From NCBI RefSeq assembly GCF_023630255.1, contig NZ_JALPRS010000001.1, positions 1,612,001 to 1,676,000 on the forward strand: DNA of 64,000 bases, read 5' to 3'. This document shows positions 1-64,000 of the stretch, one piece after another. The stretch comes from Pontibacter deserti. GTDB lineage: Bacteria > Bacteroidota > Bacteroidia > Cytophagales > Hymenobacteraceae. The stretch's first letter is position 1. Every line of letters starts with the position of its first letter. The notes beneath the pieces were generated by a model. It was not told the origin of the DNA, made no database searches, and saw only the letters and a program-made list of their open reading frames with translations. The position numbers were made by a program, and so were the translations under genes.

Positions 1-1247
1 TTGGTAAACGTATAATCTCTGAAACCATTTGTATCCGGGCCGAAGCGGGTGCTGTTACCTGCCAGCGGTACCACGCCCAGGTGCACATTGGTATACAGGT
101 TTATACTTTTCCTGAATTCAATTTTAGAGAATACGCCGCCTCCAAACCCAAGCGCTCCTAACTCAAAATTACGTGTGTTCCAGAAATCATAATATTGAAA
201 GGCACCTGTTAGTAGCGCCAGTTTGCCAATCTGCATGTTCCTGCCCAGCAAAATGCCATAACCTGTTACGTTATTGATCATGCCCCCTACAGTATCAGCT
301 CCGGTACTAAATTCGGTGCGTAGCCTGAAAAAATCAAAAGGTTTGCGCCTTGCTACTTCAAAGGGCTTACCGTAATCAAGTTGCAAAGAGAGCATGGCAT
401 TGTTTCCTCCTTTCCCGAATACCTCGTTCTGCTGTTCGTTAAGGCGATGTATACCGGCAAATACAGTTAAATTGAGCGGCTCTTTTTCATATACATCCTT
501 ATCTGTAACCTGGAAAGTTTTCCCCTGCAACAACCTGTTAAACCCGCGTACCGGATTAATCAGCCCCGCAGCAATCTCACGCATTGCGCGTTCTCTTCCA
601 CGGGTTCGGTCATCAAGTATACTTGAACTTATGCGGTAAAAGATCTCGCCAAGTGCTGCGCCGTTCAGGGGCGTATAGATCATATCATTATAAGATGGTA
701 AGGTGTTCTCTCCAAAGTATTCCCAGGTTAAGCTTCCTGCTATGGCAAAAGGTAACGACTGCCAGTAAGAATAGCCCTGCGACCGTGCCGCATTAAAGTA
801 TAAAGTACCCTGGTACGGGTGCCCGATAAAGTTTATCCCGAAATGGTCTGAATCCCATTCCGGCTCAGATTTCAGATTCTTCTCCCAGGTTTCTGAATTT
901 ACATAACTATAATCAGCCTTTGCGACATACCGGTTAAAACCCATGAATAAAGCATTTACTGCAATAACCTGTGCAGCAGGTTTCCAGACAGGAGCTCTTT
1001 TGTTATACACCGTATCATCTTCATCAAGCTGAGGTTCGGTTAAAGGCTGATGTAAAGCATTTAGCCTGTTGAATTTCTTTTTATCTGCAGACCTGAAAAA
1101 ATAACATACCTCGTTTTTGCTACTCAGCTCAAGAGTTTTTTGCCCGTTTACTAATGCAGGTGGTACAGCAGCTGCAGGTATAATTTCTTTTGCCTGAACA
1201 ATAGTGACGGAGAAAATAAGAATTATAAAAGTATAGCGTAATATCAT
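1..1247 (-). CDS. DUF3943 family outer-membrane-associated protein (partial, C-terminus outside window)
   Basis: The minus strand is open from ATG at 1247 to the window edge, about 415 codons, so the C-terminus is missing. The first 19 residues are a Sec signal (MILRYTFIILIFSVTIVQA), probably cleaved after VQA. The middle carries motifs I associate with DUF3943: HPYQGTLYFNAAR, then WEYFGENTLPSYND, then IYTPLNGAALGEIFYR. The rest is rich in alternating aromatic and polar strands, as in a small outer-membrane barrel. DUF3943 proteins are common in Bacteroidota and have no settled function. Family call is from motif memory; the secreted nature is clear. Confidence 0.75.
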   Translation of the reverse strand, partial: MILRYTFIILIFSVTIVQAKEIIPAAAVPPALVNGQKTLELSSKNEVCYFFRSADKKKFNRLNALHQPLTEPQLDEDDTVYNKRAPVWKPAAQVIAVNALFMGFNRYVAKADYSYVNSETWEKNLKSEPEWDSDHFGINFIGHPYQGTLYFNAARSQGYSYWQSLPFAIAGSLTWEYFGENTLPSYNDMIYTPLNGAALGEIFYRISSSILDDRTRGRERAMREIAAGLINPVRGFNRLLQGKTFQVTDKDVYEKEPLNLTVFAGIHRLNEQQNEVFGKGGNNAMLSLQLDYGKPFEVARRKPFDFFRLRTEFSTGADTVGGMINNVTGYGILLGRNMQIGKLALLTGAFQYYDFWNTRNFELGALGFGGGVFSKIEFRKSINLYTNVHLGVVPLAGNSTRFGPDTNGFRDYTFT

Positions 1248-1666
1248 GAGTAGCTTTCCCGGGTGTAGGAATTTACAGGCTTACCATTTTGAGTATGGGT
1301 TACCTGATAATTTTGAGACTCTTACGGGAACAGCTCTTAATGGTGACACGTACCTCTCTTTTACAGGTCAAACTCACCTTCTTTTATAGTTTCTGAAAAA
1401 AATTAAAATATTTTTTAAAACTACACAACCTTCTAAAACCTGCTCCCGTATATATGAATGGCTAAAAGTTGAAAAGTTTTTTATAAACTTATTCATAAAC
1501 AGAAAGGCTCCTTGTAAAAGAGGAGCCTTTTTTGTTTTTATCCCTTCCTATCAGCAATGTGCTCCTTATACATCGGTCCGATGATGTTATACTTCTTTAA
1601 ATTTACCCTTCACAAGTCAAACCTGTTAAAAGTTTACCGTATACTTCACAGAAACATCTATGGTAC
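1248..1666. other. Intergenic region between divergent genes, no ORF
   Basis: About 420 nt between the minus-strand DUF3943 gene and the plus-strand gene at 1667. It is AT-rich, has no convincing ORF, and holds one strong intrinsic terminator (1503-1537) that points along the plus strand although no plus-strand gene precedes it. A small RNA ending at that hairpin would explain it, but no family was recognised. Confidence 0.5.
1503..1537 (+). terminator. Orphan intrinsic terminator
   Basis: Ten-bp perfect stem AAAGGCTCCT (1503-1512) with AGGAGCCTTT (1521-1530), 8-nt loop, followed by a run of T. Orientation fits plus-strand transcription, yet no coding gene lies upstream on that strand in the window. 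Confidence 0.75.
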
Positions 1667-2002
1667 ATGACATTTGATATAGAAGATTTTATTAACCGGG
1701 TTCCGCACGGAATTACGAAGCAGGAACTGGGACAGATGATCTATGAAGAGATCAGGGTTGCTGAGAACACCAAAGTAGGCTTTTTAGACCAGGCAACTGA
1801 TAATCCGGAATTTTACGTGGACATAACCCGACAGCTGGATTTTTATATCAACCAGTTGAAGACCATTTACAACAGGCTGGCCCCAACTCCTATTGCGCTT
1901 GATGAAGAAGTATTTGCATCAGAACAACCAGATATAGACAAGATAAATGAACTGATCAAACGCATTGAAGATGCCGAGAGAAACAGGTGGTCAGGAATAT
2001 AA
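1667..2002 (+). CDS. Small hypothetical acidic protein
   Basis: 111 residues from ATG. No signal peptide or membrane segment. It is charged and mostly helical by composition, with a C-terminal acidic/basic helix (INELIKRIEDAERNRW). It ends 10 nt before the convergent end of the MATE gene. I do not recognise a family. It is called a gene because the frame is open over its length, the composition is protein-like, and no better frame overlaps it. Confidence 0.6.
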   Translation: MTFDIEDFINRVPHGITKQELGQMIYEEIRVAENTKVGFLDQATDNPEFYVDITRQLDFYINQLKTIYNRLAPTPIALDEEVFASEQPDIDKINELIKRIEDAERNRWSGI

Positions 2003-2012
2003 CCGGCAGCAG

Positions 2013-3437
2013 CTATACTTTAATTTTTTTCCAGTCGCCTTTTTTAAACAGTACCAACCCTGCAATAGTAATGGCCGTTTCAGCAACCGGTATCGAAATA
2101 AAAACACCATCGGGTCCCATCTCAAAATACTTTGCCAGTAAATAAGCCAGCGGAATCTGGAACAACCAGAACCCAAAGAAGTTGATTCGGGTTGGGGTCC
2201 AGGTATCGCCGGCTCCGTTAAAAGCGTTCATCAGTACCATACCAATACCATAAAAGATGTAGCCCGTGCTCATGATATAAATAGCGCGTGCCGCAATAGC
2301 CTGTATCTGGGTATCATTGGTAAAAAAAGAAACGAAAAAGTTGGCACCACCCAATGAAAGTATAGTTACCAGCAGCATAAAGCTCACGTTATACTTTGCC
2401 GTTTTTATAACCGACTGCTCTGCCCTTTGTAGTTGTTTAGCCCCCAGGTTTTGCCCCACCAGCGTGGCCGCCGCGTTGCTTAGTCCCCAGGCTGGCAACA
2501 TAAAAAACATCATCAGGCGTAGCGCCGTCTGGTAACCTGCCGACCCATGGTCGCCACCGGTAACAGCCACCAACTGCGCCAGGAAAATCCAGCTGCACGA
2601 AGCTATCACAAACTGCAATACGGCCGGTGCTGCAATCTTGACTAATGCGCGTATCTGCTGCCAGTCAGGTATAAAGTAAGGCAGTTTGATTGAAAGTGAG
2701 CTTTTACAACCCAGCAGAAAGTATACTTGGTAACAAACACCTGCTCCCCGCCCTAGTGTAGTTGCAATAGCAGCACCTGTTAAGCCAAAAGCAGGTATAG
2801 GTCCGAAACCATTTATAAACACCGGGCAAAGTATAATATTAATGATGTTAGCTACCCACAGGCTCTTCATGGCAATGGCTGCGTTTCCAGCTCCCCGGAA
2901 AATACCGTTCAGCAGAAACAGCAGCATGATAAACACACTGCTTCCCATCATGATCTGCATAAACGGTGTACCCTGCGTGGCTACTTCCTGCGATGCTCCC
3001 ATCCATAACAGTATATCACTGGCTAAAATAAAACCGGCTATACTTAGTAAGGTGTTGATGAAAACTGCAATAAGCACGGCCTGCACACCGGCTTTTGACG
3101 CAGCAGCAGGATCTTTTTCGCCGATGCGCCTTGCTACTACAGCTGTTGCCGCCATACTTATACCTATAGCCAGCGAATAAACGATTGCCAGTACCGATTC
3201 TGTGAGTCCTACTGTTTGTATGGCGTAGCTGCTGTTATGCAGATGACCTACAAAGTATAGATCGACCAAAGCAAACACCGACTCCATGATCATCTCCAGC
3301 ATCATCGGGATGGCCAGTAGGATAACCGAGCTCCTGATACTGCCTACAGTAAAATCGATTTCTTCGCCGCGCAAAGACCTTTTCAGGATTGCGTAGAAAT
3401 CAGAAAGCCTGCTAAAGAATAACCCTGACCGAAGCAT
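2013..3437 (-). CDS. MATE family efflux transporter
   Basis: 474 residues, close to the usual length for multidrug and toxic compound extrusion proteins, with about 12 hydrophobic segments in two similar halves. The N-terminal part has the family-like stretch AIPMMLEMIMESVFALVDLY, followed by a second half with APAVLQFVIASCSWIFLAQL. MATE proteins use a Na+ or H+ gradient to expel cationic drugs and metabolites across the inner membrane. Substrate cannot be told from sequence. It appears monocistronic. The first ~28 residues before GSIRSSVILL are soluble and could be shorter if an internal start is used. Confidence 0.9.
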   Translation of the reverse strand: MLRSGLFFSRLSDFYAILKRSLRGEEIDFTVGSIRSSVILLAIPMMLEMIMESVFALVDLYFVGHLHNSSYAIQTVGLTESVLAIVYSLAIGISMAATAVVARRIGEKDPAAASKAGVQAVLIAVFINTLLSIAGFILASDILLWMGASQEVATQGTPFMQIMMGSSVFIMLLFLLNGIFRGAGNAAIAMKSLWVANIINIILCPVFINGFGPIPAFGLTGAAIATTLGRGAGVCYQVYFLLGCKSSLSIKLPYFIPDWQQIRALVKIAAPAVLQFVIASCSWIFLAQLVAVTGGDHGSAGYQTALRLMMFFMLPAWGLSNAAATLVGQNLGAKQLQRAEQSVIKTAKYNVSFMLLVTILSLGGANFFVSFFTNDTQIQAIAARAIYIMSTGYIFYGIGMVLMNAFNGAGDTWTPTRINFFGFWLFQIPLAYLLAKYFEMGPDGVFISIPVAETAITIAGLVLFKKGDWKKIKV

Positions 3438-3691
3438 ACATTGTAGAAATTGAAACTAAGTTAGGCAAACAACAAGGTATAAACCTGAGCAAAAGTGAAC
3501 ACCATAGCCCTGATGACGCACATACCAGCTACTAATTTATACTTTTAACGCTTCAGTTTATACTTTACTTAAAAGCTACCTGGTAAATGTTATCTCCTGG
3601 AGCTATTCTCTTACCTTTGGTTATCGGGTTACCTGTATCAGATTCGGAGCAGGTATACCCTTAAACCCTGAAAGTATAAGCGCAGAAATTT

Positions 3692-3925
3692 ATGGAGAAT
3701 TTTGGGTCTGACCCACAGATACTAGTTGACCTTGTAAAGATGAGAATGCCTTTTGGCAAGTATAAAGGCACTTTTATCAGTGATTTGCCGGTATCTTATC
3801 TGGAATGGTTTCAGCGGGAAGGTTTTCCTCCGGCCAAGCTGGGTATGCTGCTGGCTACTATGTATGAGATTAAGCTAAACGGGCTGGAATACCTGTTAAC
3901 TCCCATCAAAAAACTGAGGAAATAA
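3692..3925 (+). CDS. DUF3820 family small protein
   Basis: 77 residues with the DUF3820 signature MPFGKYKGTFISDLPVSYLEWF, written here as MPFGKYKG then LPVSYLEWF, near residues 18-39. This short fold is also found as a C-terminal module next to exonuclease domains, and a nucleic-acid role has been suggested for the family. It stands alone here, followed by the convergent HxlR gene. Start ATG at 3692; no upstream alternative is needed. Confidence 0.8.
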   Translation: MENFGSDPQILVDLVKMRMPFGKYKGTFISDLPVSYLEWFQREGFPPAKLGMLLATMYEIKLNGLEYLLTPIKKLRK

Positions 3926-3964
3926 GCTTTTGCTTATACTTCAGTGGCAAGTATAAACTACAGA

Positions 3965-4393
3965 TCAATGGCTTTTTTTGCCGGCATATACTTCCCGTGC
4001 TTCTATAATCTGGTGGATATTCAGTTTTGCCCAGTCAGCCAGTTCCAGTAGCTTTAACAGCAGGCTGTGGCCCAGTGCTGTAAGTTCATACTCCACGCGC
4101 GGTGGAATCTCCGGGTATATAGTTCGTTTTACCAGTCCGTCTTCTTCCAGCGAGCGCAGGGTTACCGTTAGCATCCGTTGTGAAATGCCGGATATCAACG
4201 TCTTTAGCTCGTTAAAACGTAACGTTTCTTTCCGCCCCAGCATCAGGATGGTATAAATAGACCACTTGTCCCCAAACCGGCCCAGAATATCTTTCACCGG
4301 ACAGCAATTCTCATTACTGGCTTTGTCCAGCAATATTTTATCTATTTTTTCCCGGACCTTAAGCTGCTGATTATCAGTTTTAGTTACGCCCAT
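3965..4393 (-). CDS. HxlR family winged-helix transcriptional regulator
   Basis: 142 residues. A conserved cysteine motif ENCCPVKDILGRFGDKW near residues 27-43 leads into the HxlR winged helix (RFNELKTLI..ISQRMLT.TLRSLEEDGLV.R). HxlR proteins often sense electrophiles or disulfide stress through such a cysteine. The gene is divergent from a nitroreductase and a FrnE-like oxidoreductase, which are its likely targets. A perfect inverted repeat in the shared promoter region (4453-4467) is a candidate operator. Two adjacent Cys rather than one at the sensor position is worth noting. Confidence 0.9.
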   Translation of the reverse strand: MGVTKTDNQQLKVREKIDKILLDKASNENCCPVKDILGRFGDKWSIYTILMLGRKETLRFNELKTLISGISQRMLTVTLRSLEEDGLVKRTIYPEIPPRVEYELTALGHSLLLKLLELADWAKLNIHQIIEAREVYAGKKSH

Positions 4394-4452
4394 GATACTT
4401 AGTATTACGATGATGCCTACTTGACTTACCCAAATATACGCAATAATTTTGA

Positions 4453-4467
4453 GTTACTAAAAGTAAC
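4453..4467. promoter_or_regulatory. Candidate HxlR operator
   Basis: Perfect inverted repeat GTTACT-AAA-AGTAAC in the 115-bp gap between the divergent HxlR regulator and nitroreductase genes. Position and form fit an autoregulatory HxlR site; binding is inferred, not shown. Confidence 0.6.
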
Positions 4468-4508
4468 CTAGTATTGAATTTATACTTACACGTTATTGTT
4501 GTACCTAC

Positions 4509-5141
4509 ATGAACAATATATTAGAATCACTGGAATGGCGCTATGCGTCTAAGCGAATGAACGGCGAGAAAGTGCCGGCTGAAAAAGTAAATAATATTCT
4601 GGAAGCTATACGTCTTGCCCCATCTTCTATGGGTTTGCAACCTTACACTGTCCTGGTAATAAAAGACGAAGAATTGAAGAAGCAGATAAGACCTATTGCG
4701 TATAACCAGCCACAAATAGAAGAGAGTTCTCACCTGCTGGTGTTTGCTGCCTGGGATGACATTACCCCAGCACATATTGATGAGTTTATCAGCCATACCG
4801 CAGCGGTGCGCAACATGCCGGAAGAAGCACTGACCGACTTTAAAAACACCTTGTTAGGCATCGCTGAAAAGAACACAAAAGAAGAAAACTTTGTATGGGC
4901 TGCCAAGCAGGCTTATATTGCTTTCGGAACAGCTCTGGTTGCAGCTGCCACTGAGAAAGTAGATGCAACGCCAATGGAAGGATTTGACAGTGCTGCACTG
5001 GATAAGCTTTTAAACCTGGAAGAGAAAGGCCTGAAAAGTGTTACCTTGCTGCCTTTAGGTTACCGCGATGCAGAAAACGACTGGCTGGCAAAACTGCCAA
5101 AAGTTAGACGCCAGAAAGAAAAGCTGTTTATACTTCAGTAA
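4509..5141 (+). CDS. NAD(P)H-dependent nitroreductase family oxidoreductase
   Basis: 210 residues, the usual size of NfsB-type FMN nitroreductases. N-terminal WRYASKRMNGEKVP and RLAPSSMGLQPY match the FMN-binding start of the family, and the C-terminal half has AKQAYIAFGTALVAAAT and LLPLGYRD. Such enzymes reduce nitro compounds or quinones with NAD(P)H in the cytoplasm. It is divergent from an HxlR regulator and lies 53 nt before a FrnE-like gene, so the pair probably forms an electrophile-stress operon. Confidence 0.9.
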   Translation: MNNILESLEWRYASKRMNGEKVPAEKVNNILEAIRLAPSSMGLQPYTVLVIKDEELKKQIRPIAYNQPQIEESSHLLVFAAWDDITPAHIDEFISHTAAVRNMPEEALTDFKNTLLGIAEKNTKEENFVWAAKQAYIAFGTALVAAATEKVDATPMEGFDSAALDKLLNLEEKGLKSVTLLPLGYRDAENDWLAKLPKVRRQKEKLFILQ

Positions 5142-5194
5142 GCATCAGCGCTTATAGTTAAAGTATAACTTACAACTAATTTAAAACTTTGAAA

Positions 5195-5896
5195 ATGAAC
5201 AAACAGAAGATTAAAATAGATATAGTATCTGATATTAACTGCCCCTGGTGTTATGTTGGGGAGCAGCGCCTGAATAAAGCTCTTACCGAAACAGGTGGAA
5301 AGTATGAGTTTGAAGTAAGCTTTAAGCCTTTTGAACTGAATGCAGCCATTGCCCCGGAAGGTATGGAGAAGCAGGAGTACTTTAAAAACAACTATGGTCC
5401 TCAGATCCTGTCTCAGTTGGATGCCATGAACCAGCGTTTAGCAGCTGTAGGTAAAGAAGCCGGTATCACTTTTAACTTCGACAGGTCTACAAAAGTGAAC
5501 AATACCTTTAATGGTCACCGACTTATCTGGCTGGCTGGCGAATGTGGTGTACAGGAGAAAGTAGCAGAAGCGCTTTTTTATAGTTACTTCACGGAAGGCA
5601 ATGACATGAACGATACAGCTTTGCTAACGCAAATAGGTATTGCCAATGGTATTCCAGCCGAAAAGCTGGAAGGTTTCTTTGAAAGCGAAGCAGGTAAAAA
5701 CGAGGTTCGTGAGATGGAACAGTGGGCGCAGGCTTCCGGAATTACCGGTGTTCCAGCCTTCATCATCAACGACCAGTATTTAATAAGCGGCGCACAACCC
5801 AAAGAGGTTTTTCACCAGGTGTTTGCACAGGTAGCGCCTACACTACAGGAAATTAAAACTGAAGGTGAAAGCTGTGGTATAGATGGCTGCTGCTAA
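5195..5896 (+). CDS. DsbA family oxidoreductase (FrnE-like)
   Basis: 234 residues from ATG at 5195. An in-frame TTG two codons earlier is possible but unneeded. The thioredoxin-fold active site is NCPWCYVGEQRL near residues 16-27, typical of FrnE-like cytoplasmic DsbA homologues, with the cis-proline segment GVPAFIIN near residue 187. The protein ends in a second cysteine cluster ESCGIDGCC. No signal peptide, so it acts in the cytoplasm. It follows the nitroreductase and ends at a strong terminator, fitting an HxlR-controlled oxidative-stress operon. Confidence 0.88.
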   Translation: MNKQKIKIDIVSDINCPWCYVGEQRLNKALTETGGKYEFEVSFKPFELNAAIAPEGMEKQEYFKNNYGPQILSQLDAMNQRLAAVGKEAGITFNFDRSTKVNNTFNGHRLIWLAGECGVQEKVAEALFYSYFTEGNDMNDTALLTQIGIANGIPAEKLEGFFESEAGKNEVREMEQWAQASGITGVPAFIINDQYLISGAQPKEVFHQVFAQVAPTLQEIKTEGESCGIDGCC

Positions 5897-5917
5897 TTAA
5901 ACTGTAAAGCATAAACA

Positions 5918-5950
5918 AAAAGCACCTGATATCGGGTGCTTTTTATTTTA
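5918..5950 (+). terminator. Intrinsic terminator of nitroreductase/FrnE operon
   Basis: Stem AAAAGCACC with GGTGCTTTT around an 8-nt loop, then TTTTATTTTATT. It lies 21 nt after the FrnE-like stop codon. Confidence 0.85.
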
Positions 5951-5997
5951 TTAACCTATCTCTAAAATTCGGGTATAAAATTGATTAAATCTATACT

Positions 5998-7014
5998 TTA
6001 ACTACCACTATATTCTGCTACCTTCACGAGCTGCTTGCCTATGTTTTCGCCTTTAAACAAGCCCAAAAATGCATGCGGCAACTGGTCAAAACCTTCCACA
6101 ATAGTTTCTTCATACTGTAATTTACCTTCCTGTAACCAGCCTGCCAGTTCTGCGGCGGCTTCTCCGAATCGGTCAGCATAATCACTTACTATAAAGCCCT
6201 TCATCAGCGACTTCGTTTTAAGTAAAATCGGTTCTACGCGAGGCCCCATAGGCGGTGACGTGGCATTGTATAAAGAGATCTGCCCACACACGGCGATCCG
6301 GGCAAAATTGTTGAGCAAACTATAAACGGCGTCTGATATCTCCCCACCTACATTGTCAAAGTATACATCCACCCCATTCGGGCAGGCAGCAGCAAGCGCG
6401 TTTTGTATATTGGGTGTTGATTTATAGTTGATGGCTTCATCAAAACCCAGCTCCTCTTTCAGGTAATTTATCTTGTCATCAGATCCTGCAATCCCAATCA
6501 CACGACATCCTTTCAGCTTTGCTATCTGACCCACAACCGTACCCACTGCACCTGCCGCTCCGGATACCACTACTGTCTCGCCCGGCTTAGGAACGCAGAT
6601 AATAAGCAGCCCACAATAAGCCGTAAGGCCGGGCATACCAAGTATACCCAAATGATAGCTCAGCGGTGCCAGATCCGGGTTAATTGACATCAGGCCCTTG
6701 CCATCAGAAATGCTATAGGTTTGCCAGGGCAGGTTACCCAAAACCACAGTACCTTGCGGCAGTTGTGCATTATGGCTTTCAATTACTTCGGCTACCACAC
6801 CACCCATTATCGGTTCGTGCAGCTTGTATGGCGGCACATACGATTTCGCATCGCTCATGCGCCCCCGCATATAGGGGTCAACAGAAATGTAAAGCGATTT
6901 CAGAAGCACCTGGCCTTCCTGCAGTCCGGGTAACTCCTCTTCTTTAAATTTAAAGGTATTGTCGGTGGGCAAGCCCTGCGGGCGCTCGTTCAGTAATATA
7001 CTTCTTGTTTTCAT
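5998..7014 (-). CDS. NADP-dependent oxidoreductase, MDR family (CurA / leukotriene B4 dehydrogenase-like)
   Basis: 338 residues. The N-terminal catalytic domain has YISVDPYMRGRM, typical of the zinc-independent MDR group that reduces alpha,beta-unsaturated ketones. The Rossmann domain has VVSGAAGAVGTVVGQIAKLKG, VIGIAGSDDK and VDVYFDNVGGE. No zinc-binding cysteines are seen. The likely role is detoxification of reactive enones in the cytoplasm. Annotated relatives include CurA and YncB; the exact substrate is unknown. It appears to be transcribed alone. Confidence 0.9.
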   Translation of the reverse strand: MKTRSILLNERPQGLPTDNTFKFKEEELPGLQEGQVLLKSLYISVDPYMRGRMSDAKSYVPPYKLHEPIMGGVVAEVIESHNAQLPQGTVVLGNLPWQTYSISDGKGLMSINPDLAPLSYHLGILGMPGLTAYCGLLIICVPKPGETVVVSGAAGAVGTVVGQIAKLKGCRVIGIAGSDDKINYLKEELGFDEAINYKSTPNIQNALAAACPNGVDVYFDNVGGEISDAVYSLLNNFARIAVCGQISLYNATSPPMGPRVEPILLKTKSLMKGFIVSDYADRFGEAAAELAGWLQEGKLQYEETIVEGFDQLPHAFLGLFKGENIGKQLVKVAEYSGS

Positions 7015-7100
7015 AGTTTATCGGAATCAGGTATAAACTAATAACACGCAGAAGCTTATAATGGAGTTATACTTTGAGATTTAGGAAAGTAGCTTTTAGA

Positions 7101-7781
7101 TTAATGCCTGATAATCCGGCCATCTTCCATCTCAATGATCCTCCCGCTGCTTTCGGCAAAGCTCTGGTCGTGGGTAACTATAAGCAGGGTTTGATTATGT
7201 ACTGCGGCAAGCTCTTTAAAGATCTCAAATACATGCTCGCTGTTTTTTGTATCGAGGTTGCCAGTTGGCTCATCGCCCATAATAATATGCGGGTCGTTTA
7301 TAAGCGCTCGGGCAATGGCAACACGCTGCTTTTCACCACCTGAAATTCTGTAGGCTTCTTTTGTAGCCAGATGTCCGATGCCCAGCATGTTAAGCCGCTC
7401 CATAGCCCTGTGCTCTATTTCCTGTTCACTAAACCTGTTCAGTTTCAAGCCGGGCAGCATCACGTTTCGCAGCACCGAAAACTCGTTGAGCAGGTAATGA
7501 AACTGGAACACAAACCCGATCTTCTCATTCCGGATCCTGGCAAGTTCTTTATCGCTCCGGCCTGTCATCAGTTCTTTGTCTATCAGCAGTTCACCTTCAT
7601 AGTCGGTATCCATGGTAGAGAGTATGTACAGCAGCGTAGATTTACCGCAACCAGATTTCCCGATCACAGATACAAACTCTCCTTTGTTTACAGAAAAGGT
7701 AATATCATGTAGCACCTGCACCGTTACCGGGTCATGAAACTCTTTATTGATGTGCCTTGCCTCAAGTATAATATCCTGCAT
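7101..7781 (-). CDS. ABC transporter ATP-binding protein (MacB/LolD type)
   Basis: 226 residues with Walker [12 protein letters not shown] near residue 42, ABC signature [16 protein letters not shown], Walker [14 protein letters not shown] and the switch histidine in LLIVTHDQ. The DEPTGNLD form is typical of the LolD/MacB/FtsE group. It starts 1 nt after the permease gene and is last in a three-gene operon (adaptor, permease, ATPase) that together makes a MacAB-like or LolCDE-like mechanotransmission system at the inner membrane. Confidence 0.93.
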
Positions 7782-7782
7782 A

Positions 7783-9042
7783 TTATTTACCCCTTATTAT
7801 TTCTACAGGGTCTACTTTGCTGGCTTTACGCGCCGGAAAGAAACCTGCAAAGTAGGTGGTGATAAGGGAAAAAGAACCGCCAATAAAATAAAAGATCGGG
7901 CTATAGTTAACCGGGTAAGTTTTTACAGTTGGCAACGCAGCCGTAACAAAAGGAATATTATCGATGATAACGGAAAATATGAAACCAAAGACAAGACCAA
8001 CCATGCCACCAAAGAACCCAATGCTGAGCGCGATCAGGAGAAAGATCCGGTTAACGTCGCCCCCTGAAAAACCTGTAGCTTTAAGTATAGCAATGGAATC
8101 CATTTTTTCGTAGATCATCATGTTAAGGATATTGAAAATGCCAAAGCCTGCCACGATCAACAGTACTACGCCAACTGAATAAGATATAAGCGACCGGATG
8201 TTACTGCCTGTTTCGAATTGGGCATTTGCGGTCTGAATATCTTCGGCATCAATGTCAAACAACTGAGCATACTCTTTGGCTACGGCAGGTGCCATTTCCA
8301 GGTCGTGTAGTTTCACCTGAATATCTGTAATGTAATTGGCTGGTTTGCCCATCAGCTTTTGTGTGGTGCCAATGGAAGCATAACTCTGTACCTTATCTAT
8401 CTCCTGTATCCCGGACTGGAAGTATCCGACTACTTTCAGAGAGAAGCGCTCGCCCTGCGCAGTAGTAACCTGCACCACATCCCCGATATCAGCTACCAGA
8501 ATGTCTGCGAGGCCTTTACCAAGTATAATACTGTTGGCTATGTTTTTGGCATCTATGGCATTACCAGAAGTTACGTAATCCTGGAAATTGAACAGCCTGC
8601 TCTCCTCTTCCACATCAATACCATTGATAACACCAGTGATTTCGATGGTGCCTTCGTTGTAAAAGACCTGGGTTGTAAGTTTTGGAGCAGCACCCTGCAC
8701 GCGTGCATCCCGTTTTACGGCCTGCATAATGGGGCCACTGTTATAGATTTCCTGCCGCGTTATACCTGATTTTACTGATTGGATGAAGTTATAGGAGTTC
8801 TTAAATTCAGGAGAAACATTAACCGGCTGGTTATCGCTTGGCTTGATCTGGTTATAAAGCCGCACGTGCGGTGTACGGTTCAGGATAAGCCCATCCAGCA
8901 GGTCGTTCAGGCCGTTCATAAAACTGAGCAGCGTAATAAACATAGCAATACTAAACGTTACACCAATGGCAGCAACCAGCGTTTGTCGCCAGCGGGCCAG
9001 CAGCAACGATTTTGCTATGCCAAATATTAGCTTGCTGTTCAT
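7783..9042 (-). CDS. ABC transporter permease, MacB/LolE-like (FtsX domain)
   Basis: 419 residues: one N-terminal membrane segment (about 20-45), a large periplasmic domain, then three C-terminal segments in an FtsX domain (about 290-410) with the typical EKMDSIAILKATGFS and PARKASKVDPVEIIRGK ends. Its ATG overlaps the adaptor gene by 4 nt, which suggests coupled translation. The adaptor partner favours an efflux role rather than lipoprotein release. Confidence 0.9.
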   Translation of the reverse strand: MNSKLIFGIAKSLLLARWRQTLVAAIGVTFSIAMFITLLSFMNGLNDLLDGLILNRTPHVRLYNQIKPSDNQPVNVSPEFKNSYNFIQSVKSGITRQEIYNSGPIMQAVKRDARVQGAAPKLTTQVFYNEGTIEITGVINGIDVEEESRLFNFQDYVTSGNAIDAKNIANSIILGKGLADILVADIGDVVQVTTAQGERFSLKVVGYFQSGIQEIDKVQSYASIGTTQKLMGKPANYITDIQVKLHDLEMAPAVAKEYAQLFDIDAEDIQTANAQFETGSNIRSLISYSVGVVLLIVAGFGIFNILNMMIYEKMDSIAILKATGFSGGDVNRIFLLIALSIGFFGGMVGLVFGFIFSVIIDNIPFVTAALPTVKTYPVNYSPIFYFIGGSFSLITTYFAGFFPARKASKVDPVEIIRGK

Positions 9043-10121
9043 TGTACCGGTTTCAGTAGCACATCATCTTTCGTCAAGCCATCGAGTATTTCCACCTTCT
9101 GGTAATCTTTCAGACCAGTTGTAACAGGCACTTTTTCTTTATGCTCTGTCAGCACATAACTTCCATCCAGCAGGTATTCACGGGGTATGGTAAGCGCATT
9201 TTTTTTAGCCTGTATAATAATATTGGCCTCAGTGGTAAGGTTTGGGTATAGAGCCGGCGGTGCCGATACAAAGCTTGCCTCAACAGTAAAAGAACGTGTT
9301 CGCTCATTCATGGCTGGGTTTATTTTATACACTTTGCCTTCAAATACCTGCCCTTTATAGCTATCGAGGTTCAGAAGCACCCGCTGGCCTGGCTTTACGC
9401 GCGCTATATCATACTCATCTACCTGCAGTTCCAGTATAAATTCATTGGCATCCCCTATAACTGCCACCGGCACCTGTGGGCTTACCATCTCCCCCTGCTC
9501 CTTCAGTACGCTGTATACTTTGCCATTGGTCTCACTTTTCACAGTGTAATCACCTGTCATCGTCTGGCTTATCTGCAGGTTCTTCTGCGACTGCCTGGCT
9601 GCAAAATTCAGTTGCTTTTTCAGATCGCTATACCGGAGAACGGCTGAGCGATAGGCGGTAACCGAATTTTTATAGTTTAATTCCCTTTGCTCCAACTCTA
9701 CCTGCGTACCTATTTGCTTCGCCCACAGGTTTCTTTGCCTCACCAGCAATAGCGAGTCGTTCTGTTTTCTGCTTCGCGCCAGGTCTATAGTTTCCAGTAA
9801 TTCGTTGAGTTTTTCCCTGTTGGCACTCACACTGGAATATTCGGCAGCGATCCGTGCATTTTCGGTGCTAAGACGGGCAGCTTCGTTATCCACTTTTATT
9901 AGCGGGTCACCTTTCTTCACTACATCCCCTTCCGTTACCAATATCTGCTGTATAATGCCACTTACTGTAGGAAATACTTGGTATTGGTTCTTACTTTTTA
10001 CGACACCTGATGCATATACAGATTCAGAGATATCTTCTACTGTTGGCTGTGTTTTCTCCTGCTTGCCTTGGCAGGAAAAAAGCAGCAACATCAGCATAAA
10101 AAGCAGGTAGAATAGTTTCAT
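9039..10121 (-). CDS. Efflux periplasmic adaptor lipoprotein (HlyD/MacA-like)
   Basis: 360 residues. A short signal ends in a lipobox LLFSC with Cys17, so the adaptor is probably lipid-anchored. It has the barrel-sandwich segment VSGIIQQILVTEGDVVKKGDPL, a coiled-coil hairpin (about 75-165), and beta-barrel segments such as EYDIARVKPGQRVLLNLDSY. It is the first gene of the adaptor-permease-ATPase operon. An outer-membrane TolC partner is not in the window. Confidence 0.9.
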   Translation of the reverse strand: MKLFYLLFMLMLLLFSCQGKQEKTQPTVEDISESVYASGVVKSKNQYQVFPTVSGIIQQILVTEGDVVKKGDPLIKVDNEAARLSTENARIAAEYSSVSANREKLNELLETIDLARSRKQNDSLLLVRQRNLWAKQIGTQVELEQRELNYKNSVTAYRSAVLRYSDLKKQLNFAARQSQKNLQISQTMTGDYTVKSETNGKVYSVLKEQGEMVSPQVPVAVIGDANEFILELQVDEYDIARVKPGQRVLLNLDSYKGQVFEGKVYKINPAMNERTRSFTVEASFVSAPPALYPNLTTEANIIIQAKKNALTIPREYLLDGSYVLTEHKEKVPVTTGLKDYQKVEILDGLTKDDVLLKPVQ

Positions 10122-10199
10122 AAGGGTTATTCTTTGTTAGATAACGCAGCAACTATAAATTCCGCGATCCTTGCATCAAAAGCGGTACAAAGCATTGTT

Positions 10200-10760
10200 C
10201 TATAGTTTATTAAACGGAAAATATCCCAGGTGCAGTTTGTCTTCCGTTATAGTTCCGCCCTGCTCTATCTGAATACTGAACCTAGCTTTAAGCTCCTCAG
10301 AAAGTATGTCCTTCACCTCATGCAGATCATCTACATCTACTCCGAATTTATCATCTATATGCGATGGAGCTCCTTTAAAACCGGTATGCTTGTAAAATGT
10401 TGTTGTCTTAGCCTGTTGTATGGCTTCATTTTTAGTTTTTGCTACTACCAGCAGTTTATAATGAAACTCATCAAACTCCCCGGCTCTATAGCCACCCAGG
10501 TTCAGAAAGTATAATGTATAAGCTTCTTCTCCTGCCTTTTTTTCTTGCCTAGGCACCACCTGTATCTGATAACCACCTACATTGGTAACTTCACGCCACG
10601 CATCAACATGAATAGCGCCGGCTCCCGGCCAGAATTTCCTGATCTGCGGGACAAGTTCCTTCACTGATTCAGCGATTCCGAAAAATACGTCGTGCTGCTC
10701 TGTGTTCCTGCCGGGTGGCCTGCACCCAAGCAATGTCATAAAAAGTTTAGGTTCTGCCAT
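10200..10760 (-). CDS. DUF1543 domain-containing protein
   Basis: 186 residues. The N-terminal segment LGCRPPGRNTEQHDVFFGI and HVDAWREV match DUF1543, a short family of unknown function; a second similar unit (YKLLVVAKTKNEAIQQAK ... HIDDKFGVDVDDL) lies in the C-terminal half. No signal peptide. It seems monocistronic. Function is not assigned. Confidence 0.8.
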   Translation of the reverse strand: MAEPKLFMTLLGCRPPGRNTEQHDVFFGIAESVKELVPQIRKFWPGAGAIHVDAWREVTNVGGYQIQVVPRQEKKAGEEAYTLYFLNLGGYRAGEFDEFHYKLLVVAKTKNEAIQQAKTTTFYKHTGFKGAPSHIDDKFGVDVDDLHEVKDILSEELKARFSIQIEQGGTITEDKLHLGYFPFNKL

Positions 10761-11003
10761 GATCTAAAAACGCTACAATAATTTTATAGTTATTGATCAT
10801 CCACACCGGATATACCTTATCTATATAATATCCTATTTATTTAATATTAAAAAATTTTTGAATCTTTTTCATAGGCAAAACAGTGCAATTTATACTTCAT
10901 TCAACCTACTTCAGAAATTATACTTTAAAAGACTTAAAGCATGATTATATCCTCATTTCACAGTATATCAATACATTATAGTTATTTATTATCATATGTT
11001 ATG

Positions 11004-11040
11004 AAGTCCAATATCTGTAGCCTGCAGAATTGGACTTTTA
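11004..11040 (+). terminator. Terminator-like hairpin without an upstream gene
   Basis: Outer stem AAGTCCAAT (11004-11012) with ATTGGACTT (11029-11037), inner stem TCTG/CAGA, 7-nt loop, then TTTA. No plus-strand ORF precedes it, so it could end a small RNA or be a leftover. Confidence 0.45.
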
Positions 11041-11059
11041 CAAACTTTTTGCTCTAAAA

Positions 11060-11092
11060 TTTGGATTTAAGTTATTTTAAATGATAGATTTG
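11060..11092 (+). promoter_or_regulatory. Bacteroidota-type promoter for the T9SS protein gene
   Basis: TTTG at 11060-11063 and TAGATTTG at 11085-11092, spacing 21 nt, close to the Bacteroidota -33/-7 consensus (TTTG / TAnnTTTG, about 19 nt). It would give a 5' leader of roughly 65 nt before ATG 11166. Confidence 0.5.
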
Positions 11093-11165
11093 CCGCAGTT
11101 AAACATATCTATAGCCATTAAAAACATTAGTATAATTATATATTTTTCAACTTTACACTTCCATT

Positions 11166-13214
11166 ATGGTGATAAGAAATGTATACTCCAAGAAAGTTTT
11201 AAATTTCATTTTTCACATCCTACCGGTTACAATACTGGTCTTAATTCTTACTCCACTTTATTCAATTGCCCAGACTTACAGTGGTCCTTTTGTGATCACC
11301 AAAGGGGGTACTTATACCGGTAACTGGGAGTCGAGAGACTCTGAAGTACCAGCGGTAGAAATCAAAACCTCAGAGCCAGTCACTATTGTCAACTCCAACA
11401 TCCGTTCTGCCGGTTACCTGATCAAAAGCTGGGGCTACTCTGTCAATGTAACTGTCAAACACACCAACGGCTATGGCCTGGAACCTACAGTTTTCTACCA
11501 TTACAAGAAGCCGCGCCGCTTTTTAACAGCTGATGTGTTCAAGAATGTGGTAGTAGAACATTGCTACCTCGAAAATACTGCTGGTATAGCCATCGCTACA
11601 ACCTATGAGGGGAACAATACTACATCAGAGACCATTAAAATTCGTTACAACAAAGTAAAAAATATTGATGGGCGAATTTATAATGGCAAAGAGTTAGTAA
11701 ACTTTGTTTCATTTAATTACAGAGGTGAAGTTCCTCATGTGGAGATTGCATGGAATGAAATAATTAACGAACCAAACAATTCCCTGGTAGAGGAAAACAT
11801 TAACCTCTCTAACTCAAGAGGCAGAACCGACTCGCCTATCCGCATCCACAACAATTATATTCAAGGTGCTTATCCGTATCCGGCAACTAACTCTCACTAC
11901 GCAGGCGGGGGCATTATTACTGACTCCTGGTATGAAGAAGGGATGGGAGATCCGGCATCCGTAGCAACAGCACATGTAAAAATTTATGAAAACCAAACAG
12001 TAAACCTAGGTAATCACAATTACGCAATAGCTGGCGGGAATAACATCGAGATTTTCAATAACAGGGCTATTAACTCTGCCCAGTTTACCGATGGCACATT
12101 TTTTCCTTTCAGAACAGAGCCTATGTATGGCTACGATTATTATAAAACGGGGGTAACCTTTAATAATTCAGTTCATAACAATGTTATTGGGGTAACCGGC
12201 TATGGTGGAGGTTGGAATAATGAGAAACTATACTTCCCTGATGGAAACGTGAATCAACACAGCAATAATTTTTTATCAGGTACAATCACGCAACAGCACG
12301 AGCGCGATGAATTTAATCGTTGGAAACAGAAGCTATCCAGCAATGGCATAACTGTTGGTCCTGCCAGTACAGCGCCAATAATTTCCTCTGAACCTATTCC
12401 GGTTACCGCTCCTGAACCAGTAGAAAAAGAAGAAAACACTACAGATACGGCATCAGGTACAGGTAAAATAATAAGTGAAGTATGGGCAAACGTTGCGTCA
12501 GAAGATATTACTCAGATACCTCTTACCATAGCCCCTACTAACACAAAAGAGTTAACTTTGTTTGAAAGTCCGAATAATATAGCAGACAACTATGGCCAGC
12601 GCATACGAGGTTATATAACCACGCCGGCAACTGGTCAATATATTTTCTGGATTGCAGGAGACAATAATGCCGAGCTATACTTAAGCACATCTGAAGATCC
12701 AACTAAAAAAGTAAAAATTGCTTATGTAAACGGTTGGACAGCCCCAAGAGGATGGAATGAACAAGTATCGCAGAAATCTGAGCAAATCCAGTTGGAAGCA
12801 GGCAAGCGATATTATATTGAAGTGTTACATGTGGAAGGCGCTGGTGGCGACCATGTGACTGTAGGCTGGCAGCTGCCTGATGGTAAACTGGAACGCCCTA
12901 TAGAAGGTAACAGACTGTCTCCTTTCGATCCGGCGAACACTATTATTGAAGAAGTAAATACTGAACCCTCTGTTTATCCAAACCCATTCACAAATATTAT
13001 AGTACTGGATTTGGGCGATCAAAAAGTAGACTTACGCAAGGTAGTAATTATGACACTTGATGGAACACTAAAGTATACTGTACCGAACCTACAGCCCGTT
13101 GATAACAAACTGGAAATAGACCTATCAAAAGCCAGATTACTAGCCGGCACTTATTTTCTAAAGTATACAGACAGTACCGGAAACAGCAAAACCATCAGGA
13201 TTGTGAAAGAATAA
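11166..13214 (+). CDS. Secreted beta-helix / PA14-like protein with T9SS C-terminal sorting domain
   Basis: 682 residues. Signal peptide through SIAQ near residue 36. Residues about 40-400 form a right-handed beta-helix-like region with many Asn-rich turns (for example NNYIQGAYPYP, NNVIGVTGYGGG). A low-complexity linker rich in Pro/Glu/Thr follows (about 405-435). Residues about 440-595 resemble a PA14/GLEYA-type carbohydrate-binding domain (GYITTPATGQYIFWIAGDNNAEL). The C-terminal ~80 residues are a type A T9SS sorting tail (VYPNPFTN ... LLAGTYFLKYT ... IRIVKE). It is probably exported and cell-surface-attached; a polysaccharide target is plausible but not shown. Confidence 0.85.
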   Translation: MVIRNVYSKKVLNFIFHILPVTILVLILTPLYSIAQTYSGPFVITKGGTYTGNWESRDSEVPAVEIKTSEPVTIVNSNIRSAGYLIKSWGYSVNVTVKHTNGYGLEPTVFYHYKKPRRFLTADVFKNVVVEHCYLENTAGIAIATTYEGNNTTSETIKIRYNKVKNIDGRIYNGKELVNFVSFNYRGEVPHVEIAWNEIINEPNNSLVEENINLSNSRGRTDSPIRIHNNYIQGAYPYPATNSHYAGGGIITDSWYEEGMGDPASVATAHVKIYENQTVNLGNHNYAIAGGNNIEIFNNRAINSAQFTDGTFFPFRTEPMYGYDYYKTGVTFNNSVHNNVIGVTGYGGGWNNEKLYFPDGNVNQHSNNFLSGTITQQHERDEFNRWKQKLSSNGITVGPASTAPIISSEPIPVTAPEPVEKEENTTDTASGTGKIISEVWANVASEDITQIPLTIAPTNTKELTLFESPNNIADNYGQRIRGYITTPATGQYIFWIAGDNNAELYLSTSEDPTKKVKIAYVNGWTAPRGWNEQVSQKSEQIQLEAGKRYYIEVLHVEGAGGDHVTVGWQLPDGKLERPIEGNRLSPFDPANTIIEEVNTEPSVYPNPFTNIIVLDLGDQKVDLRKVVIMTLDGTLKYTVPNLQPVDNKLEIDLSKARLLAGTYFLKYTDSTGNSKTIRIVKE

Positions 13215-13224
13215 GTCCCATAAC

Positions 13225-13274
13225 ATCACAAATAAAAAGGCACCTGCTTGTGTAGGTGCCTTTTTATTTGTGAT
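13225..13274 (+). terminator. Intrinsic terminator with 21-bp perfect stem
   Basis: Arms 13225-13245 and 13254-13274 are exact inverted complements with an 8-nt loop GCTTGTGT; the GC core is AGGCACCT/AGGTGCCT flanked by A- and T-rich arms. It lies just after the T9SS gene. Confidence 0.9.
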
Positions 13275-13344
13275 ATCGATCTAAATAATCTTTAACTTTT
13301 AACCAAAGTATAAGTTGTATTAAGTAAACAAGTATAAACCTGCA

Positions 13345-13836
13345 ATGGAAGACAACTATAAAGTACCGGCACAAACAAGCATCGGGCATGTGCATTTAAA
13401 AATAACCGACCTGGAGAGGGCACTGGCATTTTATACTGGTATACTTGGCTTTGAGCTAATGCAGATGTACGGTAAAGACGCAGCTTTTATCTCGGCGGGC
13501 GGTTACCACCATCACATCGGGTTAAATACCTGGTACAGTAAGGGCGCAAGCCCTGCCCCTGTCCGGAGTGCGGGACTGTTTCATGCAGCTATACTTTACC
13601 CAACCCGCAAAGATCTGGCTGTTATCTTCAAACGCTTAATAGATGCCAATTACCCGATCACTGGCGCTTCTGATCATGGAGTGTCTGAAGCCATTTACCT
13701 GAACGACCCTGACCATAACGGCCTGGAACTATACTGGGACAGACCAAAATCTCAATGGCCAACTCATGCCGATGGCTCGCTTTACATGTACACCCGCCAC
13801 CTGGACCTGGAAGATCTTTTAAAGGAACTCGAGTAA
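13345..13836 (+). CDS. VOC family protein (glyoxalase/extradiol dioxygenase fold)
   Basis: 163 residues. Vicinal-oxygen-chelate fold with VHLKITDLERALAFYTGILGFE at the start and DHNGLELYWDRP at the end. Likely metal ligands are His in GHVHLKI, His in GLFHAAI and Glu in GLELYWD. Similar to CatE/YwbC-like proteins; whether it is a dioxygenase, glyoxalase or resistance protein cannot be told. The tail TRHLDLEDLLKEL resembles the catechol 2,3-dioxygenase half seen in CatE. It ends at a bidirectional terminator. Confidence 0.88.
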   Translation: MEDNYKVPAQTSIGHVHLKITDLERALAFYTGILGFELMQMYGKDAAFISAGGYHHHIGLNTWYSKGASPAPVRSAGLFHAAILYPTRKDLAVIFKRLIDANYPITGASDHGVSEAIYLNDPDHNGLELYWDRPKSQWPTHADGSLYMYTRHLDLEDLLKELE

Positions 13837-13860
13837 ATAACTATCTCTGAGTAAAGTATA

Positions 13861-13905
13861 TAACTATAAAAGCCGCTTCAGGTGCAGAAGCGGCTTTTAT
13901 AGTTA
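13861..13905. terminator. Bidirectional terminator between convergent genes
   Basis: Nineteen-bp perfect stem with arms 13861-13879 and 13887-13905, and a 7-nt loop AGGTGCA. The GC core AGCCGCTTC is flanked by AT on both sides, so it can serve the VOC gene (plus) and the metalloprotease gene (minus). Confidence 0.85.
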
Positions 13906-13940
13906 GCTTAAAATGTAGTTATAGTTGTTTTGGCTTATAC

Positions 13941-15212
13941 TTACAGGTTTTCAATACTACTTTGATCTAATGCACCACTAGCAATAGCTGTAAGCTCTTC
14001 TTCATAGCCAAGTATTTTGGTATACATGTTTTTCAAGTCTGCACTTTTCAGGCTGGCATACACATCAGTACTCTCAATAGTATTTGCAAGAATATCATTG
14101 AAAGCAGCATTAAATAAGGCATGCACTTCATCGGCAGTTAAAATATGCCCTACCGGGTAAGTTACTTTGGCTATAACCCAACCCAAACGAGCTGCAGCCA
14201 TACGTTGATTAGGAGTTCCATGGTGTCCTTCTGAGGTAAAAGAACAGTCGCCGATGTTATAAAATAACTGAAGGAATTGAGCTGCATCTTTCCAGTTATA
14301 GGTTGCACCTCTCTTATGAGTCAGATAGTATCCTGTAAGTACATCAGCTTCCAGTTCCATTAACCTTGTTCCTTCAGCAGTATATGGATATTTATTAAAC
14401 TCTACCCCAAACCAGCTTTTGAAATTCTTGAACTGTACCTGGTGCCCCCACTCGTGTGCCAGCACACCTGCAAAAGCAACTTTACTGTCTGTGCCTGCAT
14501 CATTTAATACCTTAATAATCCCATCCCCTATTACTATGCGTTTACCTGTAGTGGCAAATCCATCTAACGACAGAAGTGGCGTTGTCTGGAAAACTTGACT
14601 TGGCTTCATCCCCAGCTCTATATCTTCATCAGCCCACTTATAAGCAGTTGCAGAAGGTGCGCCTACAAATGCCATATAAATTTGTGCAATTGCATCCCGG
14701 TTCAGGAGCGTGCTATTGTGCTGTCCTATTAAAGCTACCTGATTTGCCATACTCCAAAACGACTCTAAATTACGTTTATGTTTAGCTGCAAAATCAGTTA
14801 ATTCTCCTGCTGCGCCAAAATGTTGAGAGGAGTTATCTAAATAACCAGCATAAAGTTGATTAAGAAGCGCCAAATAACTATACCATTCCCATTCGTGTTC
14901 TCCAAACTGCAGTACATATGGTCTGATAGCTGCATTCAAAGCGGTTGGAGCACATTCAGTCGGAGAAACTGCTCTACCAGCAAGTACTTCAAGCCATTGC
15001 TGGGTTACAGCATCCGAAGTACTTTCACCTGATTCGCTGGTTAATGCCGCTGCTTTCTCTGTTAATACTACCTGCCGACTCTCGGCTTCTGTTGAAACTT
15101 CCCTACTGGAAGACGCTTCCAGTTCGTTGAGTGTGTCCTCCTTGTCGCAGGAAAAAGTAATGAAGCTGACTGCGCAGCACAGGAGTGCCGCCTTAATGGA
15201 TGTGGTTTTCAT
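13941..15212 (-). CDS. Zinc-metalloprotease-like lipoprotein (neutral zinc metallopeptidase type)
   Basis: 423 residues from ATG at 15212, chosen over the ATG at 15245 because it puts a clean lipoprotein signal first (lipobox ITFSC, Cys22). After a Ser/Glu-rich linker the catalytic part shows AHEWGHQVQ (HExxH) and, about 40 residues on, LMELEADVLTGYY, which supplies the third ligand in the pattern of the YpfJ-type neutral zinc metallopeptidases. Likely anchored in the envelope. The family call is by motif; the substrate is unknown. Confidence 0.75.
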   Translation of the reverse strand: MKTTSIKAALLCCAVSFITFSCDKEDTLNELEASSSREVSTEAESRQVVLTEKAAALTSESGESTSDAVTQQWLEVLAGRAVSPTECAPTALNAAIRPYVLQFGEHEWEWYSYLALLNQLYAGYLDNSSQHFGAAGELTDFAAKHKRNLESFWSMANQVALIGQHNSTLLNRDAIAQIYMAFVGAPSATAYKWADEDIELGMKPSQVFQTTPLLSLDGFATTGKRIVIGDGIIKVLNDAGTDSKVAFAGVLAHEWGHQVQFKNFKSWFGVEFNKYPYTAEGTRLMELEADVLTGYYLTHKRGATYNWKDAAQFLQLFYNIGDCSFTSEGHHGTPNQRMAAARLGWVIAKVTYPVGHILTADEVHALFNAAFNDILANTIESTDVYASLKSADLKNMYTKILGYEEELTAIASGALDQSSIENL

Positions 15213-15459
15213 ATGGGTAAAAGCTTGTTTCAGAACTCTTACCATAAAAAAGAACTTTTTGTTGCATTTTACATCTATTATTTATGACTTTATTAATACA
15301 GATTTACTATATAACACAATTATATATTAAAATTATTCTAATAAAATAATCTTATAAAGTATGTATAGCCTGTGTTATATTTGTATAATTCTATAAATAA
15401 TTGCTGCCGCTAGAGTTAATTATGTATGTTCGTATAAGCAAATAAACTATAGGCTACTC

Positions 15460-16941
15460 ATGAACTACGATCTGCTGATAACAGGTGCAACTATACACGA
15501 TGGAACAGGAAAAGCTCCTTACGTTGCCGATGTGTGGGTAAAAGATGATGAGATCATACTGATCGGGAAACACAATGCAACTTCTTATACCGCAAAAAAT
15601 ATTATCAACGGCAGCGGACTTATACTTACTCCAGGTTTTATTGATGCCCATGCCCATGGTGAGCCTTTTAAAACTCCTGCGTTCGATAATTTTCTGTCGA
15701 TGGGTGTAACTACTATTTGCCTTGGTCAGGATGGCTTCAGCCCCGACCTGAGCGAAGACAGCTATACTTCCGGTGAAGCCTTAGGCAATTGGATGAACCG
15801 CGTGGATGAACTACAGCCGGGCGTGAACATTGTGATGTTTGTGGGCCATAACACGATCCGGATGCAATCGGGGACAAAGTATAAACCTGAGCCTACCGAG
15901 GAAGATCTTACCGAAATGGAGCAACTGCTGCACGAAGGTATGGATCTGGGCTGTTTTGGGATGACGACCGGGCTGGAATATAACCCCGGCTTTAACTGCC
16001 AGACACCGGAACTCGACAGGCTGGCGAAGATTGTTGGCGAACGAGGCGGTATGATCATGAGCCACATGCGTTCGGAGAACGACGCAACTATAATTCCTGC
16101 CATAGAGGAGCTACTATCTCAGGGCCAGTACTGCCCAGTTCAGATATCGCACATAAAAGTGGTTTATGGCAAAGGCACCAGCCGCGCCGAAGAAATATGT
16201 AAGTTGTTGGATAATGCCCGCGACAACGGCATCAAAGCATCAGCAGATTTCTACCCTTATACTGCCAGTTATACTTCCATCGAGATCCTTTTCCCCGATT
16301 GGGCCAAATTGCCTTATGATTATGAAGAAGTAAAAGCGAGTCGTGGCGAAGAGTTAAAACAATTTCTGAAAAGTAAGATCGAACAGCGCAATGGCCCTGA
16401 AGCTACCTTACTGGGAACAGGTCCATTTAAAGGCAAAACGTTGGGACAAATTGCTATTGAGCTGGATAAACCTTTTGAAGAAGTGTTGCGCGATAACATT
16501 GGCCCTTATGGTGCTTTCGGCGCTTATTTTATAATGGATGAAGCCCTTCAGGATACTCTATTGCAATATCCTTACACTATGCTTTGCACCGATGGCAGCC
16601 CTTTTATGAACCATCCGCGTAGCTTTGGTTCTTTTGCTAAAATGATAGAGACCTTTGTGCTAAAAAAGCAGCTTTTCTCATTGGAAGAAGGCATACGTAA
16701 AATGACCGGCCTCACCGCCGAAACTATAGGCATACCAGATCGTGGCTTTATAAAACCAGGCTACAAAGCAGACCTGTTACTCTTCGACCCTACTGAAATA
16801 AAAGCGAACGCTACTTTCGAAAACCCGATGCAGCTTTCAACAGGTTTCAGGTATGTGATTGTTAATGGCAAAGTGGTGAAGGAACAGGAAAGCTTTACCG
16901 GGGAACGAAACGGCCGTGTGCTGCGAAAGCCTCAACTATAA
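15460..16941 (+). CDS. N-acyl-D-amino-acid deacylase (amidohydrolase family)
   Basis: 493 residues. Amidohydrolase start LLITGATIHDGTG, metal-binding PGFIDAHAHGEP near residues 58-69, MSHMRSE near residue 203, QISHIKVV and the C-terminal CTDGSPFMNHPRSFGSFAK typical of D-aminoacylases. It hydrolyses N-acyl-D-amino acids in the cytoplasm and may help recycle D-residues from peptidoglycan or peptides. No signal peptide. A TATATTTG -7-like box at 15376-15383 lies upstream. The final codons CAA CTA TAA are themselves one of the over-represented AACTATA words. Confidence 0.9.
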   Translation: MNYDLLITGATIHDGTGKAPYVADVWVKDDEIILIGKHNATSYTAKNIINGSGLILTPGFIDAHAHGEPFKTPAFDNFLSMGVTTICLGQDGFSPDLSEDSYTSGEALGNWMNRVDELQPGVNIVMFVGHNTIRMQSGTKYKPEPTEEDLTEMEQLLHEGMDLGCFGMTTGLEYNPGFNCQTPELDRLAKIVGERGGMIMSHMRSENDATIIPAIEELLSQGQYCPVQISHIKVVYGKGTSRAEEICKLLDNARDNGIKASADFYPYTASYTSIEILFPDWAKLPYDYEEVKASRGEELKQFLKSKIEQRNGPEATLLGTGPFKGKTLGQIAIELDKPFEEVLRDNIGPYGAFGAYFIMDEALQDTLLQYPYTMLCTDGSPFMNHPRSFGSFAKMIETFVLKKQLFSLEEGIRKMTGLTAETIGIPDRGFIKPGYKADLLLFDPTEIKANATFENPMQLSTGFRYVIVNGKVVKEQESFTGERNGRVLRKPQL

Positions 16942-16974
16942 ATTGCGTAACTTGCGCTTTTATAGTACCCTCTT

Positions 16975-17577
16975 ATGACACACCGCCATTTTATAGTACA
17001 TAAGCCCTATGGCTACCTGAGTCAGTTTGTTTGCGAGCATAAAAACAAAAAAATGCTTGGCGAGCTACACGATTTTCCGGAAGGCACAATGGCTATAGGC
17101 AGACTGGATGAAGACAGTGAAGGCTTATTATTGCTCACCACTAATGGCAAAGTAAGCGAGCAGGTACGTAGCAAACATATCGAAAAAGAATACTATGCCC
17201 AGGTAGATGGCCTGATAACTGACGAAGCGATAAAACTATTGCAGGAAGGTGTAGAGATTGGCATTGGTGGTGACAAGTATAAAACGCTGCCTTGCGCCGC
17301 CTTCAGGCTGGAACAGGACCCCGGGTTTCCGCAACGCAGCCGTAAAATTCGCGACGACCGCCATGGGCCTACCAGCTGGGTTTCCATTACTTTAACTGAG
17401 GGCAAAAACCGACAGGTTCGTAAAATGACTGCTGCTGCCGGCTTTCCGACGCTACGTTTGGTTAGAGTCAGGATAGGTGGCATTCAGTTAGGTGAGTTGC
17501 AGTCCGGGAAAGTAGTGGAAGCTGGAGATTTTTCGATGATAAATGGGCCGGCTTATAGTTTAGAGTTAAGCAATTAA
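16975..17577 (+). CDS. rluE: rRNA large subunit pseudouridine synthase, RluE/RsuA family
   Basis: 200 residues with no N-terminal S4 domain, as in RluE. Catalytic motif AIGRLDEDSEGLLLLTTNG near residues 40-58, with Asp in GRLDEDS as nucleophile, and the C-terminal EGKNRQVRKMTAAAGFPTLRLVRV. It makes pseudouridine in 23S rRNA. It lies 33 nt after the deacylase gene. RluE rather than RluB/RluF is inferred from length and lack of S4. Confidence 0.88.
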   Translation: MTHRHFIVHKPYGYLSQFVCEHKNKKMLGELHDFPEGTMAIGRLDEDSEGLLLLTTNGKVSEQVRSKHIEKEYYAQVDGLITDEAIKLLQEGVEIGIGGDKYKTLPCAAFRLEQDPGFPQRSRKIRDDRHGPTSWVSITLTEGKNRQVRKMTAAAGFPTLRLVRVRIGGIQLGELQSGKVVEAGDFSMINGPAYSLELSN

Positions 17578-17590
17578 TAATTTGCATTAG

Positions 17591-17935
17591 ATGAAGAAGA
17601 AACTACTTTTAATTCTGATATGGATAGTAACTATTGCTTTAATTGAATTTGGATTGTGTTTAGCAGTAATGGACTCTGCATTTAGAAATATTGAATCAGT
17701 CCAACTATTAATTTTAATGCTTATTATTACTCTTCCTTTCTTAATTCTTGGCACTTATAGTTCAATTCCAAAATTTTCAATTTCTGTAAGTTTGTTAGCT
17801 TCGACTCTTTGCCTAATTTACTTTATAACTTATTATCAGTTAGATTTAATCAATACGTGGTTGGTCAGCTTTCCTTTAGGATATATACTTATTCTAATCA
17901 TGCAGAGACGAATTTATAACTGGGGAAAATATTAA
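17591..17935 (+). CDS. Small four-helix membrane protein, hypothetical
   Basis: 114 residues with four hydrophobic segments (about 4-27, 38-57, 62-83, 86-107) and a basic end (MQRRIYNWGKY). It lies 13 nt after the pseudouridine synthase gene. Base composition is clearly more AT-rich than its neighbours, which may mean recent acquisition or simply a membrane-protein bias. I do not recognise a family. Confidence 0.6.
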   Translation: MKKKLLLILIWIVTIALIEFGLCLAVMDSAFRNIESVQLLILMLIITLPFLILGTYSSIPKFSISVSLLASTLCLIYFITYYQLDLINTWLVSFPLGYILILIMQRRIYNWGKY

Positions 17936-17962
17936 CTTTCTTTCGTCAAATATTGGTAACAA

Positions 17963-18865
17963 TCATAGCCAGCCTTTGCGCTTGAACCAGAAATATATCA
18001 CCATTGTGATTAATAACATTGATACAATGACCATTGGGTAGCCATACTTTGTTTCCAGTTCCGGCATAAACTCGAAGTTCATCCCATAAATACCAACTAT
18101 AAAGGTAAGCGGCATAAAGAATACCGAAAAAATAGTAAGTACCCGCATCACTTCGTTGGTTTTCTGCGACGATAGGGAAATATAAGTATTAACCAGGTTG
18201 TTGGTACTATCATTCAGTTCTTCGTACAACGTTACCATGTGCACATAAAGGTCGTGCAGGTCCTGCATTTCAGTAGACGGAAGATGTTGCAGGCGCAGAT
18301 TATATAGAATAACCTCAGAAAGCTGTAACACCCTCTTTGACACCGAAACCTTACGTTTAAGATGGTATAAGCCTTTTGTAAGAGAGTTCGGCTTTACCTG
18401 CAGAAAAGTCTTTGTTTCATAATAATCCAGGTCGTTCGCCAGTTTTAAAGCTGGTTCCTCAAAGGTGCGGAATGCGGCCCGAACAATTCTTGTCAATAAA
18501 GCTTTCGGGAACTTTATACTTCCTGTATCTATATACTTCTCCTTAATTTCCGGAATAAAGTCCAGTGGATGACGGTGAATGGTAATGATGAATTTATCAT
18601 GAAAGAAGACAGCCAGTTTATTTGTAAGCTCCTGAATTGTATCTGCTTCCAGGTGTGCTTTATGATCATAAACCCGACTGATAATAAATATGATATCATT
18701 CGCGATCTCGAATTTAGGCAGGTGCTCTGGCTGTAAACAATCCCGAACCGAAGATGGGTGCAGGCCATACTTCTGTGCCAGTTCCTGCAGTTCATCAGCA
18801 GAAGGATTCTCGACATCAATCCATTCCCAACTATTATCCTGAGAAGAGTAAAAGGTTTGTTGCAC
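17963..18865 (-). CDS. corA: CorA family Mg2+/Co2+ transporter
   Basis: 300 residues. Cytoplasmic funnel domain, then a long helix and two C-terminal membrane segments with the CorA signature YGMNFEFMPEL (GMN) at the loop near residue 261. It ends in a basic FKRKGWL tail. It carries Mg2+ across the inner membrane down its gradient. Length fits the family. It converges with the small membrane-protein gene. Confidence 0.93.
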   Translation of the reverse strand: MQQTFYSSQDNSWEWIDVENPSADELQELAQKYGLHPSSVRDCLQPEHLPKFEIANDIIFIISRVYDHKAHLEADTIQELTNKLAVFFHDKFIITIHRHPLDFIPEIKEKYIDTGSIKFPKALLTRIVRAAFRTFEEPALKLANDLDYYETKTFLQVKPNSLTKGLYHLKRKVSVSKRVLQLSEVILYNLRLQHLPSTEMQDLHDLYVHMVTLYEELNDSTNNLVNTYISLSSQKTNEVMRVLTIFSVFFMPLTFIVGIYGMNFEFMPELETKYGYPMVIVSMLLITMVIYFWFKRKGWL

Positions 18866-18984
18866 GGGTGCTTTAATTTATAGATATAAACTCAAGTTGC
18901 TGTACGCACGGCACAAGTTAGTGTTAGTTACTGCGTCTGCAAAAAGTAAGTATTAAAATTAAATCCTGTATATACTACATAATA

Positions 18985-19017
18985 AAAGATCCGCCCGGTA
19001 TGCCCGGGCGGATCTTT
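18985..19017 (-). terminator. Intrinsic terminator of the POT transporter gene
   Basis: Stem AAAGATCCGCCCG (18985-18997) with CGGGCGGATCTTT (19005-19017), 7-nt loop; T-rich on the minus strand after the hairpin. Confidence 0.8.
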
Positions 19018-19045
19018 AAGTATAAATATAAATACAAATATAATC

Positions 19046-20698
19046 TTAGTTCTTACCGGTATGGGCCAGTACAATCTGGCGAAGCCACTTCAGCATCAGG
19101 AAAATCGCAAATGCGGCTAATAAAGAACCAATACAGTTCACCAGGAAGAAGAATGCTTTGTGATCATATTTATCCCACATACTTGCCAGCACACCGGATA
19201 GCTTGTTACCTATAGAGGTTGCCAGGAACCAGCCACCCATCATCAGGGCTGTAAGGCGCGGTGGGCTCAGCTTCGAAACCAGTGACAATCCCATTGGGCT
19301 CAGGAACAACTCTCCTATGGTAATAACTGCATAAGAACCAACCAGCCACATCGCAGAACTTTTCTCGGCACCGTTCATACCAGCAAACACAGCTCCTACC
19401 ATTACCAGCGTGCTCATGGCTGTAATTACAAGTCCCCACATAATTTTAGCAGGTGTAGATGGCTCTTTGCCACGCTTGCGCAGGAATGCGAAGAACCAAA
19501 CCACCAACGGTGTAAGCAGTATCACGAAGAACGGGTTAATAGACTGGAAAAGCTCTGTTGATATCAGGGACAATGGCTTACCCTCTACCGGCCAGTTCTG
19601 TTCCGGCAGGTTGTTCAGGTAAGGCGCGACACCTTCTTTCGTGATTACTTTACCTTCGGCATCGGTACGTGCTCTGAAATTCTGGTCGTAATCCGGAACA
19701 GTAGCCACACTCTGATCAACTTCCTGTACCATGCCAATTGCACCGGCTGGTCCACGCAGCCCGTCCGCCATTTCACGGTCAGTGTAATATTCGGCCCAGG
19801 TGGTAAGGGCAGTACCATTTTGCTTAAATATTGCCCAGAACACAATAACTACAGCAAAAATAGAAAGCAGTGCTGCAATCGGTTTTTTGTCCTCAGAAGA
19901 AGCACGCGTCCATAGAGAACCATAGAACACCATAATCGGAATAGCTCCGAAAATAAAAGCATCTGTAGAATCTGACCCGAAAACGTTACTAGGAATTAAT
20001 ACCCAGCCCAGCACACCGGCAATTACAGCAGGCAAAATAACAATGCTGAAAATGCGCGTCAGCGACATATCGTTCGCATTGGCAGGCTTCAGTACATCGG
20101 CCTCTTTATAATGTTTGTTACCTAGCCAGAAGATAATAACACCCAGCAACATACCTACGCCGGCAGCAGCAAATGCATAGCCCCAGCCATAGTTATTACG
20201 CAGGTAAGACGCCACAAAAGGCGCAATAAAAGCCCCCACGTTTATACCCATATAAAAGATGTTGTAGCCGGTATCTTTCTGATCCTGGTATTCAGGGGCC
20301 GAGTATAAGCCACCTAATAAAGTGGAAATGTTTGGCTTAAAAAAACCGTTACCGATAATGATTAGTCCGAGCGACACGATCATAGCCAGGTCGCCTGGCA
20401 GGGCAAGCCCCACATAGCCAATAGCCATCAGAATACCTCCAATCGAGATAGAAAGCCTGTAACCTAATACACGGTCGGCAAGCAAACCACCCACAAAAGG
20501 TGTTAAGTATACAAACGCGATAAAAGTACCGAAGATATCTGAAGCACTTTCTTTAGATATCCCGAGGCCACCGTTCTGCGCATCGATCATGTACAGGAAA
20601 AAAATGGCCAGCATCAGGTAGAAGCCAAAACGCTCCCACATCTCTGAAAAGAACAGGTAATACAGTCCTTTAGGGTGTTTAGATTTAGTTGTAGACAT
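19046..20698 (-). CDS. Proton-dependent oligopeptide transporter (POT/PTR2, peptide MFS transporter)
   Basis: 550 residues from ATG at 20698, chosen because the text before it (MGWQSLLIFMHQ...) is not family-like and MSTTKSKHPKGLYYLFF.EMWERFGFY is the normal POT start. Carries the ExxER-type motif EMWERFGFY, and FKPNISTLLGGLY and NIFYMGINVGAF typical of POT proteins. About 14 membrane segments with a long loop in the middle. It imports di- and tripeptides with protons. Confidence 0.9.
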   Translation of the reverse strand: MSTTKSKHPKGLYYLFFSEMWERFGFYLMLAIFFLYMIDAQNGGLGISKESASDIFGTFIAFVYLTPFVGGLLADRVLGYRLSISIGGILMAIGYVGLALPGDLAMIVSLGLIIIGNGFFKPNISTLLGGLYSAPEYQDQKDTGYNIFYMGINVGAFIAPFVASYLRNNYGWGYAFAAAGVGMLLGVIIFWLGNKHYKEADVLKPANANDMSLTRIFSIVILPAVIAGVLGWVLIPSNVFGSDSTDAFIFGAIPIMVFYGSLWTRASSEDKKPIAALLSIFAVVIVFWAIFKQNGTALTTWAEYYTDREMADGLRGPAGAIGMVQEVDQSVATVPDYDQNFRARTDAEGKVITKEGVAPYLNNLPEQNWPVEGKPLSLISTELFQSINPFFVILLTPLVVWFFAFLRKRGKEPSTPAKIMWGLVITAMSTLVMVGAVFAGMNGAEKSSAMWLVGSYAVITIGELFLSPMGLSLVSKLSPPRLTALMMGGWFLATSIGNKLSGVLASMWDKYDHKAFFFLVNCIGSLLAAFAIFLMLKWLRQIVLAHTGKN

Positions 20699-21199
20699 GA
20701 AGGTGTTAGATAATTGATGCATGAAAATAAGCAGACTTTGCCAACCCACAAAATAAAACAGGGATTACAGCTCATACTCCGGCGCAATTTTTATACCTGA
20801 AAAGGAAAAATTTGAACATCTTTTTAGCAAAGACAATAAAATCTTTCGCAGAGATATTGTTTTCGAAGCAACAACTCTATTCCTTTGCGTGCCTGAAAAA
20901 CAACAGGTGTTGCTATGTTATAAAGAAACCGTATGTACCAGGATAGTAACCTCTTCTATCCTTCTCTGGAAGCCGGGTCTGGCTCTAAGTATAATCTTAA
21001 CTTTTAGAATTGATTTTAAGCTGCTTATTCAGTTGTTTTTACAAAGCCTTCTGTTTTGAAAACTAATCAGGTTTAAACGGCCTCTGAACTACATTTAATC
21101 AAACAACCTCAACACCGGAAATATTTATGTACCCATTAAACTTTAGTGGCTGTTGCTGGTGTTGTAGCTTAGCTTTTTATACGTCTTACACGTTCATTA
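20699..21199. other. Divergent intergenic region upstream of kup
   Basis: About 500 nt between the POT gene and kup. Mixed composition with several AT-rich tracts. I searched by eye for a c-di-AMP (ydaO-type) riboswitch, expected for potassium genes in some phyla, and saw none. The only coding-like item is a 26-codon upstream ORF at 21127-21207 that overlaps the kup start. Confidence 0.45.
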
Positions 21200-21207
21200 A
21201 TGAGTAA
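21127..21207 (+). CDS. Possible 26-codon leader ORF overlapping kup
   Basis: ATG at 21127 to TAA at 21205-21207, with the kup ATG at 21200 inside its last codons (ATGAGTAA). The peptide contains a cysteine cluster SGCCWCCS and an aromatic tail FYTSYTFINE. Overlap of stop and start would allow coupled translation. It may equally be chance; no homologue is known to me. Confidence 0.25.
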   Translation: MYPLNFSGCCWCCSLAFYTSYTFINE

Positions 21208-23137
21208 CCATTCTAAAACCAATGCCGTTTCTACGGCCGGTGTTTTAATTTCACTTGGTATAATTTACGGCGATATTGGTACATCGCCGCTGTATGTGAT
21301 GAAGGCCATCCTGGGTGAGGCCCCAATCTCACAGGCATTAGTATACGGTGGCATTTCCTGCGTATTCTGGACACTAACGCTGCAAACCACTTTAAAGTAT
21401 GTGCTGCTTACCCTGCAAGCCGACAATAACGGCGAAGGTGGTATCTTCTCACTTTATACTCTGATCCGGCGCCGGGCCCCCTGGTTAATTGTGCCTGCCA
21501 TGATCGGGGGTGCCGCTTTGCTGGCAGATGGTATCATTACACCTCCTATCTCTGTTTCATCAGCAATAGAAGGTCTGCGCATCCTGAACCCTGATATACC
21601 AACAGTTCCGATCGTTATTACCATACTTACCATCATATTTCTGATGCAGAGTTTTGGTACTGAGATCGTGGGTAAGGCTTTTGGTCCGATCATGTTCTTA
21701 TGGTTTACCATGCTTGGCGCATTAGGTGTCGTATCTCTTGCCGAACACCCTGAGATCATAAATGCGCTTAACCCATACTATGCTTACAACCTGCTGGTAA
21801 ATTACCCGGAAGGTTTCTGGGTATTGGGAGCTGTTTTTCTTTGTACCACAGGTGCCGAAGCACTTTATTCCGACCTGGGCCATTGCGGAAGACCAAACAT
21901 TCGCCTGAGCTGGGGATTTGTAAAGATTTGTTTGCTGTTGAACTACCTGGGCCAGGGTGCCTGGTTAATGACAAAAGAAGGCAGTGTACTTAGAGAAAAT
22001 CCCTTTTATGGTATTATGCCTTCATGGTTCCTGCTGATCGGTATTGCTATTGCAACTATAGCCGCAATTATTGCTAGCCAGGCTTTAATATCCGGTTCAT
22101 TTACACTCATTTCAGAAGCTATTCGCCTTAACCTTTGGCCACGTGTAAAATTGGTTTATCCAACTAACTTAAAAGGTCAGCTTTTTGTACCAAGTATAAA
22201 CTGGCTGTTATGGATTGGCTGTGTAGGCGTGGTTTTATACTTCCGTGAATCTGAGCATATGGAAGCTGCCTATGGCCTGGCTATTACGATGGCGATGCTT
22301 TCTACTACCATCCTAATGAGCTACTACCTGTATACAAAATGCAAGTCTTGGGTACTGGTTAGCCTTTTCCTGTTGGTGTACATATCTATTGAGTCCGCTT
22401 TTATGGTGGCTAATTTAAGCAAATTCCCGCATGGTGGCTGGGTGTCGCTAATGATCGGAGGCTTACTGCTCGCAGTGATGTACATCTGGATCAAGGCATT
22501 CTACATTAAGCGCAGCCTGACGGAATATGTGCGCCTGAAAGATTACCTGCCGGCTCTGAAAGAATTGAGTGCTGACGATACCATACCGAAGTATACCACG
22601 CACCTGGTGTTTATGACAAGTGCACCGAAACCGAAGGATGTGGAATCGAAAGTGATTTACTCCATCTTCCAGAAAAGGCCGAAACGCGCTGATATTTACT
22701 GGTTTGTGCACGTAGAAACGACAGATGAACCGTACACTACAGAATATAAAGTAAAGAAACTGGATGCCGGTGATGTTATTCGTATCGACTTTAAACTTGG
22801 CTTTAGGGTAGAGCAACGTATTAACCTGTTTTTCAGGAAAGTGGTGGAAGAACTGGTAGAGAACGGTGAAGTGGATATTACCAGCCGTTACGACTCCCTT
22901 AGCAAACAAAACCTGATCGGTGACTTCCGGTTTGTTGTACTCGAGAAATTTCTCTCTTACGAAAACGACCTGCCCTTTGTGAAGCGCCTGATCATGGAAT
23001 GGTATTTTAACATCAAGAAGTATACAAGCTCTGAAAGTAAGTGGTTCGGCCTGGATACCAGCTCTGTAAAAGTTGAGAAGGTTCCGTTGGTTATCCGGCC
23101 GGTACAGCTACCACAACTAAAACGCATTACAGCTTAA
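21200..23137 (+). CDS. kup: KUP/HAK/KT potassium uptake permease
   Basis: 645 residues, usual Kup length. The family start GIIYGDIGTSPLYVMKAI lies near residues 20-37, then NGEGGIFSLYTLIRR and ADGIITPPISVSSAIEGL. About 12 membrane segments are followed by a cytoplasmic C-terminal domain. It takes up K+ with protons. The next genes start 9 and 15 nt downstream of each other's stops, so kup probably heads an operon reaching 28093. Confidence 0.95.
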   Translation: MSNHSKTNAVSTAGVLISLGIIYGDIGTSPLYVMKAILGEAPISQALVYGGISCVFWTLTLQTTLKYVLLTLQADNNGEGGIFSLYTLIRRRAPWLIVPAMIGGAALLADGIITPPISVSSAIEGLRILNPDIPTVPIVITILTIIFLMQSFGTEIVGKAFGPIMFLWFTMLGALGVVSLAEHPEIINALNPYYAYNLLVNYPEGFWVLGAVFLCTTGAEALYSDLGHCGRPNIRLSWGFVKICLLLNYLGQGAWLMTKEGSVLRENPFYGIMPSWFLLIGIAIATIAAIIASQALISGSFTLISEAIRLNLWPRVKLVYPTNLKGQLFVPSINWLLWIGCVGVVLYFRESEHMEAAYGLAITMAMLSTTILMSYYLYTKCKSWVLVSLFLLVYISIESAFMVANLSKFPHGGWVSLMIGGLLLAVMYIWIKAFYIKRSLTEYVRLKDYLPALKELSADDTIPKYTTHLVFMTSAPKPKDVESKVIYSIFQKRPKRADIYWFVHVETTDEPYTTEYKVKKLDAGDVIRIDFKLGFRVEQRINLFFRKVVEELVENGEVDITSRYDSLSKQNLIGDFRFVVLEKFLSYENDLPFVKRLIMEWYFNIKKYTSSESKWFGLDTSSVKVEKVPLVIRPVQLPQLKRITA

Positions 23138-23146
23138 CATAACTAC

Positions 23147-24241
23147 ATGGCATTAACCAAAGAAGAGTTGCAAAAGAAATTTTCAGCCCGTCGGATTATA
23201 CTTCCGATGCTGCTGGGCCTGGGCGTAATAAGCTACATGCTGTACCGTAACTATGACCCAAGCCAGCTGGAAACGCTGAAACAGGCAAATCTTTTCTGGG
23301 CTGCTATGGCGCTATTCGTGCTTTTTGTCCGCGACTTCGGTTACATCTATCGTATCCGGTATATCACAGAAAAAGCACTAAGCTGGAAACAGAGCTTTAA
23401 TGTGATCATGCTCTGGGAATTCGCTTCGTGTGTGCTTCCTTCGGTTGTAGGTGGCTCTACGGTAGCGGCCTTTATACTCTTTAAAGAGAAGATCTCACTC
23501 GGAAAATCGATAGCACAGGTAATGGTGACAGCCATGCTCGATAACTTATACTTTGTGCTGGCTGTTCCTGCAGTATTGTTGCTTGCGCAGGATCAGCTGC
23601 TTCCAGAAATCAAGGGCATTAATCCAGCCTTACGCAGCAGCATTGGCATCGCTTTCTTTGTTTCTTATCTGCTGATCGCGATCTATGCCTTTGTAATGTT
23701 CTATGCGCTGTTCATAAACCCGAAAGGTGTAAAGAGGCTGATGATACGTGTTGGGCAGCTCAGGCCTTTTAAACGCTGGAGAATTGCGTTGTTCCAGCAC
23801 GCAAACGAGCTCCTGATTGCATCCAAACATCTTAAAACTAAAACGCTGTCTTACTGGCTGCACGCCTGTGGCTCCACATTTTTTGTCTGGACGGCGCGTT
23901 ACATTATAATTGGTTGCCTGATAGCAGCTTTTGCTGATCTTAGCTTAAGCGACCATATACTTATTTTTTCACGCAACCTGATCTATAAAATCGTTCTGTT
24001 TGTGTCTGTTACGCCTGGAGGGGCGGGTTTTGCAGAGCTGGCTTTTCCGGCTTTTTTTGGTGTTTTCATTGGGAGCTTCACAACAATTATTATCTTGCTC
24101 TATCGCTTGCTTACTTACTACCTGTATTTGCTTATCGGCGCTATTGTTTTCCCGCGCTGGGCAGCACGTATTTTCAGTAAAGAGGCATCCGACAACAACA
24201 CTGACACCATAAAACAACCTGTCCAACAACGGATGGCTTAA
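23147..24241 (+). CDS. Flippase-like / lysylphosphatidylglycerol synthase transmembrane-domain protein
   Basis: 364 residues with about 8 membrane segments and no C-terminal synthase domain, as in the UPF0104/AglD2-MprF transmembrane family. Motifs include VLPSVVGGSTVAAFILFKE and SVTPGGAGFAELAF. Members move or modify lipids or glycolipids in the inner membrane; the substrate is unknown. It lies 9 nt after kup. Confidence 0.85.
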   Translation: MALTKEELQKKFSARRIILPMLLGLGVISYMLYRNYDPSQLETLKQANLFWAAMALFVLFVRDFGYIYRIRYITEKALSWKQSFNVIMLWEFASCVLPSVVGGSTVAAFILFKEKISLGKSIAQVMVTAMLDNLYFVLAVPAVLLLAQDQLLPEIKGINPALRSSIGIAFFVSYLLIAIYAFVMFYALFINPKGVKRLMIRVGQLRPFKRWRIALFQHANELLIASKHLKTKTLSYWLHACGSTFFVWTARYIIIGCLIAAFADLSLSDHILIFSRNLIYKIVLFVSVTPGGAGFAELAFPAFFGVFIGSFTTIIILLYRLLTYYLYLLIGAIVFPRWAARIFSKEASDNNTDTIKQPVQQRMA

Positions 24242-24256
24242 CAACACCTGTACTAC

Positions 24257-25993
24257 ATGCGTCAATTCTTACAGAACATTACCCGTCGTAAGAGCGGTAC
24301 GGCTTTACTTGCCGATTACGAATTAGATGATAACATACAAGGCACTAACCTGGTGCGAACGCTTCGCCTGAAGGACCTAGTCTCTTTTGGCATCGCTGCC
24401 ATCATCGGGGCTGGTATTTTCAGTACGATCGGTAACGCAAGCGCCGCCGGCGGACCAGGCGTGTCTCTCCTGTTCATATTCACGGCTATTGCCTGCGGTT
24501 TTTCAGCACTTTGCTATGCCCAGTTTGCTTCCTCTATACCTGTTTCCGGTAGCGCCTATACCTATGCGTATGCTTCTTTTGGCGAATTAGTAGCCTGGAT
24601 CATTGGCTGGGACTTACTGATGGAATATGCTATCGGTAACATTGCTGTAGCTATTTCCTGGTCAGATTACTTTACAGCTGTGCTGCTGGGAGTTGGCATG
24701 GGGATGCCGGAATACCTGACAATGGACTTCCTGAGCGCTTCCCGCGGATTTGACGAAGCTACTAAACTATTGGCTCAGGGTCAGGCGCTAAGTGATCTTC
24801 CTTCCGGTATTCAGCAGGCTTACCTGGCATGGCAGAATGCGCCTGCTATTGGTAGCATTAAGCTAGTTGCCGATATTCCGGCCCTGGCTATTACCGTACT
24901 TATCACTTACCTGGTTTATATTGGCATTAAAGAATCAAAGCGTACTGCCAACCTGCTGGTACTGCTAAAGCTTATAGTTATACTTCTGGTTATTACAGTA
25001 GGTGCATTTTATGTGAATACTGATAACTGGTCTCCGTTTGCACCAAACGGCATTTCTGGTATCTTGAAAGGTGTATCAGCGGTATTCTTCGCTTACATTG
25101 GATTTGATGCCATTTCTACTACAGCCGAAGAGTGTGAGAACCCGCAACGCGACCTGCCACGCGCCATGATCCTGGCTTTAGTGATCTGCACCACACTTTA
25201 CGTAATCCTGGCATTGGTATTAACGGGTATGGTGCCTTTCAATGAACTGGCTGTCGGCGACCCATTAGCATATGTTTTCTCAAGAGTTAACCTGGATGCA
25301 ATGGCTGGCATAGTAGCTGTAAGTGCTATTGTGGCTATGGCCAGTGTACTTCTTGTATTTCAGTATGGCCAGCCACGTATCTGGATGAGTATGAGTCGCG
25401 ACGGACTTCTGCCAAAGATCTTCTCAAGCATTCACCCGAAACATAAAACTCCCTGGTTTGCAACTATAGTTACTGGTTTTGTAGTAGCTGTTCCAGCCCT
25501 GTTTATGAACCTTACGGAGGTAACCGATCTTACAAGTATAGGTACCTTGTTTGCGTTTGTGCTGGTGTGCGGTGGTATACTGGTTATGGAAGAAAAACAG
25601 AAGCAGGTAGAGACACTTCATAAAGGTTTCAGAGTACCTTATATCAATGCAAAGTATACATTGCCATTACTGATGATCGGACTACTGGCATTGCTGTACA
25701 TTTATAACGGAGAGGCTATGAGTGGCTTCCTGAGCACTGAAGGCGGATGGGAAGAATTCCAGCACAAACTGCCTTTATTGGGCTTTGTTGTGATAGCCGC
25801 TATTATGACTGTGCTTTCTTTTACGCGTAACCTGTCGCTGATCCCGGTACTTGGTTTATTGACCAACTTATACCTGATGACTGAGCTAGGCATTACCAAC
25901 TGGAGCCGTTTCCTGGGTTGGCTGGCATTAGGCTTGGTTCTATACTTTGCATACGGTTACCGCAACAGTAAGCTTAAAAAGCACGAGTTATAG
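24257..25993 (+). CDS. APC family amino acid permease (CAT-type), first of two paralogues
   Basis: 578 residues. N-terminal LKDLVSFGIAAIIGAGIFS is the APC signature, followed by SGSAYTYAYASFGELVAWIIGWDLLMEY and FFAYIGFDAISTTAEECENPQRDLPRAM, as in the cationic amino acid transporter group. About 14 membrane segments. It is clearly related to the permease at 26492. An extended insert between segments (residues about 145-205) separates it from the second copy. Substrate unknown. Confidence 0.93.
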   Translation: MRQFLQNITRRKSGTALLADYELDDNIQGTNLVRTLRLKDLVSFGIAAIIGAGIFSTIGNASAAGGPGVSLLFIFTAIACGFSALCYAQFASSIPVSGSAYTYAYASFGELVAWIIGWDLLMEYAIGNIAVAISWSDYFTAVLLGVGMGMPEYLTMDFLSASRGFDEATKLLAQGQALSDLPSGIQQAYLAWQNAPAIGSIKLVADIPALAITVLITYLVYIGIKESKRTANLLVLLKLIVILLVITVGAFYVNTDNWSPFAPNGISGILKGVSAVFFAYIGFDAISTTAEECENPQRDLPRAMILALVICTTLYVILALVLTGMVPFNELAVGDPLAYVFSRVNLDAMAGIVAVSAIVAMASVLLVFQYGQPRIWMSMSRDGLLPKIFSSIHPKHKTPWFATIVTGFVVAVPALFMNLTEVTDLTSIGTLFAFVLVCGGILVMEEKQKQVETLHKGFRVPYINAKYTLPLLMIGLLALLYIYNGEAMSGFLSTEGGWEEFQHKLPLLGFVVIAAIMTVLSFTRNLSLIPVLGLLTNLYLMTELGITNWSRFLGWLALGLVLYFAYGYRNSKLKKHEL

Positions 25994-26015
25994 TCAGTCT
26001 TAAAGCTTTTATACC

Positions 26016-26375
26016 TTGAATAGGAAGCAAAACATAGCTACTCCCCTGCTCCTGCTGCTGTGGGCCGCTATGTTTTGCTTTTCTGTTACATATACGCTGC
26101 AAAAGCACGCAGCTAAGCAGGTTTCTTCTCATACTTCTTCTGTTCAGAACAAGGAGAAGCTTACTCCCGAAAACCAGGGAACACCAGTAGCCTGGACAGA
26201 ACCATCACCTCTACAATATTCTTCAGGCACTACAGAGTCGTTTTTCACTGTTTATACTTTTCCTTCCTGGTCATTTCGGCTCTCAGCATTTTTTTCTTCC
26301 CTCAAACCAGATGCCGTTGTAGTAGCTTGTGTATCAGCTATTATCCGTTTCCAGATATTCCCTAATGGGCCTTAG
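26016..26375 (+). CDS. Small hypothetical membrane-associated protein between permeases
   Basis: 119 residues if started at TTG 26016; an ATG at 26070 would give about 101. The TTG version has a hydrophobic segment (PLLLLLWAAMFCFSVTYTL), then a Ser/Thr/Pro-rich middle, and a second hydrophobic end (DAVVVACVSAIIRFQIFPNG). It lies 22 nt after one amino acid permease and about 115 nt before the next. No family recognised. The start is uncertain. Confidence 0.45.
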   Translation: MNRKQNIATPLLLLLWAAMFCFSVTYTLQKHAAKQVSSHTSSVQNKEKLTPENQGTPVAWTEPSPLQYSSGTTESFFTVYTFPSWSFRLSAFFSSLKPDAVVVACVSAIIRFQIFPNGP

Positions 26376-26491
26376 TTTAGTTTATGTTTATGTTTTTGTA
26401 GATTTTTCTGCTGCTGCAAAATAATTTGTATAATAGCAGCTATTTTACTTGACTAACTTTAACAAAACCAACCTACTAACTTATCTTCTCA

Positions 26492-27985
26492 ATGTCAAAA
26501 AACATTTTTGCGACAAAATCTGTCGAAAAACTGATTCGCGAATCAGAGAGCGGAGAGCACGGCCTTAAACGTACGCTCACTGCCACTAACCTGACCATGC
26601 TGGGTATAGGCGCCATTATTGGAGCGGGTATCTTCGTTTTAACGGGTACTGCTGCTGCCAACGCTGCCGGTCCAGCTATTGTTATCTCCTTTATTATAGC
26701 TGGCCTTGGCTGTTTGTTTGCCGGCCTTTGCTATGCCGAATTTGCTTCCATGATTCCGATTGCGGGTAGTGCTTATACGTATGGGTACGCTACACTTGGT
26801 GAGTTTATCGCTTGGATCATTGGCTGGGACCTTATCCTGGAATACCTGTTCGGTGCAGCAACTGTAGCAGTAGGCTGGAGCGGTAACTTTGTAAGCTTAC
26901 TTAAATCTATAGGTATTACGATACCGGAAGTTGTAGCAGCTGCCCCACTTTCGTATGTTGGCGGTAACTTTGAAACAACCGGCGCTATCATTAACCTGCC
27001 TGCCATTATACTTATACTTGTGATGACCGCCCTGCTTGTAATTGGTATTCAGGAGTCTGCCAAGTTCAACAACGTTATTGTAGTTGTTAAAGTAGCAATC
27101 GTATTACTGGTTATCGGTTTTGGTTTCCAATATGTAAACTCTGCTAACTGGGAGCCATTTATCCCGGCAAAAGAAGTGTTAGCTGAAGGCGGTACGCGTT
27201 ATGGCTGGCAGGGTGTGGTAGCCGGTGCCGCTATCGTATTCTTCTCTTACATTGGTTTTGATGCAGTAAGTACTGCTGCTCAGGAAGCTAAAAACCCACA
27301 GCGCGATATGCCGATTGGTATGCTTGCTTCACTTGGTATCTGTACGTTATTGTATGTGTTGATGTCGCTTGTACTTACAGGTCTTGTTCCTTACCAGACT
27401 CTTAACGTTCCGGATCCGGTTCTTGTAGCTCTTGAGGCTGCTGGTCCTTCATTGCAGTGGTTATACTTCTTTACAGGTATTGGTGCTGTGGCTGGGCTTG
27501 CTTCTGTGGTTCTGGTAATGTTAATGGGTCAGCCTCGTATTTTCTTTGCTATGAGTCGCGATGGTTTGTTACCTGCAGTTTTCGGTAAAGTACACCCTAA
27601 ATATAACACGCCTTACGTCACTACTATCGTTACAGGTTTAGTTGCTGCTGTTATAGCTGGTATCTTCCCAATCGGTTTGCTTGGTGAGCTGGTAAGTATT
27701 GGTACGTTGCTAGCATTCGTGATTGTGTGTGCTGGTATCATTATCCTGCGCCGTACAAGCCCAGACCTGAAGCGTCCGTTCAGAACACCGTTTGTACCTC
27801 TGGTTCCTATTCTGGGTATCCTGATCTGCGGTTATATGATGGTCAACCTTGGTTTTGACACCTGGTTACGTCTTATCATCTGGATGGCTATTGGTATAGC
27901 TATTTACTTCCTGTATGGCCGTAAGCACAGCAAGCTGCGCAAGCAGAACGAGGCTGACGAAGCTGCAAAGGTACCTGTAATTTAA
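26492..27985 (+). CDS. APC family amino acid permease (CAT-type), second paralogue
   Basis: 497 residues. APC signature TMLGIGAIIGAGIFVLTG, then GSAYTYGYATLGEFIAWIIGWDLILEY and FFSYIGFDAVSTAAQEAKNPQRDMPIGM. About 12-14 membrane segments. Closely related to the permease at 24257 but shorter, lacking its insert. Codon use is strikingly even and strong, suggesting high expression. A 29-residue membrane ORF follows 18 nt downstream. Confidence 0.94.
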   Translation: MSKNIFATKSVEKLIRESESGEHGLKRTLTATNLTMLGIGAIIGAGIFVLTGTAAANAAGPAIVISFIIAGLGCLFAGLCYAEFASMIPIAGSAYTYGYATLGEFIAWIIGWDLILEYLFGAATVAVGWSGNFVSLLKSIGITIPEVVAAAPLSYVGGNFETTGAIINLPAIILILVMTALLVIGIQESAKFNNVIVVVKVAIVLLVIGFGFQYVNSANWEPFIPAKEVLAEGGTRYGWQGVVAGAAIVFFSYIGFDAVSTAAQEAKNPQRDMPIGMLASLGICTLLYVLMSLVLTGLVPYQTLNVPDPVLVALEAAGPSLQWLYFFTGIGAVAGLASVVLVMLMGQPRIFFAMSRDGLLPAVFGKVHPKYNTPYVTTIVTGLVAAVIAGIFPIGLLGELVSIGTLLAFVIVCAGIIILRRTSPDLKRPFRTPFVPLVPILGILICGYMMVNLGFDTWLRLIIWMAIGIAIYFLYGRKHSKLRKQNEADEAAKVPVI

Positions 27986-28003
27986 TTTTAGCCAGGTGAC
28001 CTT

Positions 28004-28093
28004 ATGGGAATGTTAGAACTGTTTATTTTCCTGATAGCTCTTTCCTTATTAGCCTTTTATTTCAGGAAAACAGCTAAAAAAAAGAAAGAGTAA
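28004..28093 (+). CDS. 29-residue single-pass membrane microprotein
   Basis: ATG at 28004, stop TAA at 28091-28093, 18 nt after the permease stop. The peptide is a short acidic start (MGMLEL), one hydrophobic helix (FIFLIALSLLAFYF) and a strongly basic tail (RKTAKKKKE), which predicts N-out/C-in insertion by the positive-inside rule. An AGGTG stretch lies just upstream. It ends about 40 nt before a strong terminator, so it is the last gene of the permease operon. No homologue is recalled. Confidence 0.6.
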   Translation: MGMLELFIFLIALSLLAFYFRKTAKKKKE

Positions 28094-28132
28094 CTATACC
28101 TCTCTAAGGTAATCACAAAGATGTAATTACTT

Positions 28133-28166
28133 AAAAGCGCCCGGATAACTTCGGGCGCTTTTAGTT
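28133..28166 (+). terminator. Intrinsic terminator ending the kup-permease operon
   Basis: Stem AAAAGCGCCCG (28133-28143) with CGGGCGCTTTT (28152-28162), 8-nt loop, T-rich after. Confidence 0.85.
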
Positions 28167-28242
28167 TTAATACTGCCTAATGAATGTATACTTGTATGGT
28201 AGCGTGTAACATTCTCATACATAATTCAGAACTTTGCAGGAA

Positions 28243-30789
28243 ATGTTATCAACTGCTATACTTCAGAATTTACCCGACCTGCCTGTAAAGGAAGCGCTGC
28301 CGCGCCTTCTCTCTGCCCTGGAAATAAACCCAAGGGTTGTACTGGAAGCGCCCCCTGGTGCCGGTAAAACCACACTTGTTCCGCTGGCTCTGCTCGAAGC
28401 CAACTGGCGAAACGATGGGAAGATACTGGTATTGGAGCCACGCAGGTTGGCTACACGCGGAGCCGCACAACGCATGTCGGACCTGCTAAACGAGCCGCTT
28501 GGCCAGACAGTAGGCTATTGGGTACGCATGGAGCATGTGGTTTCGAACAACACAAAAGTTGAAGTGGTAACTGAAGGTATACTTACCCGGCTAATTCAGG
28601 ATGACCCAGCGCTGGAAGGTATAGCAGCTATAATATTCGATGAATTTCATGAGCGTAACCTGCAGGCTGATCTGGGTTTGGCTCTAGCTTTAGATGCACA
28701 AGCTGTTTTGAGACCCGACCTTCGGATATTAGTGATGAGTGCCACGCTGGATGCCGTAACTATAGGTAACTGGCTAGATGCACCTGTTATCACGAGCGAA
28801 GGCCGGCAGTATCCTGTTGAAACGCATTATCTACCAACTTCAGAAGTCGCCGCTGCCGGCAACCGACCTGCAGAACGGCTCATCAACCTGGTACCTAAAG
28901 CCATCCGGAAAGCCTTGACAGATGAAGTAGATGGGGATATACTGGTATTCCTGCCCGGCATAGGCGAAATGCGAAGAGTAGCTGCACAACTGGAAGGCAA
29001 ACTGGCACCAACTATAGACTTACATATTCTGCATGGCGACCTGCAGCTTTCCAAACAAATGGCTGCCATACAACCTGCTCCTAAAGGAAGACGCAAAATA
29101 GTTTTAGCCACCAGCATTGCCGAAACCAGCTTAACCATAGAAGGCGTAAAAGTTGTGATAGATGGCGGTTACTCGCGTGTTCCTAAATTCGTGCCCCGCA
29201 CGGGGCTTACAACCCTAGCAACTATACCTGTTTCAAAAGCTGCTGCCGATCAGCGCCGAGGGCGTGCCGGTCGCTTGGGTCCCGGTGTTTGTTACAGGCT
29301 CTGGTCCACTGCCGATCAGTTACAGCTCGCAGACCGCCAAAACCCGGAAATATGCGAGGCTGATCTGACTGGCCTGGCACTAGAGTTGGCGATGTGGGGT
29401 GTAAAAGATGCTGCTGCTTTAAACTGGCTTGATACTCCACCTGCCGCTGCCATGGCTCTCTCCCGCGAATTGCTGCTCCGCCTCGAAGCCATAGATGCTT
29501 CTGGTAATGCCACTCCACATGGCAAAGCCCTGGCATCGCTTGGCCTTTCTCCAAGATTAGGTCATCTGGTTATTCGTGGCCGTGAGTTTGGCTTTGGTGC
29601 TACAGCCTGTGCATTGGCCGCATTGTTATCTGAAAAAGACATCCTTAAGCAACTGGAAACTGGCCGTGGAAATGTGTTGCCCGACCTGTCTCTGCGATTA
29701 GAAATATTAACCGGTAAACGTCCGCCCGTACCTGGTTTTGTGCTGGATGAAAATGCTCTTCGACGAGTTCGCGAACAGGCCCAGCACCTGATGCAACGAA
29801 CACGAACCACGAACCAAAGTATTAACCCTGATGCTGCCGGTATTTTAACAGCACTTGCCTACCCCGACCGCTTGGCCCAGCGTGAGTCATCAGGTTGGGT
29901 AAGACTGGTAACCGGGCAGCGGGCAGCTTTGCCAACAGAGCTTTTCAGTGAAGCTGATTTTTATAGTATAGCTCACCTTGAAATCGGAAACCAGCCCCGC
30001 GTATTGCTGGCAGCACCAATCAACAAAGCCGAACTGCTGGAGCATTTTATAGCGCAACTGGAAGAGCTGGATGAAATTCGTTTTGATGAGGCTACCGGCA
30101 GGGTTATAGCACGAAAAATCACGAAACTTGGCGCACTTATACTTCAGGAAACAAACCAGTCTAACCCCGATGCGGAACTTGTTGCAACTATACTTCTACA
30201 GATGCTGCGTGAGAATGGTATTGAAAGATTACCATGGTCTGACCAAGCGATGAAAACCCGACAACGACTGGCGTTTTTGCAACAGCTGTCGCCGGACCTT
30301 TGGCCTGATGTATCCGATGAAGCACTGAAAGAAACGATGGAGGATTGGCTGCTGCCGCACCTTATAGGTTTACGGAGTATAGAACAGGTAGCACGCCTCG
30401 ATTTTAATGAGCTTATACTTTCTGACCTGAGCTGGGAACAACGCCAGGAAATGGACCGACTGGCACCCTCGCACCTGGAAGTACCGAGCGGTTCCCGTAT
30501 CGCGTTAGATTATGCTGACCCAAGTACACCTATACTTGCCGTGCGCTTGCAGGAAGTTTTCGGAATGCTGGACACGCCCAGAATTGGTGGTGGCAAAGTA
30601 CCTTTACTCATCCATCTACTCTCCCCAGCTTCGCGGCCTGTGCAGGTTACCCGCGACCTCCGCAGCTTCTGGACGACCGGCTATTTTGATGTTAGAAAAG
30701 ATCTACGTGGCCGCTACCCTAAACACCATTGGCCCGATGATCCGTTGGCAGCTGTTCCGACGCGGGGCACCAAGAAAAGACCGCAGTAA
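28243..30789 (+). CDS. hrpB: ATP-dependent helicase HrpB
   Basis: 848 residues from ATG 28243; an in-frame TTG three codons earlier is less likely. DExH helicase with Walker A APPGAGKTT, DEAH-position motif IIFDEFHERNLQAD, VMSATLDA, and motif VI QRRGRAGRLGPG. The C-terminal HrpB domain ends in RSFWTTGYFDVRKDLRGRYP and KHHWPDDPLAAVPTRG. It is a putative RNA helicase; the precise role is unknown even in model bacteria. Appears monocistronic with its own terminator. Confidence 0.95.
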   Translation: MLSTAILQNLPDLPVKEALPRLLSALEINPRVVLEAPPGAGKTTLVPLALLEANWRNDGKILVLEPRRLATRGAAQRMSDLLNEPLGQTVGYWVRMEHVVSNNTKVEVVTEGILTRLIQDDPALEGIAAIIFDEFHERNLQADLGLALALDAQAVLRPDLRILVMSATLDAVTIGNWLDAPVITSEGRQYPVETHYLPTSEVAAAGNRPAERLINLVPKAIRKALTDEVDGDILVFLPGIGEMRRVAAQLEGKLAPTIDLHILHGDLQLSKQMAAIQPAPKGRRKIVLATSIAETSLTIEGVKVVIDGGYSRVPKFVPRTGLTTLATIPVSKAAADQRRGRAGRLGPGVCYRLWSTADQLQLADRQNPEICEADLTGLALELAMWGVKDAAALNWLDTPPAAAMALSRELLLRLEAIDASGNATPHGKALASLGLSPRLGHLVIRGREFGFGATACALAALLSEKDILKQLETGRGNVLPDLSLRLEILTGKRPPVPGFVLDENALRRVREQAQHLMQRTRTTNQSINPDAAGILTALAYPDRLAQRESSGWVRLVTGQRAALPTELFSEADFYSIAHLEIGNQPRVLLAAPINKAELLEHFIAQLEELDEIRFDEATGRVIARKITKLGALILQETNQSNPDAELVATILLQMLRENGIERLPWSDQAMKTRQRLAFLQQLSPDLWPDVSDEALKETMEDWLLPHLIGLRSIEQVARLDFNELILSDLSWEQRQEMDRLAPSHLEVPSGSRIALDYADPSTPILAVRLQEVFGMLDTPRIGGGKVPLLIHLLSPASRPVQVTRDLRSFWTTGYFDVRKDLRGRYPKHHWPDDPLAAVPTRGTKKRPQ

Positions 30790-30807
30790 CTGCAACTACA
30801 AAACTGG

Positions 30808-30832
30808 AAAGCCACCAATACTGGTGGCTTTT
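30808..30832 (+). terminator. Intrinsic terminator of hrpB
   Basis: Stem AAAGCCACCA (30808-30817) with TGGTGGCTTT (30822-30831), 4-nt loop ATAC, 16-20 nt after the stop codon. Confidence 0.8.
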
Positions 30833-30901
30833 ACATTCACATCAAGTATTATCTTTCAGTTAGATTGCAACTTATAAATAGAAATCTCCGGCAGCTTCCG
30901 G

Positions 30902-31276
30902 TTAGTATAGTATCTCTTCTACTTTATAAGAAACCATCCCTTGTGGTGCGGGCCACTCCACTTCGTCGCCTACTTTGCAGCCAAGTATAGCTGTGGCAAG
31001 CGGAGCAAGTATAGACACTTTCCGTGCGCTCAGATCGGCATCTTTAGGGTATACCACCGTTATCTCCATTACATTTCCGGTCTTCAGATCTTTAAGCCGC
31101 ACAAACGAATTCATGGTAACCACATCTACGGGTACTTCTTCCGAGGCTATCACTTTCGCACGTTTCAGTTCTTTGCATAAACCCTCTACGGCAGAAGCAC
31201 CACCGTTCTGGCGTTGTACCTGCACCAAACTATGCAGGCGCTCGTAATCTTTCTCAGTCAGATAAATCGGATTCAT
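30902..31276 (-). CDS. GreA/GreB-family factor, Rnk-like
   Basis: 124 residues. A short N-terminal helical hairpin (residues about 8-45) is followed by a GreA/GreB C-terminal domain (DLKTGNVMEITVVYPKDADL ... APLATAILGCKVGDEVEWPAP). The short coiled coil fits Rnk, which binds RNA polymerase in the secondary channel region, rather than full GreA. It starts 6 nt after the upstream glutamate-synthase-domain gene, so the two are probably co-transcribed. Confidence 0.85.
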   Translation of the reverse strand: MNPIYLTEKDYERLHSLVQVQRQNGGASAVEGLCKELKRAKVIASEEVPVDVVTMNSFVRLKDLKTGNVMEITVVYPKDADLSARKVSILAPLATAILGCKVGDEVEWPAPQGMVSYKVEEILY

Positions 31277-31282
31277 AAACGT

Positions 31283-32845
31283 TCAGTTAAGTATAAATTG
31301 ATGTTCCTGGGTTAGTATAGAGCCTGCATCTGTTTGAGCAAAGTATATATCTTTAAAGCTCAGCGTTTTGCCAGACTCCACTCTTCTGAATATCTTATCC
31401 GGAGTTATACTATCCAGGCTACCGAACCCACAGGCTTCCATTACTTCTATAGTTGACTTTATGGTATTTGTATGAAAGTTCGCCACGCGCACACGCTTAT
31501 CTGAAACATCCAAGCCACTGTATAAGCTCTTATCCTGTGTCGCAATACCTACCGGGCAACGGCCTGAATCGCATTGTAATGCCTGTATGCACCCTAACGC
31601 GAACATCATACCACGGGCACTGTAGCACATATCTGCACCCAGTGAAATTGCTTTAATGATATCTACACCCGTTATGATTTTACCTGCTGCAATTACCCGT
31701 ATCTCTTTTCTGAGTTTATATTTCACAAGCATCGCCTGCACAAAGGAAAGTGCATCGTAAAGCGGCATGCCCAGGCTATCGGTAAACTCCAGCGGCGCGG
31801 CACCTGTACCACCTTCTGCCCCATCTATCGTGATAAAGTCCGGGAAGATCTGGTTGTGCATCATTTCCTGGCAAAGGCGCTCAAATTCCTGCTTGTTACC
31901 AATGCAAAGCTTTATACCAACCGGCTTACCCTTCGACAGAATACGAAGCTTTTCGATGAACAGCAGCATGGTAAACTGATCATTGAAAGCGGAGTGTGCC
32001 GGTGGCGAAGCAACTGTGGTAAAAGGCTCAACTTTACGGATAGCAGCGATCTCAGGCGTATTTTTGGCAGCCGGAAGTATACCACCATGTCCAGGTTTTG
32101 CTCCCTGCGATAGCTTGATCTCCACCATTTTGATATGCGGATGTGCTACCTGCTCCTCGAAAAGTGTTTCTGAAAAATTTCCCTTGCTGTCGCGGCAACC
32201 AAAATAGCCGGTACCAATCTGCCAGATCAGATCGCCACCACCTTCTATATGGAACGGGCTTACACCACCTTCGCCGGTGTTATGCGCAAAACCACCTAAT
32301 TTGGCCCCGCCGCTCAGCGCCATAACAGCTGTTTTACTCAACGAACCATAGCTCATAGCAGAGATATTGTAAATACTGGCACTATATGGCTGCTGACAAC
32401 GACTACTGCCTACCGTTACACGTAAATCTTCTTCTTTTACATGTACCGGAAACATGGTATGCGCGATCCACTCAAAACCATTTTCCTGGCTATCGGCTTG
32501 CATGCCGAACGGTACCGTCTGGCGCACGTTTTTGGCGCGCTGGTAAACTATAGAGCGTTGCCGGCGGCTGAATGGCTTTCCATCCAGGTCAGACTCGAAG
32601 AAATACTGGCGCAGCTCCGGGCGAATACTCTCGAAAAAGTAGCGCAGATAGCCCAGCAATGGGTAATTGCGCAGTATAGAATGTTTTCCTTGCCGAATAT
32701 TCCGGTGGTAGATAACGTGTAATGGCACAACTAAAACAAGCAGCCATAAAAAGGAAATATCCTGGTAACCCAGGTATAAAGTGAGCGCATAACTGGCAGC
32801 AAAAACAACTGCAAGCAATTGTCTTACGCTAAGTTTAGTTAACAT
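31283..32845 (-). CDS. FMN-binding glutamate synthase family protein
   Basis: 520 residues from ATG 32845, chosen because it directly precedes the two N-terminal membrane segments (LLAVVFAASYALTLYLG and FLWLLVLVVPLHVIY). The rest is the FMN/Fe-S domain of glutamate synthase: AMSYGSLSKTAVMALSGGA, DGAEGGTGAAPLEF, and cysteines in GCIQALQCDSGRCPVGIATQ for a [3Fe-4S] cluster. It lacks the amidotransferase domain, so it is not a full GltB. Members are common and of uncertain role. Membrane tethering is notable. Confidence 0.9.
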   Translation of the reverse strand: MLTKLSVRQLLAVVFAASYALTLYLGYQDISFLWLLVLVVPLHVIYHRNIRQGKHSILRNYPLLGYLRYFFESIRPELRQYFFESDLDGKPFSRRQRSIVYQRAKNVRQTVPFGMQADSQENGFEWIAHTMFPVHVKEEDLRVTVGSSRCQQPYSASIYNISAMSYGSLSKTAVMALSGGAKLGGFAHNTGEGGVSPFHIEGGGDLIWQIGTGYFGCRDSKGNFSETLFEEQVAHPHIKMVEIKLSQGAKPGHGGILPAAKNTPEIAAIRKVEPFTTVASPPAHSAFNDQFTMLLFIEKLRILSKGKPVGIKLCIGNKQEFERLCQEMMHNQIFPDFITIDGAEGGTGAAPLEFTDSLGMPLYDALSFVQAMLVKYKLRKEIRVIAAGKIITGVDIIKAISLGADMCYSARGMMFALGCIQALQCDSGRCPVGIATQDKSLYSGLDVSDKRVRVANFHTNTIKSTIEVMEACGFGSLDSITPDKIFRRVESGKTLSFKDIYFAQTDAGSILTQEHQFILN

Positions 32846-32931
32846 ATCTGTAAACAAAAATGAAATAAAATAGGAAAAACAGGTAGCGCAAACAGCTGCA
32901 GACAACTATAGGCTGCAAACATAATTTACAC

Positions 32932-33090
32932 TAAAAGCACGTGTGGTCGGGGCCGGAGAGGTTTTCCGGCTTACTTGTTAAAGTCCTTAGGAACTGAGAA
33001 AAAGTTAAGGCAGTATCCGTTAAGCACATCGCTTAGGGAGAGGTGATGCGAAGCTGCGACAAAGCCAGTGAGTGGCATTGATAAAATAGC
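32932..33090. ncRNA. Structured intergenic stretch, possible RNA element or group II intron remnant
   Basis: Between nadB and the glutamate-synthase gene there are several short stems: GCCGGA/TCCGGC (32952-32970), CCTT..AACT/AGTT..AAGG (32985-33010), CATC/GATG near 33028-33048 and GCCA/TGGC (33064-33076). Composition is GC-richer than nearby intergenic DNA and no frame is open. The GTGTGGTCGGGGCCGG start followed by a hairpin and CTTACT resembles the domain VI end of group II introns. Strand and identity are not certain. Confidence 0.3.
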
Positions 33091-33212
33091 TATGTATTTA
33101 TGGTGTGGCAGCACGGTCAGTTAATTATGATTCAAAGTAAGCGGTTATAAAATTGGAAAACAACTTTGCCTTGTATACGCTGCTTTACCTATATATTGTT
33201 TCAGCTAATTAT

Positions 33213-34766
33213 TCAGCTTAGTTCAGGTACCTGATGCTCAGGTAGTATAGATGTTACTTCTATGTAATGTCCGCCTATACTTTCTGTTCTTTGGTGGCAG
33301 GCTTCTATAATTAGTTCAGCTGTAGTAAGCAGGTTTATAAGTTCGTAATACAAAAGAGAGAACACCCTGATCTGTTCTGCTTCAAGCTTAATTTCTGAAA
33401 GCTTACGCCTGGCAGCTTCCAATCCTCTTCGGGTACGTACAATGCCAGTGTGTTCCCACACCATTGCCTGCAACTCAGCCTTTAATCGCAGCAGTTCCGC
33501 AGCATTATCGTAGCCCGGTAAACTATAGGTCAGGCTCTTAAAGGATGTAAAGTAATGTAACGCAGAAGAGGAAGTTACATGAACGGCAGCCGCTTTGCCA
33601 AATACCACACCTTCCAGCAGTGAGTTACTGGCCAGCCTGTTTGCACCGTGCACGCCGGTGCAGGCCACCTCTCCTACAGCATATAAGCCGGATATTGATG
33701 TTTGCCCGTGCAGGTCTGTTGCTATGCCACCACACTGGTAGTGTGCCGCCGGAACTACAGGTATAAACTCCACAGCAGCATCGATGCCTATACTTTTACA
33801 TTTGGTGTAGATGAAAGGAAAATTCTTCTGTAACCTGCCTTCGGGTAAACGGGTGGCATCTAAGTATAAACAGGGCGAATGATGCAGGTGTATTTGTTCG
33901 TACACAGCTCGGGCAACTATATCGCGCGGCGCCAGTGAGCCCAACGGATGGTATTGTTGCATGAAGGCAGTACCATCCGGCAAAACCAGTTCTGCACCAG
34001 CGCCGCGCAATGCCTCACTTATCAGGAATGTATCTTTAGAATCAGGATCGTAAAGAGCTGTCGGGTGAAACTGGAAAAACTCCATATTCCGGATTGTGGC
34101 CCCTGCCCTGTATGCCATGGCCAGTCCGTCGCCGGTAGCTATAGTTGGATTGGTGGTGTATTGGTATACCTGACCCGAACCACCTGTTGCTAAAACTATA
34201 GCTTTGGCAAGTATGGCTTTATAATTTCCGCTCACCAGGTCCAGCGCCTGCACCCCGTAACAAACCTTCTCCTGATTTATACTTTGCGTAAGCAGGTCAA
34301 TACCCAGGTGATATTCTGCAATGGTGATATTGGGATGCTGAAAAGCTGCTTTGCTTAGCGCCTGTTGTATACTTAAACCGGTGTGGTCTTTTACGTGCGC
34401 GATGCGGTGCTGGCAATGGCCGCCTTCCAAACCCAGAGCTATAGTTTCATCGGGAGCAGTATCGAACTGCACACTTTGCAGCTGTAGCCATTTTATACTT
34501 TCAGGAGCCCGCTCAACCATAAACCGAACTGCAGTTTCGTCGCACAAGCCGGCGCCGGCAGTAAGCGTATCCTGCACGTGCTGCTCAAAAGAATCTATAT
34601 TGCTTAAAACCGCAGCTATACCGCCCTGTGCATAGGCAGTGTTGGTTTCCGTTATTGCAGCTTTACAGAGCACCAACACCTTACCATGTGCAGCAGCTTC
34701 CAGGGCAAATGTCAAACCTGCAATGCCGCTGCCCAATACTACAAAATCATAGTTCAGCGTTTCCAT
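33213..34766 (-). CDS. nadB: L-aspartate oxidase
   Basis: 517 residues. FAD-binding start FVVLGSGIAGLTFALEAA, then TAYAQGGIAAVL, LATGGSGQVYQYTTNP, EFFQFHPTAL and GAGAELV, as in NadB. It oxidises L-aspartate to iminoaspartate, the substrate of NadA. It starts on the base next to the nadA stop. Together with nadA it makes quinolinate for NAD synthesis. NadB can use fumarate as well as oxygen as acceptor, which fits anoxic growth. Confidence 0.95.
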   Translation of the reverse strand: METLNYDFVVLGSGIAGLTFALEAAAHGKVLVLCKAAITETNTAYAQGGIAAVLSNIDSFEQHVQDTLTAGAGLCDETAVRFMVERAPESIKWLQLQSVQFDTAPDETIALGLEGGHCQHRIAHVKDHTGLSIQQALSKAAFQHPNITIAEYHLGIDLLTQSINQEKVCYGVQALDLVSGNYKAILAKAIVLATGGSGQVYQYTTNPTIATGDGLAMAYRAGATIRNMEFFQFHPTALYDPDSKDTFLISEALRGAGAELVLPDGTAFMQQYHPLGSLAPRDIVARAVYEQIHLHHSPCLYLDATRLPEGRLQKNFPFIYTKCKSIGIDAAVEFIPVVPAAHYQCGGIATDLHGQTSISGLYAVGEVACTGVHGANRLASNSLLEGVVFGKAAAVHVTSSSALHYFTSFKSLTYSLPGYDNAAELLRLKAELQAMVWEHTGIVRTRRGLEAARRKLSEIKLEAEQIRVFSLLYYELINLLTTAELIIEACHQRTESIGGHYIEVTSILPEHQVPELS

Positions 34767-35813
34767 TTATGCAAAGGCCAACATTCGCTCTATAGGTGCA
34801 AGTGCACGCTTCAGGATGTCTTCCGGCAGGGTTACTTCAAACAAGAATTCCTTTGCTGTTCCAATGGATTTCAAAGATTCAAGGGTTCGCTGCATGGTTA
34901 TCTGTTTCATGTGCGGACACTTGATGCACGGAACTATAAATTCTTTTTCAGGATACATGCCGCGCAGTGTTGCCCCCAGGTCGCATTCAGAACCAAGTAT
35001 AAACTGACGGCTCTCGCTCTCGCCTACAAAACGGATAATGTCGGATGTGCTGCCAACTATACCTCCTGCACCTTTCAAGGCATCGGTTACAGTATCGTCC
35101 GGAACTTCCCAATGCACCAGCACCTGCGCTTCAGGGTACATCATTTTCAGGCCGTTTATGCGCTGTGGCGTAAATTGCTCATGCACTTCACATTTACCTT
35201 CCCAAAGTATAAGTTCTTTACCTGTTTCGGCTTTTATTTTGGTCTGCAGGTTGCGGCCCATGTAGAGGTCTGGCAAAAAGATAAGCTTGTCGCCGCCCAG
35301 CGAGCGGGCAATATCCATGGCGTTGCGCGAGGTGCAGCAGATGTCGGCTTCTGCTTTGGTTTCGGCGTAGGTATTGATATAAGCTACTACCGGTACGCCC
35401 GGCCATAGTTTCTTCAGCAGTCGCACATCTTCGCCGGTAATACTTTCAGCGAGCGAGCAGCCGGCATCAAAACTAGGAAGTAACACTTGTTTGGCTGGGT
35501 TCAGGATCTTGGCCGTCTCCGCCATAAACTTCACCCCGCAGAAAATAATGTAATCCGCTTCCACAGTTTTGGCCGCCACGCTCAGCCCCAGCGAGTCGCC
35601 TACAAAATCGGCAATACCGCCATCTTCGTGTTTTACCTGCAGCTCGGCCGGCATATAAAAATGCGACAGCACTACTGCATTATGCTTTTTCTTCAGTTCG
35701 CGAATTTCTTCTACAGCATCCAGTAAAGCGGCTTCTTCTTGTGCGGGCAGGGCAACAGGTTCCATGGCTCTGAGTTTTTCAGAGAAGGCGCCCCGGGTTT
35801 GGGTAGAAAGCAT
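34767..35813 (-). CDS. nadA: Quinolinate synthase
   Basis: 348 residues. Motifs AVVLSHFYMP, IFCGVKFMAETAKIL, VVAYINTYAETKAEADICCTS and FIVPCIKCPHMKQIT; three conserved cysteines bind an oxygen- and NO-sensitive [4Fe-4S] cluster. It condenses iminoaspartate with dihydroxyacetone phosphate. It lies 58 nt after an Rrf2 regulator and within the same minus-strand run as Fe-S repair genes, which suggests protection of this cluster under NO stress. Confidence 0.95.
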   Translation of the reverse strand: MLSTQTRGAFSEKLRAMEPVALPAQEEAALLDAVEEIRELKKKHNAVVLSHFYMPAELQVKHEDGGIADFVGDSLGLSVAAKTVEADYIIFCGVKFMAETAKILNPAKQVLLPSFDAGCSLAESITGEDVRLLKKLWPGVPVVAYINTYAETKAEADICCTSRNAMDIARSLGGDKLIFLPDLYMGRNLQTKIKAETGKELILWEGKCEVHEQFTPQRINGLKMMYPEAQVLVHWEVPDDTVTDALKGAGGIVGSTSDIIRFVGESESRQFILGSECDLGATLRGMYPEKEFIVPCIKCPHMKQITMQRTLESLKSIGTAKEFLFEVTLPEDILKRALAPIERMLAFA

Positions 35814-35871
35814 GTGTGTTGTGTGTTTGTGTTAGACTAAGATTCTACTATTGTTTTGTCAGAACTATAGA

Positions 35872-36354
35872 TTATTCCTTTGATCCGGGTTCGGATATAC
35901 TTTCTTTTGGCAGCTCTTCGTGCAGGTTGGTAATATAATACTCCCCTGAGTTAATCCCATCTACCAGCGTTTGTATTGTTTTCGTATCAAATACCCGTAG
36001 CAATTGGTTGCGGTAAGCTTTTATCTCGTCGTGCAACGGGCAGGGATGTGTATCGGAGCACTGCTTCATGCCCATGCCGCACTTCCGGAAAGCTTCCAGT
36101 CCGTCTATTGTTTTTACTACCTCCAGCAGGCTGATTTCGCTGGCCTGGCGATGCAGGAAAAACCCGCCACCCGGTCCTTTTACAGATGCGATCACTCCTT
36201 TACGAACCAGGTCCTGCAGGATCTTGCCCATAAAATGCGCGGGCAGTTCCAACTCCTTCGCTATTTCCTTGATGCCTACTTTAAGCCCCTGTGCATCGTT
36301 CAGAGCGATGTATACAATGGCGCGCAGGGCATATTCCGTTGTTTTCGATAACAT
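35872..36354 (-). CDS. Rrf2 family transcriptional regulator (NsrR-like)
   Basis: 160 residues. N-terminal winged helix MLSKTTEYALRAIVYIAL, recognition region HFMGKILQDLVRKGVIAS, the family wing KGPGGGFFL, then three cysteines at about residues 92, 99 and 105 (KCGMGMKQC, THPCPLHDE). Three such cysteines bind an Fe-S cluster in NsrR and IscR. Its position among hemerythrin, DUF2249, Ric, NOR and nos genes favours an NsrR-like NO sensor. Targets are not proven. Confidence 0.88.
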   Translation of the reverse strand: MLSKTTEYALRAIVYIALNDAQGLKVGIKEIAKELELPAHFMGKILQDLVRKGVIASVKGPGGGFFLHRQASEISLLEVVKTIDGLEAFRKCGMGMKQCSDTHPCPLHDEIKAYRNQLLRVFDTKTIQTLVDGINSGEYYITNLHEELPKESISEPGSKE

Positions 36355-36398
36355 GAGAAACTGTTTATACTTCTAACACTAACACGGCTGCAAAGGTA

Positions 36399-36716
36399 CT
36401 ATTTCCCTTCCAACTGCCGCATCCCTTCTTCTGTGATCATTTCCGTAGACCACGGCGGCGACCATACCAGGTTTACCTTTACATCCAGGTTCGGAAAACG
36501 TTTTAACAGGATCTGCTCTGTTGCATTTACGATGGTGCCGCTCATGGGGCAGCCGGGTGTTGTCAGGGTCAGCTCTATTTCAAGCAGTTCGCCATCCAGG
36601 CTCACACTATAGATCAGGCCCAGGTCAACTATATTAATACCCACTTCAGGGTCGATGATGTATTTTAAGGTTTCGTAAACTTCATTTCCGAAGTCTTCAG
36701 ACACTTGCGTTTCCAT
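36399..36716 (-). CDS. DUF59/MIP18 family Fe-S cluster assembly factor (SufT/YitW-like)
   Basis: 105 residues. Core DPEVGINIVDLGLIYSV and LTLTTPGCPMSGTI with the conserved Cys, as in PaaD/SufT/YitW proteins that help Fe-S maturation. Its start overlaps the end of the oxidase-like gene upstream by 20 nt, implying translational coupling. The location between an Fe-S-dependent regulator and NO-defence genes fits a role in cluster repair. Confidence 0.88.
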   Translation of the reverse strand: METQVSEDFGNEVYETLKYIIDPEVGINIVDLGLIYSVSLDGELLEIELTLTTPGCPMSGTIVNATEQILLKRFPNLDVKVNLVWSPPWSTEMITEEGMRQLEGK

Positions 36717-38004
36717 AGGAAAAAGGTTTTAGTTCCTGAACTTTATGCATGAGCAGTTGAAACACATTGGCCGTGTATAGCAACGATGTGATGGTAAAGC
36801 CGATAGCACCGGCAAGTATAAGTTGTTGGTTGCGCAGCAGTATACCCGTTATCAGAAGTATAAACCCGAGGAGGTAACTGATGTTCTGCCAGCGCTGAAT
36901 AGTATGGTTGTAAAGGTCTTTTGGAAGCGGCGTTTTAAAGCGACCCACATAGGCTTCGTAAGCGTGCATCCAAACTATAAATGGCAAAGTTTTAAAGGTC
37001 TGACCAAGTATAATGGCCGAGATAAATCCCAGAAAAACGGAAATGCCATATACCAGATAAACCGACGATAAAAGCTGTTGCGGCAATGCTACCTTACTGC
37101 TAACTATAAACACCAGCACAATAGGCAATACCAGTAAGCCAAGGGCTACAAACGTCTGTTTCATACCCAGATCCACGTCGTGGCGCTGGCGTGTTTTGCT
37201 AGTTTCGTAAATGAATAGCATAAACAGCAGCACGCCCCCAACTACCAGCCCCGCATAAACCGGTAATAGAGCCGTATGAAAGAACAGATGATCGAAAATG
37301 AAAAACACTAGCCCGGCATTGATCAGGTTATAGCTCCAGTTTAGTTTTTTAAAGCTCTCGGCATGTGCCAGTAAGAACATCGGGATCAGCTTCGCTCCTA
37401 CTCCGATTATCAGCAGCAAAAACCAGCCGGCCATACCAATGTGTGCGTGCAATTTCAGGTAATGCGTGTGCTCTACCGGCAGAAAAGCCATTGTAAAGTT
37501 CAGCACCATAACCAGACCCACTATACCTGTAACCAGCAGCCAGATAGCCGAAGTAACTATAAAATCAGATTCTATGGTCCATTTGGGGGCGAGTCGGGCG
37601 GTTTGGATGACGTTGATATTGAAAAGTATAAAAGAGATGACCAGGCTACAGGCAGCCACGTGCATGACATGGCCCAATTCAAAATTCCAGAAGCACCAGG
37701 CCAGAAGTATAGTTCCGGCACCCAAAAATCCGAAGGCTATAGTTGCCAGTTTCTCAGAGTATAGTTTGCACTCCAGCACCACCGGCAGCAGTTGGTAAAG
37801 CGCCCCGAAAATAAGCATCGTTGCCCAGCCCAGTGCGGCCACATGTGTTAAAGTCAGCAGTTTCGGGTGGAAATAGTGACCACTGAAGGCATCGGTAGAG
37901 AAGAGCAGTAGAATGCTGAGCGCTACAAAAGCCAGGGCAGCAAACACGTAATGCGGCAGCACAACCCATTTGCCCGGCGAATTAGATGTAGTGGCAGTGC
38001 TCAT
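36697..38004 (-). CDS. Heme-copper-oxidase-subunit-I-like membrane protein in the NO cluster
   Basis: 435 residues with about 12 membrane segments. Conserved-looking histidines occur in LTHVAALGWATMLIFGALYQ and LKLHAHIGMAGWFLLLIIGV, as in the CcoN/NnrS-like group often annotated cytochrome c oxidase subunit I. It lacks the classical WxxxHPEV and double-His motif, so it is probably not a full oxidase. It may bind heme and act in NO defence. It lies 8 nt after the DUF2249 gene and overlaps the DUF59 gene. Function is inferred from context only. Confidence 0.65.
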   Translation of the reverse strand: MSTATTSNSPGKWVVLPHYVFAALAFVALSILLLFSTDAFSGHYFHPKLLTLTHVAALGWATMLIFGALYQLLPVVLECKLYSEKLATIAFGFLGAGTILLAWCFWNFELGHVMHVAACSLVISFILFNINVIQTARLAPKWTIESDFIVTSAIWLLVTGIVGLVMVLNFTMAFLPVEHTHYLKLHAHIGMAGWFLLLIIGVGAKLIPMFLLAHAESFKKLNWSYNLINAGLVFFIFDHLFFHTALLPVYAGLVVGGVLLFMLFIYETSKTRQRHDVDLGMKQTFVALGLLVLPIVLVFIVSSKVALPQQLLSSVYLVYGISVFLGFISAIILGQTFKTLPFIVWMHAYEAYVGRFKTPLPKDLYNHTIQRWQNISYLLGFILLITGILLRNQQLILAGAIGFTITSLLYTANVFQLLMHKVQELKPFSYGNASV

Positions 38005-38012
38005 CGTTTTGG

Positions 38013-38849
38013 TTATTTATAGATCAGTAAGTCAACCTGGTTAGGGCCAACCTCTTGTATAGTTATGTTAAAGCCTCGCTCCTCCAGTTGAGGCAATAGG
38101 AACTGCGGTACCCGTTTGTGCACCACATACAGGGCTTCATCGGCAGGCAACACTTCCAGTTCACCAAGTATAGTTACCATAGGCTGCGGCATTTCCATAG
38201 CACGCACATCAATGCGTTTTACCTTACCGGCAAAGCGGGACATCATATCTTCAAAGCTGTTTTTCGCAGGTTTTATAGTTTCCGTCTGTGGAGCTTCGTC
38301 AGTTTCCTGTTCAAGCCAGAAGTAAGTATAAACCAGGTTCTCGTTCTTCACATCCGTCCAGAAACTATAGCCCTTCTTTTTCAGGATGGCGATAAGTGGT
38401 GTTGGCTCGAAGGTGTTGATGATCAGCAAGGCATTGTTCCCTCCTATCTCCTCCACTGCGTTCATTATCTTTAGGAACGGATCGTTACCGGTGGCTATAT
38501 CTTCGCAAACATCCAGGGTAAGTATATTTTGCTCCGGTAGTTGTGCCAGATAAGCCGGCTGTGTGCCAGTGGTGGTTTCAGGTGTTTGCATCGTATTTTG
38601 TTTTAAAGTATCTGTGTTTGCGGTGTTGCCAACTATAAAGCCAAGTGGCTCCAGCTTCTGATAAAACATTTCTATATCGCAACCTCCGATCCGGGCCGCA
38701 TCAGCTATAGTTACCCGTGATGCCAGTATCTTGCGCAAAACCGGGTTTCGAAGCTTCTCAAAGTGCTTGTTTATACTTGCAATAGCATATATGGCGGCAG
38801 GGTTTTCTTTTATCAGTGCCGATATTTTGGTGTTGGCTGCAATGTTCAT
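38013..38849 (-). CDS. DUF1858 plus two DUF2249 domains, NO-cluster protein
   Basis: 278 residues. N-terminal DUF1858-like part (TKISALIKENPAAIYAIASI ... GGCDIEMFYQKLEPLG, about 1-75), then two DUF2249-type units: LTLDVCEDIATGNDPFLKIM (about 112-185) and KRIDVRAMEMPQPMVTIL (about 208-278). DUF2249 and DUF1858 recur beside Ric/hemerythrin genes and are thought to handle metal or sulfur chemistry. It lies 2 nt after the hemerythrin gene. Confidence 0.82.
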   Translation of the reverse strand: MNIAANTKISALIKENPAAIYAIASINKHFEKLRNPVLRKILASRVTIADAARIGGCDIEMFYQKLEPLGFIVGNTANTDTLKQNTMQTPETTTGTQPAYLAQLPEQNILTLDVCEDIATGNDPFLKIMNAVEEIGGNNALLIINTFEPTPLIAILKKKGYSFWTDVKNENLVYTYFWLEQETDEAPQTETIKPAKNSFEDMMSRFAGKVKRIDVRAMEMPQPMVTILGELEVLPADEALYVVHKRVPQFLLPQLEERGFNITIQEVGPNQVDLLIYK

Positions 38850-38851
38850 GG

Positions 38852-39355
38852 CTATTCGGCTTGCGCTTTTTTTGTCCAGAACTCAGGTGTAAAAGTGTCC
38901 ATGCGCGGATCATGTTTATGGCTTAGCAGTTGCCCAACCAGCTCCAGTTCATCAGAGTGCGCTACGGCCTGCAGGTACGGGAACAGCTCGCGTTCCTCCC
39001 AACGGATGTGGTCTGTCAGGTCCTGCTCCAGCACTTTAAACAGCTCTTTGTTCATCGGGCTTCCGTCTTCAATCAGCTCAACCAGCGAGTGCAGCAACCT
39101 GTGCTCTTCTTCCAGTCTGCCCCGAACTGTATCATCTGTTTTCAGCAGCCTTTTAAGCACCCATTCTTCTTCTTCGCAGTGCTCTTTTAAAATAGTATCC
39201 CAGAAATAGCGCACGTACGCACGGATCAAATTCAGGTCGGTCCCATTCTTCAGCCCCTGGCGGAGCTTCCAACAGAACAGCAGGCCAAAGTGGTGCTCAC
39301 GTGACAGTGGAACTAAACTTTTATCTCTTTTTTGGGGAGTTATTGCCTTTTTCAT
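38852..39355 (-). CDS. Hemerythrin domain-containing protein
   Basis: 167 residues. Hemerythrin-like di-iron ligands in SREHHFGLLF, KEHCEEEEWVLKRLL, EEEHRLLHSLVELIE and HIRWEERELFPYL. Such proteins bind O2 or NO or store iron for cluster repair. First gene of the tight group hemerythrin, DUF1858/DUF2249, oxidase-like, DUF59, Rrf2. It lies 135 nt after ric, with no obvious terminator between them. Confidence 0.88.
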   Translation of the reverse strand: MKKAITPQKRDKSLVPLSREHHFGLLFCWKLRQGLKNGTDLNLIRAYVRYFWDTILKEHCEEEEWVLKRLLKTDDTVRGRLEEEHRLLHSLVELIEDGSPMNKELFKVLEQDLTDHIRWEERELFPYLQAVAHSDELELVGQLLSHKHDPRMDTFTPEFWTKKAQAE

Positions 39356-39490
39356 GGCAGTGGTGGGCAGCGCCCGTTATGCAATTTCTAAACTCAGTTT
39401 TACAGGACATCAGGATCAGCAGGATCTTTTAATCGCAGGAAAAGTATAGTTGGTAATCCTGCCAATCCATCAAGCCCATAAACTGTAGTT

Positions 39491-40453
39491 TTATTTAACT
39501 ACTTCTTTTTCCATCTCCAGTGCTTTCGGGAACAGGATATTGTTCTCTAAGTGGATGTGGCGGAAGAGATCATCTTCAAACTCTTTCAATTTCTTGAAAG
39601 CAACAGTGTAGGTAGCGCAGGCATCCGCCGGCAAAGTATAGCCGTTTGTAAGCTCACGGATTTTCTCCAGTTCAGTACCGGCATGCTCGTGCTCCATCTC
39701 CATCATATTTATCGGGTTCTGGATAGATCCGAAGGCAGCAGGTTCCATCTTCACGCCACTTTTCTTCGCTTCGTCCAGCTGCTTAATGTAAGGGAATAGC
39801 ACGCGCTCTTCTTTTGGCATATGCGATTCCAGCTCGTTTGCTACGTTAGTGAAGTGCTTTACAACTTCTATTAGCTCCGGGTGGCGCTGACCGTGTACGC
39901 GGGCAATTTTAGTAGTATATTCATACAGGGCAGGTATGGCTTCGCGCACATATTTATGGTGCATGTTCACAATATAGTCTGCCAGGAACGATGGCTCCCA
40001 TTTATCGTATTCTGCTTCGCGCGCTTTTTTGGCTTCATCCATCGCTAACAGCTCCTGCTCCAGCTCATCCTGGCTAATGCCTTTTTCTTTGCAAACCTGT
40101 GCCACCGATTTTTTACCGCCGCAGCAGAAATCGATGCCATACTTTTTAAATACCTGTGCTTTGCGGTAATCTTTGGCTACCAGCTCGCCTACAGTTTCGC
40201 CTTCTTCGGGGGTAAGTTTACCGATACGCACTTCCCATACTTCCGGGCCCTGCTCCAGGTACTCCCATTTAAATGTATTGCCACGCTCACCCAACAGTTG
40301 GTAATAAAGTGGTTTCGGATCGTGGTCGTTGTGTATGATAAAAGCTTCGCCACCTTTCAGGTTATCGAACCATTCGAAAATGGTCGGGTGCTTCATGCGT
40401 GGCTCCAGAACGGTTACGTCCAGTGTTTTTTCTATGCTTTGTGTGGTTTCCAT
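39491..40453 (-). CDS. ric: DUF2249-Ric fusion, Fe-S cluster repair di-iron protein
   Basis: 320 residues: an N-terminal DUF2249 domain (about 10-80), a ScdA_N motif with the Cys pair YGIDFCCGGKKS at 110-111, and a C-terminal hemerythrin domain (about 145-315, with HHKYVREAIPAL, HGQRHPELIE, HMPKEERVLFPYI, EHEHAGTELE, HIHLENNILFPKAL). YtfE/ScdA/RIC repairs Fe-S clusters damaged by NO and oxidants. The DUF2249 fusion is extra relative to the common form. It is divergent from nrdJ across a 489-nt region containing an FNR-type inverted repeat. Confidence 0.92.
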   Translation of the reverse strand: METTQSIEKTLDVTVLEPRMKHPTIFEWFDNLKGGEAFIIHNDHDPKPLYYQLLGERGNTFKWEYLEQGPEVWEVRIGKLTPEEGETVGELVAKDYRKAQVFKKYGIDFCCGGKKSVAQVCKEKGISQDELEQELLAMDEAKKAREAEYDKWEPSFLADYIVNMHHKYVREAIPALYEYTTKIARVHGQRHPELIEVVKHFTNVANELESHMPKEERVLFPYIKQLDEAKKSGVKMEPAAFGSIQNPINMMEMEHEHAGTELEKIRELTNGYTLPADACATYTVAFKKLKEFEDDLFRHIHLENNILFPKALEMEKEVVK

Positions 40454-40942
40454 AATGGTTAAATTTTGTTGTTGTAATCAATCACCGGCGTAAAGGTATA
40501 TGACGTATTTTTAAAATAAAAGATAAAAAGGTATTTTATTATTTTATTTCATCTCTTACCTTTACAACAGGTTCATCAACAGTTTATTTAAGATTTAAGA
40601 ACTTACTGGCTCACGTCTTTACAAATAACTATAAAACTGATTTTCAAAGACTTAAATCCGCTTTACAAGTATACTATTATAGTAAAAAAACGAAAATGAC
40701 CGAAGTCATTTATAAGAGTGACCTTGCTCATCCTGATTCAGATTTATAGTTGATAGCTTGGTGAACTCAAAATATAGTGAACTGCTATATAGGTCTGTTG
40801 CCGGTTGTTTTCCGGTCTGCTTTAGAAGTCAGGAATGACTGAACTATAACGCACGTTGTGCTGACCAAATAATACAACCCTGCTGCCCAAAAGGCGCAAC
40901 ACCTGTTACCGAAACCCTTATAAAATTTATAGAGCTACCCCT
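40454..40942. other. Divergent ric / nrdJ regulatory region
   Basis: 489 nt. Near ric it is an A/T tract (about 40505-40552). The centre holds a perfect FNR-type inverted repeat (40694-40711). A second inverted repeat AGTCA-GGAA-TGACT lies at 40827-40840 in the predicted nrdJ leader. No cobalamin riboswitch core was seen, although NrdJ needs B12. Confidence 0.6.
40694..40760 (+). promoter_or_regulatory. FNR/DNR-type site and -7 element of nrdJ
   Basis: Perfect inverted repeat AAATGAC-CGAA-GTCATTT at 40694-40711, centre 40702.5. TAGCTTG begins at 40754, exactly 51.5 bp downstream. With a transcription start about 10 nt later the site sits near -61.5, the class I position for Crp/Fnr activators. 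The same spacing recurs at norC and nos. Confidence 0.7.
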
Positions 40943-43900
40943 ATGAAGAAAAGTAAACGTCCAGCTGGCCTGTCCTTCGCCCGGCACTTTACCACCGCAG
41001 CGCAAAATGCCTACGACATGTTCCGTTACGAGCTCCGCTCCTCCACTATCCGCAACCCGACCGGCGATGTGGTGGCAGAGTTGAACGATGTAGAAGTACC
41101 AACACAATGGTCGCAGATCGCGACAGATATACTTGCTCAAAAATACCTGCGTAAAGCAGGTGTACCACAGGCCGATGGTAGAACCGGCGCTGAGAAATCT
41201 GCTAAACAAGTGGTGCACCGCCTGGTAAAATGCTGGCAGGACTGGGGCAGTAAGTATGGCTATTTCGCTTCGGAGCAGGATGCACAGGTGTTTTATGATG
41301 AACTGGTGTATATGCTGCTGGGCCAGTACGCAGCACCTAACTCGCCTCAGTGGTTCAATACCGGGCTTTATAATTCCTATAGCATCACGGGTAAATCTCA
41401 AGGACACTACTATGTAGACCCGGACACAGGCGAAATGAAGGAATCAGGTTCTGCTTTTGAGCGCCCGCAGCCACATGCCTGTTTTATACTTTCGGTGCAG
41501 GACGACCTGGGCCAGAAAGGCGGTATAATGGACCTGCTGGTGCAGGAAGCACGTGTGTTTAAGTATGGCTCTGGGGTTGGCACTAACTTTTCAAGTATAA
41601 GAGGTAAGGATGAAGCACTTTCGGGTGGCGGTACTTCGTCGGGACTAATGTCGTTTTTAAGGGTGAGCGACCGCGCAGCCGGGGCTATAAAATCGGGTGG
41701 CACTACTCGACGGGCCGCTAAAATGGTGTGCCTGGACCTGGATCACCCGGAGATTCAGGAATTTATAAACTGGAAAAAGGACGAAGAGAAAAAAGTAGCT
41801 GCCCTTATTGCTGCCGGCTATTCCGGCGATTTTGAAGGCGAAGCATACAATACGGTTTCCGGCCAGAACTCCAACAACTCAGTACGGATACCAAATACCT
41901 TCTTTAAAACGCTGCACCAGAACGGAGACTGGCACCTGACTGCCCGAACCGACGGTAAGGTTCTGAAATCTATACCTGCGCGTAATTTGTGGAAGCAGAT
42001 AGCAGAAGCAGCATGGGCCTGCGCCGACCCGGGCGTGCAATTCGATACAACTATAAACGAGTGGCACACCTCTCCGGCTGAAGGCAGAATTAATGCCTCA
42101 AACCCGTGCTCGGAATACATGTTCCTGGATGATACGGCCTGCAACCTGGCATCGCTTAACCTGCTGCGCTTTTTTGATGAAGAGAAACAAGCTTTTGATG
42201 TAGCCGCTTTTGAACATGCCTGCAGACTGTGGACAGTAGTTTTGGAGATATCGGTGCTGATGGCGCAGTTTCCTTCTGAAGTGGTAGCGCAACGCTCTTA
42301 CGATTACAGAACCATAGGTTTGGGTTATGCCAACTTAGGCGCACTGCTTATGGTGCAGGGCCTGCCTTACGATAGCGACGAAGCGCGCGCTTTATCAGCA
42401 GGTATCACATCACTAATGACAGGTTCCGCTTACCGAACTTCCGCTGAAATGGCTGCTAGCTTAGGGGCTTTCGCTAAATACGACATCAACAGCGAAGCCA
42501 TGCTGCGCGTGATGCGCAACCACCGCTTTGCTACTTATAACCAACCGGAGAACTATGAAAAGCTAAGTATAAAACCACACGGCCTGGACCAACAGCTTTG
42601 CCCGGATTACCTGTTAAAAGCCGCGCAACACGCCTGGGACGAAGCACTGCAACAAGGCAAAAAATACGGCTACCGAAATGCACAGGCTACCGTTATCGCC
42701 CCAACCGGAACCATAGGGTTACTGATGGATTGCGACACGACAGGTGTTGAGCCGGATTATGCGCTGGTGAAGTATAAAAAACTATCGGGTGGTGGTTATT
42801 TCAAGATCATCAACCAATCTATACCAGGCGCGCTTAACAAATTAGGTTATAGTTCTGAAGAAATAGAGGCTATAGTTAATTATGCCAAAGGCCATAGTAC
42901 ACTTACCGACTCACCGCACATCAACCCGGAATCTTTGCTACAAAAAGGTTTAACAGAAGAGGAGATTACCAACCTGGAAGCAGTATTACCAAAAGCATAT
43001 GATCTGTCGTCGCTCTTTAATGTTTATACTTTAGGCGAAGCCTGTTTACAGCGTTTAGGTTATACTTCAGCTGAGTACCAAAACCCAGGGTTTAATTTGC
43101 TGCATGCCTTAGGCTATACTTCCAAACAGATAGAAGAAGCGAACGACTACGTTTGCGGAACAATGACCGTAGAAGGCGCGCCATACCTGAAGCCTGAACA
43201 TTACGCTGTCTTTGATTGCGCCAACCGCTGCGGCAGCAAAGGCAAACGCTTTATACACGCCGAAGGGCACATTAAAATGATGGCCGCGGTGCAACCGTTC
43301 ATTTCCGGGGCGATCTCTAAAACCATAAACCTACCCAACGAAACCACTGTGGAAGAAGTAGCCCGCTGCTACGAACTGTCTTGGGAACTGGGTCTGAAAG
43401 CCTGCTCTATTTACCGCGATGGCAGCAAACTTTCTCAACCTCTCACATCAAAAAGCAGCAGCTCTGTAAGCGAAGAAAAACCTGCTGCCGAGACAAGTAT
43501 AGCCAACGAAAAATATAATGCAGAGCAAGTGTTGCAGGCAGCCAAAGCTATACTTTCAGATGCATCTAACGCAGGCTTCCGAGAGCAGCTGACTCGCATG
43601 GTGGAGCGCCGCAAACTACCGGATAAACGCAACGGATTTACCCAAAAGGCAAAAATAGATGGACATACGGTTTATATCAGAACAGGTGAGTATGCCGATG
43701 GATCTTTAGGTGAGTTGTTCATTGATATGTACAAGGAAGGTGCATCTTTCCGGTCTATACTTAACTGCTTTGCTATTTCAGTATCGCTGGGTTTGCAGTA
43801 TGGCGTGCCGCTGGAAGAGTTTGTGAACCGCTTTACCTTTACCCGTTTCGAACCAGCCGGCCGTGTGGAGCACCCGAATATAAAGTCGGCTACCTCGGTG

Positions 43901-44236
43901 TTCGACTACATTTTCAGGATGCTGGGGTATGAGTACCTCAACAGAAAAGACCTGGTGCACGTGCAGCCCGAAGAACCGGAAATTATAGATGAAACACCAA
44001 CTGTAAATCTACCAGAGCAGGCAACAACTATAGTTACAGAAACATCCACCAAGACCAATGGAAAGAGCTACTCAGTTGTTACCCAAAGTAGAACGGTGCT
44101 GATGGAGCAAACGCAACAGGTACTGGCCAGCATGATGGGCGATGCCCCCATTTGCAACGTGTGTGGCCATATCACTATCCGCTCCGGCACCTGTTACAAG
44201 TGTTTGAACTGCGGCAATAGTTTAGGCTGTAGTTAA
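40943..44236 (+). CDS. nrdJ: Class II (adenosylcobalamin-dependent) ribonucleoside-diphosphate reductase
   Basis: 1097 residues. Catalytic-barrel motif NPCSEY at about residues 387-392, APTGTIGLLMDCDTTGVEPD near 585-605, and a C-terminal zinc-ribbon redox tail with CNVCGH and CYKCLNCG. It reduces ribonucleotides with a B12 radical and needs no oxygen. Its promoter has the FNR-type site shared with norC and nos, so it is probably induced under anoxia or NO, when tyrosyl-radical RNRs fail. No B12 riboswitch seen upstream. Confidence 0.95.
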   Translation: MKKSKRPAGLSFARHFTTAAQNAYDMFRYELRSSTIRNPTGDVVAELNDVEVPTQWSQIATDILAQKYLRKAGVPQADGRTGAEKSAKQVVHRLVKCWQDWGSKYGYFASEQDAQVFYDELVYMLLGQYAAPNSPQWFNTGLYNSYSITGKSQGHYYVDPDTGEMKESGSAFERPQPHACFILSVQDDLGQKGGIMDLLVQEARVFKYGSGVGTNFSSIRGKDEALSGGGTSSGLMSFLRVSDRAAGAIKSGGTTRRAAKMVCLDLDHPEIQEFINWKKDEEKKVAALIAAGYSGDFEGEAYNTVSGQNSNNSVRIPNTFFKTLHQNGDWHLTARTDGKVLKSIPARNLWKQIAEAAWACADPGVQFDTTINEWHTSPAEGRINASNPCSEYMFLDDTACNLASLNLLRFFDEEKQAFDVAAFEHACRLWTVVLEISVLMAQFPSEVVAQRSYDYRTIGLGYANLGALLMVQGLPYDSDEARALSAGITSLMTGSAYRTSAEMAASLGAFAKYDINSEAMLRVMRNHRFATYNQPENYEKLSIKPHGLDQQLCPDYLLKAAQHAWDEALQQGKKYGYRNAQATVIAPTGTIGLLMDCDTTGVEPDYALVKYKKLSGGGYFKIINQSIPGALNKLGYSSEEIEAIVNYAKGHSTLTDSPHINPESLLQKGLTEEEITNLEAVLPKAYDLSSLFNVYTLGEACLQRLGYTSAEYQNPGFNLLHALGYTSKQIEEANDYVCGTMTVEGAPYLKPEHYAVFDCANRCGSKGKRFIHAEGHIKMMAAVQPFISGAISKTINLPNETTVEEVARCYELSWELGLKACSIYRDGSKLSQPLTSKSSSSVSEEKPAAETSIANEKYNAEQVLQAAKAILSDASNAGFREQLTRMVERRKLPDKRNGFTQKAKIDGHTVYIRTGEYADGSLGELFIDMYKEGASFRSILNCFAISVSLGLQYGVPLEEFVNRFTFTRFEPAGRVEHPNIKSATSVFDYIFRMLGYEYLNRKDLVHVQPEEPEIIDETPTVNLPEQATTIVTETSTKTNGKSYSVVTQSRTVLMEQTQQVLASMMGDAPICNVCGHITIRSGTCYKCLNCGNSLGCS

Positions 44237-44246
44237 AATGATCAAT

Positions 44247-44307
44247 TTGTCATTTCGAATGGTAGTGAGAAATCTGAATCAGATCTCTCCTATCGTCGAG
44301 ATGACAA
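44247..44307. repeat. REP-like palindromic intergenic element
   Basis: Imperfect palindrome of about 61 nt: TTGTCATTTCGA (44247-44258) pairs with TCGAGATGACAA (44296-44307) with one mismatch, and an inner GAGAAATCT / AGATCTCTC stem. The TGTCATTTCGA..GAGAAATCT pattern is typical of dispersed intergenic palindromes in Bacteroidota. A single copy was seen in the window. Confidence 0.6.
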
Positions 44308-44334
44308 TTATACTGTTTTAAAGTAAATTGCAAC

Positions 44335-44730
44335 ATGACAGAAAAGAAAGATATACTGCGTTTAGAGGATGTAAAATTGCTGGTAGATACCTTTTACACA
44401 AGAGTGCGGGCTGATGAATTGCTGGGACCAATATTTGACGAGCGCATTCAGGACAGATGGGCGCGCCACCTGGATATTATGTACCGTTTCTGGCAAACCG
44501 TATTGCTCGATGAGCTGACTTACCAGGGCGCTCCCGGCTCAAAACACATTACCCTGCCTGTTGATGCAGCACATTTTGAACGCTGGATACTGCTGTTTTA
44601 TACAACTATAGACGAATTGTTTACCGGCGAGAAAGCAGAAGAAGCAAAATGGCGTGCCCAGAAAATGGCCGATATGTTCGCCAGCAAAATAGAATACTAT
44701 AAACAGAACAAGGGAAGGACAATTCTGTAA
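44335..44730 (+). CDS. Group III truncated hemoglobin
   Basis: 131 residues. Globin 2/2 fold with LLVDTFYTRVRADELLGPIF, WARHLDIMYRFWQTVLL, and HITLPVDAAHFERWILLFYTTID containing the proximal His, which fits group III. These proteins bind O2 and NO and may detoxify NO. It lies about 100 nt after nrdJ, separated by a REP-like palindrome, and convergent to an oxidase-like gene. No terminator is evident after it. Confidence 0.9.
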   Translation: MTEKKDILRLEDVKLLVDTFYTRVRADELLGPIFDERIQDRWARHLDIMYRFWQTVLLDELTYQGAPGSKHITLPVDAAHFERWILLFYTTIDELFTGEKAEEAKWRAQKMADMFASKIEYYKQNKGRTIL

Positions 44731-44778
44731 AAAGCAAAAACGCTCTCCGATCTTGTAAACACTGCAAGCACCTGCTAT

Positions 44779-46071
44779 TTATACTCTCTTCAATTTAAAT
44801 TCAGGCTCTTGTAGTTCGCCCAGATTTATACTTCGATTAACACGAAACTGCGAGATGAAGAACAGGATCAGACCGAACGGCAAAAGTATACTTACTCCAA
44901 ATAGCAACTCGTTATAGTGTGGCATTGCTCCGAGTCCTGCCCAGTAAAAAATACCTTGCAAGAATAACAAGGCTTCGCTGCTAAAAAAGCCTAGTATAAA
45001 CAGGCCTATCCCCCACCGGCTTAGGGCTGTTTTAAAACTTAGCCAACCCTGCTGCACAAAAAAAGCAAGTATAAAAAAGCTGACGAACCCGATAAGCACC
45101 AGGTGCAGGTAACCGATTATGAAGTTGCGCAATTGATAAGCTAGATTTGCCATGTATGGGAATGTGGTAGTGAACTGCATCAGGGTTTTAAGTATAAAAG
45201 CGGTAGCTGCAAGTATAAGTATGGCCCGAGCCCAGTTGCCAAATAAACCCAGCAATTGCTTACGAATCGGCCAAAGTATAAACACCAGAATAGCCAAAGA
45301 AATTACCTGGGTCAGCGCTGCGACTCCACCTAAAAAGTAAACGATAGCATCCGGTTTTATCCAGAGCACAGACAGCAGGTAAGCAGGCAAACAGGCCCAG
45401 AACATCAGCCTGAAAAACAGCAAACTATACTTTACATTAAAGCTGATCTTATACTTCTCCAGTAACCAGAATAATAAGCCTAAGACTGCAAATGTGAGCC
45501 AGCCGTTGTACAGAAAATGCAGGTAAAAATAGATGGCATTATAGTATAGTTCGGTAAAGCTGTTACCTGTCGCCATGACCGGCCCCATACTCCAGGGCCC
45601 CAGCGACGAAAGCGCCAGGAAAAACAAGGCAGCCTTCACAAACCGGAACGACAAACTATAGGTACCAACACTTACTTTTGCAGTTTTGGCATCTTTCAGG
45701 AAGCGGTAAATAAACCAGTAGGTAAAGAGAATATGCACCGTAGAAAAAGTTATGGAAACTGCCCCATACCCCTGCACCGGAAAACTCAGTAACATGCCCA
45801 GCACCGCCCCCTGCGCCAGCCAGAATTGCCAGGTATACGTTTTCTTGCTCTGTAAATCTGCTGGCAAGTACGCATGCAAAAGTGCAATAAAAAGTGCCGG
45901 GTAAAGCCACCCAAGCAGCGCCACATGCGAGTGCGCGTGTAGCAGGAATTTATAGTTCAGCACAGTAACAGGTACTACAAATGTCCAGCGCAGCAACAGG
46001 CCCAACATGGCAATAAGCACCAGGTTGAGTAGTGCAGCTAAAAGCCAGTTTCTTTTTAAGTGCAGGTTCAA
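44779..46071 (-). CDS. Heme-copper-oxidase-like / NnrS-like 12-TM membrane protein
   Basis: 430 residues with about 12 hydrophobic segments. Histidines in FLLHAHSHVALLGWLYPALF, IYFYLHFLYNGWL and IIGYLHLVLIGFVSFF resemble heme-binding positions of the NnrS/CcoN-like group. It is distantly similar in style to the protein at 36697. It starts 33 nt after the thioredoxin-like gene and may share its promoter. Function unknown; NO-related role inferred from the island. Confidence 0.55.
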   Translation of the reverse strand: MNLHLKRNWLLAALLNLVLIAMLGLLLRWTFVVPVTVLNYKFLLHAHSHVALLGWLYPALFIALLHAYLPADLQSKKTYTWQFWLAQGAVLGMLLSFPVQGYGAVSITFSTVHILFTYWFIYRFLKDAKTAKVSVGTYSLSFRFVKAALFFLALSSLGPWSMGPVMATGNSFTELYYNAIYFYLHFLYNGWLTFAVLGLLFWLLEKYKISFNVKYSLLFFRLMFWACLPAYLLSVLWIKPDAIVYFLGGVAALTQVISLAILVFILWPIRKQLLGLFGNWARAILILAATAFILKTLMQFTTTFPYMANLAYQLRNFIIGYLHLVLIGFVSFFILAFFVQQGWLSFKTALSRWGIGLFILGFFSSEALLFLQGIFYWAGLGAMPHYNELLFGVSILLPFGLILFFISQFRVNRSINLGELQEPEFKLKRV

Positions 46072-46104
46072 GTATGCTGTTTTTCAGTTTTACGCAGCTG
46101 CAAA

Positions 46105-46734
46105 TTAAGCTATCGAAACTTGTTTTAAAACCTCAGAAATCAGCAAGTATAAATCCTGCTGCAACGCCTGGCTGCGGTCTTTGGCATACCACAATTGAAT
46201 TTGCTGCACCAGTTCGTCGTGGCTGACTTCCGGGTTTAGTGTCTTAAACTGTTTTACCTGTTCCTGAATAGCAGTCGGGCGTGGTCCCCAGGTAAATATA
46301 CGCTCGCCGGTTTCCGCATCTATACAAATTAATTTAGGTATAGACCGGCTGTTGTTTGTCAGGCAGGTATTCATCAGTTCGGGGTTCTCATCGCGGAGCA
46401 GCACAGTCAGAGTTATACCTGGTGTTTGCTCCGCTATGGCAGCAATGGCGGGTAACAGTTGAGCCCCGTCGCCGCACCAGCTTTCTACAAGTATAAGCCA
46501 GTTCCAGTTCACATTGTTTTGTGCCAACAGTTCATTAAGTTCTGGCTGTATTACAAATTGCTTTTCCACGCGCTTCATGCGCTGCTGGTTCAGTTTTGTA
46601 AAGTTTATTTTCTGCTCCGTCTGTTCATCGCCGGTTGTTTTGTTCAGGGCAATCAGTTCTTCGGTCAAGGCTTTAAATTGCTGGTACGTCATCGGGTTTA
46701 CCAGCTCGGTATAGTATGTTTCTGAAGGTATCAT
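46105..46734 (-). CDS. Thioredoxin-like protein with single-Cys active site
   Basis: 209 residues; an internal ATG at 46692 would remove 14. Thioredoxin-fold motif ILVESWCGDGAQLLP, where the second catalytic Cys is replaced (WCGD), then SIPKLICID with the cis-proline. This is typical of a Bacteroidota thioredoxin-family group. Lack of the second Cys makes simple disulfide oxidoreduction unlikely. It is divergent from norC across a region with two FNR-type sites. Confidence 0.82.
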   Translation of the reverse strand: MIPSETYYTELVNPMTYQQFKALTEELIALNKTTGDEQTEQKINFTKLNQQRMKRVEKQFVIQPELNELLAQNNVNWNWLILVESWCGDGAQLLPAIAAIAEQTPGITLTVLLRDENPELMNTCLTNNSRSIPKLICIDAETGERIFTWGPRPTAIQEQVKQFKTLNPEVSHDELVQQIQLWYAKDRSQALQQDLYLLISEVLKQVSIA

Positions 46735-46783
46735 AATTTGAGCATTTTAATGATGCAAGTATAGCATAAGCTGTTGATCCATA

Positions 46784-46801
46784 AAGTGATCCAAGTCACT
46801 T
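46784..46801. promoter_or_regulatory. Second FNR-type inverted repeat in the norC / thioredoxin intergenic region
   Basis: AAGTGA-TCCAAG-TCACTT, perfect 6-bp arms, core TGA-N6-TCA as in the other sites. It lies 50 nt upstream of the thioredoxin-like ATG at 46734 and does not have the 51.5-bp spacing to an obvious -7 box on either side. Confidence 0.5.
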
Positions 46802-46853
46802 ATGATAAGTATTTTATCTTCTTTTTACAGGGACTTCGGAATGATGATAATTA

Positions 46854-46919
46854 AATGATGCATGTCACTTTTGTGACTGACGATACTCATTTCAGGTAGT
46901 GACTAGTATAGGTAGCTTG
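46854..46919 (+). promoter_or_regulatory. FNR-type site and -7 element of norCB
   Basis: AATGATGCATGTCACTT at 46854-46870 has the TGA-N6-TCA core centred at 46861.5. TAGCTTG begins at 46913, exactly 51.5 bp downstream, as at nrdJ and nos. A further perfect repeat GTCAC-TTTT-GTGAC overlaps at 46864-46877. Confidence 0.65.
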
Positions 46920-46949
46920 CAGGATGTTACCATATTAAAGTTCCTGCCT

Positions 46950-47402
46950 ATGTTAGATCGTATCCTTGGTACAGCAATTGGAATCAAATGCATTTATGGT
47001 TGCCTTTTTATCTGCTTCCTGTTTTTTACTGCCTTTGTTTATACTGCCGAAGTACCGGATACTGCGCCTCTACCGCAACAGGAACTAGCCCTGCAGGGCA
47101 AACACATCTGGCAGAAACATAACTGCTCTGCGTGCCACCAGTTTTATGGGTTGGGTGGTTACATTGGCCCCGATGTTACAAATGTGATGTCTGCCAAGGG
47201 TAAGGGCGAAAGTTACGTGCGAGCTGTATTACAAAACGGTACAGCAACCATGCCTGATTTTAACTTAAGTGTAAAGGATGTGGATGCACTTGTAGCTTTT
47301 CTGATAGAAGCCGACAAAACAGGGAAATCGGGAAGAGAGCATTTCCTGGCCGATAACTTTGGTCAGATTCATCCTAAGAGGAAAAAGTCCCCACGCAACT
47401 AA
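46950..47402 (+). CDS. norC: Nitric oxide reductase cytochrome c subunit (NorC-like)
   Basis: 150 residues from ATG 46950, preferred over GTG 46899 because the predicted transcription start lies near 46923. One N-terminal membrane anchor (about 11-31) and one heme c motif CSACH at residues 59-63, with Met in ATMPDFNLS as probable second ligand. It passes electrons to NorB, whose gene starts 8 nt downstream. Its promoter has the FNR-type site shared with nrdJ and nos. Confidence 0.85.
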   Translation: MLDRILGTAIGIKCIYGCLFICFLFFTAFVYTAEVPDTAPLPQQELALQGKHIWQKHNCSACHQFYGLGGYIGPDVTNVMSAKGKGESYVRAVLQNGTATMPDFNLSVKDVDALVAFLIEADKTGKSGREHFLADNFGQIHPKRKKSPRN

Positions 47403-47410
47403 CCTAACAC

Positions 47411-48778
47411 ATGAACAGATCCATCGGGTTCTTGAGTATTGCCACTGGCCTTTGTTTCCTGGTAGCAGGCATTTTATTTGGCAGTCTAGGAGGTATCTTC
47501 TACCTGTTTCCGCAGGAACTCCGCGACCTCTTACCTTTTACCAAACTTCGCCCCCTGCACGTCTCGTCTGTTATTTTCTGGATACTATTTACAGCCATCG
47601 GTGGCTTATACTTATACCTGCCAAAGCATAAAACCAGGTTGGCAAACAAGCTGGGACTGGGGCAGTATCTGTTATTGTTAACGGCAGCTGTAGCTATACC
47701 TGGCTGCTACATAGCCGGCATTTTTGGTGGCCGCGAGTATTGGGAATACCCGCCCATACTTGGATTACTTATCGCAGCTTCTTTTATACTTCTAGGCATC
47801 AACTTTTATAAGAGCATCCGGCATAAACCTGCAAAAGAGCCCTGGCCTGTTTACCGCTGGATGTGGCTTTCCGGTATAGTGTTCTTTATACTTTCGTTTG
47901 CCGAATCTTACCTGTGGCTGTTGCCTTACTTTAAACAGAACCTGGTGCGTGACATGGCTGTGCAGTGGAAATCCTACGGTTCGCTGGTTGGTTCCTGGAA
48001 CATGCTGATAAACGGAAGCGCTCTGTTTGTGATGGAAAAAATCAGCGGTGATAAAACGACAGCCCGAAAACCCCTCACTTTTTTTATGTTCTTCCTGGGC
48101 TTGTTTAACCTCATGTTTAACTGGGGGCACCACATTTACAACCTGCCTGTCAGCAATATTATCCGGTATACGGCTTACCTCGTGAGCATGACCGAGCTGC
48201 TTATACTTGCCAAAATTATCTGGAACTGGCGCAGCAGCCTGAGCCAGGCACAAAAGTATAAACACATCCTATCTTACCGCTTCTTCACCGCTGCCGATAT
48301 CTGGATCTTGTTAAACCTGGTCATGGCTATCCTGATGTCGGTGCCGGCAATAAATCTTTACTCGCATGGCACGCACATTACCGTGGCTCACGCAATGGGT
48401 ACCACCATAGGCATTAATACCATGTTGTTGCTGGCATCGGTTTGTTATGCCTGCAGCCGCTTTTTTGGTGATTTCAGTCAGCCTAAACTGAAACTATTGA
48501 ACAGGGGTTTATACCTGAGCAATGCTTCACTACTTATTTTCTGGGTAGCCCTGATAGGTGCAGGTATAGGGAAAGCCATACTTCAGACTGATAACCCGGA
48601 TCTTCCGCATGCCATCCTCATGCAGCAACTTATACCTTGGTTCATCGGCTTTGCAATGTCTGGTTTAGGGGTGGCAACAGGTATTGTACTTATGGTATGG
48701 CCACTTCTTACTACTATCCTGAAACTCAAAAAACTACCCCATCCCGAACAACCTCAACGGCATTTACAGCCTTTATAA
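47411..48778 (+). CDS. norB: Divergent nitric oxide reductase large subunit (NorB-like)
   Basis: 455 residues, about 12 membrane segments, typical NorB length. It retains RPLHVSSVIFW (His50), NWGHHIYNLP (His240-241) and YSHGTHITVAHAM (His327). A gapless comparison from memory with cNorB puts Tyr189, Val193 and Asn197 where the FeB histidine and two glutamates of HLWVEGVWE would be, and Met329 where the low-spin heme histidine would be. It may belong to one of the non-classical NOR groups. It reduces NO to N2O by inference from norC pairing and nos neighbours. Confidence 0.75.
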   Translation: MNRSIGFLSIATGLCFLVAGILFGSLGGIFYLFPQELRDLLPFTKLRPLHVSSVIFWILFTAIGGLYLYLPKHKTRLANKLGLGQYLLLLTAAVAIPGCYIAGIFGGREYWEYPPILGLLIAASFILLGINFYKSIRHKPAKEPWPVYRWMWLSGIVFFILSFAESYLWLLPYFKQNLVRDMAVQWKSYGSLVGSWNMLINGSALFVMEKISGDKTTARKPLTFFMFFLGLFNLMFNWGHHIYNLPVSNIIRYTAYLVSMTELLILAKIIWNWRSSLSQAQKYKHILSYRFFTAADIWILLNLVMAILMSVPAINLYSHGTHITVAHAMGTTIGINTMLLLASVCYACSRFFGDFSQPKLKLLNRGLYLSNASLLIFWVALIGAGIGKAILQTDNPDLPHAILMQQLIPWFIGFAMSGLGVATGIVLMVWPLLTTILKLKKLPHPEQPQRHLQPL

Positions 48779-48780
48779 CC

Positions 48781-49977
48781 ATGGATAATACGATAGTACA
48801 ACAACCAATCCGCCACTTCGACCCTGAAAACCTGCAAGTGGCTTTCTGTACCAAAACTAATGAAGAGTTAATACTGGCCAACTTCCTATTTACCATGATG
48901 GGCAAACCGGCACTGGTAAAACTGGGTGGTGTAGCAACCAACTGGGGGCTAAAACTGGGCCTGCCAATTAAGGGGCTGATACGGAAAACAATTTACAGGC
49001 ATTTTTGCGGTGGCGAGACCGTGCAGGAAGCTCAGGCCGTAGTTGCCAGGCTGGCTGCAGCCCGTGTACATACTGTGCTTGATTATGCCGCCGAAGCGCA
49101 GGAAAATGAAGCGGGTTTTGATGCCGTGCGCGACGAGATACTGCGCAACATTGTCCTTGCCGATAAACTCAAATCCTTCTCTTACCTGAGTATAAAGCTG
49201 ACAGGTATAGGCCACAAGGATATCTTCGAGAAATTACAGGAAAACAAATCGCTTACACAGGCAGAACAGCATGCTTATGCCAGAACGGAACAGCGCCTGG
49301 ATGCTGTTTGCAGCGCCGTTGCCAAAGCCGACCTTACCCTGTACATTGATGCCGAAGAAAGCTGGATGCAGGACCCAATGGATAAGCTGGCTGAACAGAT
49401 GATGTACAAGTATAACCAGGCTCGTGCCGTTATCTTTAACACCCTCCAAATGTACCGCACCGACCGTATTGCTTACCTGCAGGCCTGCCTGAAACGTTGC
49501 GCTGCTGCCGGTGTAATAGCAGGTATAAAAATAGTGCGCGGCGCCTACCTGGAGAAAGAGCAGGAACGTTCCCGGAAGTATAACTACCCTTGCCCGGTGT
49601 TTACGGTGAAAGCTGACACAGACCAGAGCTTTAACCAGGCTATAGACATTACCCTGAACCACCTGCACCAGGCAGAACTGTGTGCCGCTACGCACAACGA
49701 GTACAGCACGACTTACCTGACCAAGCGAATCCGGAAAGATAACATTGAGAACCAGCAGAAACGTATTCATTTTTCGCAACTGTACGGCATGAGCGACAAC
49801 CTGACCTTTAACCTGGCTGATGCTGGTTTTAATGCATCCAAGTATGTGCCTTATGGCGATGTGGCCACAGCTGTTCCTTACCTGATTAGGAGAGCGGAAG
49901 AGAATACGTCCATAGCCGGACAAATGGGTCGTGAGTTAAACATGTTACAGCAAGAACTGCGCCGGCGTAAACTATAA
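48781..49977 (+). CDS. Proline dehydrogenase family protein
   Basis: 398 residues from ATG 48781, which follows the norB stop by 2 nt; an upstream in-frame ATG lies inside norB and is not needed. FAD-barrel motifs include YLSIKLTGIG, LYIDAEESWMQDPMD, GIKIVRGAYLEKEQERS, ATHNEYSTTYL and RRAEENTSIAGQMGREL. It oxidises proline to pyrroline-5-carboxylate and passes electrons to quinone. Placement directly after norCB is unusual and suggests co-expression; it ends at a terminator. Confidence 0.9.
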   Translation: MDNTIVQQPIRHFDPENLQVAFCTKTNEELILANFLFTMMGKPALVKLGGVATNWGLKLGLPIKGLIRKTIYRHFCGGETVQEAQAVVARLAAARVHTVLDYAAEAQENEAGFDAVRDEILRNIVLADKLKSFSYLSIKLTGIGHKDIFEKLQENKSLTQAEQHAYARTEQRLDAVCSAVAKADLTLYIDAEESWMQDPMDKLAEQMMYKYNQARAVIFNTLQMYRTDRIAYLQACLKRCAAAGVIAGIKIVRGAYLEKEQERSRKYNYPCPVFTVKADTDQSFNQAIDITLNHLHQAELCAATHNEYSTTYLTKRIRKDNIENQQKRIHFSQLYGMSDNLTFNLADAGFNASKYVPYGDVATAVPYLIRRAEENTSIAGQMGRELNMLQQELRRRKL

Positions 49978-49999
49978 AATCAATATGAATCATACTTTT

Positions 50000-50040
50000 G
50001 GACCTGATAGTAATCAGCTACTATTAGGTCCATTTGCTTT
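50000..50040 (+). terminator. Intrinsic terminator of norCB-proline dehydrogenase
   Basis: Stem GGACCTGATAGTA (50000-50012) with TACTATTAGGTCC (50019-50031), one mismatch, 6-nt loop, then a T-rich stretch. Confidence 0.75.
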
Positions 50041-50122
50041 GTTTTAAATCTAATGCCTTGGCTTTTTATGTAACTCACACACCTACAGCACGTTTTTATA
50101 GCTTAACCAAAAAATTTAAACT

Positions 50123-50335
50123 ATGAAAAAGCTATTAATCATATCATTAGGACTGTTTATTTTTGGCTGCAACTCAAATACAGGCAACGATGACGAACAT
50201 GCTACAAGCGAAGAAAACATTGAAGTAGGATCTGGGGAAGAAGTATCACCTCAACTGGAAACTACCCGCGACTCTGCCAGTATGGAGGTAGATACGGTTT
50301 CATCTTCAACCGAAATAGACCAGCAACAACAATAA
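50123..50335 (+). CDS. Small acidic lipoprotein, hypothetical
   Basis: 70 residues. Signal with lipobox LFIFGC (Cys16), followed by a Glu/Ser/Thr-rich, low-complexity mature part ending in a Gln run. No recognised domain. It lies between the norCB terminator and the convergent end of the nos operon. A role is not assigned. Confidence 0.6.
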   Translation: MKKLLIISLGLFIFGCNSNTGNDDEHATSEENIEVGSGEEVSPQLETTRDSASMEVDTVSSSTEIDQQQQ

Positions 50336-50361
50336 GCAGTATCTCAGTTTTTCAAAAAACA

Positions 50362-50389
50362 AGAGCGCAGAACATAGATTCTGCGCTCT
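50362..50389 (-). terminator. Intrinsic terminator of the nos operon
   Basis: Stem AGAGCGCAGAA (50362-50372) with TTCTGCGCTCT (50379-50389), 6-nt loop. On the minus strand a TTGTTTTTTG run follows, so it ends transcription after nosY. Confidence 0.8.
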
Positions 50390-50442
50390 AAAAAATCACC
50401 AAAACACCTACTATTCTTAAATGCTATAACTGGTGGTTTATA

Positions 50443-51210
50443 CTACAGATCCCGTCTTGAGAAGATCCTCCTGGAACTCATAAAAGGAACGATCACCCAC
50501 ACCAGCAACAAACCAAAGGCCAGCCCTATACCCCACAAATTACCCAGCAAACTCTTATAAAGGGCACCGGTGTAACCCATCAGTGCCGATACATCCAGGT
50601 TCAGCAATACAATTATTCTGCCCAGATCTATCGGGTTCAGGGCTGTTAAAGCTAGTGTTGCATTCTCGAGTGGGTAATCGCTGAAGGAATAAAGTATAAA
50701 CAGTACAATGCCATCATATATCAGGGCAAAGTAAAACCACAGCAGCAGTGCTATACCTATACCTTTGGCTTTATCACGGGTAATAACAGATGCCAGGAAC
50801 GCCATCGCCACAAAAATGAACGTTATGAACACGCCTGTAAGCACCAGGTATAAACCGGTTATACTTGCTCCAAAAAGCAGCATCGGCACGCCCACGCCAA
50901 GTATAAAAGCCCCCGAAAGCGAACAAGCCACGCCCAGGTACTCGCTCATAAATATCTTTTTACGGTTGATAGGCTGCGCTACCAGCAGTTCCATAAACTC
51001 ATAGGAGTTGTAAAAGTGCGTAGTGGCAAAAACGATACTGATCAGCGGCACGGTAAGCAGTACAATGTTCAGCAGGCTAAGTATAGCTTTATCCGGGTTG
51101 CCGCCCAGGTTAAATAACCCGATAGTAAGCAACAACAGGAACAAAGTATAAGCCACTATAATCTTGTTCCGGATGATGTCGTAGAAAACGTATTTGATGA
51201 TCTTGTTCAT
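50443..51210 (-). CDS. nosY: NosY, ABC-2 type permease of the Nos maturation transporter
   Basis: 255 residues with six membrane segments, ABC-2 type. It starts 3 nt after nosF and is the last gene of the nos operon before a terminator. NosDFY builds the CuZ centre of NosZ by moving a copper or sulfur species, with NosF as ATPase and NosD as periplasmic partner. The call rests on position and fold. Confidence 0.88.
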   Translation of the reverse strand: MNKIIKYVFYDIIRNKIIVAYTLFLLLLTIGLFNLGGNPDKAILSLLNIVLLTVPLISIVFATTHFYNSYEFMELLVAQPINRKKIFMSEYLGVACSLSGAFILGVGVPMLLFGASITGLYLVLTGVFITFIFVAMAFLASVITRDKAKGIGIALLLWFYFALIYDGIVLFILYSFSDYPLENATLALTALNPIDLGRIIVLLNLDVSALMGYTGALYKSLLGNLWGIGLAFGLLLVWVIVPFMSSRRIFSRRDL

Positions 51211-51213
51211 GGC

Positions 51214-51921
51214 TTAGTCCTCCTCGTTCAGAATTTTGGCAATGGCGCGGCTCAGGCGTTCTTCGTTTGTCTGAGCTTTAATATCGGCGATGGTATCATG
51301 GAATTTCACCTGCCCGTCTACCATACACATCACTTCATCGGCTACCTCCTCTACTTCACTCATAATATGTGATGTGATCAGGATCAGCTTCCCTTTCTTC
51401 TTCTCTTTCAGAATTTTACTTTTCAGTATTTCTGCTGAGATCGGGTCCAGGCCGGCAGTAGGTTCATCGAGGATCAGGATCTTCGGATCGAACATAAAGG
51501 CAAGGGCGGCGCTTACTTTTTGCTTCGTCCCCCCAGATAAAGCCCCCATCCGTTTTTCATACATATCCTTTAAACCATAAAGCCCGATCAGTTCTTCATC
51601 TACCTGCTTCACATCTTTGCGTATGTCTCGTATCATGTCGATCACTTGGCGGATCTTCATGTTTTCGGGGTAACGGCCTATCTGCGGCATATACCCTATC
51701 TGACTGCGGTAGGCGTGTTCTTTAAGTATACTTTTACCACTAATTTTAATATCACCCCCATCAGGTAGCACCATACCAAGCATACACTTTATCATGGTGG
51801 TTTTACCGGAGCCATTAGGCCCAATGACCGACACTACTTTTCCGGGATCGAAGCTGACACTAACGCCACCCAGCACCTGCAGCTTACCGTACGACTTGCG
51901 TAAGTTTTCTATTGTTATCAT
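51214..51921 (-). CDS. nosF: NosF, ATP-binding protein of the Nos maturation transporter
   Basis: 235 residues. Walker A SVIGPNGSGKTTMIKCMLG, signature GALSGGTKQKVSAALAF, Walker B KILILDEPTAGLDP and switch His in LITSHIMSEVEE. Its start overlaps nosD by 38 nt, an unusually long overlap that points to tight coupling. Energises NosY. Confidence 0.92.
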   Translation of the reverse strand: MITIENLRKSYGKLQVLGGVSVSFDPGKVVSVIGPNGSGKTTMIKCMLGMVLPDGGDIKISGKSILKEHAYRSQIGYMPQIGRYPENMKIRQVIDMIRDIRKDVKQVDEELIGLYGLKDMYEKRMGALSGGTKQKVSAALAFMFDPKILILDEPTAGLDPISAEILKSKILKEKKKGKLILITSHIMSEVEEVADEVMCMVDGQVKFHDTIADIKAQTNEERLSRAIAKILNEED

Positions 51922-53182
51922 AATTTATCTTCTTCATCATTGGCTGCTCGTCGAGCAGACTCTCAGGTATAAAGCTTGGCATCACCTTCTCAATATTGTC
52001 CATCAGGTCAACCATAAAACTGCGCATAAACATTACAGAAGGCGGCACTTTCTCTACCAACATCGAGTATAAGCTAACCGGACGGTACGACACATCTCCT
52101 ACTCTGTCTTTGTTCAGGTCGTAGCCGCTATACTTGTCCCAGTAGTTGTTCTCGAACAGGTTCATAGTTGGGGTACCGTTCGTACTCACATCAAAAGAAT
52201 TGCCTGTAAAGTTGTTCAGCTTAAAGGTATCCTCAATGCAGCTGCTCAGGAGCCTGATCGCCCAGCCGTTTTTATCAAATTCGTTTCTCTGTATATCCAG
52301 CCGGCTGGAGCTTTCCATGTAAATGCCAGTGGTGTTTCTGCGGAATGTGTTGTGGTAAATTACGCTGTTTGTGATCTCTTTCAGCAGCAGACCATACGCG
52401 GCAGCGCCCCAGTTACCCTCAAAAGTGTTGTGCTCCATCCGGATGTTACGTGTATACATTACAGCCACTCCCGCCCCATTTTTACGGAAAGTGTTGTGCG
52501 TGTACACGTTGCCGTCCGAAAACATAAAGTGCAGCCCGTAACGCAGGTTGTTCTGGCTCAGGTTATTCTTCACTTCGCTGTCCTTTACAAACTCCAGGTA
52601 AATACCATCGCGGTGGCCATTTACTTTGTTATTGCTGATAACCGCATTGTTGCAGTACCACAGATGGATAGCATTACCCAAAGCCGATTCATTTAACCCG
52701 GTTACATCTTTACCCGACACTATATTCCCTTTGATTACACAGTTTTCTGAGTTTTGCAGGTAGATGCCGAAGTACGTATTAAGTATAGTATTATTAAGTA
52801 TGCGGATATTGTTACGTTCCACCACGCGTATAGCAGCATCATCCTGACGGTAGCTGGTGGCAATGTTTTTTATGGTAAGGCCCTCTATAGTTACATTGTC
52901 GGCTACAACTGTAAATACCTGGCCTTTATAGTTTCCATCAATTACCGGCTTGTTCTGGCCTAGTATTGTGATTGGCTTATCGATTACAATTCCATGCTCC
53001 TTGTACACTCCCTTCTGGATCAGTACGGTATCGCCTGGTTTAGCTTTTTTTACCGCCTGTTTTACCGAAGTATAGGTACAGGTTTTACACACTTTAAGCG
53101 TACTGCCGAAGGCAACATTAGCCCACAGCAGCAACACCGAAGTGCTTACTATAAGAAAAATATTTTTACTCAGGTTTTTCAT
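51884..53182 (-). CDS. nosD: NosD, periplasmic beta-helix copper-site assembly protein
   Basis: 432 residues. Sec signal to about residue 26, then a parallel beta-helix of CASH/NosD repeats (NNIRILNNTILNTYFGIYLQ style, with NxxxxN ladders, about 60-350). It starts 17 nt inside the nosL end and overlaps nosF. It works with NosFY to assemble CuZ in NosZ. Length and repeats fit the family. Confidence 0.93.
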   Translation of the reverse strand: MKNLSKNIFLIVSTSVLLLWANVAFGSTLKVCKTCTYTSVKQAVKKAKPGDTVLIQKGVYKEHGIVIDKPITILGQNKPVIDGNYKGQVFTVVADNVTIEGLTIKNIATSYRQDDAAIRVVERNNIRILNNTILNTYFGIYLQNSENCVIKGNIVSGKDVTGLNESALGNAIHLWYCNNAVISNNKVNGHRDGIYLEFVKDSEVKNNLSQNNLRYGLHFMFSDGNVYTHNTFRKNGAGVAVMYTRNIRMEHNTFEGNWGAAAYGLLLKEITNSVIYHNTFRRNTTGIYMESSSRLDIQRNEFDKNGWAIRLLSSCIEDTFKLNNFTGNSFDVSTNGTPTMNLFENNYWDKYSGYDLNKDRVGDVSYRPVSLYSMLVEKVPPSVMFMRSFMVDLMDNIEKVMPSFIPESLLDEQPMMKKINYDNNRKLTQVVR

Positions 53183-53627
53183 TGTTCTTCACGGCTGTTA
53201 CCGCTTCGTTCCAGGTCAGCAGGCGACCGCCGTGCTCCTGATGCATTTTAGTTGCTGCAGTTTTATCGGCTACGGCTGTTAAGTATAAGCCCATCGGGCT
53301 TGGCAGATTTTTGCTCTGCAGGTAATGTGCTTTTCGTGCATCAATCAGCTCGCCGGGTTTTGTAAAATCGCTTACAAGTATAAAAGATGCTTTTTCAGCT
53401 AATTCAGTTTGCTCATTCACATACGCCATCAAACATTCCGACGAATCGAAAAAGAAGGCTTTGCCTTTATCATTTACCAGTTCTGCTCCATAGCGGTTAT
53501 CGGCTACGGTCATGTTGCAGTGCGCACAGTTAGCGGCTCCGTATGGTATTGGTTTCTGCTCTGGCTTGCAGCTAACTATAGCACTAAGTATAAACAGCAA
53601 CCCAACTATTTTCAAGACTGGTTTCAT
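53166..53627 (-). CDS. nosL: NosL, copper-binding lipoprotein
   Basis: 153 residues. Lipobox AIVSC (Cys20). NosL motif NCAHCNMTVADNRYGAEL and FFDSSECLMAY, with Met and Cys candidates for Cu(I) binding. It delivers copper to NosZ. Its ATG overlaps the stop of the upstream membrane-protein gene by 4 nt. Confidence 0.92.
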   Translation of the reverse strand: MKPVLKIVGLLFILSAIVSCKPEQKPIPYGAANCAHCNMTVADNRYGAELVNDKGKAFFFDSSECLMAYVNEQTELAEKASFILVSDFTKPGELIDARKAHYLQSKNLPSPMGLYLTAVADKTAATKMHQEHGGRLLTWNEAVTAVKNNEKPE

Positions 53628-54235
53628 GCGGCTGAGTGAACAGGTTTATTAATTAATTCTTTTTTGGCTGATTTGTAGCTCAGGTAAAAGGCAAGAATAC
53701 TGAACACAATGGCCAGTAAAATGCCTGCACTGCCTAAAGCCGGTAACGACAATGCCTCAAAGTTGAGCAATGTTTTGTTGCCCAGCAGCGGCGGAATATA
53801 GGTCATGCCCGGTACTTTTATAGGTGCTTCGGGGCTTAAGTTGGTACCGAACTTAACAAGCCATAGATAAAAATCAAGTATACCGGCGGCTCCGGCTCCC
53901 ATCAGTAAACCGGCCCATGCACCAGCCAGGTTTCGTTTGCCTATCAATGCTATCAGTACTCCGGTTACCATAAAACCAATTACGATGTAGGGCATGAATT
54001 TAAGCTCGGCAAATGACTCAGCGTGGATCGGTTCCATACCGATGTAGTGATTGAGGATATTGAAGTTCTGAAGAACACTTTCGGAACTGCCTGATATCTT
54101 ATTTACCCAAATGTGCATTTCCAATCCTTCAGGATATTGCGGGGCTTTGAGGTATATCTTCCACATCGGAAACATAAACAACAAGCCAAGAGATAATGCT
54201 GCCACAATCATCAGCACTCTATGTATCGCTTTCAT
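53624..54235 (-). CDS. Membrane protein in the NosB position of the clade II nos operon
   Basis: 203 residues with about five membrane segments and a periplasmic N-terminal part (EMHIWVNKISGSSESVLQNFNILNHYIGM). Clade II nos operons usually carry a membrane protein, NosB or a replacement, right after nosZ. This one overlaps nosL by 4 nt. I recognise its place and overall type but not a named family. A role in electron or copper delivery is inferred. Confidence 0.7.
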   Translation of the reverse strand: MKAIHRVLMIVAALSLGLLFMFPMWKIYLKAPQYPEGLEMHIWVNKISGSSESVLQNFNILNHYIGMEPIHAESFAELKFMPYIVIGFMVTGVLIALIGKRNLAGAWAGLLMGAGAAGILDFYLWLVKFGTNLSPEAPIKVPGMTYIPPLLGNKTLLNFEALSLPALGSAGILLAIVFSILAFYLSYKSAKKELINKPVHSAA

Positions 54236-54266
54236 CCTTTTATAGTTTAAGGTGAAAAGTTTAAAA

Positions 54267-54304
54267 AAATCAGCGGAGGCTACCGGGGCAACCTCCGCTG
54301 ATTT
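54267..54304 (-). terminator. Intrinsic terminator or attenuator directly after nosZ
   Basis: Stem AAATCAGCGGAGG (54267-54279) with CCTCCGCTGATTT (54292-54304), 12-nt loop, followed on the minus strand by a run of seven T. It lies in the 83-nt gap between nosZ and the rest of the operon. Confidence 0.85.
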
Positions 54305-54318
54305 GCCCAGTTAAAGCA

Positions 54319-56361
54319 CTATTTTGCTGATGCTACTCCTGGAATATTTTGTTTCTTTTTACCTGTCGAGAATTTGATAGGTACGTTAGATCCTTTTGGA
54401 GAAACCCTCACATATCCCTGCATCTCCTGGTGCAGCGCAGAGCAGAAGTCGGTACAATACATTGGGTATACCCCTGCTTTTTTAGGTACCCATCTCAGGG
54501 TTTGAGTAGCACCCGGCATGATCAGCGTTTCGGCAGTATTTGCGCCCATCACTGCAAATCCGTGCGGTACATCCCAGTCTTGTTCCAGGTTAGTTACGTG
54601 GAAGAGCACAGTATCCCCAACCTGCACACCTTCAATATTATCCGGTGTAAAGTGGCTTCGGATAGAAGTCATTTTCACGATAACTTTATTGCCTTTGCGG
54701 GTCACATTCGCTTCGCTTTCCTTCTTAGCGGCCTGCGGGTGCTTGTTCTCATCCAGTTTGTGGAATTTAACACTATTAGGCGCAACCTTGCTGGCAACTA
54801 TAGCCTGTGCGTAGTGCGGCTCGGCCACGGTCGGGAAGTCAAGCAGCATCTTCATTTTCTCACCAGAGATGTCAATCAGCTGTGCAGAGTGCGCCAGTTC
54901 AGGGCCTGTTGGCAGGTAACGGTCTTTGGTGATCTTGTTCATCGCCACCAGGTATTTGCCATGCGGCTCTTTTGTATCGCCACCAGGTATCATTAAGTGA
55001 CCAACTGAGTAGTACACCGGAATTCTGTCTACAACTTTTAGGTCTTTCAGCTTCCACTTCACAACTTCAGAAGACACGAACATGGAAGTATAGGCATTTC
55101 CTTTACCGTCGAACTCAGTGTGCAATGGTCCTAAGCCCGGCTCTTTTACTTCACCTTTCAGTACCGATTCATACTTCAGCACTGGTATACCGTTCTTCTC
55201 GCCATCAAACTGCTTGTTCTTGATAGCATCCTGCATTTTAGCGAAAGAGAATACAGGTATAGCTGAGGCCAGTTTACCACTAACTACCATGAACTCACCG
55301 CTTGGATCCACATCGATACCGTGTGGTGATTTAGGTGCAGGCAGCAGGTACATCATACCTGGGCACTCTTCTGGAAGCAGGTAACGCACTTTTTTCTTCA
55401 CAGTAGATTTAGCAGTGTGCGTGTTTTTGTCCAGCTTGTTATGGTAGTAGTTAGCAGGCATTTCATGCAGCTTACCTTCTTTGGCATACTTGGCCGCAAG
55501 TTTCCAGTTTATAGCAGCCAGGTAATCTTTATCGTTTTGAGAAGCACCGATCTCTTTAAGAGTACCAGATTTTTCAGAGTTATAAGTTGTAAAGAATACC
55601 CAGTCTTCAGACGGGCCTTTGCCACCATTAGCTAAGTCATAGTCAAAACCAGGCACCAGGATCTGGAAATCCAGCTCCATGTCGCCTTCTTTCGGATCTA
55701 CTTTAATAAAGGAGATTGAGCCACGGAATTCTTCTTCATACTTATCAAGTGCTACGTCGCCTGTACTGCCTTTCATATCCAGCGGAACAGAGAAGCGGGT
55801 ACCTGCAATTACATACTCGTTGTTGTTGGTTGGATAAGGAGAGCAGTGGTTACCAGCTGAGTTCGGGATCTCCATGATCTCCACAGTCTCGAAGGTTTTA
55901 AGGTCCACACGGGCTACACGTGGCGTGTTGTTACCATTCACAAACAACCAGCGGCCATCGGTTTGTCCGTCTGTACGTGACAGTTTCGGGTGGTGCAGGT
56001 CATCCCAAGGCACAAAACCGTGAGAGGTTTGTAGCATAGCCTTGGTCTCTTCGTTGTAACCATAACCATTCTCCGCGTGCTGCGAGAACACCGGGATGAT
56101 CTTTAACAATCTGCCTGAAGGCAAACCGTAAACAGATACCTGCCCGTTAAAACCACCTGACAGGAAAGAATAAAGCTCATCGTGCTTGCCCGGCGCTACA
56201 TACACCGCTGAAGCAGCATCTGAAGATAAAGCATCTGCAGTTGCACCGCCATTACCACCATCAGATTTAGTGCAGCTCTGTAATACCGCGCCGGTCGCCA
56301 GGGCCATCAGCAGGGCAGCTTTAGGAGCCGCTGTTTTTAATTTATTGATCAGTGTTTCCAT
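54319..56361 (-). CDS. nosZ: Nitrous oxide reductase, clade II
   Basis: 680 residues. Seven-bladed propeller with CuZ histidines in DLHHPKL (123-124), GNHCSPYP (172), SPHGIDVDPSG, GPLHTEFDGKG, VGHLMIPGGD and AEPHYAQA. A C-terminal cupredoxin holds CuA ligands in DVPHGF (His600) and YCTDFCSALHQEM (Cys636, Cys640, His644, Met647). The signal is not twin-arginine but Sec, with a lipobox-like LQSC at Cys30, so the enzyme may be lipid-anchored. It reduces N2O to N2 in the periplasm. Confidence 0.96.
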   Translation of the reverse strand: METLINKLKTAAPKAALLMALATGAVLQSCTKSDGGNGGATADALSSDAASAVYVAPGKHDELYSFLSGGFNGQVSVYGLPSGRLLKIIPVFSQHAENGYGYNEETKAMLQTSHGFVPWDDLHHPKLSRTDGQTDGRWLFVNGNNTPRVARVDLKTFETVEIMEIPNSAGNHCSPYPTNNNEYVIAGTRFSVPLDMKGSTGDVALDKYEEEFRGSISFIKVDPKEGDMELDFQILVPGFDYDLANGGKGPSEDWVFFTTYNSEKSGTLKEIGASQNDKDYLAAINWKLAAKYAKEGKLHEMPANYYHNKLDKNTHTAKSTVKKKVRYLLPEECPGMMYLLPAPKSPHGIDVDPSGEFMVVSGKLASAIPVFSFAKMQDAIKNKQFDGEKNGIPVLKYESVLKGEVKEPGLGPLHTEFDGKGNAYTSMFVSSEVVKWKLKDLKVVDRIPVYYSVGHLMIPGGDTKEPHGKYLVAMNKITKDRYLPTGPELAHSAQLIDISGEKMKMLLDFPTVAEPHYAQAIVASKVAPNSVKFHKLDENKHPQAAKKESEANVTRKGNKVIVKMTSIRSHFTPDNIEGVQVGDTVLFHVTNLEQDWDVPHGFAVMGANTAETLIMPGATQTLRWVPKKAGVYPMYCTDFCSALHQEMQGYVRVSPKGSNVPIKFSTGKKKQNIPGVASAK

Positions 56362-56401
56362 GATATGGATTGTTTAGCTATTGTTTCTTTTTTAAGTAAG
56401 C

Positions 56402-56950
56402 TTAGCTGGCTTTGTCGTTCTTTCTCAGGAACTCAAGTATAGCTCTTGCATCCTGCTCGTTCACGTTCTGGTTGGTCATCTGGGTAAGGTGCTCAGCCAG
56501 TAATTTTTTAGCCTCAGGGTCTTTCTTTGTCATCTCCTCAGGGTTGATGATCATGTTCATGATCCATTCTGGTTTGCGGCGCTCAGTTACACCAGCAAGG
56601 CCAGGACCTACAACTTTCTGGTCAGATAACTGGTGGCAGGCAGAACATTTGCCCTCAAAAAGAGACTGACCTGTAGTAGCAAGTGCATCATCTATCTCTG
56701 CTCCTACCTCTACTGTAGTTACCGGGCCAATACCTTTTCCGTTATCGGCAGCTGGCGCTTCTTCAGCCGGAGCTTCCTCCTGCCCTGCTATTCCAGTCTC
56801 TTCCTGAGCTTCAGTGCTGTTACTTTCATTATCACCTGATGAGCAGCCAAAAAGTATAGTGCCACAAAGAAGGGCCATTATTCCTAGTTGTACAGGTTTA
56901 AGTAAAGTAGCTGTTAGTGTAGTCCGAACTTGTTTAATCTGAGTTTTCAT
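56402..56950 (-). CDS. Cytochrome c lipoprotein heading the nos operon
   Basis: 182 residues. Lipobox TILFGC (Cys36), then a Glu/Ala/Pro-rich linker, then one heme c motif CSACH at 102-106 with C-terminal ITAxxIL-type fold (NEQDARAILEFLRK). A Met in the LAEHLTQMTNQ region could be the second ligand. Probably donates electrons to NosZ. Its promoter, with the FNR-type site at 57058-57071, likely drives nosZ too. Confidence 0.88.
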   Translation of the reverse strand: MKTQIKQVRTTLTATLLKPVQLGIMALLCGTILFGCSSGDNESNSTEAQEETGIAGQEEAPAEEAPAADNGKGIGPVTTVEVGAEIDDALATTGQSLFEGKCSACHQLSDQKVVGPGLAGVTERRKPEWIMNMIINPEEMTKKDPEAKKLLAEHLTQMTNQNVNEQDARAILEFLRKNDKAS

Positions 56951-57005
56951 GATCTTAAAGTTTTATTGTAAGTGTTTGAACATATGGTGGTGATTGTTTA
57001 CATAA

Positions 57006-57071
57006 CAAAAGTATGGCTCAACCTGCACCCATTAAAAGACCTTTATCTCTTTTATTAATGACATTCGTCAT
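57006..57071 (-). promoter_or_regulatory. FNR/DNR-type site and -7 element of the nos operon
   Basis: Perfect inverted repeat ATGAC-ATTC-GTCAT at 57058-57071, centre 57064.5. On the minus strand TACTTTTG begins at 57013, exactly 51.5 bp away. Predicted start near 57003 gives a leader of about 50 nt before ATG 56950. Confidence 0.75.
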
Positions 57072-57248
57072 CTTTCTGATTTTTCAGCATGAAAAAGAGT
57101 AACTAAAAAATACGACTGGTCTTTTTTAGATGTTATCGAAGGGGGTAAATAACTATGTGAGCGCTATTTTGAAAAGATTTGTAAACTTTAAAGGAGGTTA
57201 TCCGTTTTTTTAAAGCAATGTATTTTAACTATAAACCAGAATATAACT

Positions 57249-57536
57249 ATGGAAGCACAAGAATTGAAAAACAAGGCTGACAACTTTAACCCAAATAAAG
57301 AAGAAGGACCAGTAGCAGCCGCAATTGAAGAGTATACTGCCAGAATACCTTCTGACATTTATTTATGGGCTGCTTTAGGCTCAATGGCTGTTTCTGCTAC
57401 ACTTAAAGTTTTGAGAAAAGACGAAGAAGCTTTGTTCGTTGGACAATGGGCACCTTCATTCCTTCTGCTTGGCGTTTATAATAAATTAGTGAAGCAACTA
57501 GGCAAGGATAAAACAGATAGAGGCGGACGTCGTTAA
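57249..57536 (+). CDS. Small membrane-associated protein divergent from nos, hypothetical
   Basis: 95 residues. Charged N-terminus, then two short hydrophobic segments (DIYLWAALGSMAVSATLKVL and APSFLLLGVYNKLVKQL) and a basic tail. It is divergent from the nos operon and ends at a strong terminator. No family recognised. A Shine-Dalgarno-like AAAGGAGGTTATCC lies at 57190-57203, too far upstream to serve this ATG. Confidence 0.65.
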   Translation: MEAQELKNKADNFNPNKEEGPVAAAIEEYTARIPSDIYLWAALGSMAVSATLKVLRKDEEALFVGQWAPSFLLLGVYNKLVKQLGKDKTDRGGRR

Positions 57537-57570
57537 GATAAACCCGACCTTAAACTTAAATGCAATTAAA

Positions 57571-57610
57571 ACAAAAGCCCCGGCCAAGTATGGCCGGGGC
57601 TTTTGTTTTA
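57571..57610 (+). terminator. Intrinsic terminator with 15-bp stem
   Basis: Stem ACAAAAGCCCCGGCC (57571-57585) with GGCCGGGGCTTTTGT (57592-57606), 6-nt loop AAGTAT. T-rich or A-rich on both sides, so it may work for the minus-strand gene as well. Confidence 0.85.
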
Positions 57611-57626
57611 AACATCCCAGTTATAA

Positions 57627-58331
57627 TTAGTCTACTGTAGTTGGCTGCTCATAAAAACGAAGAGAAAGCACTTTCAGGCCATTGTTGTCATAGTTCCAGT
57701 AGTAGTCTTCCAGTCTGTCATCAAACAGTGGATAACGCTCATCTGTGCCATCGCCGTCAAGGTCAGCATAAATGTAAAGCAGGTCTCTCGATACGTTGGT
57801 ATAAGTTGATTTGCCTTTGCTTCTCACAGAAACTAAGTTGTCTGTGCTGCAAACCAGCGACTCATCTTCAGGCGTGGTAGGGTCGTCTGTTATAGTTGGG
57901 TCAGTGGCGCAGGTTGTCATAACAGAGCTGCCACCCGGTGTACCTAATGATCTGGCCCAAACAGAATAAACGGTTGTACCATCGTTGTCCGGATCAGGGT
58001 TTGGCAACTGGAACTTAGCACCATCGCCGTCTGTACCATTGGCATCCAGCACTTTAAACTCTTCACCTTCTGCTAAAAGGATTTTAGAGTTACCATCCAG
58101 TGCCACGAATATTCTGTGGCCGCTGTTTCCGTCCATCGTAGCTGTCTTGCCTTTTGGAACGCCAATGATATTTAATCCATAATGGGCACCACTTGGTGCA
58201 CCATTACCTGTTGCCAGCGCTGCTTTGCTTGCGCTCAGGTCTGCTGATGGTGCGATGTCCTGGTCTTCAGAACATCCTACTGTGAAAAGTGCCGGGATAG
58301 CCAGCAATGCGAAAAGTTGTGCTTTTCTCAT
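57627..58331 (-). CDS. Lipoprotein with calcium-binding-like repeats, hypothetical
   Basis: 234 residues. Lipobox FTVGC (Cys20). The mature part contains Asp-rich turns DPDNDGTTVY and DLDGDGTDERYPLF, which resemble EF-hand/thrombospondin-type Ca2+ loops, and a Cys pair in TTCATDP and LVCSTDN. No family recognised. Ends at a shared terminator with the 57249 gene. Confidence 0.65.
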   Translation of the reverse strand: MRKAQLFALLAIPALFTVGCSEDQDIAPSADLSASKAALATGNGAPSGAHYGLNIIGVPKGKTATMDGNSGHRIFVALDGNSKILLAEGEEFKVLDANGTDGDGAKFQLPNPDPDNDGTTVYSVWARSLGTPGGSSVMTTCATDPTITDDPTTPEDESLVCSTDNLVSVRSKGKSTYTNVSRDLLYIYADLDGDGTDERYPLFDDRLEDYYWNYDNNGLKVLSLRFYEQPTTVD

Positions 58332-58612
58332 AATAAATAGAGGGTTTTAAAAGTGAAAATTATATTAACTTTCCGCTTATACTTTGCTATTTTTTAAGAT
58401 GTTTCAACTTCAAATTCACATTTTTATTAAATTTGTCTTATTTAAAATTACCATTTTAATGTTTTTTTTGTGTTAAGTAATTCTTAGCTATAAAAAAATT
58501 GCATAAGCTTAGAGTAAATTTTTTTTGAAAAAATTTATACTTTGCTCATAACACCGCCTTAACTATCGGTGTACAGTTGCCTGTAATGTGCCTTTGTTGC
58601 AATACAAAATAA
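58332..58612. other. AT-rich intergenic region
   Basis: About 280 nt, very AT-rich with homopolymer T and A runs, no ORF. It should hold the promoter of the lipoprotein gene at 58331, but no clear -33/-7 pair was picked out. Nothing else seen. Confidence 0.5.
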
Positions 58613-58650
58613 AAAGCCGGAACCACTTATGTGGTTCCGGCTTTCACACT
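58613..58650 (-). terminator. Intrinsic terminator of the Hsp20 gene
   Basis: Stem AAAGCCGGAACCAC (58613-58626) with GTGGTTCCGGCTTT (58631-58644), 4-nt loop; T-rich on the minus strand (TTTTTATTTTG). Confidence 0.85.
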
Positions 58651-58664
58651 CAAAACAAACTTTA

Positions 58665-59129
58665 TTAATCTACATTTATACGTTTCTTACGTTGGTTTGC
58701 CTGTTCAGCTTTTGGTACTGCAATATGCAGCACGCCATTTTCGTAGTGCGCCTTAATGTTGTCGGCCTTCACTGCTTCCGGTAATCTGAACGAACGACTG
58801 AAAGAACTATAGTTATATTCACGTCTTCTGTAGTTCTCTTTTTCTTCGTTTATGTTCTCTTCCTTCTCACTGCTAACGGTTAGCATGTTCTCATCATATT
58901 CGATATTGAAGTCGTCACGTTTCATGCCAGGTACTGCCATCTCAATACTATATTCTTTATCAGTTTCACGAATATTAGCGGCAGGCAAGTTACCATTACC
59001 AAGTCTGCTCAAGTGCATCGGCATCAGAAACATGTCGTCATCAAACATGCGGTCTATGTCGCTGAAAAAGTTAGAGAACATACTGCGGGTTGCTGGTTTC
59101 TGTTCTTCTCTTCTAGCTAATGATCTCAT
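58665..59129 (-). CDS. Hsp20/alpha-crystallin small heat shock protein
   Basis: 154 residues from ATG 59129. The start is set by an exceptionally good Shine-Dalgarno, AAGGAGGT, four nt before the ATG on the minus strand. Alpha-crystallin domain about residues 45-140 with VPGMKRDDFNIEYDENMLTV, FSRSFRLPEAV and YENGVLHIAVPK. It holds unfolded proteins for refolding. The longer reading from 59159 is unlikely. Confidence 0.93.
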   Translation of the reverse strand: MRSLARREEQKPATRSMFSNFFSDIDRMFDDDMFLMPMHLSRLGNGNLPAANIRETDKEYSIEMAVPGMKRDDFNIEYDENMLTVSSEKEENINEEKENYRRREYNYSSFSRSFRLPEAVKADNIKAHYENGVLHIAVPKAEQANQRKKRINVD

Positions 59130-59132
59130 TTT

Positions 59133-59140
59133 ACCTCCTT
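59133..59140 (-). promoter_or_regulatory. Strong Shine-Dalgarno of hsp20
   Basis: Minus strand reads AAGGAGGTAAAATG. Such a full anti-16S match is rare in Bacteroidota, where leaders usually lack one, so this gene may be translated with unusual efficiency. Confidence 0.75.
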
Positions 59141-59514
59141 GTTTTAAATTACTTAGCAATAAAATCTATTAAAATTCTACGATTAAATTCCCTTTTAGTT
59201 AGTTGCGATTCCTGCGTTATACTTATATGCCAAGCTTATTCACTAAATACAGTGTGCCACATTTCAGTTCGTTTTAGTACTATCTCCCCCATCTGGTACC
59301 TGTTTACTTACCAGATTAGCCATCTAGAGAAATTACTTATAAAAACAGGATTAACTTACTTGCCAGAACGTATACCTATTAACCATTTTACTCTCTGAGG
59401 CTGGCACCATTCTTCAGAGCCCTCTGCCTTCACCTGCAATTTACCTTAGCACTTTTAGCTAAGCTATACTTTAGATATCTGTCTGTTTTTAAATCTGATT
59501 TCCTTTTATCTGTA
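59141..59514. other. Divergent intergenic region, no gene seen
   Basis: About 375 nt between hsp20 and the YbhB-family gene. Short open frames exist but lack protein-like features. Presumably carries the promoters of both genes; none was identified with confidence. Confidence 0.5.
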
Positions 59515-59973
59515 ATGGAGCCTATTACATTAACTAAATTACAACTCGAAAGCCCTGCCTTCAATGCTGGCGAAAAAATACCATCTGAGTACACCTGTGA
59601 TGGTGAAAACATCAATCCCGAACTTGAACTTGACAATATACCGTCACCTACAGTAAGCCTGGCTTTACTGATGGAAGACCCTGATGCACCAGCCGGTACC
59701 TGGACCCACTGGCTACTATGGGATATTCCGATAACCAATAAAATTGAAGAGAACTCTGCTGTTGGAGTGCCAGGTATAAATGACTTTGGTAATTCTAAAT
59801 ACCAGGGTCCCTGCCCTCCTATAGGTACACACCGCTACTTTTTCAGAGTATATGCCTTAGACACTACACTTGGATTGCCAATGGGTAGTAAGAAAGAAGA
59901 GTTACTGAAAGCCATGGAATATCATGTGATAGGTTCAGGTGAACTTATGGGTACCTATGGCCAGTCGAGCTGA
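59515..59973 (+). CDS. YbhB/YbcL family Raf kinase inhibitor-like protein
   Basis: 152 residues. PEBP-like fold with IPSEYTCDGENINPELEL, LLMEDPDAPAGTWTHWLLWDIP and GPCPPIGTHRYFFRVYALD, the phosphatidylethanolamine-binding-protein motifs. Cytoplasmic; the ligand and role are unknown in bacteria. Starts after a 375-nt gap and appears alone. Confidence 0.93.
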   Translation: MEPITLTKLQLESPAFNAGEKIPSEYTCDGENINPELELDNIPSPTVSLALLMEDPDAPAGTWTHWLLWDIPITNKIEENSAVGVPGINDFGNSKYQGPCPPIGTHRYFFRVYALDTTLGLPMGSKKEELLKAMEYHVIGSGELMGTYGQSS

Positions 59974-60143
59974 TGCTTTGTAAGGAGCAGTCAGAACTAC
60001 TACTGAAGAGAGGATAATTTGCTAAATTAATTGAAATATTAGTACATTTAAAGCAGGTATGATCTGCCTTGCCCTACTACTTCATTAACGTAAGTATGTA
60101 GCAGTCAGATCCTTCCCTTTTCAGCGCTTAGTGTATTTCATTA

Positions 60144-60578
60144 ATGGAGAATACTACAGATTTTTTAGAGATAAAGGTTGATACCGAAAAGAAGCTGCTG
60201 TATGGAAAGTGGCTCCGCAATGTAGATAACAGGGAGTATAAAGCAGGGCTTCGGCAGTTGTACCAGCTTATAATTAACCACAGCATAAGTTTGTGGCTGC
60301 AAAACAGCGAGCACCTGCAACCTCGCAACGCAGAAGATCAGAAGTGGGCAGCGGAAGAGTTTGCACTGTTGCTTTCACAAAGCTCTATGAAACAATTGGC
60401 AGTAGTTTCTCCTAAGGCAACACCTCACTATGCTATACTTTGTTCTATGCGCGAAAAAGCTTATCGCATTTTTGGCAAAACAAAACAAGTAGAATTATTC
60501 GAAACAAATGAAGCCGCACTTAAGTGGCTCACACCTCATTTACTATTCTACCGCCTTCCGGCCGCAACTATAAGCTAG
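60144..60578 (+). CDS. SpoIIAA/STAS-like small protein, hypothetical
   Basis: 144 residues. Start FLEIKVDTEKKLLYGKWL and alternating strands and helices look like the SpoIIAA-like/STAS fold common in Cytophagales hypotheticals, with end ELFETNEAALKWL. No signal peptide. It precedes a short LuxR-type HTH gene and may take part in the same signalling; that is inference. Confidence 0.6.
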   Translation: MENTTDFLEIKVDTEKKLLYGKWLRNVDNREYKAGLRQLYQLIINHSISLWLQNSEHLQPRNAEDQKWAAEEFALLLSQSSMKQLAVVSPKATPHYAILCSMREKAYRIFGKTKQVELFETNEAALKWLTPHLLFYRLPAATIS

Positions 60579-60689
60579 CAAAAGGAGCGAAAAATCATTA
60601 GAAGTGAGTATTGCGCTTTAGCTGTAGAGTTTACATATTTCCTGCTATACTAAAATAGCCGATGATGTAAACTTTTTACTGCTACTTGT

Positions 60690-60899
60690 ATGTACAAGAA
60701 CACACCAATTTTAAGCACTCGCGAACGCAGAATTATTGAGCTTATGGCTGAAGGCTGTACAGCTGAAACGATAGGAAACCAGATGAACCTTTCTACCTCT
60801 GAAGTGCAGCAACGTATCCAGAAGATGCTTCAAAAACAAGGGTTTGAAAGTACGTATCAGCTTATCAGCTGGGCTTTCCGGGAGGCTATTATTACCTAA
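60690..60899 (+). CDS. Stand-alone LuxR-type HTH protein
   Basis: 69 residues, nearly all a GerE/LuxR helix-turn-helix: ILSTRERRIIELMAEGCTAE then IGNQMNLSTSEVQQRIQKML. No receiver or PAS domain. It ends about 40 nt before the convergent end of a PAS-LuxR gene. It could bind DNA alone, or modulate the neighbour by dimerising. Confidence 0.7.
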   Translation: MYKNTPILSTRERRIIELMAEGCTAETIGNQMNLSTSEVQQRIQKMLQKQGFESTYQLISWAFREAIIT

Positions 60900-60939
60900 T
60901 CCTGCACTTGCTTGCGGTAAGCTATAGTTTATACTTGAG

Positions 60940-61653
60940 TTAAATAAGATCAAAAGCCCGTGCGTACTGGCTCAGCTCAAAGAAGGAACTGGTTTCCAGT
61001 TTTCTTTTTATGTTACGCCGGTGCGTTTCTACAGTAGTAGCAGAAATACACAACTCATCGGCACTCTCTGCGGCACTCTTTCCTAAAGCAATATGCCGTA
61101 ACACTTCCCGCTCTCTTCCAGATAACTTACTAAACCGGTTATAGTTCTTCCGCAAAAAATTATTCTCATCCAGTAACCGGGATACTTTTGATGTAACGTG
61201 GTGGAGCGGGTCGATCGGGAAAGCAAGGCCTATGGTCAGAAGCGGTTTTCCTTCATCATCCCACATCAGGATCTTTAAAGTTGTGAGGTACCATTTCCAG
61301 GGGTGATTCTCTGATGCCCGAACCTGCTGAAAAAGAGAAACAATCATCTCCTTGTTGTTCTGCTCAATTAATTCCGAAGCTTTTGCCAGATAGTCTGGTA
61401 CATCTTCCTGGTTAAAGAACTTATAATGATACTCTTCTCCCAGGTTGCGGATTTCCTCTAAGGTAAAGCCCAGCAGCTTTGCCCCGTATGGCGACATGTA
61501 TTCGACAGTAAATCCCTTTTGAAAATTATGAATGATCACTACAGCAGGCAGATCCTGCACCACCGCATCAATTTCTGCTATCTTCTGCTGCATACGCTCC
61601 TCCAGCGATCGACGGGCATCTTTTGTAGTTATTTCAGGATCATTTTGATTCAT
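60940..61653 (-). CDS. PAS-domain LuxR family transcriptional regulator
   Basis: 237 residues. N-terminal coiled part, PAS domain (about 32-150, with VEYMSPYGAKLLGFTLEEI), and a C-terminal LuxR HTH (KLSGREREVLRHIALGKSAA ... SATTVETHRRNIKRKLE, about 172-235). It probably senses a small ligand or redox state in the cytoplasm. Convergent with the stand-alone HTH gene. Confidence 0.9.
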   Translation of the reverse strand: MNQNDPEITTKDARRSLEERMQQKIAEIDAVVQDLPAVVIIHNFQKGFTVEYMSPYGAKLLGFTLEEIRNLGEEYHYKFFNQEDVPDYLAKASELIEQNNKEMIVSLFQQVRASENHPWKWYLTTLKILMWDDEGKPLLTIGLAFPIDPLHHVTSKVSRLLDENNFLRKNYNRFSKLSGREREVLRHIALGKSAAESADELCISATTVETHRRNIKRKLETSSFFELSQYARAFDLI

Positions 61654-61988
61654 AGCTTTCAGATTATACTTTAAATATATAAAAAAGTATATCTTTGAGA
61701 AAGTCGTTAGCTAAATAATCCGCTACGAACACTTAATTTATTAAATACTCAGAAGTAGGTATTCCGATTATCGGATTATGTACTGACCTTTGAATCCTCT
61801 CTGGGAGCCATCCCGATGTTAGGAGAAAATAACCAAATCCAGATGTTTTAACCTCTTAGTTTAACTACTAAGCTTTAAAAGCATCTAATAAAATAGCGTT
61901 TTTGCTATATAAATTTTTTATTATATTTTTGCAGATACACAGGTTTTAGAACCGCAGACACTTTAAATACACCACATACCCTGACCAC
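61654..61988. other. AT-rich divergent intergenic region with promoter
   Basis: About 335 nt between the PAS-LuxR gene and an outer-membrane protein gene. It contains a good promoter at 61901-61931 and no ORF of note. Confidence 0.55.
61901..61931 (+). promoter_or_regulatory. Consensus Bacteroidota promoter
   Basis: TTTG (61901-61904), 19-nt spacer, TATTTTTG (61924-61931): an exact match to the TTTG / TAnnTTTG pattern with ideal spacing. It predicts a start near 61938 and a leader of about 50 nt to ATG 61989. Confidence 0.75.
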
Positions 61989-62879
61989 ATGAAACACCTG
62001 TTTACCACTCTTATACTTTGCTGCTCCGTCGGAATTTGTTTAGCCCAGACTGATACTACTGCAGTTCCGGTACTATCTGTTGATTCAACCACTACTATAC
62101 AAACAACAACACTTCAGACAACAGCACCTGTTACTACAACAGCACCTGTTATGAATGAGGTATTTCGCAGGAACAGTGTTAAAATGAATTTGACTTCTCT
62201 AGCATTTAGCAACTATAGCTTCAGCTACGAACGTGCAATTGCTCGCAAAATAACATTGGTTGGTGGTTACAGCTTTACTCCGGAAACGGAAGCCGGCTCT
62301 ATTCCATTCATCAGCAAAGCACTGGAAATGGGAGAAGCAGCCACAGAAGATGACAGTGAAGAAGCTCAGGAAATAACAGACATTTTAGAGGATGCCACGG
62401 TTTCTTCCAATGCTTTTACTGGTGAGATCAGGTTTTATACCGGTAAAAAGCCTGGTGCCAGAGGCTTTTATGCTTCTGTTTACGGTCGTTATGCTACCTT
62501 TAATTTATCTCATATGTATGTGTATGAAGATGATTTAGACTTTGAATACGACCTGCCAATAACAGCAAAAATGAGCGGCTTTGGCGGGGGCGTAATGCTT
62601 GGTGCACAGTGGCTTATTGCAAAGAGAGTAACTTTTGACTGGTACATAGTGGGAGGCCACTACGGCAAGCTAACCGGAGACTTCTCGGCTAAAACCGACC
62701 TGACGATGATGCCGGAAGGAGACAGAGCAGATCTGGAAGCTGATATTGAAGAGGTATTTACAATCGGAGATAAAAAGTACGTGGATGCCACTGTAAAAGA
62801 TAACGGTATGTTTGGTAAAATGAACGGCCCGTTTGCTGGTATCCGCGGACTTGGATTTAATATTGGTATAGCATTTTAA
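61989..62879 (+). CDS. Outer-membrane beta-barrel-like protein, hypothetical
   Basis: 296 residues. Sec signal to about residue 20 (LCCSVGICLAQ), then a Thr/Gln-rich linker with TTTIQTTTLQTTAPVTTTAP repeats, then barrel-like amphipathic strands (NLTSLAFSNYSFSYERAI, ITLVGGYSFTPET, AFTGEIRFYTGKK, GFYASVYGRYATF) ending in GFNIGIAF with a C-terminal Phe typical of outer-membrane barrels. An acidic insert lies at about 110-135. Family not named. Confidence 0.7.
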   Translation: MKHLFTTLILCCSVGICLAQTDTTAVPVLSVDSTTTIQTTTLQTTAPVTTTAPVMNEVFRRNSVKMNLTSLAFSNYSFSYERAIARKITLVGGYSFTPETEAGSIPFISKALEMGEAATEDDSEEAQEITDILEDATVSSNAFTGEIRFYTGKKPGARGFYASVYGRYATFNLSHMYVYEDDLDFEYDLPITAKMSGFGGGVMLGAQWLIAKRVTFDWYIVGGHYGKLTGDFSAKTDLTMMPEGDRADLEADIEEVFTIGDKKYVDATVKDNGMFGKMNGPFAGIRGLGFNIGIAF

Positions 62880-62957
62880 AGTAGTAAAGGGACCCCAAAC
62901 TTTTATACTTTAAGGCTATACATTTGCGCTAACCCAAAACTTTAAACCCTGTAAGCT

Positions 62958-62990
62958 AAAGGCCACCCATAGAGGTGGCCTTTACTTTTT
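62958..62990 (+). terminator. Intrinsic terminator after the outer-membrane protein gene
   Basis: Stem AAAGGCCACC (62958-62967) with GGTGGCCTTT (62974-62983), 6-nt loop, then TACTTTTT. Confidence 0.85.
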
Positions 62991-63207
62991 ATGCGTTTTT
63001 TACGTAGCAAGCTGCTTTTATAAACTGAAGGCAGATCAGCTATACTATACTTCAGTGTTTATTTGTAGCCTAATCAGGCATTAACAGAACACCTGAGCCT
63101 TTGGTTTGCCTCCCTCCTTTTATGCAGCTGTTTATCCTGAAACTTTATGGGTTAGCAGTAGAAATAGATAGGTTCATCTAAAAGATAGTGTACAGGCCCA
63201 ACAGTAC

Positions 63208-63239
63208 CTTGCATAACAAAGTACCTTACTATATATTTG
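63208..63239 (+). promoter_or_regulatory. Bacteroidota-type promoter of the receptor gene
   Basis: CTTG at 63208-63211 and TATATTTG at 63232-63239 with a 20-nt spacer, close to consensus. It gives a leader of about 30 nt to ATG 63276. Confidence 0.55.
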
Positions 63240-63275
63240 CAGTGTTCATTTAGTACACATTCCTAAAATAAAACT

Positions 63276-64000
63276 ATGAAAAAGATCTACCACCTCCTGC
63301 TACTTATACTGTTCAGCAGCTTTACAGTAAAGACTTATGCTCAGTCTGAAGGTATGCTGACTGGCACCATAGCAGATGACAAGAATCTGAATGTTGGCTT
63401 TGCCAATGTGGCTGTGCTGGATGCAGTTACCTCTGCTGTTGTTACCGGAGCTATTGCTGATATGGATGGTAACTTTAAGATCAAGACTCCGGCAAAAGGC
63501 ACTTACCTGCTTAAAGTAAACAGCCTGGGGTACGTTACTTATCAGAGTGCCGTATTCGAAGTATCTGGTCCGTCTGCCTCTAAAGACTTTGGTAAACTAC
63601 AGCTCAAGTCTGATGCTAAAGTTCTGAAAGAGGTAACCGTACAGGCACTACGGCCAACTATACTTAACGAAGCCGATAAAATGGTAGTAAGTGTTGAAGG
63701 CACAGCACTGGCTACAGGAAGTACAGCTTATGAGGTTCTTGAAAAATCGCCTGGTGTTTGGGTCGATCAGGATGGCAATATAACACTGAACGGCAAAGGG
63801 GGCGTACAGATTCTGCTCAACGGGAAACCATCTTATCTCACTGGTAAAGACCTTCAGAATCTGCTGCAGGGCATGTCTGCCGAAAACCTGAAGGACCTGG
63901 AGATCATAACCAACCCATCCTCTAAGTATGATGCCGAAGGAACATCTGGTATCATCAACATCAACCTGAAAAAGAACCAGCTTTTCGGCCTGAATGGTGG
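63276..64000 (+). CDS. TonB-dependent-receptor-like outer-membrane beta-barrel protein (partial)
   Basis: Start ATG 63276, open to the window end (about 241 codons). Sec signal to about residue 23 (SFTVKTYAQ), a carboxypeptidase-regulatory-like domain (MLTGTIADDKNLNVGFANVA ... SLGYVTYQS, about 27-95), then a plug domain (LNEADKMVVSVEGTALATGS, LNGKPSYLTGKDLQNLLQGM, LEIITNPSSKYDAEGTSGII). This is the outer-membrane beta-barrel family related to SusC/TonB receptors. The barrel itself lies outside. Confidence 0.88.
   Translation, partial: MKKIYHLLLLILFSSFTVKTYAQSEGMLTGTIADDKNLNVGFANVAVLDAVTSAVVTGAIADMDGNFKIKTPAKGTYLLKVNSLGYVTYQSAVFEVSGPSASKDFGKLQLKSDAKVLKEVTVQALRPTILNEADKMVVSVEGTALATGSTAYEVLEKSPGVWVDQDGNITLNGKGGVQILLNGKPSYLTGKDLQNLLQGMSAENLKDLEIITNPSSKYDAEGTSGIININLKKNQLFGLNG

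Follow-up and report, generated by a model that had tools for sequence, protein, structure and literature searches.

Reduction of nitric oxide (NO) by heme-copper enzymes is taught as requiring a pair of a heme and a non-heme metal, held by three histidines and glutamate. C-type oxidases are expected to carry a three-His CuB site together with an active-site tyrosine in helix VII. A six-histidine signature is given for the heme-copper oxidase superfamily (PMC3413370). The NO reductases cNOR and qNOR are described as relatives of the C-family, and bNOR, eNOR, sNOR, gNOR and nNOR as relatives of the B-family (PMC11388526). NorQ and NorD are required for insertion of FeB into cNOR, not into qNOR, and cNOR lacking FeB is inactive (PMC9976466). 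Putative NO dismutases (NODs) are qNOR-like proteins with Asn for one coordinating His and Gln for a Glu close to the centre; they keep all His but one and apparently use no outside electrons (PMC3413370).

The window, i.e. the whole stretch of DNA that was analysed (64,000 nucleotides of Pontibacter deserti), carries a norC-like gene followed by a norB-like gene (Table 1). The NorB-like protein matches the Pfam COX1 profile with 103 bits (cut-off 34.8), and the ccoN family also matches it, far under that family's cut-off. Comparison with PDB sequences by phmmer (E up to 1) yields two matches, both of them cNorB: 3o0r_B (E 6e-8) and 4xyd_A (E 4e-6). PDB matches of the NorC-like protein (E up to 0.001) are NorC only, 3o0r_C (E 6e-11) and 4xyd_B, the NorC of the same two cNOR structures; its identity with Agrobacterium NorC is 29%. 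Pairing with a NorC-like cytochrome and a position beside nos had been claimed in an earlier note on this DNA. The former is borne out by these matches, and the latter holds within the window. The closest named relative among the matches listed is from Pontibacter (86% identical). The genome of the window encodes two further COX1 proteins, of which one (L002) clusters with CcoN in the tree described below; the other (L001) gave no match to the family profile, the rows of which included an ordinary cNorB (L014), so that ordinary cNorB scored higher with it.

Table 1. Features in the window around the norC-like and norB-like genes (positions are those of the window).
Feature	Position	Strand	Remarks
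RIC/ScdA-type di-iron Fe-S repair protein, DUF2249 domain	39491..40453	-	NO-response neighbour; TIGR03652
Large ORF	40943..44236	+	resembles B12-dependent ribonucleotide reductase, by eye
Truncated haemoglobin-like protein	44335..44730	+	NO-related neighbour; Pfam PF01152
430-aa membrane protein	44779..46071	-	heme-copper oxidase fold by model; neighbour, possibly NO-related
Palindrome GTGATCCAAGTCAC	46786..46799	.	upstream of norC-like gene; pattern in 3/81 upstream regions, the window's own and L015 among them
Palindrome GTCACTTTTGTGAC	46864..46877	.	upstream of norC-like gene; pattern in 1/81 upstream regions
NorC-like monoheme membrane cytochrome c	46899..47402	+	start possibly ATG at 46950 instead; stops 8 bases before norB-like gene
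NorB-like catalytic subunit	47411..48778	+	clean ORF, 455 aa; Pfam COX1, phmmer, family conservation
Likely nosY, nosF, nosD, nosL	50443..53627	-	named by eye from translations
NosZ, TIGR04246 type	54319..56361	-	928.7 bits; match at 54397-56214

The first palindrome is, we assume, FNR/CRP-like. A conserved FNR-like operator was rejected, given the frequency of GTGA-N6-TCAC in the upstream regions (3/81; shuffles mean 0.35, max 2). The 430-aa protein two genes from the norB-like gene has no Pfam or NCBIfam match. Its AlphaFold model (pLDDT 80.3, pTM 0.84) aligns to CcoN with Z 31.3 over 405 residues, and His 45, 47, 49, 185 and 323 are invariant in 9 aligned sequences; it appears to be a second divergent protein of the heme-copper oxidase fold.

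Related genes form a family of at least 83 members, mostly from Bacteroidota and some from Gammaproteobacteria. Ten members, the window's own included, were obtained from genome searches, and 73 from GTDB contigs, where they were drawn from the best 80 of 339 confirmed stretches. L003 and L015-L021 (duplicates of L004-L011) as well as L014 were removed before the counts of 83; near-identical sets remain among these (e.g. L035/L036/L040). L047, L079, L081, L083, L084, L088 and L093 were left out of alignment A2. A plasmid search returned 221 records, all with less than 60% identity (best listed about 25%).

Ligand positions were mapped by three comparisons: phmmer, a joint MAFFT alignment of the family with cNor, qNor and CcoN, and hhalign of A2 versus A3. 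In all three, H240-H241 coincide with the FeB His pair, H50 with the first low-spin His and H327 with the b3 His, M329 stands at the position of the second low-spin His, and V193 and N197 occupy the Glu positions of canonical NORs. Which residue binds which metal, and the residue names in P. aeruginosa and P. denitrificans, are assumed here. In the canonical NORs of A3 (7 cNor, 4 qNor) the helix-VI His, both Glu and the HxH motif are present in 11/11, as is a Glu aligned to E262, which is absent from the three CcoN rows shown.

Within the family, H240, H241, H327, M329, K187, N197 and E262 are invariant (83/83), and so is H50 in the 81 rows reaching that column (81/81); H322 is found in 82/83. 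The set H50, K187, N197, H240, H241, E262, H327 and M329 is likewise invariant in 32 rows, each less than 68% identical to the others, and the family has 62 invariant columns in 74 sequences. Hence, the altered ligands are not a quirk of one gene, and the strict conservation of H240, H241, H327 and M329 argues for a working protein. Of the six signature His of the superfamily, the family keeps four, namely H50, H240, H241 and H327. None of the 83 members has a His within residues 182-207 or an acidic residue within 189-204. From the window's gene it had been proposed that the third FeB His and both glutamates are lost and that HAM stands in place of HxH. All of this holds for the window's protein, and the losses, like H327 and M329, extend to the whole family. 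Helix VI has no conserved His or acidic residue, which speaks against a supply of the canonical ligands by other residues. The claim that Tyr189 takes the place of an FeB His depends on the alignment. Y189 is aligned with this His by phmmer and MAFFT, whereas hhalign puts a gap there. Since the residue at 189 differs between members (Tyr in 68, Asn in 9, Met in 3, others; n=83), Tyr189 is not a fixed ligand and was rejected as replacement. The loss of the helix-VI His is independent of this alignment, because the whole segment 182-207 is free of His.

M329 presumably serves as the second axial ligand of the low-spin heme in place of His. H322 is unlikely to be the missing low-spin ligand: it lies on the same helix seven residues before M329, which is invariant.

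A phylogeny with cNOR and qNOR, which the earlier note had suggested as a check, places the family in a clade of its own outside cNOR, qNOR and cbb3 CcoN. In a maximum likelihood tree of 70 rows (41 family rows and selected reference loci; L103, a fragment, L120 and several CcoN omitted) the family forms one clade with support 100/99, and a split with support 100/100 separates cNor and qNor from the family and CcoN. In a tree of 35 rows, a smaller selection, grouping of the family with cNor (AU p 0.013) or with qNor (AU p 0.012) is rejected. Placement inside ordinary cNorB is found in neither tree, as far as long branches allow. The deep branch order is unsure, because the inner branch is short (0.076) and the stems are long in the 35-row tree, so that long branches may meet. 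As a side observation, L102 (G112), a 456-aa ORF with the motifs WNGAHH and GHAHM, is a free-standing CcoN-like protein whose branch lies apart from the 11 CcoN rows included in the tree.

These data bear on the idea that the gene is a degenerate cNorB, i.e. a decaying copy of ordinary cNOR, as the lost key ligands and the NorC-like partner may suggest. The number of invariant columns, the single well-supported clade and the rejected grouping with cNOR make this reading extremely improbable.

An AlphaFold model of the NorB-like protein (74 rows; pLDDT 86.9, pTM 0.89) aligns to CcoN 3mk7_D with Z 39.1 (434 residues, 2.7 A), to cNorB 4xyd_A with Z 38.5 (415 residues, 2.5 A) and to cNorB 3o0r_B with Z 36.8 (418 residues, 2.6 A), so that CcoN and cNorB match it about equally well. 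The 12-helix subunit-I fold together with the COX1 profile places the protein in the heme-copper oxidase superfamily.

With cbb3 CcoN the family has in common the fold (Z 39), a QW at the start of helix VI and the side of the tree. A cbb3-related oxygen reductase that acquired a NorC-type donor would be in line with the trees, where the c/qNOR split leaves the family with CcoN, and with the top structural Z, although the latter is tied with that of cNorB (39.1 and 38.5). However, the third His of CuB and the helix-VII Tyr are missing from the family, with Leu at the place of the Tyr in 82/83 members, HxM is found rather than HxH, and the partner found is NorC. In addition, the NOR-type Glu (E262) is retained, and the window's genome already has CcoN (L002) and one more COX1 protein. 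We regard an oxygen reductase as quite improbable on these grounds. The position of the active-site Tyr in CcoN is taken here as an assumption.

The family resembles cNOR (P. aeruginosa 3O0R, Roseobacter denitrificans 4XYD) in the two-subunit layout with NorC, in the fold, in H50, H240, H241, H327 and E262, and in the motif GRE[FY].E. It differs from cNOR by the lack of the helix-VI FeB His and of either Glu there, by Met for the second low-spin His in place of the bis-His arrangement, by the lack of nearby NorQ and NorD in the loci searched, and by forming a separate clade. Fold (Z about 30) and NO-gene context are shared with qNOR (NorZ), which differs in its N-terminal extension (the window's protein has 455 aa) and in its FeB His and Glu; the family has a separate NorC and is a clade of its own.

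The family is also without the helix-VI His, and one Glu place is taken by an invariant Asn, which recalls the putative NODs with their loss of one coordinating His and a Glu. An enzyme of this kind would convert 2 NO to N2 and O2. We consider it very improbable here, since the family has a separate NorC, has also lost HxH and is not grouped with qNOR (AU p 0.012), the NODs having been compared by description only. The putative NODs are qNOR-like with other replacements, and the excerpts of their description report no loss of the low-spin His (PMC3413370).

Based on its sequence, the family is a heme-copper/NOR-like one outside cNOR, qNOR and cbb3, with the non-classical NORs set apart by their descriptions. 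The earlier note had offered two options, one of the non-classical NOR families or a new variant with different metal chemistry. The first is not favoured, as the relatives by sequence and fold are cNorB and CcoN, and bNOR, eNOR, sNOR, gNOR and nNOR are set apart as above; the second is the better of the two, with a metal content that we infer. Our best reading is that, within the C-type/NOR branch of heme-copper enzymes, it is a lineage distinct from cNOR, qNOR and cbb3 oxidase.

In 80/83 loci, a NorC homologue is encoded no more than 400 bases from the gene. In two of the remaining three it is farther off, and in one the contig starts 113 bases before the gene. All called NorC partners have one CxxCH (75/75). 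NorQ or NorD gave no match near the gene in any family locus (n=83, of which 68 extend at least 4 kb downstream; loci only), and NorQ was found in 10/14 canonical cNorB loci.

Neighbours were counted in 58 loci that extend at least 4 kb in each direction and in 20 arbitrary windows of carrier genomes, here called control windows (one arbitrary place per genome; 10/30 stretches dropped as shorter than 10 kb). An Rrf2 regulator is near the gene in 24/58 loci (0/20 control windows), and a RIC-type protein or one of its domains in 16/58 (0/20). At least one of the eight types of NO-response or nos genes is present in 35/58 loci versus 0/20 control windows (p 6e-7 for the set), in a test that favours the family because the gene clusters were defined from its own neighbourhoods, and with control windows of mostly 16 kb versus about 17 kb for family loci, none of them from the three NirS-bearing Gammaproteobacteria. 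The NO-related set was chosen by function, and cluster representatives were identified by Pfam. NnrS-like (6/58), globin (8/58), NosZ (9/58) and hemerythrin (5/58) genes are not significant alone. Homologues of the large ORF in Table 1 are not significant either (9/58 family loci versus 0/20 control windows). The canonical NORs in L128 and L131 are also flanked by Rrf2, DUF542 or globin genes. RIC is presumably the same as DnrN. Core genes of NO regulons include dnrN, nnrS and nor (PMC1274295).

Further genes recur around the family. PTPS-domain (e.g. L037) and DGC-domain (e.g. L054) genes are each found in 22/58 loci versus 0/20 control windows. In L023, L031, L034, L072 and L076 a 430-aa protein, which we take to be NnrS-like, is encoded near the family gene; its COX1 match falls slightly short of the cut-off, and it adjoins DUF1858/DUF2249 genes, with hemerythrin or Rrf2 in some of these loci.

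The frequency of Rrf2 regulators may suggest a membrane protein responsive to NO or redox state, serving as sensor or as electron-transfer module, in which heme b3 binds NO (or O2/CO) and the stripped B site allows no turnover. Absence of the FeB His and both Glu next to conserved heme-side residues would fit such a module. However, a cytochrome c donor adjoining the gene in 80/83 loci suits turnover better, and the two B-site His and E262 are invariant. A sensor is therefore unlikely in our view.

Co-occurrence with nir, nosZ and canonical NOR genes was analysed in 50 carrier genomes (G291-G340, taken from the 73 loci L022-L094) and 30 control genomes, hand-picked from genomes of the same class and order. 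NosZ over cut-off was found in 33/50 carriers versus 20/30 controls and NirK over cut-off in 11/50 versus 8/30, with no enrichment of either. Canonical c/qNOR was equally common in both (11/50 versus 8/30), and full-length NirS was found in 3/50 carriers versus 0/26 controls searched. The NirS search added G000, G027, G043 and G046. The search for canonical NOR also covered carriers G050, G055, G062, G078 and G241, outside the NosZ, NirK and NirS searches, and found none there. As the counts are similar, carriers are overall not richer in nos or nir and not poorer in canonical NOR, and a link with nosZ or nirK by genome co-occurrence was rejected.

Among genomes with NirK or NirS, 11/14 carriers versus 2/8 controls are without canonical c/qNOR (Fisher p 0.026), in a comparison that is post hoc and small, has non-independent rows, counts c/qNOR only and compares complete controls with many carriers that are MAGs, whose completeness is unstated. 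If the borderline G326 (NirK 295 bits, cut-off 296.3) is counted, the result is 11/15 (p 0.039), and for NirK alone, without Gammaproteobacteria, it is 8/11 carriers versus 2/8 controls (p 0.07). Two further genomes were left out of the NirK count: G313, whose NirK-like match contains stops, and G131 (176.5 bits). Neither NirK nor full-length NirS was found in the genome of the window.

In 50 Pontibacter genomes, the family was found in 6, NosZ over cut-off in 40, NirK in 25 and qNOR in 32. qNOR is present in 4/6 carriers versus 28/44 non-carriers, which gives no clear pattern of the family replacing qNOR in this genus. G000 and G027 have the family gene and NosZ without qNOR. G027 also has NirK, and its family gene is the only C-type NOR-like gene beside NirK and NosZ in the genome. 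The family gene and nosZ are on one contig, within about 10 kb of each other, in 5/6 Pontibacter carriers, and on separate contigs in G043. In several Pontibacter genomes (G010, G012, G039 and others), two full nosZ genes lie at a distance of about 7 kb.

Based on this dataset, we lean towards an NO-consuming complex of two subunits, NorCB-like and fed by cytochrome c, whose catalytic subunit is encoded by this gene. The NorC partner, the predicted fold, the NO-gene context, the conserved substitutions, the retained H50, H240, H241 and H327, the NOR-type E262 and Leu at the place of the CcoN Tyr suggest this reading, and so does the proportion of Nir-bearing carriers without c/qNOR (11/14), together with G027. 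Against it stand the lack of nosZ or nirK enrichment, the equal frequency of canonical NORs in carriers and controls, the presence of qNOR in 4/6 Pontibacter carriers, and the lack of NirK and full-length NirS in the window's genome. The strongest counterpoint is that the FeB His is lost together with both Glu, since cNOR without FeB is inactive; therefore, the family uses other chemistry or does something else.

In the NO-consuming complex, the NorC-like and NorB-like products would be joined, and electrons would pass from a periplasmic cytochrome c to NorC, to the low-spin heme b and to the heme b3 on H327. The low-spin heme b would be held by H50 and M329 (His/Met), and a high potential is expected for it. 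The B site opposite heme b3, with two His only, may hold a two-His metal or no metal; copper is plausible, because the FeB-loading chaperones are missing nearby. The invariant K187 and N197 and the retained E262 may help to bind NO or to deliver protons. The product would most likely be N2O, and the role NO detoxification or low-oxygen respiration.

We put forward, tentatively and as a possibility, that the family is a distinct NO-reducing heme-copper class. Its members would form the N-N bond without the three-His FeB/CuB site or the FeB glutamates, by means of heme b3, a two-His B site (with copper or empty) and the invariant lysine, fed by a His/Met low-spin heme b, and would act as an NO sink in Bacteroidota and some Gammaproteobacteria.

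Among the titles and abstract starts listed by literature searches, no description was found of a NorB that has HxM and lacks the His of helix VI; the survey of NOR diversity by Murali (2024) may describe or name the group. The family is widespread and apparently undescribed in print. According to one genome survey, 9% of the Bacteroidota that have denitrification genes carry nir and nosZ but no nor (PMC12569097). A marine survey infers for nir-bearing MAGs an unknown way of detoxifying NO (PMC10359470). Both surveys screen matches for conserved ligands or active-site residues (PMC12569097, PMC10359470). Hence, the family could be missed by them.

A conserved NorC-fed family without the set of three His and Glu would test which parts NO reduction needs. 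If the NO-consuming reading is true, ligand-based gene curation has discarded an NO sink, and the family may represent an overlooked bacterial route for NO removal.
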